A stretch of DNA of 36,637 nt from Treponema sp. GTDB taxonomy: Bacteria > Spirochaetota > Spirochaetia > Treponematales > Breznakiellaceae. How positions within the stretch are numbered: the first letter of the stretch is position 1; each line of letters opens with the position of its first letter. The notes below the pieces were generated by a model, which saw only the letters and a list, made by a program, of their open reading frames with translations, had not been told where the DNA came from and made no database searches. The stretch lies in NCBI GenBank assembly GCA_031259215.1, contig JAIRLU010000050.1:1-36637 (forward strand), in the 5' to 3' direction. Both the position numbers and the translations under genes were made by a program. Shown one piece after another: positions 1 to 36,637 of this stretch.

Positions 1-117
1 GACTTGTTCGAGAACCCGGTTGGTTCTCGAACAAGTCTCCAAAAAACGTGGATTTCTTAATAAAATCCACGTTTTTTAAGCGGAAGTTGTTCGGAAACTG
101 AGGTTTCCGAACAACTC
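1..117. repeat. Tripartite hairpin intergenic repeat, copy 1
   Basis: Three successive hairpins fill this stretch. H1 is a perfect 16-bp stem (1-16 with 22-37, arm GACTTGTTCGAGAACC). H2 is a 15-bp stem (41-55 with 63-77) whose 3' side ends in six T, so it looks like an intrinsic terminator. H3 is a 14-bp stem (85-98 with 103-116) around a TGAG loop. H1 and H3 share the word TTGTTCG, and the outer ends of the element form an imperfect 16-bp terminal inverted repeat. Near-identical or covarying copies lie at 1907-2033 and 24142-24248. The element may extend left of the window. Function is unknown; possibilities are a MITE-like element, a terminator/attenuator or a protein-binding cruciform. Confidence 0.85.
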
Positions 118-178
118 TAATATAAGAAAATATGTTTCTCAAGATACCATGCAGGTCAAGCGGTAAATCCTTATTATA

Positions 179-207
179 TAAAGAGATATACTCTTAAACG
201 CCGATAC
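179..207 (+). promoter_or_regulatory. Weak sigma-28-like promoter candidate
   Basis: GCCGATAC at 200-207 matches the sigma-28 -10 consensus GCCGATAA in seven of eight positions. The nearest TAAA (179-182) is 17 nt upstream rather than the usual 15. An AAGAG/CTCTT inverted repeat overlaps the spacer. It would drive the CBS-ACT gene that starts at 287. The wrong spacing keeps confidence low. Confidence 0.25.
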
Positions 208-286
208 CCTGGCGCTGTCCTTGAGTTAGGGGGAAAAAAGCGGTATGTTGTGGTATATTAATACGTATCTACCAATGGAGGGTCCC

Positions 287-934
287 ATGATAATCAGCCG
301 TATTATGACCAAGAATCCGATCTTTGTGCATCCTGATATTTCGGTGTACGATGCCCGGTCCCTGATGGATAAGGAAAAAATAGGCCGTTTGCCGGTGCTC
401 GATAAGAACCATAAGCTTGTCGGCATCGTAACCCGGAAGGACGCGCTCAAGGCCGGGCCTTCCTTAGCCACGAGCCTGGATATATATGAGATAAGCTATC
501 TCCTTTCCAAGCTCAAGGTCGAAAAAATCATGGTAAAGCAGGTCATCACCGTGGCGGAAAACGAGGTGGTGGAGGAAGCTGCTCGAATTATGATGGATAA
601 GGCCATTAGCTGCCTTCCGGTGATGCGGGGACCGCTCCTCGTGGGCATTATCACCGGGACCGATCTCCTGCAGGTATTTATCAATGCCTTCGGCGCTCGT
701 CATCCAGGGGTACGGATTACCCTATCTATGACCGAACGGCCGGGCCAGTTGGCGAAATTGGCCGGAGCCATTGCAGAAAGAGGGGGCAACATCGTGTCTT
801 TTGTTTCCGCTGAAGGGGATAACCTCTCCTACCGGAGGGGAACCTGCAAAATATCCGGTATAAGCCCCGCTGATATAGAAGCTATCATCCAAACCATTCC
901 GGAAACGGAATTGGAAGATATCCGGGAACTCTAA
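287..934 (+). CDS. CBS domain pair plus ACT-like domain protein (AcuB-like)
   Basis: The 215-residue cytoplasmic protein has two CBS domains (about residues 1-55 and 75-130; motifs MTKNPIFVHPD and GIVTRKD, then ITVAENEVVEEAARIM) followed by an ACT-like domain (about 138-215, with the start RITLSMTERPGQLAKLA). CBS pairs usually bind adenosyl nucleotides and ACT domains bind amino acids, so this is probably a ligand-sensing regulatory protein; the ligand cannot be read from the sequence. The ORF track starts at 245, but GGAGGG at 278-283 places the ribosome at ATG 287. It lies just upstream of the flagellar operon, where other flagellar genes might be expected, and no evidence links it to motility. 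AcuB-type proteins have this architecture. Confidence 0.8.
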   Translation: MIISRIMTKNPIFVHPDISVYDARSLMDKEKIGRLPVLDKNHKLVGIVTRKDALKAGPSLATSLDIYEISYLLSKLKVEKIMVKQVITVAENEVVEEAARIMMDKAISCLPVMRGPLLVGIITGTDLLQVFINAFGARHPGVRITLSMTERPGQLAKLAGAIAERGGNIVSFVSAEGDNLSYRRGTCKISGISPADIEAIIQTIPETELEDIREL

Positions 935-1005
935 AGCCCTGGCTGTTCCTGCCTATATCTATACGATCCTTTTTACCTAGGGGCATACTTTAGAAAAGGG
1001 TAGCC

Positions 1006-1033
1006 TAAAGAATTGTTTTTTTTAACCGATTAA
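1006..1033 (+). promoter_or_regulatory. Sigma-28 (FliA)-type promoter of flbB
   Basis: TAAAG at 1006-1010 is followed, 15 nt after TAAA, by ACCGATTAA at 1025-1033. This fits the sigma-28 consensus TAAA-N15-GCCGATAA in spacing and in the CCGAT core. Transcription would start near 1040, giving a short leader that contains the AAGGAG ribosome site (1046-1051) of flbB. The sigma-28 gene lies about 18 kb downstream in the same run of genes. Confidence 0.55.
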
Positions 1034-1057
1034 TTTAGTAAGTATAAGGAGATTGAG

Positions 1058-1693
1058 GTGGCCCCATTCGGAAAACCACGGGTTCTTAGCAAGATAATCG
1101 TGCTCTTACTGCTCATTTTGGTCCTTGCGGGAGGAGGATTCGTGTGGTTTGATTATCTCAATGTGATCGATGCTAAGACCCTTTTATCCCCGCTCTATCG
1201 TTTCATGGGCAGGGAAGGCCGTAAGAGCAGCGGGCCCCTTGCGGATGATGAGGTGGTTTCCCTGGACGCGGAACGGCTTGCCATACGACTGGAAGCCTTG
1301 GAACTGCGTAGCCTGGAACTGGAAAAACAGGAACAGGATATCCAGAGCCGACGGGGTGAAATAGAACAAATGGCCCAGGCATTGGAAGAGCGGCAGAAAG
1401 CCCTAGATGAACGGGAAACGTCTTTCAATGCCTTGATGCAAGCCGCGGAAACTAAGAGTAGCAATGTGGAACAGGTCGCCCGGTACTTGACCGGTATGCC
1501 GCCCCAACAAGCGGTGGGTATCATTACCGAGATGGAAGATCAGGATGCTATCGACGTGTTCAGGAAAGCCGAAGAATTGGCCCAGGCCGAAGGAACTGCA
1601 TCAATTGTCTCGTATTGGATGTCCCTCTTGCCCGCCGAACGAGCTGCCGAGTTACAGCGGAAGATGGTGGGGAGGCCTGCTACCCTCAACTGA
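1058..1693 (+). CDS. flbB: Periplasmic flagellar collar protein FlbB (MotE/MgtE-N-like)
   Basis: This 211-residue protein has one N-terminal membrane helix (about residues 10-32), a long charged coiled coil (about 65-140, rich in E, Q and R) and a C-terminal domain with the word YLTGMPPQQAVGIITEM, resembling the MotE/MgtE N-terminal fold. Length and layout match spirochaete FlbB (about 205 residues in Borrelia), which organises the periplasmic collar around the flagellar motor. Translation starts at GTG 1058, seven bases after a clear AAGGAG. A sigma-28-type promoter lies directly upstream. A 394-bp gap carrying hairpins and the second tripartite repeat separates it from fliK. The family call rests on architecture and position, as FlbB sequences diverge strongly. 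Confidence 0.72.
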   Translation: MAPFGKPRVLSKIIVLLLLILVLAGGGFVWFDYLNVIDAKTLLSPLYRFMGREGRKSSGPLADDEVVSLDAERLAIRLEALELRSLELEKQEQDIQSRRGEIEQMAQALEERQKALDERETSFNALMQAAETKSSNVEQVARYLTGMPPQQAVGIITEMEDQDAIDVFRKAEELAQAEGTASIVSYWMSLLPAERAAELQRKMVGRPATLN

Positions 1694-1820
1694 GGATCTT
1701 ACCGGTTTTTTCGATAAGGATTCGGTTCCAGGTAAGGGGAAAGCATGCAGGATTGTCGTGAGTCAGTTGCAACGTTTGGGTTAGTCGGGACAACCTAGGG
1801 TCTTCTGGAAGGGATTTCTG

Positions 1821-1890
1821 AAAAAGCGGCCTCATATCTGCTTTTTCTCTTAAACTAAGGGGGGTGTTTCAAACTGTGACCGGTTGAAAC
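1821..1890 (+). other. Two adjacent hairpins after flbB
   Basis: AAAAAGC (1821-1827) pairs with GCTTTTT (1840-1846), and GTTTCAA (1866-1872) pairs with TTGAAAC (1884-1890). The first resembles an intrinsic terminator for flbB. The second shares the GTTTCAAACTG word with a hairpin at 34445. Together they look like a degenerate partner of the tripartite repeat that begins 17 bp downstream. Confidence 0.55.
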
Positions 1891-1906
1891 AGCCTCGGCA
1901 CCAATG

Positions 1907-2033
1907 GACTTGTTCGAGAACCCGGTTGGTTCTTGAACAAGTCTCCCAAAAACGTGGATTTCTTAATAAAATCCACGTTTTTTATCGTTTTTTAAGCGGA
2001 AGTTGTTCGGAAACTGAGGTTTCCGAACAACTC
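1907..2033. repeat. Tripartite hairpin intergenic repeat, copy 2
   Basis: This copy is nearly identical to copy 1. In H1 a C-to-T change in the 3' arm converts a G-C pair to G-T, so pairing survives. H2 (AAAAACGTGGATTT arms) ends in a T-run and is followed by an extra ATCGTTTTTT not present in copy 1; TTTTTTATCGG also occurs at this point in copy 3. H3 is unchanged. The element sits in the gap between flbB and fliK, about 55 bp before the fliK ribosome site, where it could terminate or attenuate transcription. Confidence 0.85.
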
Positions 2034-2090
2034 AATATAAAAATGGTTGAAGTTTGGTAAGCTCCAGGCATAGTATGAGGAGGCTGGGTG

Positions 2091-3575
2091 ATGATGCACG
2101 TATCTCCCCGGATGCACAGTTCGGATGGGTCCCTTGAGGGAATGAGCGGGATGAATGAGCGAGGAGAAGCCCAATCGCTTAGTTCTAAGCAGGGTCAGGG
2201 AAAGTCCGGTAAACAGGACAAGTTTTTTGCTCGACTCCTTGAAGGGCTGGTCAAGAAGAGCCCCACGGGAACCGGCCCTCGGTTGAGTATTCTGGGGGAC
2301 GGCCAGCAGTCGGAAAAAGCCCTATCCGGTGATGAACGCACGGGAAATGCCGCGAAGAAAAATCAGCAAAAAAAGGTCCCCCTATCCGGTGGAGAAGCCC
2401 TGGAACGGGGAAGGTCTCGTTCTGGGGAAGAGGCACAGGACTTGCGCAGGAGTGGCGGGACTAACCGGGATCCGGGAGGGTCTTTTGCGCTCTTGGTTGT
2501 TCAGGAAGGACCCCATCCTAACCAGGCAGGCTCCCAGGTACGGCTTCAGAAAAAAGACGGTACCCCTTCGTTGCGCCATCAAGCGGGTAAGCCCCACCTT
2601 TCTTCAGGCCCAGGTTCCGGGACTGAAACCGGATCCGGGAATCCGCATGTGCAGACCGAAACAATGGTTCAGGACGCCGGTTCCTCGGGGAGTATCTCCA
2701 AGCTCAAGGTGAATAATCGGAATGCCCAGGATAGTACTGGTGCTGAAAAAGCAGGTTCTTCCAAGGCAGGGCTCTTTCGGACAGGTCGGTCCACGGATGA
2801 GCACCTGCAGCGCGCGCTGAATCCTCGACAGGGGCTGGAGGTCGGTGAAGAACCTCCCCGGAAGGGCCTCAAACGAGATGGGGATATGAAGACCCGGGAT
2901 AAACGCCGGGATCGGATGGACCTTCGGGATCTCCGTTCCCGGGATGGGGCGGAGCCTGTTTCAGGGTCTCTGGTTCCTGGGGATACAAAATCAGCAGTAG
3001 AAACCAAAACCCTAGAACTCACCGTGGACCTCCATACCGATACCCCAGATCGGGAAGCCCTGCCGGGTCCGCAAGAGACCTCCCTCACCGGCAGTTTTGA
3101 GGATCTCCTCGCCCGGGAGCTCTCTCAAACGCTCAACGGGGATATTGTCCGGCACGCCCAAGTGTTGCTGCGGGATGGGGGTGAAGGGACCATACGGCTT
3201 GCCCTCAGACCGGAATCACTGGGAAATGTAAAGATACACCTTGAATTAGCCGAAAAGAAGATAACAGGGCACATCATCGTAGAAAGCAGTGAAGCGCTTC
3301 GAGCATTTGAGCGGGAAATACATTCCTTGGAACAGGCCTTTAAGGATTCAGGCTTTGGAGAGACCCGCTTGGATACGGCCTTGGCCTCTGGGAGGGACGG
3401 GCAGGGAGGAAACCCCCAGCAGAGAGATGCTGAATCAGGGCCGTTCTTTTCAGAACGCCTGGCCCTGTCTACCTATGACACCGCCTCGGGAAGGAACGGG
3501 GAAAGGGAATTAGGCTTCATAGCAGCCGGGAACGGCGGTGTATCGGGCCATATTCCGATAGATATGCTGGTATAA
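2091..3575 (+). CDS. fliK: Flagellar hook-length control protein FliK (Tap1-like)
   Basis: The protein has about 494 residues. The first ~330 are low-complexity, hydrophilic and rich in G, S, R, K and P, as expected of the tape-measure part of FliK. The last ~160 hold the conserved Flg_hook domain (GEGTIRLALRPESLGNVKIHLEL at about 363-385, then SLEQAF), which switches FlhB from hook to filament export. In T. pallidum and T. phagedenis the gene before flgD is called tap1. Three start codons (GTG 2088, ATG 2091, ATG 2094) follow a GAGGAGG site at 2077-2083; 2091 has the best spacing. It is followed closely by flgD. Confidence 0.85.
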   Translation: MMHVSPRMHSSDGSLEGMSGMNERGEAQSLSSKQGQGKSGKQDKFFARLLEGLVKKSPTGTGPRLSILGDGQQSEKALSGDERTGNAAKKNQQKKVPLSGGEALERGRSRSGEEAQDLRRSGGTNRDPGGSFALLVVQEGPHPNQAGSQVRLQKKDGTPSLRHQAGKPHLSSGPGSGTETGSGNPHVQTETMVQDAGSSGSISKLKVNNRNAQDSTGAEKAGSSKAGLFRTGRSTDEHLQRALNPRQGLEVGEEPPRKGLKRDGDMKTRDKRRDRMDLRDLRSRDGAEPVSGSLVPGDTKSAVETKTLELTVDLHTDTPDREALPGPQETSLTGSFEDLLARELSQTLNGDIVRHAQVLLRDGGEGTIRLALRPESLGNVKIHLELAEKKITGHIIVESSEALRAFEREIHSLEQAFKDSGFGETRLDTALASGRDGQGGNPQQRDAESGPFFSERLALSTYDTASGRNGERELGFIAAGNGGVSGHIPIDMLV

Positions 3576-3591
3576 AGGGAGGATGCATTAT

Positions 3592-4029
3592 ATGGAACTG
3601 CAAGCCACATTGAGTTCACAAGAGCAGGCAGAACTTACCCAATGGGTAAAAGAACACAACAGCAAGATAAACCAAGGGAAGAATCTGCAACAGAATCTGG
3701 GGAAAGATGATTTTCTTAAAATACTGATCACCCAGCTCTCCTATCAGGACCCCACGGCTCCGATGGAAGATAAGGAATTTATCGCCCAGATGGCCCAGTT
3801 TTCCACCCTGGATCAGATGACCAGCATGGCCACGGATTTTTCCCGGCTTGCGGCGCTTGTTGCAGGGAGTGAAGCTACCGGTGCTCTGGGGAAATCCGTG
3901 GAAATAGTCCAAGGGGATTCGGTTATCCAGGGTACGGTCAAGGCGGTAACCCGGGGAGATAACCCTGAAGTGTTGGTACAGGGTTCCTATTATTCCTGGA
4001 ACCAGGTTACTAAGGTATTTGAGGAATAG
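3592..4029 (+). CDS. flgD: Flagellar hook capping/scaffold protein FlgD
   Basis: FlgD caps the growing hook and guides FlgE assembly. The 145-residue protein carries the FlgD hallmark at about residues 36-75 (DDFLKILITQLSYQDP, then MEDKEFIAQMAQFSTLDQM). It is a short FlgD that lacks the longer C-terminal Ig/tudor part of enterobacterial proteins. The ORF track starts at 3583, but that ATG touches the GGGAGG site; ATG 3592 has a proper 9-nt spacing. It sits between fliK and flgE, the usual hook-assembly order. Confidence 0.92.
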   Translation: MELQATLSSQEQAELTQWVKEHNSKINQGKNLQQNLGKDDFLKILITQLSYQDPTAPMEDKEFIAQMAQFSTLDQMTSMATDFSRLAALVAGSEATGALGKSVEIVQGDSVIQGTVKAVTRGDNPEVLVQGSYYSWNQVTKVFEE

Positions 4030-4063
4030 ACTGAACAGCCTTTAAGCTAGGAGTATATACGAT

Positions 4064-5464
4064 ATGATGCGATCATTGTTTGCCGGCGTATCAGGCCTGC
4101 AGAATCATCAAACTCGAATGGATGTCGTTGGTAATAACATTGCCAATATCAATACGGTGGGTTTCAAAAAGGGCCGGGTTAATTTTCAGGACCTGCTCTA
4201 TCAGCAGCTTCAAGGGGCTTCCCGGCCTACGACCGAACTCGGGGGGGTAAACCCGAAAGAAGTGGGCCTGGGGATGTCCGTGGCGTCTATTGATACGATC
4301 CATACCCAAGGGGCTTTTCAATCTACCGGGGTTGGGACGGATCTGACGATTAATGGCACCGGTTTTTTTGTCCTAAAGGAAGGAGCCAGTTCCTATTATA
4401 CCCGGGCAGGGGCCTTTACGGTAGATCAAGCAGGAACCTTGGTGAATCCTGCCAACGGGATGAAGGTCCAGGGCTGGATGGCTCAAGACGTACAAGGGGT
4501 GCAGACCCTGGATGTTTCCCGGGATGTGGAAGACCTGATCATACCGGTAGGTTCCAAAGATCCGGCCCGGGCCACCACCATGGTCAACTTCGCCTGTAAC
4601 CTGGATAAACGGATCCCTGAAATCCCTGAAGGGGCCACGGCTCTGGAAGTTCAGCGGGGAACTTGGAACACCACCATCAAGATCTACGATACCTTTGGGG
4701 AGGAGCATAGCCTGCAGGTAGAGTTTACCCGGGTGCCGGGTACGGCCAATAGCTGGAACGCCGCGGTAACGGTGGATCCGGAAGCCGAGGTGGCTACCAA
4801 TACGGCTATCGGGCTTGGTGAAGCGGCCCCGGCAGCAGGGGACGGCGCGGCCTTTACGGTGAATTTCTCTAATAACGGAACCCTTCTCAGTGCGGTAGAT
4901 GGAGCAGGGAATGAATCCGGCGGAGCAGGTAACGTGATCATGAACGTAGCCTTTGATGTACAGAACACGGATCCTGATGCGGATGGGGCCCAGGTGCGTC
5001 AAGAATTTGCCCTGAACCTGGGTACGGTGGGGGGCTTTGTCAATTCCATTACCCAGTACGCGGAAGAGAGTTCCTCCAAGGCGGTGATGCAGGACGGATA
5101 TACCATGGGCTACCTGGACAATTTCAAGATCGATGCCAGCGGGATCATTACCGGGGTCTATTCCAATGGCTCCAACCGGACTATCGGCCAGATTGCCTTG
5201 GCCAGTTTCACCAATCAGGGAGGGCTGGAAAAGGCCGGGGAAAACCTCTATGTGGTTTCTACCAACTCAGGAGCGGCTAACATTGGCCCTTCGGGCATCG
5301 CGGGCAAAGGGGGCATCAAGTCCGGCGTCTTGGAAATGTCCAACGTGGATATGGCAGAACAGTTTACCGACATGATCGTTACCCAGCGGGGTTTTCAGGC
5401 CAACTCCCGGACCATCCAGACTGCGGATCAGCTCCTGCAAGAACTCTTGACCCTCAAGCGATAA
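4064..5464 (+). CDS. flgE: Flagellar hook protein FlgE
   Basis: This 466-residue hook subunit has the N-terminal rod/hook signature ([34 protein letters not shown] region) and the C-terminal FLgBB domain ([13 protein letters not shown], then [15 protein letters not shown]). The only cysteine is C178 (FACNL) and a lysine sits at 165 (VGSKDP). These are the positions that form the lysinoalanine inter-subunit cross-link in T. denticola FlgE. The cross-linked hook stiffens the periplasmic flagellum. TAGGAG lies 10 nt before the start. The middle region (about 230-330) is A/G/N-rich and probably the variable D2-type domain. Confidence 0.96.
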
Positions 5465-5477
5465 CGAGTACCGTGAG

Positions 5478-5675
5478 ATGATCAAAGTAACCCGGCTTGA
5501 CGGAACAGAGTACTATATCAACCCGCATCAAATCGAATCCATGGAACTGAGACCGGATACCACGATTTTAATGTTATCCGGGAAGTACTTAGTGGTGCGG
5601 GAGAACGCCGCGGTCGTTATAGAGCGCATCGTTGCATACCGCCGGCAGATTGGCGCCTTTAAAAACGAGGAGTAA
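5478..5675 (+). CDS. flbD: FlbD family flagellar protein
   Basis: This small protein (65 residues) matches the FlbD family: MIKVTRLDGTEYYINPHQIESME at the N-terminus and a VREN segment in the middle. Members lie between flgE and motA in spirochaetes and Gram-positives and are needed for swarming or motility; the exact role is unclear. It starts 14 bp after flgE and ends 10 bp before motA, with coupled-looking spacing. Confidence 0.88.
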   Translation: MIKVTRLDGTEYYINPHQIESMELRPDTTILMLSGKYLVVRENAAVVIERIVAYRRQIGAFKNEE

Positions 5676-5684
5676 GTACCTTAT

Positions 5685-6467
5685 ATGAATCTTTCGACCA
5701 TAATTGGAATCTTTGGTTGTTTTAGTATGGTGATTATGGCTATTTTTACCTCTGGGGGCACCATCCTACTGTACCTGGATCTTCCTTCGTTCTTTATGAC
5801 CGTCATTGGTTCGTATCTTGCGCTTTTTATTTTTTGTTCTGTACCGGAAACCCTGGGGGTTTTCGGTACCTTGGGACTTTGTATGAAGATCCCGACGTTT
5901 AATGAAGAGGGAATCATCACCAAGTTGCTGGCCTTTTCCGATAAGGCCCGACGGGAAGGGCTCTTGGCCCTAGAAGAAGAATTGGAAGACCTGGACGATG
6001 AGTTTTTGAAGAAAGGGATGCGCCTGGTGGTAGACGGTACTGATGGGGCGATCATTCGGGAACTCCTTGAGAATGAGCTAAGCCAAATCCAGGAGCGGCA
6101 TAGCGGTAAAATCGCCGTGGTAAATATGTGGGGTACCTTGGCCCCAGGACTGGGGATGATAGGAACCGTCGTCGGCCTTATCGCCATGTTGAGGAACCTG
6201 GAAGATAAAAGCGCCTTAGGGCCTAACATGGCGGTGGCCCTGATGACTACCCTCTATGGAGCGCTGATTGCCAACATACTCATGATCCCTATGTCCGGGA
6301 AACTAAAAACCCGGGATGCTATGGAAACTAAACTCAAGGAAATGGAAATTGAGGGGATCCTTTCGATTCAGGCTGGGGAAAATACCCGGGTTTTGGCTAC
6401 GAAGCTCCTTTCTTATCTTACCCCTATAGCCCGGAAAAAAGTGGAACAAGAAGTGCTGAGGGATTAG
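5685..6467 (+). CDS. motA: Flagellar stator protein MotA
   Basis: MotA is the ring subunit of the proton-driven stator. The 260-residue protein has the expected four membrane helices: two near the N-terminus (within about residues 4-55), a long charged cytoplasmic loop (about 60-145, with the motor-facing R/E residues) and two more helices holding WGTLAPGLGMIGTVVGLIAML and VALMTTLYGALIANILMIP. The conserved prolines of helix 3 and of the cytoplasmic edge of helix 4 are present. GAGGAG precedes ATG 5685. It is followed by motB after 55 bp. Confidence 0.96.
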   Translation: MNLSTIIGIFGCFSMVIMAIFTSGGTILLYLDLPSFFMTVIGSYLALFIFCSVPETLGVFGTLGLCMKIPTFNEEGIITKLLAFSDKARREGLLALEEELEDLDDEFLKKGMRLVVDGTDGAIIRELLENELSQIQERHSGKIAVVNMWGTLAPGLGMIGTVVGLIAMLRNLEDKSALGPNMAVALMTTLYGALIANILMIPMSGKLKTRDAMETKLKEMEIEGILSIQAGENTRVLATKLLSYLTPIARKKVEQEVLRD

Positions 6468-6522
6468 GGCGGTTTGTTTCCAGCGGGAAGAGGGAATAAG
6501 GGTACAGAAAGAAGGATACGGT

Positions 6523-7251
6523 ATGGCACGGAAAAAGAGAGAAGATGAAGGAGTAAAAGGGGACTGGATTGTAACCTATTCTGATATGGTTACCCTGTTA
6601 CTCTGTTTTTTTGTTGCTCTTTTTGATGCGAGTGAAGTTGATCCAGGGCAAATGTCCGCGTTGCTTTCTGCCTTGTCCAATATAGGGATGGGGAATGCAA
6701 CCGGGGGAATGACCTTATCCGAGGGCAAAAGTGTAGAATTGGGGAATACCATTAATACCTTACCTTCGATGGAGCGCGGCCGGGTTTTAGGCCAGGCCCT
6801 GCGGCGGGCCATGAGCCTTTTCAGCCCGGAGGTGAAGTCCAATAAGGTTCGTATCACCCATGATGAACGGGGGATCGTGATCAACCTGGCATCGGACGCT
6901 TTTTTTGCCCCTGCCAGCGCTCGAATCAACATAGAAGAAACCCGGGATATCCTGATCCGGTTGGCAGGGCTTTTGAATGCCGAGGAACTACAGGGTAGGA
7001 AATTTAGGATTGAAGGGCATACTGATGCAGTCCCTGTAGACCCGGATGGCCCCTGGGAATCGAATTGGGAGCTTTCCACTGCCCGATCTATCGCGGTATT
7101 GCATTATTTGACGGATCTCGGGGTGGAGGAAAAGCGCTTTCAGGTGGCAGGATTTGCCGATACCATGCCGATAAGTAAAAATGATACCCCTGAAGGCCGG
7201 GCCTATAATCGGCGGGTGGATATCATTATATTGGATGATGGGCACTTATAA
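6523..7251 (+). CDS. motB: Flagellar stator protein MotB
   Basis: MotB anchors the stator to peptidoglycan and carries the proton-binding aspartate. The 242-residue protein has a short basic N-terminus, one membrane helix (WIVTYSDMVTLLLCFFVALF) in which D21 is the probable ion-binding residue, a plug/linker region, and a C-terminal OmpA/MotB domain (FRIEGHTDAVPV at about 164-175, then NRRVDIIIL). Partner of the upstream motA. A hairpin-dense gap of 242 bp follows. Confidence 0.96.
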   Translation: MARKKREDEGVKGDWIVTYSDMVTLLLCFFVALFDASEVDPGQMSALLSALSNIGMGNATGGMTLSEGKSVELGNTINTLPSMERGRVLGQALRRAMSLFSPEVKSNKVRITHDERGIVINLASDAFFAPASARINIEETRDILIRLAGLLNAEELQGRKFRIEGHTDAVPVDPDGPWESNWELSTARSIAVLHYLTDLGVEEKRFQVAGFADTMPISKNDTPEGRAYNRRVDIIILDDGHL

Positions 7252-7288
7252 TCCTATGGATATACAGGGTTATTTGCAGATAAAGAGA

Positions 7289-7455
7289 CTTTTTCAAAAC
7301 CCAGGGATTTTTGAAAAAGGTTCTAGAGCTCGTTTCAAAATCGGTGAGGGGGAAATTTCGTTTCCGATGAAAGGGGTTCCTGAAAAAACGGCCTAAAGTC
7401 CGTTTTTTTCCTTATGCTACGGTTGCTGTTTCAAGATTTGACATTCTGAAACAGC
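7289..7455. repeat. Diverged multi-hairpin element between motB and fliL
   Basis: Stem 1 is CTTTTTCAAAA (7289-7299) with TTTTTGAAAAAG (7308-7319). A second, imperfect structure spans about 7333-7372 (TTTCA..TCGG with CCGATGAAA). Stem 2 is AAAAAACGG (7383-7391) with CCGTTTTTT (7400-7408), terminator-like. Stem 3 is GCTGTTTCA (7425-7433) with TGAAACAGC (7447-7455). The order of outer hairpin, C/G stem in an A/T frame, and GTTTCA/TGAAAC hairpin parallels copies 1 to 3, but the primary sequence is largely different. Confidence 0.6.
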
Positions 7456-7493
7456 CTCTCTAGAGTAAAAATATAACGTGGAGGTAACAGGGC

Positions 7494-8051
7494 ATGTCTG
7501 ATGCACAAGCAACTGAGAATCAAGAAGAAGGCTCTCCAGAGGGAGAGGTATCCTCTAAGAAAAAAGCTGCCGGCTTAATCGCTTTTTTGCCCCATTTGCT
7601 TAAATTTGTAGCGATTGGCCTAGGAGCGTTGATACTGATCGTAACGGTGGTCGTGATTACCTATAATATTCTCAATAAGGGAGGCAGATCTCAGACCGCA
7701 GTTCCGGAAAATTCCCCGTATATTGGGAGTAGGCCCCAGTATTCTATGTTCAGCGCTATCGGCATGATCCGGACCCGGACGAAGGATCCGACTCCCTATG
7801 CAGTGGTGGTAGACATGATTATCGGGTATGATTTAAATAATGCTCAGGCTGCAACCGAATTGACCGGACGGTTGTATGAATTGCGGGATTTTGTACGGAG
7901 TTATTTCGGTAGTAAATATGTGGAAGAACTACAACCTGAAAATGAGGCCCGATTAAAACAGGAGATTATAGAGCTCCTCAATACCCGGGTGCTTAACACC
8001 GCAAAAGTACGGACCATCTTGTTTAACCAGCTTGATGCAATGGAAATGTAG
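7494..8051 (+). CDS. fliL: Flagellar basal body-associated protein FliL
   Basis: FliL forms a ring around stators and supports torque and stator recruitment. The 185-residue protein has a charged cytoplasmic N-tail (about 1-33), one membrane helix (about 35-58) and a periplasmic domain ending in the FliL-type segment ELQPENEARLKQEIIELLNT, then FNQLDAMEM. GTGGAGG precedes ATG 7494. It is located between motB and fliM, as in other treponemes. A 263-bp gap follows. Confidence 0.88.
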   Translation: MSDAQATENQEEGSPEGEVSSKKKAAGLIAFLPHLLKFVAIGLGALILIVTVVVITYNILNKGGRSQTAVPENSPYIGSRPQYSMFSAIGMIRTRTKDPTPYAVVVDMIIGYDLNNAQAATELTGRLYELRDFVRSYFGSKYVEELQPENEARLKQEIIELLNTRVLNTAKVRTILFNQLDAMEM

Positions 8052-8249
8052 GTGTAGGGTTGGAATGAACGTGATGGTCTTGGGACTGGGGTTTCATGGA
8101 CGTTTTGAACGGTTCAGGGCCTGAGATGATTTTGGGGTAGAGCGGTACCTAAAAGGGCGAAGTGCACCAAATTTCCGAGGATAGATACGAGTCCGTGTGG
8201 TCCAGGGAGAAAAGCGTAACCCTGTAGTATGATGGGTTCATTAAGATAA

Positions 8250-8279
8250 TCGAATGTGGGTAACTTGGGTACCATTCGA
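8250..8279. other. Hairpin in the fliL-fliM gap
   Basis: TCGAATG (8250-8256) pairs with CATTCGA (8273-8279), with additional pairing possible inside (GGTAAC/GGTACC region). No T-run follows, so it is not an obvious terminator. I see no ORF and no clear promoter in the rest of the 8052-8314 gap. Confidence 0.45.
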
Positions 8280-8314
8280 TTGCATTTTCATAATAGATGG
8301 TTTAGGATACGGGT

Positions 8315-9346
8315 ATGACTGAAGTTCTTTCTCAAAATGAAATAGATCAGTTGTTAAGCGCTATTAATGCCGGAGATACGGAGACCGAAGATTTCAAGCC
8401 GGCGGCAGATATCCGTAAAATAAAGATCTATGATTTTAAGCGGCCTGATAAATTCTCCAAAGAACAGATCCGAACCGTTTCGATTATGCATGAAACCTTT
8501 GCGCGGCTCACCACGACCGCTCTTTCGGCGAATCTGCGGAGTATGGTCCACGTCCATGTGGCCTCGGTGGATCAGCTCACCTATGAAGAATTTATCCGGT
8601 CTATTCCGACTCCCACGACCCTGGCAATTATCAATATGGATCCCTTAAAAGGGAACGCCATTTTGGAAATTGATCCGGCCATCACCTTTTCTATTATTGA
8701 CCGTCTCTTTGGCGGTACGGGGGAGGGTACCAAGATCCAGCACGAGCTTACTGATATTGAGACCTCGGTCATGGAAGGGATTATCGTCCGGATCTTGGGA
8801 AATATGCGGGAGGCCTGGACCACGGTAATAGACCTGCGGCCTCGACTCGGCCAGATCGACACTAACCCTCAGTTTGCCCAGATTGTACCTCCTACGGAAA
8901 TGGTGGTCCTGGTTACCCTGGAGACCAAGGTGGGAGAGGTAGAGGGTATGATGAATTTCTGTATCCCCTATCTGACCATTGAACCGATAATTGGTAAACT
9001 TTCGGCTCAGTTCTGGTATTCCTCAGTACGCCGAGGGACCACCACAGAAAATTTGAATATACTCAAGGAAAAGTTAGCAAGTGTCGATGTTAATGTAGTA
9101 GCTGAAATAGGGACGATTCAGATAGCGGTACGGGATGTATTGGATCTCCGGGCAGGGGATGTGATCTGCTTATATAATACGAAAGTGGGAGATCCTTATT
9201 CCCTTAATATCGGCAACAAAAAGAAATTTCTCTGTCGGCCGGGGATTATTGGAAAAAAAATGGCGGTCCAGGTTATTAAAAAAATTGCAGAAATAAAACA
9301 AGAAGATTTTATAGAGATTGCATCTGATGGGGAGGAAACGCTATGA
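8315..9346 (+). CDS. fliM: Flagellar motor switch protein FliM
   Basis: FliM is the C-ring protein that binds phosphorylated CheY and sets the direction of rotation. The 343-residue protein begins with the CheY-binding peptide (LSQNEIDQLLSAI, residues 5-17), followed by the CheC-like middle domain (about 45-230, with GGTGEGT and LTDIETSVMEGI) and a C-terminal SpoA/FliN-like domain (about 255-335). Its stop overlaps the fliY start by 4 bp (ATGA), indicating translational coupling. Confidence 0.97.
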   Translation: MTEVLSQNEIDQLLSAINAGDTETEDFKPAADIRKIKIYDFKRPDKFSKEQIRTVSIMHETFARLTTTALSANLRSMVHVHVASVDQLTYEEFIRSIPTPTTLAIINMDPLKGNAILEIDPAITFSIIDRLFGGTGEGTKIQHELTDIETSVMEGIIVRILGNMREAWTTVIDLRPRLGQIDTNPQFAQIVPPTEMVVLVTLETKVGEVEGMMNFCIPYLTIEPIIGKLSAQFWYSSVRRGTTTENLNILKEKLASVDVNVVAEIGTIQIAVRDVLDLRAGDVICLYNTKVGDPYSLNIGNKKKFLCRPGIIGKKMAVQVIKKIAEIKQEDFIEIASDGEETL

Positions 9347-10392
9347 GTGACGGTACACTTTCGCAAGCTGAACTTGATGCACTATTGGCTGGAACAGGAG
9401 AGAGTCCTGTAGCAGTTGCAGGAGGTAACGACCATGAACGGCAGCTTTTGCAAGATTTTCTCGTTTCCTCAGCGGATAGCCTGAGTGCTAATTTTTCACA
9501 ATTAACCGCTACCGAAGTTTCGCTCAAAGGGCCGGAGGTATCCTTCACCAATCAGGATGCTTTGCTTGAACAGCTTCCCGATATGGTTACCATGGTTAAA
9601 GCGGATTTTAATGCTGGTTTTCCGGGTGAACACCTGTTTATGATGGGAGAGGCCACGGCCAAGGCTATTGCTGCCCGTATGACCCAGGAAGAGGATATTC
9701 AGATGGACGCTATGGCCCTTTCGGTCATTGGGGAGCTGGTGTCCAACCTGGTGGGAACCCAAATTACCGCCCTGACCAAACAGACCGGTAATAAGTCCAT
9801 TGCCTCGGTTTCTCCTGAGGCAAGTAATGTGCCTAAAGCGGTAGTTGCGTTACCAGGAGGTGATTTTTCCGCTGCTCTCTATCAACTTGATCTCGGAGAT
9901 GGAAATACGCAACAGTTCTGGGAAATATACAGTTCTAGGGTATCGGAGAGTATTGCTCGTTCCTTGGATAAGGATACCGTTTCGACTGCTGGATCTTCGC
10001 CGCCTCCGAGGAACAGTACTATGTCTGCTAGAGGAGGAGGTATGTCAGGTATAGGTAATAGTGGAATGACAGGGCAGCCGGCACAGGTACAATCAGTACA
10101 GTTTCCTGGCCTTACCCCTCATCCAATGGCTCAAGAGCAGGGAAATATCGGTCTTATCATGGATGTTTTCATGGAAATGACCGTGGAATTGGGTCGTACC
10201 AAGAAACTTATCAAGGAAATTTTGGGAATGGGGGAAGGTACTATCATTGAGTTGGATAAACTTGCTGGTGAACCGGTGGATATTTTAGTGAATCATAAAC
10301 TTATCGCGAAAGGTGAAGTGGTAGTTATTGATGAAAATTTTGGTGTTCGGGTTACCGAAATTGTTTCTCCTATGGAACGTATGCAGGATTGA
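9343..10392 (+). CDS. fliY: Flagellar motor switch protein FliY (FliN-type)
   Basis: The 349-residue protein has a FliM-like N-terminal peptide (LSQAELDALLAGTGE), a CheC-like phosphatase-type middle region (about 25-200) and a C-terminal FliN domain (about 265-345, FMEMTVELGRTKKLIKEIL). This layout defines FliY, the long FliN variant of spirochaetes and Gram-positives. A flexible S/G/P/M-rich linker (about 215-260) joins the last two parts. It overlaps fliM by 4 bp. Confidence 0.93.
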   Translation: MSDGTLSQAELDALLAGTGESPVAVAGGNDHERQLLQDFLVSSADSLSANFSQLTATEVSLKGPEVSFTNQDALLEQLPDMVTMVKADFNAGFPGEHLFMMGEATAKAIAARMTQEEDIQMDAMALSVIGELVSNLVGTQITALTKQTGNKSIASVSPEASNVPKAVVALPGGDFSAALYQLDLGDGNTQQFWEIYSSRVSESIARSLDKDTVSTAGSSPPPRNSTMSARGGGMSGIGNSGMTGQPAQVQSVQFPGLTPHPMAQEQGNIGLIMDVFMEMTVELGRTKKLIKEILGMGEGTIIELDKLAGEPVDILVNHKLIAKGEVVVIDENFGVRVTEIVSPMERMQD

Positions 10393-10399
10393 GCTGGTT

Positions 10400-10422
10400 T
10401 GAAACAGGGCGGCTTTGTTTCA
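10400..10422. other. TGAAACA/TGTTTCA hairpin after fliY
   Basis: TGAAACA (10400-10406) pairs with TGTTTCA (10416-10422) eight bases after the fliY stop. The words repeat those of the hairpins after flbB and motB, but with the arm order reversed. The remaining gap to 10590 shows no ORF and no convincing promoter. Confidence 0.4.
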
Positions 10423-10590
10423 TCAAGCGGCGGCAGTCCTGCCCTAGTGATGGGTACAGGAAATGTACTTTTTCCATGGGGGGTAGCTGTGGAGCGGGGG
10501 TAGGTGTTTGTTATGAGATAATATGAGTACGGTATTCACCTCGCAAACCGGTATGTAGGCTGGAGCATAGTTTTTTGTAGTTCAGTTATT

Positions 10591-11241
10591 GTGGAGGGGA
10601 AAAAACTGGGATCCTTTCGTATAATCATCGTCATCATGGTACTTATCAGTAGTCTCGGGACAGGGAGTACTGAATTATCCGCACAAACTTCGGACACCCC
10701 CTCGGGAACAGGGGAACAGACCGATCCGCAAGGGGTTTCGGTTCGTTCGGGAGAGCAGGCAATCCCCTTAGGAGCCGCCCCCGCAGTGGATATCCCTTCT
10801 AATCAAGGGGCGGTTTCTTTTTTTATGATCCTTCGGATGATCCTGGTGCTTGCTTTGGCGGCGGGGGCGATTTATGGGGTGGTGTTTTTTCTAAAACGGA
10901 TTTCCCGTCCTCCTGATCAGAAAGATCCCTATCTCAAGGTATTAGCAGGGGTCCATCTCGGGTCCAATCGCTTTGTTCATGCGGTATCTCTGGGTTCTCA
11001 AGCCTGGCTTGTAGGAGCTAGTGAGGGGGGGGTCTCCCTCATAGCGGAGATAGCCGATAGGGAAACCATAGATGCCATGCTTCTGGATGCGTCCCGGAAG
11101 CACGCCGAACCTGGGGAAGGGAAATTGCTTGATTTTTCACAACTGCTTCGTCGTTTGGGAGGAGAAGCAGGGTTGGACCCTCAAACCAAACTCAAGGCAG
11201 AAAATGTCCGTAAACGGCGGGAACGCTTGAGGGGGCTCTAG
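10591..11241 (+). CDS. fliO: Flagellar biosynthesis protein FliO
   Basis: FliO helps assemble the FliP ring of the export gate. The protein has about 216 residues: an N-terminal signal-like helix (about 8-30, ending near ELSAQ), a periplasmic linker, a membrane helix (about 70-95: MILRMILVLALAAGAIYGVVFF) and a cytoplasmic FliO domain (about 98-150, VLAGVHLGSNRFVHAVSLG). GTG 10591 lacks a good upstream ribosome site, and the GGAGGGG lies inside the first codons, so the true start may be slightly downstream (for instance ATG 10636). Directly abuts fliP. Confidence 0.85.
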   Translation: MEGKKLGSFRIIIVIMVLISSLGTGSTELSAQTSDTPSGTGEQTDPQGVSVRSGEQAIPLGAAPAVDIPSNQGAVSFFMILRMILVLALAAGAIYGVVFFLKRISRPPDQKDPYLKVLAGVHLGSNRFVHAVSLGSQAWLVGASEGGVSLIAEIADRETIDAMLLDASRKHAEPGEGKLLDFSQLLRRLGGEAGLDPQTKLKAENVRKRRERLRGL

Positions 11242-12066
11242 GTGTATCGGGGTAAGGTCGTGGTAGGGTGTTTAGGTCTCTTGTGTATCCTGGGGATGGT
11301 GAGGGCACCTACGGTACATGCCCAAACGTTTCCAGATATGGGGACTTCGGGAACCGTAAGTATCCCGGCTCCTCCTACAAATCCGGTGATTCCCTTCATT
11401 GATCTCTCGATCCGGAGCCCTGAAACCGGGCAGGAAGTGGCCTTTTCGCTCCAACTGCTCCTGCTTATTACGGTTCTTTCCCTGGCTCCCAGCATCATCA
11501 TCCTGATGACCAGTTTCCTGCGGATTTCTATAGTCTTGGATTTTATCAAACGGGCCTTATCACTCCAACAGGTTCCTCCGAATCAGGTAATCTTGGGGAT
11601 ATCCCTGTTTTTAACGATTTTCATCATGTGGCCCACCTTTGAAACCATCTACGAGGACGCGGTGCAGCCCCTGGCAGGGGGAACCATTTCAGTGGAGCAA
11701 GCCTATCGAGCCGCTGAAGGGCCGCTGCGGCTCTTTATGTACAATCAAATGCGGAATCATCCCGATAATATCAGACTGTTCATGGCCATGCGGGGTCTAG
11801 AACGGCCGGAAACCTTGGCGGACGTGCCTACCTATGTGCTGATTCCGGCTTTTATCTTGAATGAATTAACGGTGGCCTTCAAAATAGGGATACTGCTCTT
11901 TATCCCCTTTATTGTGATCGATATGGTGGTGGCCAGTGCCCTCATGTCCATGGGGATGATCATGCTGCCTCCCGTGATGATTTCCATGCCCTTTAAGCTC
12001 ATCCTGTTCATTCTCGTGGATGGGTGGGGACTCTTGACGGATCAACTGGTCCGTTCTTTTGTATAG
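11242..12066 (+). CDS. fliP: Flagellar export gate protein FliP
   Basis: FliP forms the pentameric core of the type III export gate. The 274-residue protein has a cleavable signal peptide (to about residue 28, VHAQ), then the FliP signature LAPSIIILMTSFLRISIVL and LSLQQVPPNQVILGISLFLT, and closes with membrane helices holding IDMVVASALMSMGMIMLPP. It starts at GTG 11242 directly after the fliO stop, six bases past GAGGGGG. Confidence 0.97.
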   Translation: MYRGKVVVGCLGLLCILGMVRAPTVHAQTFPDMGTSGTVSIPAPPTNPVIPFIDLSIRSPETGQEVAFSLQLLLLITVLSLAPSIIILMTSFLRISIVLDFIKRALSLQQVPPNQVILGISLFLTIFIMWPTFETIYEDAVQPLAGGTISVEQAYRAAEGPLRLFMYNQMRNHPDNIRLFMAMRGLERPETLADVPTYVLIPAFILNELTVAFKIGILLFIPFIVIDMVVASALMSMGMIMLPPVMISMPFKLILFILVDGWGLLTDQLVRSFV

Positions 12067-12075
12067 GAAGTAGGG

Positions 12076-12345
12076 ATGAGTATCGGTGAAATAACGACCC
12101 TCTTGCGAGGAGGTATCCTGGAAGTCATCTTGTTGGCGGCTCCCTTGCTCTTTTCCGCGTTGGTGGTGGGCCTGGTCGTGGCCATACTCCAGGCTACTAC
12201 CTCGATCCAGGAACAGACCCTTACCTTTGTCCCGAAAATTATCGCTATTCTGCTGGTGCTGGCGTTTTTGGGAGGATGGATGTTTTCTTCTTTGGAGGAT
12301 TATACGATCCGGTTATTCCGGATGATTCCAGACATGGCCCGGTAA
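12076..12345 (+). CDS. fliQ: Flagellar export gate protein FliQ
   Basis: FliQ is the small gate component: 89 residues with two membrane helices (about 15-38 and 50-72). The conserved segment VAILQATTSIQEQTLTFVPKI between the helices is typical. It lies between fliP and fliR in the canonical order, 9 bp after fliP. Confidence 0.96.
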   Translation: MSIGEITTLLRGGILEVILLAAPLLFSALVVGLVVAILQATTSIQEQTLTFVPKIIAILLVLAFLGGWMFSSLEDYTIRLFRMIPDMAR

Positions 12346-12400
12346 TGACGCAGCCTGGAATGTAGACAAGGGTGAAAAAAAAGTAAAAAATGGAAAAACT

Positions 12401-13228
12401 ATGATTGAAGCGTTGCTGATGCAGGGACCTGTTTTTATACTGATCGCAGTCAGGGCCCTGGCCATGATTGAAACGGCCCCGCTCCTGTCCTCTTCTGCGA
12501 TTCCCCAGGTGGCAAAGCTTGCCTTAGCCGGCTTCGCTGCCTATGCAGCTTTCCCTGTAGCCGAGGATACCCTAGGGGCGGTGGTGTTAAGCGGGGATAT
12601 AGGCCCCTATAGCCTGAGCTTTTTACTTCTGGTGATAGGAGAAGGAATTATCGGCCTCATCATGGGTTTTTTTCTTACCATTATATTTTCAGCCTTTGCC
12701 ACGGCGGGGCAGTTCTTCTCCCTGCAGATGGGCTTTGGGGCTTCAGAAACCTTCGATCCCCTGGCCCAGGTAGAAAATCCTCTCATGGGCCAATACCTCA
12801 ATTTGGTGGCCATGTTGGTTTTCCTTTCTATGGGGGGCTTTAGGGCGCTCTTTCTCGAAGGGTTTTGGCATTCTCTACAATCCATCAGTATCATACACCT
12901 CATAGAAGGGAGGGACGCGGTGATTCGTATGGTCCTTTCAGGACTCTCTCAGTTGTTTCTGGATGCCATCATCATTTCCATGCCTATTCTCGGTACCCTT
13001 TTTTTGACGTCCCTCTCCACAGGGCTGATTTCCAAAGCTGCCCCGCAGGTCAATATTCTCTCGGAAGGGTTTCCTATATCCATCACCGTAGCCTTTGTGC
13101 TCATCTTTGCCACCTTGCCCTTCATGGTGGAAGCCTTTAGCCGGGTGGTGGATGCCGGTTTCCAGACCCTGGAAACCCTCTATGGCCGGATCGGGCTGCA
13201 AATCAGTACCTTGGGGGAGACCCCATGA
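12401..13228 (+). CDS. fliR: Flagellar export gate protein FliR
   Basis: FliR caps the FliP5 ring of the export gate. The 275-residue protein is mostly membrane helices; the motifs GFFLTIIFSAFATAGQFFSLQ and FDPLAQVENPLMGQ fit the family. The ribosome site is weak. The stop overlaps the flhB start by 4 bp (ATGA). In some clostridia fliR and flhB are fused; here they are separate but coupled. Confidence 0.95.
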   Translation: MIEALLMQGPVFILIAVRALAMIETAPLLSSSAIPQVAKLALAGFAAYAAFPVAEDTLGAVVLSGDIGPYSLSFLLLVIGEGIIGLIMGFFLTIIFSAFATAGQFFSLQMGFGASETFDPLAQVENPLMGQYLNLVAMLVFLSMGGFRALFLEGFWHSLQSISIIHLIEGRDAVIRMVLSGLSQLFLDAIIISMPILGTLFLTSLSTGLISKAAPQVNILSEGFPISITVAFVLIFATLPFMVEAFSRVVDAGFQTLETLYGRIGLQISTLGETP

Positions 13229-14403
13229 ATAAGCCGTCAATTCCAGCCTGGAGCGTCCATCGGTTTTATGATACCCCATCCGCGTTACGAATCGCCGCGG
13301 CCATGGATCTCCAATGGTTTGCTGCGGAAGATGAAGGCCGGACCGAAGAACCTTCGGAATATAAGATCCGGAGAACCCGGGAAGAGGAAGGGAGGGTTGC
13401 CAAAAGTCAGGAACTCATCAGCGCTCTGGGGCTTCTCTTACCCGCGCTGGGCATCCTCTTTTTGGCGCCTTTCATGTTGCGGACCTGTGTGGAGATGGTT
13501 CGGTTTTTTCTGCTCCGGGTAACCACCCTGGACCCTGCCCAGAATAGGATCATCTTAGGCTTGGTGTTTTCTTATTATATTCGGCTGAGCCTCCCTATCC
13601 TGGCCATAGCCCTGGGGGCGGCGCTCTTTTCCAATCTGGTACAGACGGGTTTACTCTTTACCACCAAACCCTTGATGCCCAATTTTTCCAAGATCCTCCC
13701 CCATTTTGGGCGTTATTTCCAGAAAACTCTTTTTTCTGTAGAAGGGCTATTTAATTTTTTTAAGTCCACTATTAAAATGGTAATTATCGGGGGAGTGGCC
13801 TTTTTCCTTATCCGCTCCCGGATAGCAGAGCTAGCAAATCTGCAAACCGCGAGTTTGTGGTTGGGGATACAGACGGTGGCTTCCTTGGCCGTACAAATGC
13901 TCATCATCTCGGCGTTGCTCTTGTTACTGCTTGCTATTCCGGATTATATGTTCCAGCGTTGGCAGTACCGGGAATCCCTCAAGATGACCAAACAAGAAGT
14001 CAAGGAAGAACACAAGATGTATGAGGGAGATCCGTTAATCAAGTCCCGGCTCCGCAGCCGTATGCGGGAGCTTTTGAGTCAGAATATGGCTATCAATGTG
14101 CCTAAGGCGGATGTGGTTATTACCAATCCTACCCATGTGGCGGTGGCTTTGGAGTATAATCGGACCAATATGGCCGCTCCCCAAGTTACTGCTAAAGGTG
14201 AAGACGAAATGGCCTTCAGGATCCGCCGTATTGCCCAGGATCATGGGGTGCCCCTGGTGGAGAACAAGCCCCTGGCCCGGGCGCTCTATGCGGAGACCAA
14301 AGTCGGGGATATGGTACCAGAAGCCTATTGGGAAATTGTGGCGGTGGTATTGAGTAAAGTGATGAAAATTAACGAAGAACGCCGGCGAACCCAGCGCGTA
14401 TGA
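13225..14403 (+). CDS. flhB: Flagellar export switch protein FlhB
   Basis: FlhB regulates export and switches substrate specificity after self-cleavage. The 392-residue protein has an unusual N-terminal extension (residues 1-26) before the familiar MDLQWFAAEDEGRTEEPSEYK start; ATG 13303 is an alternative start, but ATG 13225 is coupled to the fliR stop. Four membrane helices follow, then the cytoplasmic domain with the autocleavage site NPTH at 301-304. FliK upstream is its switch partner. Confidence 0.96.
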   Translation: MNKPSIPAWSVHRFYDTPSALRIAAAMDLQWFAAEDEGRTEEPSEYKIRRTREEEGRVAKSQELISALGLLLPALGILFLAPFMLRTCVEMVRFFLLRVTTLDPAQNRIILGLVFSYYIRLSLPILAIALGAALFSNLVQTGLLFTTKPLMPNFSKILPHFGRYFQKTLFSVEGLFNFFKSTIKMVIIGGVAFFLIRSRIAELANLQTASLWLGIQTVASLAVQMLIISALLLLLLAIPDYMFQRWQYRESLKMTKQEVKEEHKMYEGDPLIKSRLRSRMRELLSQNMAINVPKADVVITNPTHVAVALEYNRTNMAAPQVTAKGEDEMAFRIRRIAQDHGVPLVENKPLARALYAETKVGDMVPEAYWEIVAVVLSKVMKINEERRRTQRV

Positions 14404-14470
14404 GCCGGTTCTCCGTCCTTTCTGAGGGAAGGGTTATGGCGATTGATTGAGAAGGAGTGCTAGATACAGT

Positions 14471-16588
14471 ATGGCCAATGGGTTACATGCGAATAATACA
14501 GCCAAGTCGGGTAATTTTATAGAGGAGTCCCGGGATATGTTCATTGCTATCGGTGCGGTGGTAGTGGTGATCATGATCATCGTACCCCTGCCCACGATCT
14601 TACTGGATACCCTCATGGCCATGAACCTGGTGTTCTCCCTGTTCATCCTCCTTATCGTGCTGTATACCAAGAAGGCCACGGACTTCAATGTGTTCCCCAC
14701 GGTCCTCTTGATTGTTACGGTCTTCGGCCTGGCCCTGAATATTTCTTCCACCCGGCTCATCCTCACCTTGGGATCGCGCTTTGACGGCCGGATGATCCGG
14801 GCCTTCTCTACCTTTGTGGTGGGTTCCGGGGGGACCGATGGCCTGGTGGTGGGGTTCATTATCTTCATCGCCATCATTGCGGTCCAGGTAGTGGTCATCA
14901 CCAAAGGCTCCACCCGGATATGCGAAGTGGCGGCCCGGTTCGCCTTAGACGCCCTGCCGGGCAAGCAAATGGCTATTGACGGCCTCTATAGTTCCGGGGC
15001 TATTACCGAGGAAGAGTCCCGTGTTCGGAAACAGGAACTACAGAAGGAAGTGGATTTTTATGGTGCCATGGATGGTTCCAGTAAATTCGTGTCCGGCAAT
15101 GTGAAAGTCGGGATATTCATAACCGCCATCAATATTCTAGGGGGGATCATCATTGGTGCAGCCTTCCATGGAGAACCCTTGAGCGCCGCCCTAGGCACCT
15201 ACATTGCCTTTTCCGTGGGGGACGGCCTCCTCTCGCAGTTTCCGGCGCTTCTTGTTTCTACGGCCACGGGTATCGCGGTTACCCGTTCCGCTTCCAACGG
15301 TACCTTCGCTGAAGATATTTCCACTCAATTTACCCGGGATGCTCGGATTTATTGGATCGGCGCCTTAGTACTCCTGGGGTTTGCCCTGCTTCCGGGTTTT
15401 CCCTGGTATGTGCTCATTCCTATGGCGGTGGCGTTAGGATTTTTCGCCTTTAATTTAGGGCAAGCCCAGCAGCAAAAGGCGCATTTTAATGCCATGATGA
15501 GCAAAACTGCGGATCCCCAGAAGCCCCAGGGGGGTACTATAGGAGAACTCTCTCCGGTAGTACCTCTGGACACCTTATCCCTTGAATTAGGCTACGGCCT
15601 CGTCCCTTTGGTGGATAAGGATAAAGGGGCGGAGCTCTTAGAGCGGGTTCAGGGGATTCGGAAACAAGCCGGCTTAGAGCTGGGACTGGTTATACCCAAG
15701 ATCCGGATCATTGATAATATGTTGCTTGAACCTTCGGAATATTGTTTCAAAATTCGAGGCGTCGATACAGGCCGGGGTAAGATCCGGATGGGCTACTATC
15801 TTTGTATGAATCCCGGGAACATCCGGGAAGAGATACCCGGTGAGCAAACCCGAGAGCCGGTTTTCGGCCTTCCCGCACTGTGGATAAGCGATGACAAGCG
15901 GGATGCCGCTGAACGGGCTGGGTACACGGTGGTAGATCCTCCCTCCATGATCGCCACCCATTTGACGGAGATCATCCGGCGTCATGCCGCGGAAATACTG
16001 GGCCGGCAGGAAACCCAGGCTATTCTGGATACCTTGCGGAGAGATTACCCCGCGCTGGTAGAGGAGGCTCAGAGCCAAAAGGCCTTGAATGTCGGTGAAA
16101 TCCAAAAGGTCCTTCAAGGGCTGCTCAAAGAACAGGTTTCCATTCGTAACATGGTAACGATTTTGGAAGCCTTAGCGGATTTTGCCCCGGTAACCCGGGA
16201 TACCCGGTTCCTTACGGAAAAGGCCCGGCAGGCTCTGGGGAGGCAGATCTGCCATCGCTATGCGGATGATCGCCTGGTGCTCCATGTGCTCACCTTGGAT
16301 CCTGCTTTGGAACAGAAGATCATCGACAGTCGAGTGGAAACCAGTTCCGGGATCGTATCCGCCCTGGACCCGGCAGTGCAAAACACCTGGATCAAGGCCC
16401 TGACCCGGTCAATCGCGGCGGTACAAGAACATGGGTGGTACCCGATTATTGTCTGTTCAGAGTCTGCCCGATACTTGGTGAAGTCTTCCTCCGACCGGGA
16501 TATCCCGGACTTGGTGGTTCTTTCAGTGCCGGAGATCGTAGCGGATGTTACCTTAGAATCGGTAGGGGTCATACGGTTGGATCATTAA
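14471..16588 (+). CDS. flhA: Flagellar export gate protein FlhA
   Basis: FlhA forms the nonameric export ring and is the docking platform for chaperone-substrate complexes. The protein has about 705 residues: eight membrane helices in the first ~340, with the FHIPEP signature region (ICEVAARFALDALPGKQMAID), and a large cytoplasmic domain (about 360-705). The ORF track uses TTG 14447; ATG 14471 gives the family's normal N-terminus, though GAAGGAG lies a rather long 13 nt upstream. Followed by flhF after 16 bp. Confidence 0.96.
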   Translation: MANGLHANNTAKSGNFIEESRDMFIAIGAVVVVIMIIVPLPTILLDTLMAMNLVFSLFILLIVLYTKKATDFNVFPTVLLIVTVFGLALNISSTRLILTLGSRFDGRMIRAFSTFVVGSGGTDGLVVGFIIFIAIIAVQVVVITKGSTRICEVAARFALDALPGKQMAIDGLYSSGAITEEESRVRKQELQKEVDFYGAMDGSSKFVSGNVKVGIFITAINILGGIIIGAAFHGEPLSAALGTYIAFSVGDGLLSQFPALLVSTATGIAVTRSASNGTFAEDISTQFTRDARIYWIGALVLLGFALLPGFPWYVLIPMAVALGFFAFNLGQAQQQKAHFNAMMSKTADPQKPQGGTIGELSPVVPLDTLSLELGYGLVPLVDKDKGAELLERVQGIRKQAGLELGLVIPKIRIIDNMLLEPSEYCFKIRGVDTGRGKIRMGYYLCMNPGNIREEIPGEQTREPVFGLPALWISDDKRDAAERAGYTVVDPPSMIATHLTEIIRRHAAEILGRQETQAILDTLRRDYPALVEEAQSQKALNVGEIQKVLQGLLKEQVSIRNMVTILEALADFAPVTRDTRFLTEKARQALGRQICHRYADDRLVLHVLTLDPALEQKIIDSRVETSSGIVSALDPAVQNTWIKALTRSIAAVQEHGWYPIIVCSESARYLVKSSSDRDIPDLVVLSVPEIVADVTLESVGVIRLDH

Positions 16589-16604
16589 GGAGTACGCATA
16601 ACAA

Positions 16605-17879
16605 ATGGAATATTTTACCGAACAAGCCTTAACCTATACTGAATGCCTCAATAAGATCCGTATGAAGTATGGGGAGCGTTTTTCCATATTGAACCATAAG
16701 ACCATTCGCTTAGGAGGATTTTTCGGGTTATTCGCCAAGGATGGGGTAGAAATCAGCGGGTTTACCTCAAACAACGTGGTAAAAAATATCAATCTTGGCA
16801 ATACGGAGCCGGCTATTGCCCGTCCTCCTGCGGGTTCGGATCCTGCAGGAGGGGCCCGGAAATCGCCCCTGGATTTTGAAGAGGAAAAACGCAAAGTCCT
16901 GGATGCGGCGAATACCGCGAATAAAGGGGAAAGCGGCTGGCAGCTCGTCTTGAAAGAAGTACAGACCCTCAAGGAACGGATCGATGCAGGCACGGCTGCT
17001 CAAGCCCCGGAAGAACATGCTACCCTGAGCCGTATTGGGGAGGTGCTGGAGTACAATGATTTTTCCCCCCGTTTTAGTCAAATGATCCTGGAACGGATTA
17101 AAAAGGAATTTTCTCTGGATGCCCTCAATGATTATAAGGCGGTACAGGACAAGGTTATCCAGTGGATTGGTGAAAATATCACCATCTACAAAGAGGAAAA
17201 GTTTCAGCGGCTACCCCGTATCATGGTCCTGGTGGGCCCTACCGGCGTGGGGAAGACCACGACTATTGCGAAGTTAGCCGCCATCTTTGGAATTGGGAAC
17301 GCGGACCGCCGTCCCCTTTCGGTGCGGATGATCACCATTGATGCCTTTAGGATCGGCGCGAAAGAACAGATCGAAAAGTACGGTAATATTATGGCCCTTC
17401 CCGTCTCCTATGTGGAAGATTATGATGATCTCAAGAAAACCATCGCCCAATACTCGGAAGGGGTGGATCTCATCCTGGTGGATACCATCGGGAAAAGTCC
17501 CCGGAATTCCGCCGAGTTGGGCAAGATGAAGCAGCTGCTGGATGCCTGCGGGACCCAGGCGGAACTGTATCTTGCGGTGGCCGCGACCACCAAATCCAGC
17601 GATCTCAAGGAAATCATCCGGCAGTTTGAACCCTTCAATTACCGGTCGCTGATCATCACGAAACTGGATGAAACCATACGGATGGGTAATGTGATCAGTG
17701 TGCTTTCGGACATGGGAAAATCCGTTTCCTATATTACCGATGGACAGAAAGTGCCCAGCAATATACAGAAAGCCACGGTGGTTCGTTTTCTTATCAATCT
17801 TGAGGGCTTCCAGGTCAATAGAGCAAAAATTGAGCGACTTTTCCCGGTGGATGCATCTGAACAAATTCAATGGAGATAG
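16605..17879 (+). CDS. flhF: Flagellar placement GTPase FlhF
   Basis: FlhF is an SRP-type GTPase that marks the site and number of flagella. The 424-residue protein has a basic/variable N domain, then the NG domain with G1 [10 protein letters not shown] (about residues 209-218), the DTIGKSPRN switch element (family consensus DTAGR) and the G4 motif TKLDET. Its last codons overlap an in-frame candidate start for flhG. It pairs with FlhG (next gene), which stimulates its GTPase. Confidence 0.96.
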
Positions 17880-17881
17880 GT

Positions 17882-18775
17882 ATGGAAGATCAGGCTGAAA
17901 AACTACGGGAAATCATGCGTAAAAAAAACGACTTCCAGGAGAAACCCAAATCAATGAAGTCTCCGGAAGCCAAACGAACCCGGATTATTACCGTTACCAG
18001 CGGCAAGGGGGGAGTGGGAAAAACCAGCATATCCGTGAATATGGCCTTAGCCTATGCCCGGCTGGGGAAGAAAGTGGTGGTCATGGATGCGGATTTGGGC
18101 TTGGCCAATGTCAATGTCATGCTCAATACGATCCCAAAGTTTAATCTGTACCATGTAATGCGTAAGCAAAAAACCATGAAGGAAATCCTGTGGGAAACCA
18201 ATTATGGGATTTCCATTGTGGCCGGGGCTTCAGGGCTTTCCAAGATCGCGAACCTTACCGAAGATGAGCGGCAGTATTTCATCAATGAATTGGATTCTCT
18301 TTCTGAGGCGGATATTATTATTATTGATACCAGCGCCGGGGTTTCCAGTAATGTGCTCGATTTTATTGCTGCCGCAGACGATGCGGTGATCATCGCGACT
18401 CCCGAGCCCACCGCCATTACCGACGCCTATGGGATCACCAAGATCATCGCCACCGAATATGAAAGTCTTACTATGGGGCTTAAGTTGGTGGTGAACCGGG
18501 TAAGAAGTGTGGCTGAGGCAAAGAAAGTGGCCGACCGGATGACCCATATTGCCGGTCAATTTTTAAACATCCGGATTGATTATTTAGGGTTTATCTACGA
18601 TGATGCTATGGTTTCCCAGGCGGTGCTACGGCAGAAGCCCTTCATGGTGCTCGACGCTAAGTGTAAGGCCTCTCTCTGTGTTCAGCATATCGCGGAACGC
18701 ATGGAAAAACATGAGACTCGGCGCGAGAACGACGGTTTTGCCGCTATGATTCGACGGCTTTTTGGGCGGGCCTAG
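17882..18775 (+). CDS. flhG: MinD-like ATPase FlhG (YlxH)
   Basis: FlhG is a MinD/ParA-family ATPase that controls flagellar number with FlhF. The 297-residue protein has the deviant Walker A motif [10 protein letters not shown] at 40-49, a switch-type [10 protein letters not shown] and a DTSAGVSSN segment. The N-terminus carries DQAEKLR (residues 3-9), matching the DQAxxLR activator helix that stimulates FlhF. The track starts at 17870, but GGAG six bases before ATG 17882 and the position of DQAEKLR favour 17882. Confidence 0.93.
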
Positions 18776-18790
18776 CAGCATGGGGGATAT

Positions 18791-19474
18791 GTGGCCCAGA
18801 AATTGCGATACATAAGGTGGATTACCAAGGTGCTTGAGAAAAAAAAGGTAAAAGTAAATGGTATTGCCGGGGGGATCGGCTTTGTACTGTCCTTTATCGT
18901 GGGGATCATCAGCGGCGGTAGTTTTCTTATTGTACTCTTGCGGGCGTTTATTTTTGGAGCCCTTTTTTTTGTCTTTATAGAGGTTTCCCAGCGGCTTATT
19001 GGTACTTTTCTCCCGGAACTGCTTAACCCCGATGCAGATCCATCACCGGTAACCGGCGAAGCCCCCGGTTCCCGGATAGATATTTCCGTGGAAGATGAAA
19101 GCGATCAGGAAAAAACTGATGTATTCGAGAATTCGGGATCCCTGGATCAAAAGGACCCGAGGAGTGATGCTTTCACCGATGAGGGGGGAGCTCTGGATCA
19201 GGAGCACAAAAAAGACTATACTCAACAAAAAGGGGCGGAAGGAGATCCTGCTGGTTTTGTGCCTTCAGCACCCTGGTCAAAGAATCTTGCTCACGGGATA
19301 GACGGAGCAGTCGGAACGGATACGCTTTTCTCGATCCATGAGGCTATTCCAGGAAACATCCCTGAAGTAGCTTCAAGCAAAGCGCAGTATACGAGTATGG
19401 TGCAAAGTACCGGAGCACATCTGGATCCGAAAAAAATGGCATCCGCGATACAGACTATATTAAAACAAGAATAA
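18791..19474 (+). CDS. Conserved-position membrane protein of the fla operon, function unknown
   Basis: I do not recognise the family. The 227-residue product has a basic N-terminus (RYIRWITKVLEKKKVKV), two closely spaced membrane helices (about 26-45 and 48-68), then a long acidic, disordered-looking tail rich in D, E, S and G, and a short amphipathic end DPKKMASAIQTILKQE. The start is GTG 18791, just after GGGGGAT. It lies between flhG and fliA, a slot that is often occupied by a hypothetical gene in treponemes, so a motility role is plausible (inference). Confidence 0.72.
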   Translation: MAQKLRYIRWITKVLEKKKVKVNGIAGGIGFVLSFIVGIISGGSFLIVLLRAFIFGALFFVFIEVSQRLIGTFLPELLNPDADPSPVTGEAPGSRIDISVEDESDQEKTDVFENSGSLDQKDPRSDAFTDEGGALDQEHKKDYTQQKGAEGDPAGFVPSAPWSKNLAHGIDGAVGTDTLFSIHEAIPGNIPEVASSKAQYTSMVQSTGAHLDPKKMASAIQTILKQE

Positions 19475-19485
19475 GGGGATAGGCT

Positions 19486-20274
19486 ATGGGGAATGTCCCC
19501 CTGGAACAAAGAAGAGAAGATGAGCTTTGGGTGGAATACCACCAAAACCGGGATTTGAAGATTCGGGAACATTTCATTAAACAATATGCTCCTTTGGTGA
19601 AGTATGTGGCCGGTAAAGTGGCGATTGGTATGCCCCATAATGTGGAGTTTGATGACCTGGTAGGCTATGGGGCATTTGGTCTCTTGGATGCTATCGATAA
19701 ATTTGATCCGGATAAGGGGGTTAAATTTAAAACCTATGCGGTAACCCGTATCCGAGGGGCTATCTTTGATGAACTCCGTTCCATTGATTGGGTCCCCCGC
19801 TCAGTACGGCAGAAAACCCGGGAAGTGGAGGATGCCATCGGCTCCTTGGAAGCGCAGCTGGGCAGAACCGCTACGGATCAAGAGATTGCCGGGTCTTTGG
19901 GTATGGGCGAAGATGAATATCTTAAAACCATGATGAAGATATCCGGTACGTCGATCCTTTCCCTGAACGATGTGTGGTTCTCAGGGGATGAAAACGATAA
20001 AGTTTCTATTGGGGATAGCATTGAGGCGCCTATCAGTCTCAATCCTGATGTGATTGTCGAGAAAGATGAGATCCGTCGAGTTATTGTAGAGCATATCAAT
20101 GAATTGCCGGACAAGGAAAAGAAAATTTTAGTCTTATATTATTATGAGGATCTGACTTTAAAAGAGATAGGCCAGGTATTGGAAGTAACCGAATCTCGGG
20201 TATCTCAGTTGCATACCAAAGCGATCCTCCGGCTTAGGTCAAAATTAACGAATATTCGTAAAGGTATTATATAG
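19486..20274 (+). CDS. fliA: RNA polymerase sigma-28 factor FliA (WhiG-type)
   Basis: The 262-residue sigma factor has region 2 (about 28-95: [21 protein letters not shown] and [19 protein letters not shown]), region 3 ([15 protein letters not shown] onward) and region 4 with the helix-turn-helix [21 protein letters not shown]. The [10 protein letters not shown] motif is diagnostic of FliA/WhiG/SigD. It directs late flagellar genes and, from the promoter sequence at 1006-1033, possibly this operon. Starts 11 bp after the preceding gene, with AAGGGGA upstream. Confidence 0.95.
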
Positions 20275-20277
20275 GGG

Positions 20278-20307
20278 CTTTCCCAAAACCCACCTGGTTC
20301 TGGGAAG
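20278..20307. other. H1-like hairpin in the fliA-fapA gap
   Basis: CTTTCCCAAAACC pairs imperfectly with GGTTCTGGGAAG around a CACCT loop. The AACC...GGTT apex recalls H1 of the tripartite repeat, but the lower stem differs. It lies three bases past the fliA stop and has no T-run. Confidence 0.45.
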
Positions 20308-20356
20308 CGTTACCCGAGAGGTTTTTCAAGATGAAACGGGAGGGAGAGGAGAAAGA

Positions 20357-22321
20357 ATGGTTGATTTTGTTCAGCTTCAAGCTATCATGAAGCAGCGTTT
20401 GACCCAGGATAGGGCCATACGTACGGTTGATACCGAAGGTCCTACCTTGGAAGGGGCGATTGCAGAAGCGGCTACCTTGCTCAATCTTCCGGTTAGACGG
20501 ATTGATTATGAGATTACCGGAAAAGGGTTTTCCGGTTTTTTAGGGGTCGGCAAAAAAGAATGGAAAATCCGGGCCTACCCCCGGTCGGTCACGCAGCAAG
20601 ATGTGGTAGTGGCATCAGTTTCAGCAAATACCGATACAGAATCCGCGGCTCCGGTGATGGTGAATAAAGATGGGGATGTTTTTGTGCGCCTGGATGATGA
20701 TGGAGCAAATCTCAAGGTGGTAGCTCCGGTGATGGAAGGGAGACGGGTAACTAAAGGAGAAGCGATGCGATCCCTCAAGGCCAAGGGAGTTATAGATATT
20801 GACGAAGACTTGGTTGCTACCGTAGTTAATGAGGCGAAGGGTGAATATATACGGGTCGGTAGTTTCAATCGTAAATACACCAACGATAGTATGGTTTCGG
20901 TGAATATTAGCGATCAAGATATGAAGGCCTATATTACGCTGATGCCTCCCGGTCCAGGAGGGATTGATCTGTCTTGTGAGATGGTTATCAGTGTTTTGAA
21001 GGATAATCGGGTGGTATATGGCATTAAAGACGATTTCTTACAGGATTTTTTGGACCGTCCCAGTTATCGAGTGCCTGTGCTCGTGGCTGAGGGTAGTCCA
21101 GCAGAGAACGGCAAAGATGCATATATAGACTACTTTTTTAAGACCTCTCAGAAGCAGGGGCCGATCCATGAGGGAGCTGATGGAAGGGTCGATTTCAGGG
21201 ATATTAATACGATCCAGAATGTGGTCAAAGACCAGCTCTTAGCAAGAAAAGTTCCCCCGGGCGAGGGAACGGTGGGTAGGACCGTGGTAGGGGGATACAT
21301 CCCCGCTAAACCGGGTAATGATATTGAGATTTCCCTCGGGAATAATGTTCATCTCGGTGAAGATCGGGCCACTATTATTTCAGATATCAATGGTCAAGTC
21401 ATGTTGACATCGGGGACGATCAATGTGGAACCGGTATACACGGTTCCGGGTAACGTGAATCTTAAAACCGGAAATATTATTTTCTTAGGTACCGTCATTG
21501 TAACCGGTAATGTGGAGGACGGTTTTTCCGTTAAAGCCCAGGGAAATATCGAAGTTAAAGGGTCCGTGGAAATGGCGAATCTGGAAGCGGAAGGGGATAT
21601 TATCGTCCAAAAGGGGATTACCGGTCGAAATACCGGTACCGTAAAGGCAGGGAAGTCCGTCTATGCACGATTTATTGAGAATGCGGTGATTGAAGCGGGG
21701 AATATGGTGATTGTGTCTGACGGTATTATCAATTCCCGGGTGGACGCGCTTAAGCGGATCGTCTGTAAAGGCAAACGGGCCACCATCGTGGGAGGACACC
21801 TGCGGGCGACTGAAGAGATTAACGCGAAGGTCATCGGTAGCGCTGCCAGTGGTACCGAAACTATCTGTGAAGTCGGTATTGACCCCAAAAGTAAGAAAGA
21901 GCTGGATGTCCTTATGGGGAATAAGTCAACCCGGGAAAAAGAAATCGAGCAACTGAAACTTGACTTCCAGACCCTGAACAATATTTTACAACAACGCAAA
22001 TCCCTTCCTGAAGAAAAAGAGATCCAAATGCAGGAACTCATGGAACGGCACAAAATCCTATTGGCGGAAGTAAAAGAAATAGATGAAAATATCAATAAGC
22101 TACAAGACTTGATTAATGGGGTAAAGATCCGAGGACGGGTTTCTGCATCAGAGAAGATACTTCCAGGGGTTAAAATCATAATCCGGGATGTGATTGAGAG
22201 TGTAAAAAATGAATATCGGGCCACTACCTTTATTCTTGAAAATGAATTGATACGGGTGACTAAATATGAAGAACCCGATGAAGAGGCAAAGCGAGGGCCT
22301 GATGGCTATACAACCAATTGA
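20357..22321 (+). CDS. fapA: FapA family protein (DUF342), flagellar assembly protein A
   Basis: The 654-residue protein starts with a Jag-N/KH-associated-type domain (about 28-75: TLEGAIAEAATLLNLPVRRIDYEI region, GFLGVGKKEW), followed by a DUF342/FapA part with a right-handed beta-helix rich in short hydrophobic turns (about 270-500, e.g. GNIEVKGSVEMANLEAEGDI) and a C-terminal coiled coil (about 515-585). FapA proteins are linked to polar flagellar placement in Vibrio and are common in fla operons; the biochemical role is unsettled. It comes after fliA and overlaps the next ORF. Confidence 0.85.
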   Translation: MVDFVQLQAIMKQRLTQDRAIRTVDTEGPTLEGAIAEAATLLNLPVRRIDYEITGKGFSGFLGVGKKEWKIRAYPRSVTQQDVVVASVSANTDTESAAPVMVNKDGDVFVRLDDDGANLKVVAPVMEGRRVTKGEAMRSLKAKGVIDIDEDLVATVVNEAKGEYIRVGSFNRKYTNDSMVSVNISDQDMKAYITLMPPGPGGIDLSCEMVISVLKDNRVVYGIKDDFLQDFLDRPSYRVPVLVAEGSPAENGKDAYIDYFFKTSQKQGPIHEGADGRVDFRDINTIQNVVKDQLLARKVPPGEGTVGRTVVGGYIPAKPGNDIEISLGNNVHLGEDRATIISDINGQVMLTSGTINVEPVYTVPGNVNLKTGNIIFLGTVIVTGNVEDGFSVKAQGNIEVKGSVEMANLEAEGDIIVQKGITGRNTGTVKAGKSVYARFIENAVIEAGNMVIVSDGIINSRVDALKRIVCKGKRATIVGGHLRATEEINAKVIGSAASGTETICEVGIDPKSKKELDVLMGNKSTREKEIEQLKLDFQTLNNILQQRKSLPEEKEIQMQELMERHKILLAEVKEIDENINKLQDLINGVKIRGRVSASEKILPGVKIIIRDVIESVKNEYRATTFILENELIRVTKYEEPDEEAKRGPDGYTTN

Positions 22322-22640
22322 TATCCAAACCTTGTTCACCCAACTGGATAAGGTGGGTAAAATTCAGGCATCTCAAAAAGAGGGTCTTGCGATTCAACAA
22401 GCCTTGCAGGGTATTCAAATCCAGAAAAAAGTGGAAGCCCAAATCCAATCGGTAAATGAAACCCCGAATACCGGAGAAGGGACTGAAGGCGTGCAAGATC
22501 GCAAGCCCCGCCAGCACGCGGAAGAGGACAGGCCAGGCCAGGAGGAAGCCGGAGGAAATACGGAAAAGGACCGCATTACCGATCCTGTTTCCATCATACG
22601 GGATCCGACTTTAGGAAAAAACATCGATATAAATGGGTAG
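22302..22640 (+). CDS. Small hydrophilic protein overlapping fapA, unknown
   Basis: I do not recognise a named family. From ATG 22302 the product has 112 residues: an N-terminal helical part (MAIQPIDIQTLFTQLDKVGK, then Q/K-rich helix to about 52) and a polar, E/R/G-rich tail. The track start at 22266 lies inside fapA; ATG 22302 follows GAGGG and gives a 20-bp overlap with fapA, suggesting coupling. No signal peptide or membrane segment is visible. Being in the operon, it may be a motility accessory protein (inference). Confidence 0.6.
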   Translation: MAIQPIDIQTLFTQLDKVGKIQASQKEGLAIQQALQGIQIQKKVEAQIQSVNETPNTGEGTEGVQDRKPRQHAEEDRPGQEEAGGNTEKDRITDPVSIIRDPTLGKNIDING

Positions 22641-22672
22641 GTCTCCCTCGTTCTGGAGGCCAAGGTGGTTGT

Positions 22673-23353
22673 ATGCATGTATCTATGGCTCTTTCTGTAT
22701 TAACGCTTATGGCATGTGTTTTTTTCTTTATATATTGTAGAGCTTATCTCCGGCGCCGTACCGGATCCGAACGAATTTTGGCGGAATTCAGGGAAGAGGT
22801 GTATAAACTGATTGCCGAAATTGATGCGGCCACGGATAAGGATGCGCTTTTGGTGGAAGAGCGGATAAAAACCCTCCGGTCTCTTTTAGAGGAGGTCGAT
22901 AAGCGTATTAACGTCCACCTCCGGGAAGTGGACCGGCGGCAATTCCAGGAAGAAGCCTATGCTGAATTAGGCAGAAAGCACAGTTTGACCAATCCTTTTT
23001 CTGCGGTTATCCAACCGTTTCCCAAGGCCTATGAGCTTTTTTCCGGCTCTTCTGCTCAAGCCAACACGAAAGCGGATTCCCAGGAACCAGCGGCTGCAGA
23101 AATCCCTGCTGCCACCAGCGCTGTAGTGGGCTTCACCGCTCCCGCTGGTAGTGCTCCTCTCCCTCTGAAACGGGAACCGGTAGGCCCCCGTATTGTGCGG
23201 GCGCAACGGGACATCACGCCGAAACCCCCTCCTTTCCCAGAACAGGTTGCAGAATTATCCAAAGCGGGTCTTTCAGCCAGTCTGATTGCCGCACGACTAG
23301 GGGTCAGCCTCTCGGAGGTAGAACTAGCCATCGCCATTTCTGAACGATCATAG
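22673..23353 (+). CDS. Membrane-anchored coiled-coil/HTH protein, SwrB/DUF6115-like
   Basis: The 226-residue protein has one N-terminal membrane helix (about 4-22), a basic stop-transfer (YLRRRTGSER), a coiled coil (about 30-100), an A/P/S-rich linker and a C-terminal helix-turn-helix-like segment (VAELSKAGLSASLIAARLGVSLSEVELAIAIS). This helix, coil and small HTH layout, and the position downstream of the flagellar sigma factor, match SwrB, which activates the flagellar export apparatus in Bacillus. Primary sequence similarity cannot be judged by eye. Its stop overlaps the convergent pyrH stop by 6 bp. Confidence 0.6.
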   Translation: MHVSMALSVLTLMACVFFFIYCRAYLRRRTGSERILAEFREEVYKLIAEIDAATDKDALLVEERIKTLRSLLEEVDKRINVHLREVDRRQFQEEAYAELGRKHSLTNPFSAVIQPFPKAYELFSGSSAQANTKADSQEPAAAEIPAATSAVVGFTAPAGSAPLPLKREPVGPRIVRAQRDITPKPPPFPEQVAELSKAGLSASLIAARLGVSLSEVELAIAISERS

Positions 23354-24037
23354 GGGGCCTATGGTGGTACCGATAAAGGATTCCCCATGAAGGATTTTTT
23401 GTACGTTCTCCAGGTTACGCCCTGCGGCACAGATCACCGGGAGCTTGATTTGTGCTGCATGCCGGCTTGCGATAGGGTCAAAGGGAACATGCTTCCCCGG
23501 AGCCCATTCATCCCCCACGAGGACGCGAAATTCCGCCCAGCTCATGGTGTCTATGGGCTGCGCTTTGGCATTGGTGCGAGGATCATCGGTATAGACCTGT
23601 TCAATATTCGATAAATTGATCACCTTATCGGCCTTAAACCGTTCTGCCAGGAGGACCGCATCATAATCAGAAGAAAATCCTGGTTTCCACCCTGCGGCCA
23701 CCAGGACCCGGCCCTCAAACACCGCCTGGGTGGGATCCGTTACCACTGCTTGGGTACATAAGGGACCCAGAATCCCCCGAATAAGTTCCGCGTTGAGCCG
23801 GGTCGCCATGATGCCAATCCAATCAGCCTGCTCGGGGGACACCGCGGTCCCGGCGAGGGTCTGGTAGGCGTGCTGCCATATCCGGGCAGGCCCACCGCCG
23901 CCCACTACAAAAATAAACCGGCGCTGGGACTCCTCGTCTAAAAGCATCTTGATGAGGGAGAGCAAATCCTTCAAAAAGGGTTCATCCACCGTATCCGGGG
24001 CTACAATAGAACCGCCCAAAGAAATAACCGTAATCAT
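23348..24037 (-). CDS. pyrH: UMP kinase, archaeal-like type
   Basis: This amino-acid-kinase-fold enzyme phosphorylates UMP to UDP. The 229-residue protein begins ITVISLGGSIVAP, has FVVGGGGPARIWQ and an ADKVINLSNIEQVYTDDPRTN segment, which fit UMP kinase of the archaeal/spirochaete subgroup better than the longer E. coli-like PyrH. GAGGAG precedes the start. It is convergent with the last flagellar-region gene (stop codons interlock). A tripartite hairpin repeat lies about 105 bp upstream of its start. Confidence 0.88.
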   Translation of the reverse strand: MITVISLGGSIVAPDTVDEPFLKDLLSLIKMLLDEESQRRFIFVVGGGGPARIWQHAYQTLAGTAVSPEQADWIGIMATRLNAELIRGILGPLCTQAVVTDPTQAVFEGRVLVAAGWKPGFSSDYDAVLLAERFKADKVINLSNIEQVYTDDPRTNAKAQPIDTMSWAEFRVLVGDEWAPGKHVPFDPIASRHAAQIKLPVICAAGRNLENVQKILHGESFIGTTIGPL

Positions 24038-24141
24038 AGTACACTCCTCTTACTCAAAACTGAAACCCTATGCACCAAGTACCTTTCAAGCGGAATGAGG
24101 GCAACCGGTCCTGCAAACTTCTCGAAGGGGCTTCTTTATTG

Positions 24142-24248
24142 GACTTGTTCAATAACCCGGTTGGTTATCGAACAAGTCTTGCAAAATGCTCCGCATTTTG
24201 CTGTTTTTTATCGGAATTTGTTCAAAAACTGAAGTTTTTGAACAACTC
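24142..24248. repeat. Tripartite hairpin intergenic repeat, copy 3 (diverged)
   Basis: Same three-hairpin order as copies 1 and 2. H1: GACTTGTTCAATAACC with GGTTATCGAACAAGTC (24142-24178; one A-C mismatch). H2: GCAAAATGC with GCATTTTGC (24181-24201), followed by T6; this stem is unrelated in sequence to H2 of the other copies but still pairs perfectly. H3: TTGTTCAAAAAC with GTTTTTGAACAA (24218-24245), where paired G/C positions have become A/T on both sides. The element touches the stop codon of the IPT lipoprotein gene. Confidence 0.85.
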
Positions 24249-25903
24249 TATTGTATATACATACCGGTAATGGTAATGTCGCTCCAGAGGGAAGAATAAG
24301 ACGCTATGCCTCCTATCGCTTCTTCCCAGAGATTTTGTAGGGCATAATCCCGGTTACGCACGGTGATCCTCCCCCGAGGGTCCATCTGAGAAAGAACCTC
24401 CTGCCCTCGGGAAAAGGTGATCCGCTGGTTATCCAGATTGCCGAAATAATAAACCGCCGGCTCTTCATGAACATTGAAGTCCTCTGGAGCAAGGCCTGCC
24501 CCCAAATACGGATCCAGCGGTATCCAGCCGAATCCTGCAATCCAGAATTCCGCCCAGTAATGAGGGCTCGATATACGAGCGCGGTTGATAAGCACTCCGG
24601 CCACAGGAATGGCTGGTATGGCCACGGCTCTGGCCAGGGCGCAGAAGAGGAGCACTCCCGAATAGGCGTCCGCCTGTTTTTGCCCCAGCGCATCTAGTGC
24701 GCTGTTATGCAGGGGCCTCCCCTGGATGCCTCCTTCCTGTATAAGCCATTCGTATAATTTCCGAGCTTTTTCATAGGGATTCCGCTCTTTACCGATGATG
24801 GCGTTCGCTACTGCAGCTATTTCAGGGTTATCCGAAGGTATCAGCGGGGAAGGAAGGGTATATACCGTAGGAATCGGAGAATCTCCGATTTGTCGGATGG
24901 ACTGACTCTTCAGGGTCGTCTCCAGGGCATACACATCCACCAGGTATGACAGGCTTATACGAGCGCTGGTATTGGCGGCCAGATCGGTTAATTGAAACAG
25001 GGTAGTTCCCTGGTAATGTTCTGCAAAGGGATCTCTGTTCCGGGATAAAAGAGTAACATTCCGCTGGGAAGCGGAACTAACCGGATGGGGAATCCAGAGG
25101 TACAGGGTATTCGGGACTTCTGCCTCTTGTACCTGGATATCCACGGTATAGGCAATGGTGTAGCTGCGTTTTTCTTTGAAGGTTTTAGTCCCCGGCTTGT
25201 CGGTAATCGTAAAAAAGACCGGCTTGGAACTTCCCCCGGGGGTCTCCACCAGAATATTCCCGTTTACCGCTCCGTCAGGAATCCGCAGACGAATTTCCCG
25301 TTCACTCCAGAGCTCATACCCGAATTCCATTTCAAAGACCTCTACCACTTCCGGCTCGTACGGTACCTCAGGCACGGTAGGGGGTGGTTCAGCATTCCAC
25401 GTGAAAAACACCCCGCTTCTTTCCCGGGAAGCACCAAAACCACTTCCCTGTATGGTTATGAGGGTACCAATGGAACCGGATTCCGGTTTTATCGAACTGA
25501 TGTGAGGAGCGAGGCCGAGAACCTGGTTCTGTACCAGGTCCGGCATGGCTGCCCGATTTGAAAAGAGGAAGGGATTACTTTTCTTACCCTCTCTATGCAC
25601 ATACACGAGTCCGAATCCTCCCAAGGCCGGTATTTTCACGGTAATGCGCTCATCTTGCCAGGTAAGATATGAGGAACCAGTAGGAGGGATACCGGCGATG
25701 GTAATATAGGATTCATGCTGTTCGTCCCCAAAGCCGCTCCCCGCAATGGTGAGGATCTCCCCACTCATGCCAATCCGGGGATCAATCGAATGAATAAACG
25801 GAGCATCTTCTTTACAGGCATACAAACATATGCAGAACCAGGAAAAAAAGAACCCCCACCAGATCCGCTTCAAACCAACAGGCCCTTCCAGAGGACTTTT
25901 CAT
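24248..25903 (-). CDS. IPT/TIG-repeat lipoprotein with inactive-looking transglutaminase-like domain
   Basis: The 551-residue protein has a signal peptide with lipobox LYAC (C30), two IPT/TIG Ig-like domains (about 36-100 and 131-235; ILTIAGSGFG and LITIQGSGFG), a beta-rich linker and a transglutaminase-like core (about 390-490). In the core, the His and Asp regions are kept (SPHYWAEFW, WIPLDPYLG), but the position of the catalytic Cys reads ADAYSG, i.e. Ala. It is thus probably exported, membrane-anchored and either non-catalytic or using another chemistry. Its start overlaps the upstream gene by 4 bp, last in the ECF sigma operon. Confidence 0.8.
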   Translation of the reverse strand: MKSPLEGPVGLKRIWWGFFFSWFCICLYACKEDAPFIHSIDPRIGMSGEILTIAGSGFGDEQHESYITIAGIPPTGSSYLTWQDERITVKIPALGGFGLVYVHREGKKSNPFLFSNRAAMPDLVQNQVLGLAPHISSIKPESGSIGTLITIQGSGFGASRERSGVFFTWNAEPPPTVPEVPYEPEVVEVFEMEFGYELWSEREIRLRIPDGAVNGNILVETPGGSSKPVFFTITDKPGTKTFKEKRSYTIAYTVDIQVQEAEVPNTLYLWIPHPVSSASQRNVTLLSRNRDPFAEHYQGTTLFQLTDLAANTSARISLSYLVDVYALETTLKSQSIRQIGDSPIPTVYTLPSPLIPSDNPEIAAVANAIIGKERNPYEKARKLYEWLIQEGGIQGRPLHNSALDALGQKQADAYSGVLLFCALARAVAIPAIPVAGVLINRARISSPHYWAEFWIAGFGWIPLDPYLGAGLAPEDFNVHEEPAVYYFGNLDNQRITFSRGQEVLSQMDPRGRITVRNRDYALQNLWEEAIGGIASYSSLWSDITITGMYIQ

Positions 25904-26505
25904 GGGCTGTTTTCAGGGCCTGCCGGTTTTACCGGAACCACCCCCCCAGGTGAAGCTGAAGGATCCGTATCCGGAGATGCCTCTTTGGATAGAGGGGCTT
26001 CCTTAGTATCCGCCAGGTCTTTTGCATTTTTTGAATAGGGATGTAATTCTAATTGTATTTCTATATGAGCCTCATCTTGAGAATCCACCGAACCAAGCGG
26101 AAAAAAATAGATCTGTTCCCCGAATTCCAGGGGTATCGTCTGTATCGTGGTCTGATAGTGGATTCCCTGCTTGGGGATATCTACCCATATCTGTCCCTGA
26201 GCTACCAAGAAGTTGTTACCGTCCCCCCGGAGATAGGGGGTAAATTGCACTACCACCAGAATATTGGTACCCACCAGCTTCAAACTTACGGGCTTTCCTG
26301 GAATCGTAACTTTTGAGTTAAAAGAATGCCAGACTTCCTGTTGGTTTTTTTCCACTACCCGGGCAATGATATCTAAAACCACTGCCCGTTCTTTGAGAGC
26401 CGGCAGCAGTTCCTCAAGAGACGGCTCCTGGGCTGCTCCTCTGGTAGCAAGAAACAACAGGCTTCCGAAGAGGGTTACCCGCCGTAAAAGCGCGTAGGAT
26501 CTCAT
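25900..26505 (-). CDS. Exported protein of the ECF sigma operon, unknown
   Basis: The 201-residue product has a signal peptide (about 1-25, LLFLATRGAAQ), a helical segment (SLEELLPALKERAVVLDIIARVVEKN), a beta-rich middle and a proline/serine/acidic tail (about 165-201). I recognise no family. It overlaps the anti-sigma gene and the lipoprotein gene by 4 bp each, so all three are likely translationally coupled. It probably acts in the periplasm together with the lipoprotein (inference). Confidence 0.75.
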   Translation of the reverse strand: MRSYALLRRVTLFGSLLFLATRGAAQEPSLEELLPALKERAVVLDIIARVVEKNQQEVWHSFNSKVTIPGKPVSLKLVGTNILVVVQFTPYLRGDGNNFLVAQGQIWVDIPKQGIHYQTTIQTIPLEFGEQIYFFPLGSVDSQDEAHIEIQLELHPYSKNAKDLADTKEAPLSKEASPDTDPSASPGGVVPVKPAGPENSP

Positions 26506-27095
26506 GGGGATCTGTTTCTCCTGGTATAATCCGCAGCCCGGAGCATGGTGGGTTCCCCGGAACTAGAGAAACTCCTCGTCTCGGGAAGCCGTATGATCAC
26601 GATATCGGTCATGTCCTGATTTTCCAAGTATTGCAACACCTCGTTCATATCCGATGCAGGTATAATACCCTGCATATCCACCATCTCACTGGCTGCCATA
26701 GTATCCTGAGGCGGCGGAATCCCAATGGGCGGCTGTCTGGTTAAGATGAGGGCAAAAGCCATGATGAGCAGTACCGCCGCCGCGGTTGCCACAGGCAGGG
26801 GAATCGAAAGGGTCCGCTGCCAGAGGCTATGGCTCTGTCTCCAGCCCCATCTTTCAGTTTCCAGGCGAGCCATACGCTGCCACACCCGATCCTTTGCGGC
26901 TTCTATAACCGGTATCTTCGGCGTGAGCCTTCCTCCTCGCTGCGGATCCCTCAGGGCTTCCGAACATCGCCTGAATCGCTCAAGCCGGGCCTTACAGACC
27001 GGACACGATATCAGATGCAACTCCATTTTTTCTTTCCATGGAGAAGGAAGCTCCTGGTCAAAGTATACAGAAAGAATATGATAATCAGGACACAT
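26502..27095 (-). CDS. Zinc-finger (ZAS-type) transmembrane anti-sigma factor
   Basis: The N-terminal ~40 residues hold a zinc anti-sigma signature: CPDYH near the start, then HLISCPVC (HxxxCxxC). A single membrane helix follows (about 100-118, VATAAAVLLIMAFALIL), then an ~75-residue periplasmic tail. Such proteins hold the cognate ECF sigma factor at the membrane. The track starts at 27104, but an AAGGAT site overlaps that ATG and gives normal spacing to ATG 27095. It overlaps the sigma gene's end by 11 bp. Confidence 0.85.
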   Translation of the reverse strand: MCPDYHILSVYFDQELPSPWKEKMELHLISCPVCKARLERFRRCSEALRDPQRGGRLTPKIPVIEAAKDRVWQRMARLETERWGWRQSHSLWQRTLSIPLPVATAAAVLLIMAFALILTRQPPIGIPPPQDTMAASEMVDMQGIIPASDMNEVLQYLENQDMTDIVIIRLPETRSFSSSGEPTMLRAADYTRRNRSP

Positions 27096-27609
27096 GTGAA
27101 CCATCCTTCGATAAAAGCCCGGCTAAGCGCTCCCGGGCTCTAAATACCCGAACTTTTACATTTCCCTCACTGATGCCCAAGGCACGTCCAATTTCTTTAT
27201 AATTCAGCTCACCGTATTCTTTTAATATTAACACGATACGCAAATTGTCCGGTAATTTTTTCAGAGCTTCCTGTACTTCTTGCTGCGTTTCTTGGTTAAT
27301 CAGTACCTGCTCTCCGGTCTTTTCAAGTCTGATATCCTCACGGAACGCCTTTTGGTATGCCTTCCGTTCCCGGTCTTTACGTTTAGCATAATTGAGGGCG
27401 GCATTTTTAACCACCCGGATAAGCCAGTACTTGGTCTCTTCAGCGTTGGGAAAAACCATGTTTTTTTCATACAGCCGGAAAAAAGCCTCCTGGCACAAAT
27501 CCTCTGCTGCTTCTTCACTATTAGCGATACGATACGCAACCTTGAATAGTATGGGGAATACCGTCTCATACAGCTTACGGAATTCCGTCATAGGTACTCT
27601 ATCATCCAT
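27085..27609 (-). CDS. ECF-type sigma-70 factor
   Basis: The product of about 174 residues has region 2 (VAYRIANSEEAAEDLCQEAFFRLYEK, then TKYWLIRVVKNAALNYAKRKDRE) and region 4 (ALKKLPDNLRIVLILKEYGELNYKEIGRALGISEGNVKVRVFRAR), with no region 3, i.e. an ECF sigma factor. The start is uncertain: TTG 27621 is best placed after AAGGA, ATG 27609 and ATG 27591 are alternatives. It heads a coupled group with its anti-sigma factor and two exported proteins, so it probably responds to an envelope signal. Confidence 0.9.
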   Translation of the reverse strand: MDDRVPMTEFRKLYETVFPILFKVAYRIANSEEAAEDLCQEAFFRLYEKNMVFPNAEETKYWLIRVVKNAALNYAKRKDRERKAYQKAFREDIRLEKTGEQVLINQETQQEVQEALKKLPDNLRIVLILKEYGELNYKEIGRALGISEGNVKVRVFRARERLAGLLSKDGSHVS

Positions 27610-27684
27610 AGCTAAAAACAAGATTTGTCCTTAATCGTTACACCCACCGGGAAATCTTCCTGCAGAGCCAGTGGAGCACCGGTT

Positions 27685-29136
27685 CTACCCACAGCGCCAT
27701 ACCGTTTCAGTGGGCCTATCTTCCAGAATAATACCTTGTTCTTTGAGGGTTTGCCGGATCTGGTCAGCCCGGGCAAAATCTCGGGCCTTTTTTGCCGCGG
27801 CCCGTTCGGCGATCAGGGCTTCAATGGAATCCCGCAGTCCTGGGCTTTCTACGGGAACCGGCGTTTCCACCGCTTCCGCCAGGTTAAGCCCCAAAACTTC
27901 ATCCATCGCACAAACGCCCAGAAGAGCATCCTCAGCAGATACCGCAGGATCCCGGAGGATCCCCCACAGTTCGGCCAAGCCCCGGGGTGTGGCCAGGTCG
28001 TCATCCAGCGCCGCATTGAAGGCCGCGAGATAAGTCCCCCCCTTACCTTCAGTAAACGAGGGGGGCAGGGGCTTGTTTCTTAACCAGGAAAGGGACGTCC
28101 CCAGAACCTTCACCCGTTCCCGGATCCGATCCAGCAGGGATTTCCGGGCATTACGAGCGCCGGTCAAGGCTTCATAGGAAAATTGTACCTGGCTTCGGTA
28201 ATGAGCGCCCAAAAGAAAATACCGGTAATCCAGGGGATCATAGCCTGCATCTATCAAGGCTTGAAGGGTGAGGAAACTTCCGGTAGATTTGGACATCTTC
28301 CCTTTATCCAGTACTAGGAATTCGTTGTGTACCCAGTACCGCACCCAGGGATGTTTACCTGTAGCCGCTTCGCTTTGAGCAATTTCATTGGTATGATGGA
28401 TAGGTACATGGTCAATGCCCCCTGCATGAATATCAAAGGTCTCTCCCAGGTATTTGATGCTCATAGCAGAACATTCAATATGCCAGCCTGGATAGCCCTT
28501 TCCCCAGGGACTGTCCCATACCATAGCCTGATTTTCAAATTTACTTTTGGTGAACCAGAGCACAAAATCATGGGGGTTGCGCTTGTTTTGGTCCACCTCA
28601 ATTCGGGCTCCGGCCTTCTGGTCTTCCAGACGCAGCCGGCCCAGTTCCCCGTACGCCGCGAACTTGGTAATATCGAAATAGAGATTGCCTGCGACAAGGT
28701 ACGTGAAACCCCGCTCCTCAATCCGTTTGATCAGGGCAATCATGTCGGCTATATGCTCGGTGGCTTTACAGATCACCGTGGGTTTTTGGATATTGAGCCG
28801 CTGGGTATCATGAAAAAAGCGCTGGGTATACAGATCCGCCACTTCCCAGACGGTTTTCCCCCGTTCTTCCGCACTTTTGAGCATTTTGTCATCCCCCTCG
28901 TCGTTATCCCCCGAGAGGTGGCCCACATCAGTGATGTTCATCACATGGGTTACTTCAAATCCTACCCGCCGCAGGGTCCTGACCAGGATATCATGGACCA
29001 CATAGGCCCTGAGGTTCCCGATATGGGCGTAATTGTAGACCGTTGGGCCGCACCCATAAAAACCGACCTTTCCAGGTTTGAGGGGTTCAAAGGGCTGTAC
29101 GGTTCGCCCTAAGGTGTTGAATAAGGTAAACGCCAT
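27685..29136 (-). CDS. cysS: Cysteinyl-tRNA synthetase
   Basis: This class I synthetase charges tRNA-Cys. The 483-residue protein has the HIGH-type motif HIGN at 38-41 in the GPTVYNYAHIGN segment, the zinc ligand C29, the GWHIECSAMS element and the KMSKS loop at 280-284. The ORF track extends 50 codons upstream, but GGAGG six bases before ATG 29136 and the family N-terminus MAFTLFNTLGR fix this start. Divergent from murB with 49 bp between start codons. Confidence 0.97.
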   Translation of the reverse strand: MAFTLFNTLGRTVQPFEPLKPGKVGFYGCGPTVYNYAHIGNLRAYVVHDILVRTLRRVGFEVTHVMNITDVGHLSGDNDEGDDKMLKSAEERGKTVWEVADLYTQRFFHDTQRLNIQKPTVICKATEHIADMIALIKRIEERGFTYLVAGNLYFDITKFAAYGELGRLRLEDQKAGARIEVDQNKRNPHDFVLWFTKSKFENQAMVWDSPWGKGYPGWHIECSAMSIKYLGETFDIHAGGIDHVPIHHTNEIAQSEAATGKHPWVRYWVHNEFLVLDKGKMSKSTGSFLTLQALIDAGYDPLDYRYFLLGAHYRSQVQFSYEALTGARNARKSLLDRIRERVKVLGTSLSWLRNKPLPPSFTEGKGGTYLAAFNAALDDDLATPRGLAELWGILRDPAVSAEDALLGVCAMDEVLGLNLAEAVETPVPVESPGLRDSIEALIAERAAAKKARDFARADQIRQTLKEQGIILEDRPTETVWRCG

Positions 29137-29153
29137 GAAACCTCCGTTACTGT

Positions 29154-29181
29154 TTGCGCGGCTCGTATAAGTTGCTATACT
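29154..29181 (+). promoter_or_regulatory. Sigma-70-type promoter of murB, almost leaderless
   Basis: TTGCGC (29154-29159) and TATACT (29176-29181) are separated by 16 nt. The expected start of transcription (about 29188) falls on or beside the first ATG of murB (29186), and no ribosome site is visible upstream of ATG 29186 or ATG 29192. Confidence 0.5.
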
Positions 29182-29185
29182 ACTA

Positions 29186-30130
29186 ATGGGTATGATTAGT
29201 CTACGGAAATTCATAGAAAAAATCAATATGGACATGGGATTTACCGGAGAACTCCGGTATGATGAGCCTTTGGCCTTGCATACCACCTTTAAGGTCGGTG
29301 GCCCTGGGGATCTGTGGATACGGCCCGATGCAGGGTGTTTCCTTGAGTATGGGGCCTTCTTACTCCACCATGCCCATGCCGAAGGGATCCCAGTTTTTGT
29401 GCTGGGAGGCGGGGCGAATCTAGTGGTTGCAGATCAGGGCATTCGGGGTATTGTCCTGGATACGGGCGGATGGTCCGGGTTGTCCGTTACTGGAGAGGAA
29501 GCGATCATCCGTTCAGGTACCCGGATCGATGCGGCTTTGGATACGTTGGCAGCGCATAAACGGGGAGGCCTGGAATTCCTTGCAGGTATGCCGGGTTCCT
29601 TGGGCGGGGCCCTGTGGATGAACGCCCGGTGTTATGAAAAATCCCTTTCCGATGTATTAGTGAGCGCCGAATGTTTGGATACCCATTTTCAGCAGTCCTT
29701 GGTACCCTATAGATCTGAGGACTATAGCTATAAGCAAAGCCCCTTCCAGAACCAGGATGGGCTTATCCTTTCTGTGAGGCTTAGAACCGTACCGCGGCCA
29801 GAGCCGGCAATACGGCAGGAAATGGACCGGTACCGGCTGGACCGGGAACATAAAGGCCACTACCGGTTCCCCTCGGCAGGGTCAGCTTTTAAGAACAATC
29901 GGAATTTCGGCAAGCCTACGGGAAAGATCCTCGATGCATTGGGTTTACGGGGCCTGCAGATTGGGGGCGCTGCAGTGGCTCCCTGGCACGGCAATATCAT
30001 CATCAACACCGGGAATGCCCAGGCCCAGGATATCCGAGCCTTGGTCCTCCACATCATGGAGCAGGTCCAGTCCACCTTGGGGATACAACTTGAACCGGAG
30101 ATCCGCTTTGTAGGAGACTGGCCCCCTTAA
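29186..30130 (+). CDS. murB: UDP-N-acetylenolpyruvoylglucosamine reductase
   Basis: MurB reduces enolpyruvyl-UDP-GlcNAc to UDP-MurNAc with FAD and NADPH in peptidoglycan synthesis. The 314-residue protein has the FAD-binding words TTFKVGGPGDLW (about 33-44) and GGGANLVVAD, GMPGSLGGALWMNARCY, the catalytic Ser in GSAFKN (about 233) and the catalytic Glu in EPEIRFVG (about 305). Start is uncertain: ATG 29186, ATG 29192 or ATG 29228; none has a ribosome site and the promoter overlaps the first two. Confidence 0.95.
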   Translation: MGMISLRKFIEKINMDMGFTGELRYDEPLALHTTFKVGGPGDLWIRPDAGCFLEYGAFLLHHAHAEGIPVFVLGGGANLVVADQGIRGIVLDTGGWSGLSVTGEEAIIRSGTRIDAALDTLAAHKRGGLEFLAGMPGSLGGALWMNARCYEKSLSDVLVSAECLDTHFQQSLVPYRSEDYSYKQSPFQNQDGLILSVRLRTVPRPEPAIRQEMDRYRLDREHKGHYRFPSAGSAFKNNRNFGKPTGKILDALGLRGLQIGGAAVAPWHGNIIINTGNAQAQDIRALVLHIMEQVQSTLGIQLEPEIRFVGDWPP

Positions 30131-30165
30131 AAGACTCCCTAGTCATAGGTCTACCGGTATGGAGC

Positions 30166-30199
30166 GTTTTCAAAGGATCCGCTTTTGAAAAAACGGATC
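30166..30199. terminator. Alternative hairpins between convergent murB and TM2 genes
   Basis: GTTTTCAAA (30166-30174) can pair with TTTTGAAAAAAC, or GGATCCG (30175-30181) can pair with CGGATC (30194-30199); the two are mutually exclusive. The site lies between convergent genes, so a bidirectional terminator is likely. Confidence 0.45.
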
Positions 30200-30281
30200 T
30201 TCATATACCAATCCCCACCCCCCGTGAAACAGACACAAAGGCAAGAGCAGGTCTATACTTCCCTCAGGATAGGTGCTTACC

Positions 30282-30788
30282 TTAAAAGTCTTCCAAAGGG
30301 GAATCGGTATCCATCAATTCCGGGAGGGTATACACCAAGGTACCGGATTTACGCACCCGAATTTCAGCGAATCCCTTGGAAACCAGAGCATCCAGATTTT
30401 TCTTCGCCTCATCCATGGAAATATGAGACGCCAAAGCCACTTCACTGGCCGTGAGGATACCCTTATTCTCTTTAGCTATTGTAAGGATGACCCGTTCCAC
30501 CGATTCTTTTTCTTTTACTACTCGGGCATCCCCATCATTAACGTACCGCCAGAAGGATGAACCATGCCGCCGCATATTGGGGTGGTTAAAAAGGGCATTC
30601 CGAATATTCGCCTCTCGAACTTGCCCAGGAAGGGTAAAAAAATCGTAAATAGCCCCGATCATTCCCAGCCCACCGGTACACATCCAGAGTATACCGGTAG
30701 GGATTTTTCCCAAGTAAAACCGATGGAAGCCTAAAGCTCCGAACCCTGATACGAGCCAAAGCAAATATGCTATCCCAACACTGTACAT
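30282..30788 (-). CDS. TM2-domain membrane protein with C-terminal winged-helix-like domain
   Basis: The 168-residue protein begins with a TM2 domain: two membrane helices around GFHRFYLGKIPTGILWMCTGGLGMIGAIYDFF (about 1-52). The C-terminal part (about 93-160) looks like a small winged helix: VERVILTIAKENKGILTASEVALASHISMDEAKKNLDALVSKG followed by a beta hairpin. TM2 proteins are widespread, but their function in bacteria is unclear. GGGGAGG precedes the start by 5 nt. The combination suggests a membrane-tethered sensor or regulator (inference). Confidence 0.82.
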   Translation of the reverse strand: MYSVGIAYLLWLVSGFGALGFHRFYLGKIPTGILWMCTGGLGMIGAIYDFFTLPGQVREANIRNALFNHPNMRRHGSSFWRYVNDGDARVVKEKESVERVILTIAKENKGILTASEVALASHISMDEAKKNLDALVSKGFAEIRVRKSGTLVYTLPELMDTDSPLEDF

Positions 30789-30930
30789 CCTAACCTCCCC
30801 AAGCGCTTTAGACCTATTGAACAGGGCGCATTACGCTGAATTTTTAACCGGGCTTGTTACGGGCTTTCATAGGGCCCTTTGCTTTCCCTTACAGGCCACT
30901 ATGGTATAAGTATAACAAGGGGAAAGATCT

Positions 30931-31128
30931 ATGACAAGTACGCCTATAACCTGGACAAGATACGCCTCTAGGCATTCGTATCTTCATTATAGGATAAGAA
31001 GTCAGCGAAAACGGTACCCAATAGGATGTCCTCCCTTTAATAGGGTAACGCATGAGCATCGGCTAGGTCTGTTTCTTGAGAATGGAGAGTTCCTAAAGGT
31101 TTATCGTGATATTTTTTCAAAAGTTTAG
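30931..31128 (+). CDS. Doubtful small ORF
   Basis: This 65-codon ORF encodes an R/Y/H-rich product with no recognisable family. An AAGGGGAAAG sequence lies 9-14 nt upstream, and TATAAG/TATAAC words precede it, so translation is possible. It could equally be chance or a gene remnant. Confidence 0.2.
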   Translation: MTSTPITWTRYASRHSYLHYRIRSQRKRYPIGCPPFNRVTHEHRLGLFLENGEFLKVYRDIFSKV

Positions 31129-31379
31129 ATTACGAAAAAACCTCGAATAGGGTAGACAAATACAAATGAATGGGCTATAGATCTTGAGTAACCTATGAAA
31201 CAGTTAAGCCTGTTTCTAATACAGATACTTGTTAAGTTGTTACTGATGATCCCCCACCCAAAGTCTGAAGGTTTCGGAAATAGTTTGACGAAACTGTACG
31301 TAAAGCGTATAGTAAGGCAGTGGTTTGACATGAAGGTTTTTGATTTGTTTTTGCGCTATGATGTAACAATTACCGTATA

Positions 31380-31397
31380 CCCCCCCCCCCCCCCCCC
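31380..31397. repeat. Homopolymeric C tract (C18)
   Basis: Eighteen consecutive C residues. Tracts this long are prone to slipped-strand mispairing; poly-G/C tracts modulate several T. pallidum genes. The two flanking ORFs would join if the length changed by one. Confidence 0.9.
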
Positions 31398-31459
31398 ATG
31401 TATGTATGCTCTTTATGGAATATGGCAAGGTAAATCCTGCACACTACCTCCAGTGTCCT

Positions 31460-31566
31460 AGGGTTCTGTCCGAGCTATATGGCGTCATTATCAAGCAGGA
31501 TAATTCCTTACAATATAAGGAACTAGTAGAACAAGTCATGCTGAATTCCGTTTTAGACAGAACCCT
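31460..31566. repeat. 107-bp inverted-repeat structure with inner hairpin
   Basis: AGGGTTCTGTC (31460-31470) is the exact reverse complement of GACAGAACCCT (31556-31566). Inside, TTCCTTA pairs with TAAGGAA around CAATA (about 31504-31522). It may be the remnant of a small mobile element or a structured RNA. No target-site duplication is evident. Confidence 0.55.
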
Positions 31567-31741
31567 TAAGACCTGCTGTAGAGGCTTACGGCTTTCTTGT
31601 TTTACGCGAAAGGGATCCCCCAATTGGAGAAAATTACCAAATTATGTAAAGAATATGGTTAATAGTATAAAATACTATAAAAAATACCCAACACCCATAG
31701 CATCTATGGATTACTATTTAACTCGTTAAGAAGGACTATTA

Positions 31742-33271
31742 ATGAAACAAATTATTGCGGGCGTGCAGCTTTTTTTCTTTTTTACTAATACAGCCCTGTT
31801 CGCTCAGGCTACTAATATTTCCCGGCAAAGTACAACGGATGCTTCCCGACAAAATACGACGATTCCCTCCCCTGCGACTTCCCCTAATTCCTCAGAAGCG
31901 GATAAGTTACTCAAAAGAACGATGATCGCCATGTCGAGTCCGGATTACCGGGTAACCGCCGGAGATGTGTATACCTTGACCTATATGGCTGCCGGAACGC
32001 CGGTAATCTATCAAATCATCGTAGATAGTACCTATAAAATACGGGTTGCCAATTTAGGCATTATTAATGCTGCAGGTAAGACGTTTCCTCAATTAAAAAC
32101 CGAAGTTGAACGTATTGTTTCCAATAACTATCCCTTGAGCGGGGTGCAGTTGCTGTTAACCGAACCGTCTTTTTTTACCGTGTATATCACCGGGGAAGTT
32201 CAGACTGCCCAAGAAAGCCAGACCTGGGCCCTCGAGCGGCTTTCGGATGTGCTCAAGCAAGATATCCTCACGGAGTATACTTCCTTGAGAGATGTATCGG
32301 TATATCCTTTGAATGGACAAACCAAGACCTATGATCTGTTCAAGGCCCTCCGGTTTGGGGATATACAACAAAATCCCTATGTCCGTCCAGGAGATAGGAT
32401 CCAGGTGAACCGGGCGAACCGGATCGTTACCATTGAGGGATCCGTGGAACGGCCCGGTTCGTATCAACTGTTACCCGGAGAAAACCTCAAAGAATTGGTA
32501 GATTATTATGCCGGCGGTTGTACGCCTTTGGCAGATACCTCCCGTATAGCCTTAGTGCGGTATGTGGACAGTAGGATAGAGTCGGGAGATAAAATATACC
32601 TTACCCAGCATGACGTACAGGCTAATTATGGCCTCCATCATTGGGATGCCATAGAAATACCCAGGATTGTCAATTTAATGCCGATTATGTTTGTAGAAGG
32701 AGCGGTAAGCCAGGTAGAGGATGAAGTGGAACAAGCGAGTACCTCAAATAGACTCGCCATCCGGTTTAATGAGGGGGAAAATTATGCCTCCCTGGTACAA
32801 CGGAATCAAAGCTGGTTTTCTTCTATATCGGATACCCAGAATGCCTATATCCTACGGAAGGAAGAGCGGATACCGATTAATTTGAATCCTATGCTCTATG
32901 ATTCATCATACCGGAGCACCTATTTTGTCAAAGAGAACGATATTCTGATTATTCCTTTCAGGCAGTATTTTGTAACGGTAGCAGGGGCGGTGGCGATACC
33001 AGGACGGTATCCCTATATCCCAGACCGGAGTTGGGACTATTATGTCGCCCTAGCCGGTGGGTTTAACGTGGATAAGAATGTCCGTAGTGCGGTAATCATC
33101 CAGGATATTACCGGCAGACAATTGAGTAAATCCGATGTGATTACCCCGGAATCCATAATTACCGCTAAAACCAATAGTTTTCTCTATTATTTTAATAAGT
33201 ATGCACCGATTATCACCACGACCCTTTCGTTGATTCTGACTTCTATCACCCTCAGTAACCTGCTGAAATAG
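31742..33271 (+). CDS. Polysaccharide export protein, Wza/SLBB type
   Basis: The 509-residue exported protein has a signal peptide (about 1-22, LFAQA), an S/T-rich linker, a Poly_export domain (about 68-150: DYRVTAGDVYTLTY) and successive SLBB-type units (IVTIEGSVERPGSYQLLPGENLKELVDYYAGG; MFVEGAVSQVEDEVE; VTVAGAVAIPGRYPYIP). It ends in a hydrophobic helix (APIITTTLSLILTSITLSNLL), possibly an outer-membrane-spanning segment like that of Wza. It probably forms an exit channel for an exopolysaccharide. GAAGGA precedes ATG 31742. No glycosyltransferase or Wzc gene is seen next to it in this window. Confidence 0.85.
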   Translation: MKQIIAGVQLFFFFTNTALFAQATNISRQSTTDASRQNTTIPSPATSPNSSEADKLLKRTMIAMSSPDYRVTAGDVYTLTYMAAGTPVIYQIIVDSTYKIRVANLGIINAAGKTFPQLKTEVERIVSNNYPLSGVQLLLTEPSFFTVYITGEVQTAQESQTWALERLSDVLKQDILTEYTSLRDVSVYPLNGQTKTYDLFKALRFGDIQQNPYVRPGDRIQVNRANRIVTIEGSVERPGSYQLLPGENLKELVDYYAGGCTPLADTSRIALVRYVDSRIESGDKIYLTQHDVQANYGLHHWDAIEIPRIVNLMPIMFVEGAVSQVEDEVEQASTSNRLAIRFNEGENYASLVQRNQSWFSSISDTQNAYILRKEERIPINLNPMLYDSSYRSTYFVKENDILIIPFRQYFVTVAGAVAIPGRYPYIPDRSWDYYVALAGGFNVDKNVRSAVIIQDITGRQLSKSDVITPESIITAKTNSFLYYFNKYAPIITTTLSLILTSITLSNLLK

Positions 33272-33296
33272 TAAGCCGGATTGTAGGATAAACGAA

Positions 33297-33337
33297 TTGA
33301 CATACTAAAGGGATATCCCTTAACCTATCCCTATAGG
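33297..33337 (+). promoter_or_regulatory. TTGACA promoter with palindromic operator candidate
   Basis: A perfect -35 box TTGACA (33297-33302) is followed by the 14-bp palindrome AAGGGATATCCCTT (33308-33321) in the spacer and by a weak -10 (TAACCT, 33321-33326). CCTAT/ATAGG (33324-33337) forms a second small inverted repeat. Placement of a palindrome between -35 and -10 is typical of a repressor operator. The following ~135-nt leader has further inverted repeats (ATGGGT/ACCCAT at about 33360, AGGTTT/AAACCT further on). It may also act as a terminator for the preceding gene. Confidence 0.4.
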
Positions 33338-33472
33338 ACATGCTAGGTACATAAAGGCGATGGGTTACCCATGAAGCACGGTTGGAGGATGGGGGCTAAA
33401 AAGGTTTTCCCGGTTCCCCGTAAACCTGCGCCATGCGTAGCGACTCGTCAAATTGATTAGGTAGGAGTCTTT

Positions 33473-33751
33473 ATGCAAGAAAAACATCTCCATGAACACA
33501 CCCACGGACACGAACATCCCCATGATCACCCCCATGGAAGCCATGATCTCGCCCAAGTACGGGCTTTAATGGAATACATGCTCGAGCATAACCAGCACCA
33601 CGCAGGAGAACTGGGGGATATGGCCCACACCCTCTCTCATGCAGGATTAGCTGAAGCCGCAGGGATCCTCACCCAGGGAGTAGCAGATTTTAAACGAGGG
33701 AATGAACAGCTCGCCAGAGCCCTAGAACTCATCAAGGGAGGGCAGCCGTAA
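33473..33751 (+). CDS. Histidine-rich putative metal (nickel) storage/chaperone protein
   Basis: The 92-residue cytoplasmic protein has a His-rich N-terminus (HLHEHTHGHEHPHDHPHG, residues 5-22) and a helical body with more His (YMLEHNQHHAGELGDMAH) and a closing helix DFKRGNEQLARALELI. The His cluster should bind Ni, Co or Zn. TAGGAG precedes ATG 33473. Its stop overlaps the cooT start (TAATG), so both are probably made together. The pairing recalls the His-rich CooJ with CooT in CO-dehydrogenase maturation, although this protein carries its His cluster at the N-terminus. Confidence 0.8.
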   Translation: MQEKHLHEHTHGHEHPHDHPHGSHDLAQVRALMEYMLEHNQHHAGELGDMAHTLSHAGLAEAAGILTQGVADFKRGNEQLARALELIKGGQP

Positions 33752-33957
33752 TGTGTTTATCCACCGTATATGAGCTCGGAACCGAGGGTTCCCCCCGGAT
33801 GCTGGCGGAATATGTGAGGGACCTCAGGGTTACCGGGGACATCTTAACCTTCACCGACATCATGGGCAAAGAAACGCAGGTTTCAGGGGCGCTCCAAAGG
33901 GTCGATCTGGTAAAAAATGCGATCATCATCACCGGGCTGCCACAAAAAGTACCATAA
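33751..33957 (+). CDS. cooT: CooT family nickel-binding protein
   Basis: The 68-residue protein begins MCLSTVYE and has a small beta-barrel-type pattern (YVRDLRVTGDILTFTDIMGKE, then GALQRVDLVKNAIII), matching CooT (formerly called predicted RNA-binding protein). In CooT the second-residue Cys is central to Ni(II) binding by the dimer; it is present here. CooT supports nickel insertion into CO dehydrogenase. It overlaps the His-rich gene by one base. This is the main hint of CO/acetyl-CoA metabolism in the window. Confidence 0.78.
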   Translation: MCLSTVYELGTEGSPRMLAEYVRDLRVTGDILTFTDIMGKETQVSGALQRVDLVKNAIIITGLPQKVP

Positions 33958-33988
33958 CCGAGAAACCACGTAAACTCAAGGGGAGCCT

Positions 33989-34252
33989 ATGAAAAGATAC
34001 GAGATGGTACGGGAAATATTCAACTCCTGTAGTAATAATCAGATGCGGGATGTTTTCATTAAAGAGATCCAGACTGATAATGTAGATCCCTGGGTACAGG
34101 AATTCCTTACCGGTACCCAGGTACAGTACGAAAAACATGAGAATCCCGATGGAGCGATAATTTTTGACATAAACACCGACGGGATGATGCAACGGATTAC
34201 CTTCACCGAACTGGCGGGATGGGATCCGGTTTTCATGGATGGGGCAGGGTAA
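33989..34252 (+). CDS. Conserved-looking small protein of the nickel cassette
   Basis: The 87-residue product (MKRYEMVREIFNSCSNNQMRDVF, then WVQEFLTGTQ and IIFDINTDGMMQRITFTELAGWDP) looks like a compact alpha/beta protein with no signal or membrane segment. I cannot name its family. GGGGAG precedes the start. It lies 31 bp after cooT in the same orientation and is probably co-transcribed. Confidence 0.7.
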   Translation: MKRYEMVREIFNSCSNNQMRDVFIKEIQTDNVDPWVQEFLTGTQVQYEKHENPDGAIIFDINTDGMMQRITFTELAGWDPVFMDGAG

Positions 34253-34379
34253 GGTATACTTCGGTGCATGGGCGGTTTCACGGTTTTTTTGTATTTAAAT
34301 TGGCCTAGGAATGGTGCGGATGGAAGAAAATTCCAGGGAACGCTGTTTTTTCTCCCGGTCTTAGGAAGGGTAGCAGGGG

Positions 34380-34468
34380 AGCCGGTTATATACACCGGGG
34401 GCTTTCTCTTTTATTTCATCCTTTTTTATGTTATATTTGAGCTAGTTTCAAAACTGACGTGTTGGAAC
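34380..34468. other. Hairpins between the nickel cassette and htrA
   Basis: AGCCGGT (34380-34386) pairs, with a bulge, with ACCGGGGGCT (34394-34403), followed by a T-rich stretch, a possible terminator. GTTTCAA (34445-34451) pairs with TTGGAAC (34462-34468) around an AACTGACG loop, closely resembling the hairpin at 1866-1890. The 71-codon ORF in this gap does not look real. Confidence 0.4.
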
Positions 34469-34505
34469 GAGTGTACAGCGTAAAAATACTACAGGAGGAA
34501 AACCG

Positions 34506-35747
34506 ATGAAGCTATACAGCCGTGGGCAGGTGATACTGTTCTGTGGGTTAAGCAGTCTCATCGTCGCTATGGGTGCAGTGGGGTTTGGATTATTGCGAAT
34601 TCCCGATAAAAAGGAGAGCCCTCCACTTACCTCCGAGCGGGATTCCCGCGAAACAGCGCCGCTGGACTTGCGCCAATCAAGTTCTCCTCAATCCTTCCAG
34701 ATCAATACCGCGGATCTCTTGCCTTATACCGAAGATGAGCGGGAAAACATCTCCATCTATGAACGGCTTAATGGGGCGGTGGTAAACATCACCACGGAAA
34801 CCGTGGCTATTAACTGGTTCCTCGAACCAGTGCCCCAAGAGGGCGGCTCCGGTTCAGGCTCCATCATTGATACTCGTGGCTATGTATTAACCAATAACCA
34901 TGTGGTAGAAAACGCCTACAAGGTGTTTATTAACCTTGCCGACGGCAGTCAGTTTGAAGGAACCCTGGTAGGAACGGATCCGGAAAACGACATTGCCGTG
35001 CTTAAATTTACCCCTCCCCGGAGCACGGAACTCAGGACTGTACCCTTTGGGGATTCGGGGAATCTCAAGGTAGGCCAGAAAGTGCTGGCTATTGGGAATC
35101 CTTTTGCTTTGGAAAGGACCTTGACCGTGGGTATTGTTTCGGGTCTGGGCCGTCCCATTAAGACCTCGAAGCAGCATATTATCCGGGACATGATCCAGAC
35201 CGATGCCTCCATCAACCCTGGTAATTCCGGCGGGCCCTTGCTTGATACCCAAGGCCGGATGATCGGTATCAATACGATGATCTATTCTCCCTCTGGGGGA
35301 TCGGTAGGTATCGGATTTGCAGTCCCGGTGAATACCGCCAAGCGGGTCGTGGCGGAACTCATTGAGTACGGTAAGGTCAAACGGGGCTGGATTGACGCAA
35401 CCCTGGTGCAGCTTTTCCCAGCCCTAGTCCGGTATGCAAAGTTGCCTGTATCTGGCGGGCTTTTAGTTTCCCGGACCAAGCGGAATGGTTTTGCGGATCG
35501 GGCAGGTATCCGCCAAGGGAGCGAGCCCGTACGGTACGGCTCCAGTGTGATCTATCTGGGGGGTGATATCATCACCTCCGTAGACGGTATGAAGACCGAG
35601 ACCTTAGCGGATCTCTATTCGGCCCTGGAAGACAACAAGCCTGGAGAAAAGGTGGCTGTAGAAATCCGGCGTGGGGGAGAAACCATAAAAGTAGAGCTTA
35701 CCTTGGCGGACCGGGAAGAAGTATTAAGCCCTGAAGGGATACGCTAA
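34506..35747 (+). CDS. htrA: HtrA/DegP-type periplasmic serine protease
   Basis: The 413-residue protein has an N-terminal membrane anchor or signal (about 9-30), a disordered linker, a trypsin-like domain with His in LTNNHVVENA, Asp in DPENDIAVLK and Ser in NPGNSGGPLLD, and one C-terminal PDZ domain (about 300-395, with GGDIITSVDGMKTETLADLY). HtrA proteases degrade or refold damaged envelope proteins. One PDZ domain suggests the DegS/HtrA rather than the DegP (two PDZ) arrangement. CAGGAGG precedes the start. Its stop overlaps a radC remnant on the other strand. Confidence 0.95.
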   Translation: MKLYSRGQVILFCGLSSLIVAMGAVGFGLLRIPDKKESPPLTSERDSRETAPLDLRQSSSPQSFQINTADLLPYTEDERENISIYERLNGAVVNITTETVAINWFLEPVPQEGGSGSGSIIDTRGYVLTNNHVVENAYKVFINLADGSQFEGTLVGTDPENDIAVLKFTPPRSTELRTVPFGDSGNLKVGQKVLAIGNPFALERTLTVGIVSGLGRPIKTSKQHIIRDMIQTDASINPGNSGGPLLDTQGRMIGINTMIYSPSGGSVGIGFAVPVNTAKRVVAELIEYGKVKRGWIDATLVQLFPALVRYAKLPVSGGLLVSRTKRNGFADRAGIRQGSEPVRYGSSVIYLGGDIITSVDGMKTETLADLYSALEDNKPGEKVAVEIRRGGETIKVELTLADREEVLSPEGIR

Positions 35748-35877
35748 AGGGAGAGCCTGCCGGTTTGGCGGTAACTGAGATAGGCGGTTTCAGAGAATAT
35801 CAGGTGATCGAGAAAATGTAAGCCCAGGATTTCTACGGCGGCCTTGAGGCGGAGGTGATTTCATCATCTAAGGATGG
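35744..35877 (-). pseudogene. C-terminal remnant of radC (JAB/MPN domain protein)
   Basis: On the minus strand the end reads LKAAVEILGLHFLDHLIFSE and then AYLSYRQTG to a stop, matching the RadC C-terminus (family pattern T-RLKEA--ILGI-LLDHIII). Just upstream PSLDDEITS continues the family pattern but in another frame; one missing C near 35850 would explain the shift. The HNHPSG metal-binding core that should precede PSLDDE is replaced by the IS66 fragment. The remnant is thus frameshifted and truncated. Confidence 0.7.
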
Positions 35878-36637
35878 AAATGGGGGGAACGGGTTTCCGT
35901 GCCGGTGGAGGGGATACGGAGGGCGATACCGTACGCGAAGGTGGTACATCGTGATGAGACGAGGATGAAAAACCGGGGGATATTGTAGCGTAGCGGTTAC
36001 ATAGGGCGTCGACAAAGATGCTCACCCATTTGAGGATACACCGGAGATGGGTGCAAGAGGGGATAGAAGCGGGAGGAATACTGCCTGAGTTCTGCGGGGC
36101 AAAGGAAGACTTGTCCGGATATGTATTGAAGAAGTTTTCAGAACGGTATGATGAGGTGGTAAGGGAAAGGCAGAAACAGCATCCTGAGGAGAAGGCGGGT
36201 GCGGCGTTCTTCTGGGTATGCTGGCCGCCTTCAACCCGGTTGAACTCGCTGTGGGTATCTGCCTGGGCAGCCAGGAGGTTCAGCATAACCGGATCCGCCT
36301 TGAGCCCGTCCAGCGCGTCCCGGAGGGCTTTCCCCCCAAGGCCGTTGCACACCCGCTTGGCATACAGGTAGGCGGGATTATCCATCTCCTCACCCTTCCC
36401 GTTCTTGATTTTGGGAGCCCCTACCTGGTCCCGCACCGCGTTTTCCACCAGATACCGCTCGTTCTCCGCTTTGGTATTGAGCAGCTTCTCCGCTTCCTCC
36501 ACCGGGTTTTCTCCCAAAAGCGCATTGAACCGCTTCACCAGTTCCGCGTTTTTGCGATCCTGCTCGCTGCGGATATGCTCAGGAGCCGTGGAGCCGATGC
36601 CGGTTGCGATGTCCGCCATACTCACCAGCCCGTTCAT
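35864..36637 (-). CDS. Truncated unknown ORF reaching the window edge
   Basis: The ORF is open for 257 codons, but only the first ~140 (36216-36637) look like a genuine protein: charged, helical, with ENPVEEAEKLLNTKAENERY, GLGGKALRDALDGLKADPV and QADTHSEFNRVEGG. After that it runs antisense through the IS66 fragment and becomes S/P/C-rich, so the native C-terminus is lost. The ATG is exactly at the window end; the gene may start farther upstream. I recognise no family. Confidence 0.45.
   Translation of the reverse strand: MNGLVSMADIATGIGSTAPEHIRSEQDRKNAELVKRFNALLGENPVEEAEKLLNTKAENERYLVENAVRDQVGAPKIKNGKGEEMDNPAYLYAKRVCNGLGGKALRDALDGLKADPVMLNLLAAQADTHSEFNRVEGGQHTQKNAAPAFSSGCCFCLSLTTSSYRSENFFNTYPDKSSFAPQNSGSIPPASIPSCTHLRCILKWVSIFVDALCNRYATISPGFSSSSHHDVPPSRTVSPSVSPPPARKPVPPISILR
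35875..36215 (+). mobile_element. Decayed, internally deleted IS66-family transposase fragment
   Basis: The plus strand reads VVHRDETRMKNRGIL, a stop, then (other frame) RLHRASTKMLTHLRIHRR and EAGGILPEFCG, resembling the IS66 DDE core (DET-M-V, -WLHVAST--LTH, GILP-F-G). It then jumps to LKKFSERYDEVVRERQKQHPEE, which resembles a later part of IS66 (RYDEI--EG---NP). So at least one frameshift and an internal deletion are present. Neither end of the IS is visible. It interrupts radC on one side and an unknown ORF on the other. Confidence 0.65.

Follow-up and report, generated by a model that had tools for sequence, protein, structure and literature searches.

Three-hairpin repeats of termite-gut treponemes are non-autonomous transposons (MITEs) with covarying palindromic ends

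We examined a window of 36,637 nucleotides, which is contig C284 of a Treponema sp. genome (2.73 Mb in 290 contigs, 77% complete), referred to here as the source genome. The window holds three copies of a repeat in which three hairpins follow each other in the order H1-H2-H3, as the first-pass annotation had described; their exact limits, refined by means of the flanking duplications, are given in Table 1. H1 reads ACTTGTTCNNNAACC-CGGTT-GGTTNNNGAACAAGT, H2 is a stem followed by T-runs, and H3 reads TTGTTCNNAAAC-TGAN-GTTTNNGAACAACTC. Copies 1 and 2 are members of the same subfamily; apart from a few bases, the difference between them is a 10-bp deletion between two T-runs in copy 1. The first G of copy 1 is also absent, the contig beginning within the element, and copy 2 has lost its last T. 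The H1 stem of copy 3 is imperfect owing to an A-C mismatch (GTTCAATAACC/GGTTATCGAAC), which is also present in most copies of subfamily B1, the sister of its own subfamily. The differences noted earlier between the copies, namely the H3 change from GTTCGGAAAC/GTTTCCGAAC to GTTCAAAAAC/GTTTTTGAAC and the H2 exchange (CGTGGATTT stem for GCAAAATGC/GCATTTTGC), are both genuine.

Table 1. Repeat copies of the window, with the hairpins and target-site duplications of copy 2
Feature	Positions	Strand	Description
MITE copy 1	1..118	+	subfamily A; 10-bp internal deletion; right target duplication AAT 119-121
MITE copy 2	1906..2033	+	subfamily A; spacer between ORF 1058-1693 and ORF 2088-3575
Left target-site duplication of copy 2, AAT	1903..1905	.	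flank comparison and empty site
H1 of copy 2	1906..1944	+	palindromic left end; outer arm is the left terminal inverted repeat
H2 of copy 2	1948..1982	+	terminator-like hairpin; A-run ahead, T-run behind
H3 of copy 2	2000..2033	+	palindromic right end; outer arm is the right terminal inverted repeat
Right target-site duplication of copy 2, AAT	2034..2036	.	flank comparison and empty site
MITE copy 3	24141..24249	+	subfamily B2; target duplication ATT 24138-24140 / 24250-24252

A genome scan had rightly been called for in the first-pass annotation, and searching the source genome with the full H1 pattern at up to 3 mismatches revealed at least 263 copies (126 forward and 137 reverse), which were not counted twice because H1 on the opposite strand differs at 5 positions, while the reversed H1 control gave 0 matches. 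Together with the excess of the H1-arm pattern in the window (28 matches vs 8.3 in shuffles), this shows that the three window copies are not a product of chance. The elements are about 107–129 bp long, non-coding and dispersed. With a copy in roughly every 10 kb, they make up about 1% of the assembly and are a main repeat of the source genome. The element probably fragments the assemblies of termite-gut treponemes, since many contigs, that of the window included, begin or end inside a copy. Among 80 sampled copies the nearest-copy identity had a median of 98% and one element sequence was present 8 times, which indicates a recent spread.

The family extends well beyond this genome, as a covariance model built from 15 diverse copies matched 30 of the 36 genomes of the bacterial family, source included. 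Among the other families of the order, 5 of 23 genomes were matched by the model, their best E-values ranging between 3.0e-8 (G036) and 1.8e-5 (G053), far weaker than the top matches within the family, and a DNA search of the same families gave no match. The 50 weak model matches in G053 may represent a different hairpin repeat. In a pattern scan of named genomes, the matches listed were from Treponema, Spirochaetaceae or Spirochaetia, the exceptions being L178 and L180, contigs of 3.5 kb assigned to Tannerellaceae and Dysgonamonadaceae bins, which we suggest are misbinned treponeme contigs. We read the isolate names of the listed Treponema and Spirochaetaceae assemblies as those of termite-gut samples. 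Viral contigs showed no H1 match, and the literature searched held nothing relevant on termite treponeme repeats.

The element spans GGACTTGTTC to GAACAACTCT and is bounded by imperfect terminal inverted repeats (GGACTTGTTCGAGAACC vs AGAGTTGTTCGGAAACC). The cross-complementarity of H1 and H3, recognized in the first-pass annotation, is genuine and constitutes the terminal inverted repeat of a transposon. When the three bases ahead of GGACTTG were compared with those behind AACTCT in the 75 copies of the source genome with both flanks, they were identical in 60, vs 31.9 ± 3.2 (maximum 43) in shuffles, and the duplicated flank was nearly always ANT. For copy 2 the empty site was also identified: G002, G001, G006 and other relatives read GTAAC-AAT-ACAAAAATGG, with a single AAT, where the window has AAT-element-AAT. 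We conclude that the three-hairpin repeat is a non-autonomous transposon (MITE) and not a free-standing RNA family. It represents a new, family-wide MITE family of termite-gut treponemes, the unusual feature of which is that each end is by itself a covarying palindrome. This short gene-free element is very probably moved in trans by an IS5-family DDE transposase.

In the source genome and its relatives, we identified DDE transposase genes that begin just within ends of the form ANT-(A/G)GACTTGTT(C/T)NNNAACC, and this IS5-family element shares with the MITE both its ends (AGACTTGTTCGAGAACCC) and the ANT duplication. The best complete end pair was found at L138 in G001, AAT-AGACTTGTTCGACAAC...GTATTTAACTGGGTTCTCGAACAAGTCT-AAT, of about 870 bp and with a decayed transposase. 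When the right end of this IS is read inward (AGACTTGTTCGAGAACCCAGTTAA), it agrees with the MITE left end GGACTTGTTCGAGAACCCGGTT / GGACTTGTTCGAGAACCCGGTTGG past the inverted repeat; on the MITE side the match takes in the outer arm of H1 and the loop. The source genome yielded no partner IS that is both complete and intact, its IS copies being frameshifted or truncated at contig ends: the one in contig C270 is frameshifted and begins ATT-GGACTTGTTTAGAAACC, and in the one in C23 a 234-aa open frame runs off the contig. The partner transposases match the IS5 family model NF033581 with E-values of 7.5e-26 and 2.7e-28, below the equivalog cut-off, and 2 of 3 are above the cut-off for PF13359 (DDE_Tnp_4); a PDB sequence search with the transposase gave no match. 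We presume, from the ANT target only, that the partner belongs to the ISL2 group of IS5. Duplication of ANT has been reported for bacterial IS5 transposons in general (PMC4482050). The IS5-family element with the same ends is the likely driver of the MITE. The resemblance between the two is confined to the ends, and the IS ends, unlike those of the MITE, are not palindromic and so do not account for the palindromes of the element.

In the mechanism that we propose, the IS5-family DDE transposase would recognize the terminal inverted repeat (A/G)GACTTGTT(C/T)NNNAACC on the MITE, mobilize it in trans and insert it at (Y)ANT(R), with duplication of the 3-bp ANT. An intact partner IS would be expected to carry the ends AGACTTGTT(C/T)NNNAACC. 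Both the palindromic ends and the terminator-like hairpin in the centre presumably owe their persistence to their presence in the few active master copies, the arms being kept alike through repair between palindrome arms, recognition by the transposase, or both. The element may also have a side effect on genes, by terminating transcription or through the processing of transcripts.

Across genomes, the pairing of the stems was well maintained. In 15 diverse copies, H1 and H3 were paired in 96.0% of cells, vs 88.8% in shuffles and at most 48.4% with slid partners, and both sides had changed in 10 pairs (5.8 in shuffles) and in 40 cells (12.1 in shuffles, at most 5 when slid). A larger comparison, in which 52 H1 haplotypes represented 38 genome labels, agreed with this, with 788 Watson-Crick cells against a shuffle maximum of 739. 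H2 was swapped for unrelated stems in many genomes, in which a stem, a T-run and AGCGG mostly remain. Hence the palindromes are genuine and their arms are kept alike at the scale of the family.

The first-pass annotation had taken such paired changes as selection for structure, which would make the repeat a structured or cis-regulatory RNA family whose three hairpins are kept by selection in each copy. Across genomes, paired changes do exceed the shuffled and slid controls by far, and this strong covariation speaks for an RNA, as do the persistence of the H2 stem with its T-run while the sequence changes and the lower variation of stems than of unpaired positions in subfamilies B1 (1.2% vs 3.2%) and B2 (1.1% vs 6.0%). 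Inside the source genome, selection for structure was not supported: relative to the subfamily consensus, 76 cases of a pair broken by a stem change stand against 16 of compensation, stems of the largest subfamily vary almost as much as its unpaired positions (2.7% vs 3.4%), and covariation there was rejected as a sign of selection. The paired changes within the genome are founder differences between a few subfamilies, and since later mutations mostly break pairs, selection on RNA structure is not demonstrated; the family-scale covariation is not decisive either, because palindrome repair would also produce it. Single pairs switch directly, e.g. between T-A, C-G and G-C, suggesting that the arms are copied from each other or selected in active masters rather than maintained in each copy. 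Moreover, the whole window had no Rfam match at the gathering threshold, the non-Watson-Crick cells of H1 are mostly not plus-strand G-U (plus-strand wobble in 8, minus-strand wobble in 18 and neither in 31), lineages with a mismatched H1 are abundant (G020: GGTTGTCGCCCAAG), and gene context and orientation are inconsistent. We therefore consider a structured RNA very unlikely; a MITE with ANT duplications and an IS5-family partner takes its place, and no free-standing RNA role is indicated.

Gene context was examined in about 368 kb of stretches with a home-made gene caller, where 44 copies were located, 16 adjoining a contig edge and the other 28 being classified. No conserved context was found among the sampled copies, the orientations and distances of the neighbours being varied, and no copy lay within an open frame, although this method would score a copy that had split a gene as intergenic. 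These copies bear on another explanation, that of a mobile transcription terminator or insulator which benefits the host, with H2 as the intrinsic terminator. The 4–6 T behind H2 in most variants, and the A- and T-runs that flank it in subfamily A, are what such a role would predict. On the other hand, the spacers were used about in proportion to their length (16 copies in same-direction, 7 in divergent and 5 in convergent spacers), and between same-direction genes the T-run strand agreed with the genes in 7 cases and opposed them in 9. Copy 2 itself is in sense orientation, with same-direction genes on both sides; at that position a strong terminator would cut off the downstream gene. Given the lack of orientation bias a selective terminator role was rejected, and we regard the host-beneficial reading as unlikely. 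An element of REP type moved by a RAYT (Y1 HUH) transposase, in which H1 would be a short palindrome that also occurs alone, could account for the ten solo H1 units of 39 bp that we detected. Each of these solos has matching ANT duplications, and the inverted repeats and 3-bp duplications, of solo and full units alike, point to a DDE transposase; the GTAG/CGTC head is absent, the ends being ANT-(A/G)GACTTG with duplications, and these ends are common to the IS5-family partners. A RAYT/REP origin was thus rejected on the target duplications and is extremely improbable.

For the MITE, the solo units could mean that H1 transposes independently, which is possible. They were not accepted as proof of it, since two of the three solos of the source genome (L018 and L039) join an H1 arm to an H3-type end (GAACAACTCT) and fit a deletion between similar arms. 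It is conceivable, but rather unlikely, that the palindromic ends are functional in transposition, each end offering two opposed, co-evolving transposase-binding arms or an extruded hairpin, and that the 39-bp H1 alone transposes. If so, few units that a DDE transposase moves would be as small as this palindrome.

Several known systems resemble the element in part. Like the prokaryotic type II MITEs (PMC10969869), it is shorter than 500 bp, gene-free and intergenic, has terminal inverted repeats, a target duplication and stable transcript hairpins, and is similar to its IS only at the ends; unlike them, it has two palindromic ends with a replaceable terminator-like hairpin in between. RUP of Streptococcus pneumoniae (107 bp, with IS630-Spn1; PMC2229807), compared by description, is alike in size, in having at least 100 copies, in its intergenic location and in sharing its ends with a resident IS, but it has a TA target and an IS630 partner instead of ANT and IS5. 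The IS5 family (NF033581, IS5_4-like) has the inverted repeat and the 3-bp ANT duplication, and the transposase of the putative partner is homologous, whereas the MITE does not code for one. The CIR repeats of Caulobacter (PMC2229807) are also about 110 bp, intergenic and made of two palindromic arms and a linker; their mobility is unproven and they carry GANTC motifs, while insertion of the present element is shown by the duplications and the empty site. SPRITE and BOX of pneumococcus (PMC10969869), again compared by description, are likewise small and mobile and have terminator-like hairpins or modules, but in another host.

The change from a supposed RNA family to a mobile element illustrates that covarying intergenic hairpins of high copy number can mimic structured RNA, and target duplications should be checked first in such cases. 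Across dozens of genomes, the covarying palindromic ends also offer a natural test of palindrome repair vs selection.

Some minor observations were made on the copies and their surroundings. An inner-arm variant of H1, TCTCACAAGTC for TCGAACAAGTC, recurs in several genomes (L028, L038, L083, L102, L165, L187 and L243); it breaks the H1 stem and looks like a two-base inversion. Other variants (L094, L114 and L093) have extra hairpins or short tandem units within H1, H2 or H3, a sign that these copies may have grown by insertion or slippage. The TAG stop of the ORF at 24248-25903 on the minus strand is built from the T of the target duplication and the AG of the element, and the stop of an adjoining gene arises in this way at 4 of the 28 copies of the context sample. 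Finally, a second, unrelated hairpin repeat occurs at 1806-1896 and 7368-7458 (74% identical) and is found at 4 places in the source genome; relatives carry it in the corresponding spacer too, with coordinated differences between the two arms of its second hairpin.

Follow-up and report, generated by a model that had tools for sequence, protein, structure and literature searches.

The closest described system to the locus studied here is CooCTJ of Rhodospirillum rubrum, the nickel-insertion accessory genes of its CO dehydrogenase (CODH) (Kerby 1997; review PMC6006190). These genes are thought to secure nickel loading under nickel scarcity, and what CooT and CooJ each do has been described as unclear (PMC6006190). 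In the accessible part of a survey of clade E CODH operons, CooT was present in 16% and CooJ in 12%, mostly together with one-carbon genes (eLife 2026, PMC13056359). Our literature search returned nothing that joined CooT, Treponema and acetyl-CoA synthase.

In this study, we analysed three genes in a 36,637-nucleotide stretch of DNA (the window) from a spirochaete MAG of 2.73 Mb and 77% completeness, whose relatives point to the termite gut as its origin. The genes encode a His-rich protein (HIS), CooT and a further protein (THIRD) (Table 1). Judging from sequence and gene order, we put a probability of roughly 80% on the trio being a nickel-maturation (insertion) cassette for CODH/ACS. THIRD is best read as a putative, previously undescribed third component of this cassette.

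Table 1. Features of the trio locus in window coordinates
Feature	Position	Strand	Remark
Shine-Dalgarno-like AGGAG, just 5' of HIS	33463..33472	+	putative, read by eye
HIS, small His-rich protein	33473..33751	+	92 aa ORF
CooT nickel-binding accessory protein (PF10133)	33751..33957	+	68 aa ORF; Pfam
Shine-Dalgarno-like GGGGAG, just 5' of THIRD	33979..33988	+	putative, read by eye
THIRD, apparently unnamed family	33989..34252	+	87 aa ORF

The three ORFs are co-directional. The stop codon of HIS and the start codon of CooT have one base in common (TAATG), the CooT start carries a Shine-Dalgarno-like GGGAGGG as read by eye, and exactly 31 bp lie between CooT and THIRD. An earlier note on this DNA had described these three ORFs with the same overlap and gap, and all of this was confirmed. 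In comparisons with five same-genus relatives, all three genes were under purifying selection (dN/dS 0.12-0.24 for HIS, 0.16-0.23 for CooT and 0.15-0.22 for THIRD), and they are therefore real genes. Homologues of all three genes, in the same order, were found in other genera and in another phylum. The HIS/CooT overlap was exactly 1 base in 13 of the 18 triad loci. Because of the low dN/dS, the recurrent overlap and the order kept across genera and phyla, the trio is more than a chance arrangement. The neighbours, read by eye, are an outer-membrane polysaccharide-export-like gene upstream and an HtrA-like protease gene downstream, neither of them nickel-related. A promoter and terminator scan gave nothing above chance, and no Rfam RNA was found in the window.

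The window protein is a genuine CooT, on the basis of its Pfam match, the fold match of a relative and an invariant Cys2. The match to PF10133 scored 62.9 bits against a cut-off of 27 (E = 3.4e-17). The protein begins MCLST, and C2 was invariant in 17/17 aligned sequences; Cys2, the proposed nickel ligand, would be expected to bind the metal in a CooT dimer. In searches of PDB sequences, a single-sequence query missed CooT and a profile reached it weakly, and the predicted fold settled the identity. This fold evidence comes from an AF2 model of a same-genus CooT-THIRD fusion (L064), a close relative, rather than from the window's own CooT; the CooT half of the model matched both 6fan (E = 4.8e-4, TMt 0.89) and 5n76 (TMt 0.78). 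A second CooT subfamily, with an MCEA or MCES start, adjoins DUF3842 in five clostridial loci, and in one spirochaete (L139) DUF3842 also adjoins a second copy of HIS, which suggests that DUF3842 is metal-related.

HIS contains 15 His in 92 aa, of which 10 fall within the first 24 residues, and among 20 aligned members the His-rich stretch, where present, was N-terminal. In the same alignment, H39-N40-x2-H43-x2-E46 was invariant and H52 near-invariant. A similar His-pair motif occurs in published CooJ. The domain that follows the N-terminal tail is probably helical. No relative of HIS was found in Pfam, NCBIfam or the PDB, and a search of PDB chains with HIS profiles gave no match to CooJ at E ≤ 10, in a set for which the presence of a CooJ chain was unconfirmed. 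As a small His-rich protein encoded next to CooT, and in relatives within the CODH accessory cluster, HIS is CooJ-like in its putative role.

THIRD carries the motif Y-E-x3-E-I-x-N-x-C...MRD...R, and Y4, E5, E9, I10, N12, C14, M19, R20, D21 and R69 are common to 63 homologues. Its AF2 model is all-beta (pLDDT 84.5, pTM 0.72), with C14 at the turn joining two long strands. Since C14 is the single invariant Cys and there is no invariant His, this Cys could be structural and not a metal ligand. Searches of the 63 members against Pfam and NCBIfam gave scattered single-member matches (best E 0.0042-0.0046) and no shared family. The PDB sequence search found no relative, and Foldseek against the PDB gave nothing at E ≤ 0.001 (best 0.019, TMq 0.30). 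The window's own genome also holds a diverged second THIRD paralogue on contig C195 (L136:1627-1926; E = 2.4e-21), near a DtxR-like metal regulator gene.

We then counted the three families across genomes. Among 150 genomes of the family, CooT was present in 26, HIS in 26 and both in 25 (P = 3e-26), while THIRD was present in 24 of the 26 CooT genomes (P = 2e-14). The genus sets of CooT and HIS were identical (10/57). ACS-type CODH (a score class of CODH match, with gene context checked in the fetched loci) occurred in 21 of the 57 genera overall, in 14/14 THIRD genera (P = 1.5e-8) and in 10/10 CooT genera (P = 8e-6), with some phylogenetic dependence remaining in these genus counts. In a sample of 291 Clostridia genomes, all five with THIRD also had CODH and CooT, against base rates of 50 and 31, respectively, although three of the matches to THIRD were weak (E 1e-6 to 1e-8); with the query centre removed, the count was 4/4 (P = 7e-4 for CODH and 9e-5 for CooT). 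HIS was unlinked from CooT-THIRD yet kept in two genomes. HIS-CooT occurred without THIRD in genomes G004 and G029, and THIRD occurred without HIS-CooT in the same-genus genome G144 and at loci L060 and L061. Because G144 has THIRD and CODH and HIS-CooT was not found in it, the modules are separable. At L060 and L061, in the same genus, the lone THIRD adjoins htrA where the window (33473-34506) has the full triad; this may reflect either loss, or the joining of HIS-CooT to an older THIRD.

Two full-length CODHs were found in the window's own assembly. Contig C260 carries a complete CODH-CooC-AcsB-AcsD-AcsC-AcsE operon beside genes of the folate (methyl) branch of the Wood-Ljungdahl pathway, and contig C95 carries the second CODH (L037:1119-6768; 724 bits) with NuoE-like, NuoF-like and FeS proteins. 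The C95 cluster is possibly a CO:NAD(H) or electron-bifurcating module. These findings agree with the CO or acetyl-CoA metabolism suggested in the earlier note, which had proposed a check of the genome for CODH and ACS; both are present. Since the genome holds CODHs, the main objection foreseen in that note, a genome without CODH, does not apply. As alternative clients of the cassette we searched for two enzymes, [NiFe]-hydrogenase and urease, and neither was detected in this genome, an incomplete assembly.

The expected position of the triad beside CODH/ACS genes was found in other spirochaete genera and in gut Clostridia, but not in the window's own genome or its genus, where the triad lies away from the CODH/ACS operon. 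In nine loci from other spirochaete genera, the triad or a CooT-THIRD fusion directly follows acsE, and five of these, from termite-gut spirochaetes, have the order HIS-CooT-THIRD. Six loci of rumen or gut Clostridia have HIS-CooT-THIRD-CooC2 leading into acsD-acsC-acsE-acsB or standing beside CODH-CooC, the former arrangement being seen in four loci of gut Clostridia (L097, L103, L107 and L110), and three loci of acetogen-like Clostridia have HIS and CooT near acsB. CooT and THIRD form one ORF in about nine relatives, and in most other loci of the operon type the two genes share 1-4 bases. Fusion into one protein is strong evidence that CooT and THIRD share a function. The proposal that the third gene is an undescribed partner of CooT thus gained support from the fusion, from its co-occurrence with ACS-type CODH and from the lack of a curated family.

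The fusions in nine loci also bear on a reading in which THIRD has no relation to HIS-CooT and only chance has kept it beside them. That each occurs without the other in a few genomes would fit such a reading; however, the fusions strongly disfavour it, the same order is found in two phyla, and the co-occurrence counts for THIRD with CooT and with ACS-type CODH point the same way, so that we regard it as highly improbable. A different possibility is that the cassette serves general nickel homeostasis, as storage or detoxification, and not CODH/ACS in particular. Several loci would suit this: at L153, HIS-CooT is directly followed by NikA (TIGR02294 equivalog, 621 bits against a cut-off of 393), NikB and NikC, and then by a NikE-like ATPase that falls short of its equivalog cut-off; at L185, a CsoR/RcnR-family metal repressor gene (PF02583) precedes two HIS-like proteins and CooT; and at L139, the second HIS copy lies near ABC transporters. 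In addition, CODH was not detected in 4 of the 26 CooT genomes (G025, G068, G108 and G140), all of them incomplete MAGs, with G025 about 90% complete. Against homeostasis stand the recurrence of the cassette within the CODH/ACS operon, the presence of ACS-type CODH in every CooT genus, and the fact that no other nickel enzyme was found, two having been tested. We consider general homeostasis unlikely, and maturation of CODH/ACS remains the preferred reading. The CsoR/RcnR-family repressor at L185 (16-1689) itself has a His-rich tail.

Many Lachnospiraceae have THIRD without CooT nearby. THIRD stands directly before a CooC-like ATPase in eight loci and before the Fe-S carrier ATPase Mrp (PF10609) in five, and in eight Lachnospiraceae loci genes for an AAA_5 ATPase and a CobT_C VWA protein come after it, with Mrp as well in seven of them. 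AAA/VWA pairs are seen in chelatases such as CobST, and the Lachnospiraceae arrangement, to go by its genes, would form a chelatase-like module, with CODH in most, not all, of the tested genomes. The adjacency of THIRD to Mrp, to the AAA_5 and CobT-like VWA pair and to the clostridial CooC2 points to metal-cluster insertion as a common theme, and because it also occurs without CooT beside other metal-cluster NTPases, its role may be broader than that of CooT. THIRD could be a general metal-cluster maturation factor working with metal-insertion NTPases of the P-loop and AAA+ kinds (CooC2, Mrp/Nbp35 and MoxR/CobS plus CobT-like VWA proteins), with the CooT link as one use. The many loci of this kind favour such a factor, as does CODH above cut-off in 22 of the 27 clostridial genomes with stand-alone THIRD; no CODH was shown in the other five, however, THIRD adjoins or is fused to CooT in spirochaetes, the stand-alone spirochaete copies have no such NTPase nearby, and the Lachnospiraceae linkage may be an adjacency inherited in one lineage. 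We regard a general factor as possible and hold it tentatively. An equally tentative proposal is that THIRD founds a new adaptor family for metal insertion into nickel-iron-sulfur enzymes, whose partner machine varies with the lineage: spirochaetes fuse it to CooT, rumen Clostridia pair it with a CooC-like ATPase, and Lachnospiraceae combine it with a CobS/CobT-like chelatase and Mrp. Between a wider cluster-insertion adaptor and a specific partner of CooT, we lean slightly towards the latter for THIRD.

For the CODH/ACS cassette, we infer metal binding, the direction of transfer, the cluster served and the role of THIRD as follows. HIS would buffer or collect Ni(II) through its His-rich tail and HNxxHxxE motif, and CooT, a small beta-barrel, would as a dimer relay the nickel bound through Cys2. 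THIRD might then act with CooT as a docking or transfer module, bringing CooT to a CooC-type ATPase or to apo-CODH/ACS; the nickel could pass to that ATPase or, with no intermediate, to the C-cluster of CODH or the A-cluster of ACS. Little is understood of nickel insertion into CODH and ACS, and THIRD, a conserved extra component that is found fused to CooT and tracks ACS-type CODH across two phyla, offers a concrete new protein to test. THIRD may also help to produce active CODH/ACS in heterologous hosts for CO2 conversion, and the topic touches the acetogenesis that feeds termites.

Compared with known systems, the locus resembles R. rubrum CooCTJ in that a small His-rich protein and CooT are linked to CODH and the CooC ATPase. 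The order is HIS-CooT here and CooT-CooJ in R. rubrum, and the His tail is N-terminal in HIS, whereas in R. rubrum CooJ the His-rich domain is C-terminal (PMC6006190). Relative to the CooT family PF10133 (5n76, 6fan), the Pfam family, the fold and Cys2 are the same, and CooT is extended here by a fused or adjacent THIRD. The accessible part of the clade E CODH operon survey (PMC13056359) mentions no third protein, unlike the arrangement with THIRD described here. Further differences from R. rubrum CooCTJ are an extra conserved protein, sometimes fused to CooT, and the linkage to CODH/ACS.
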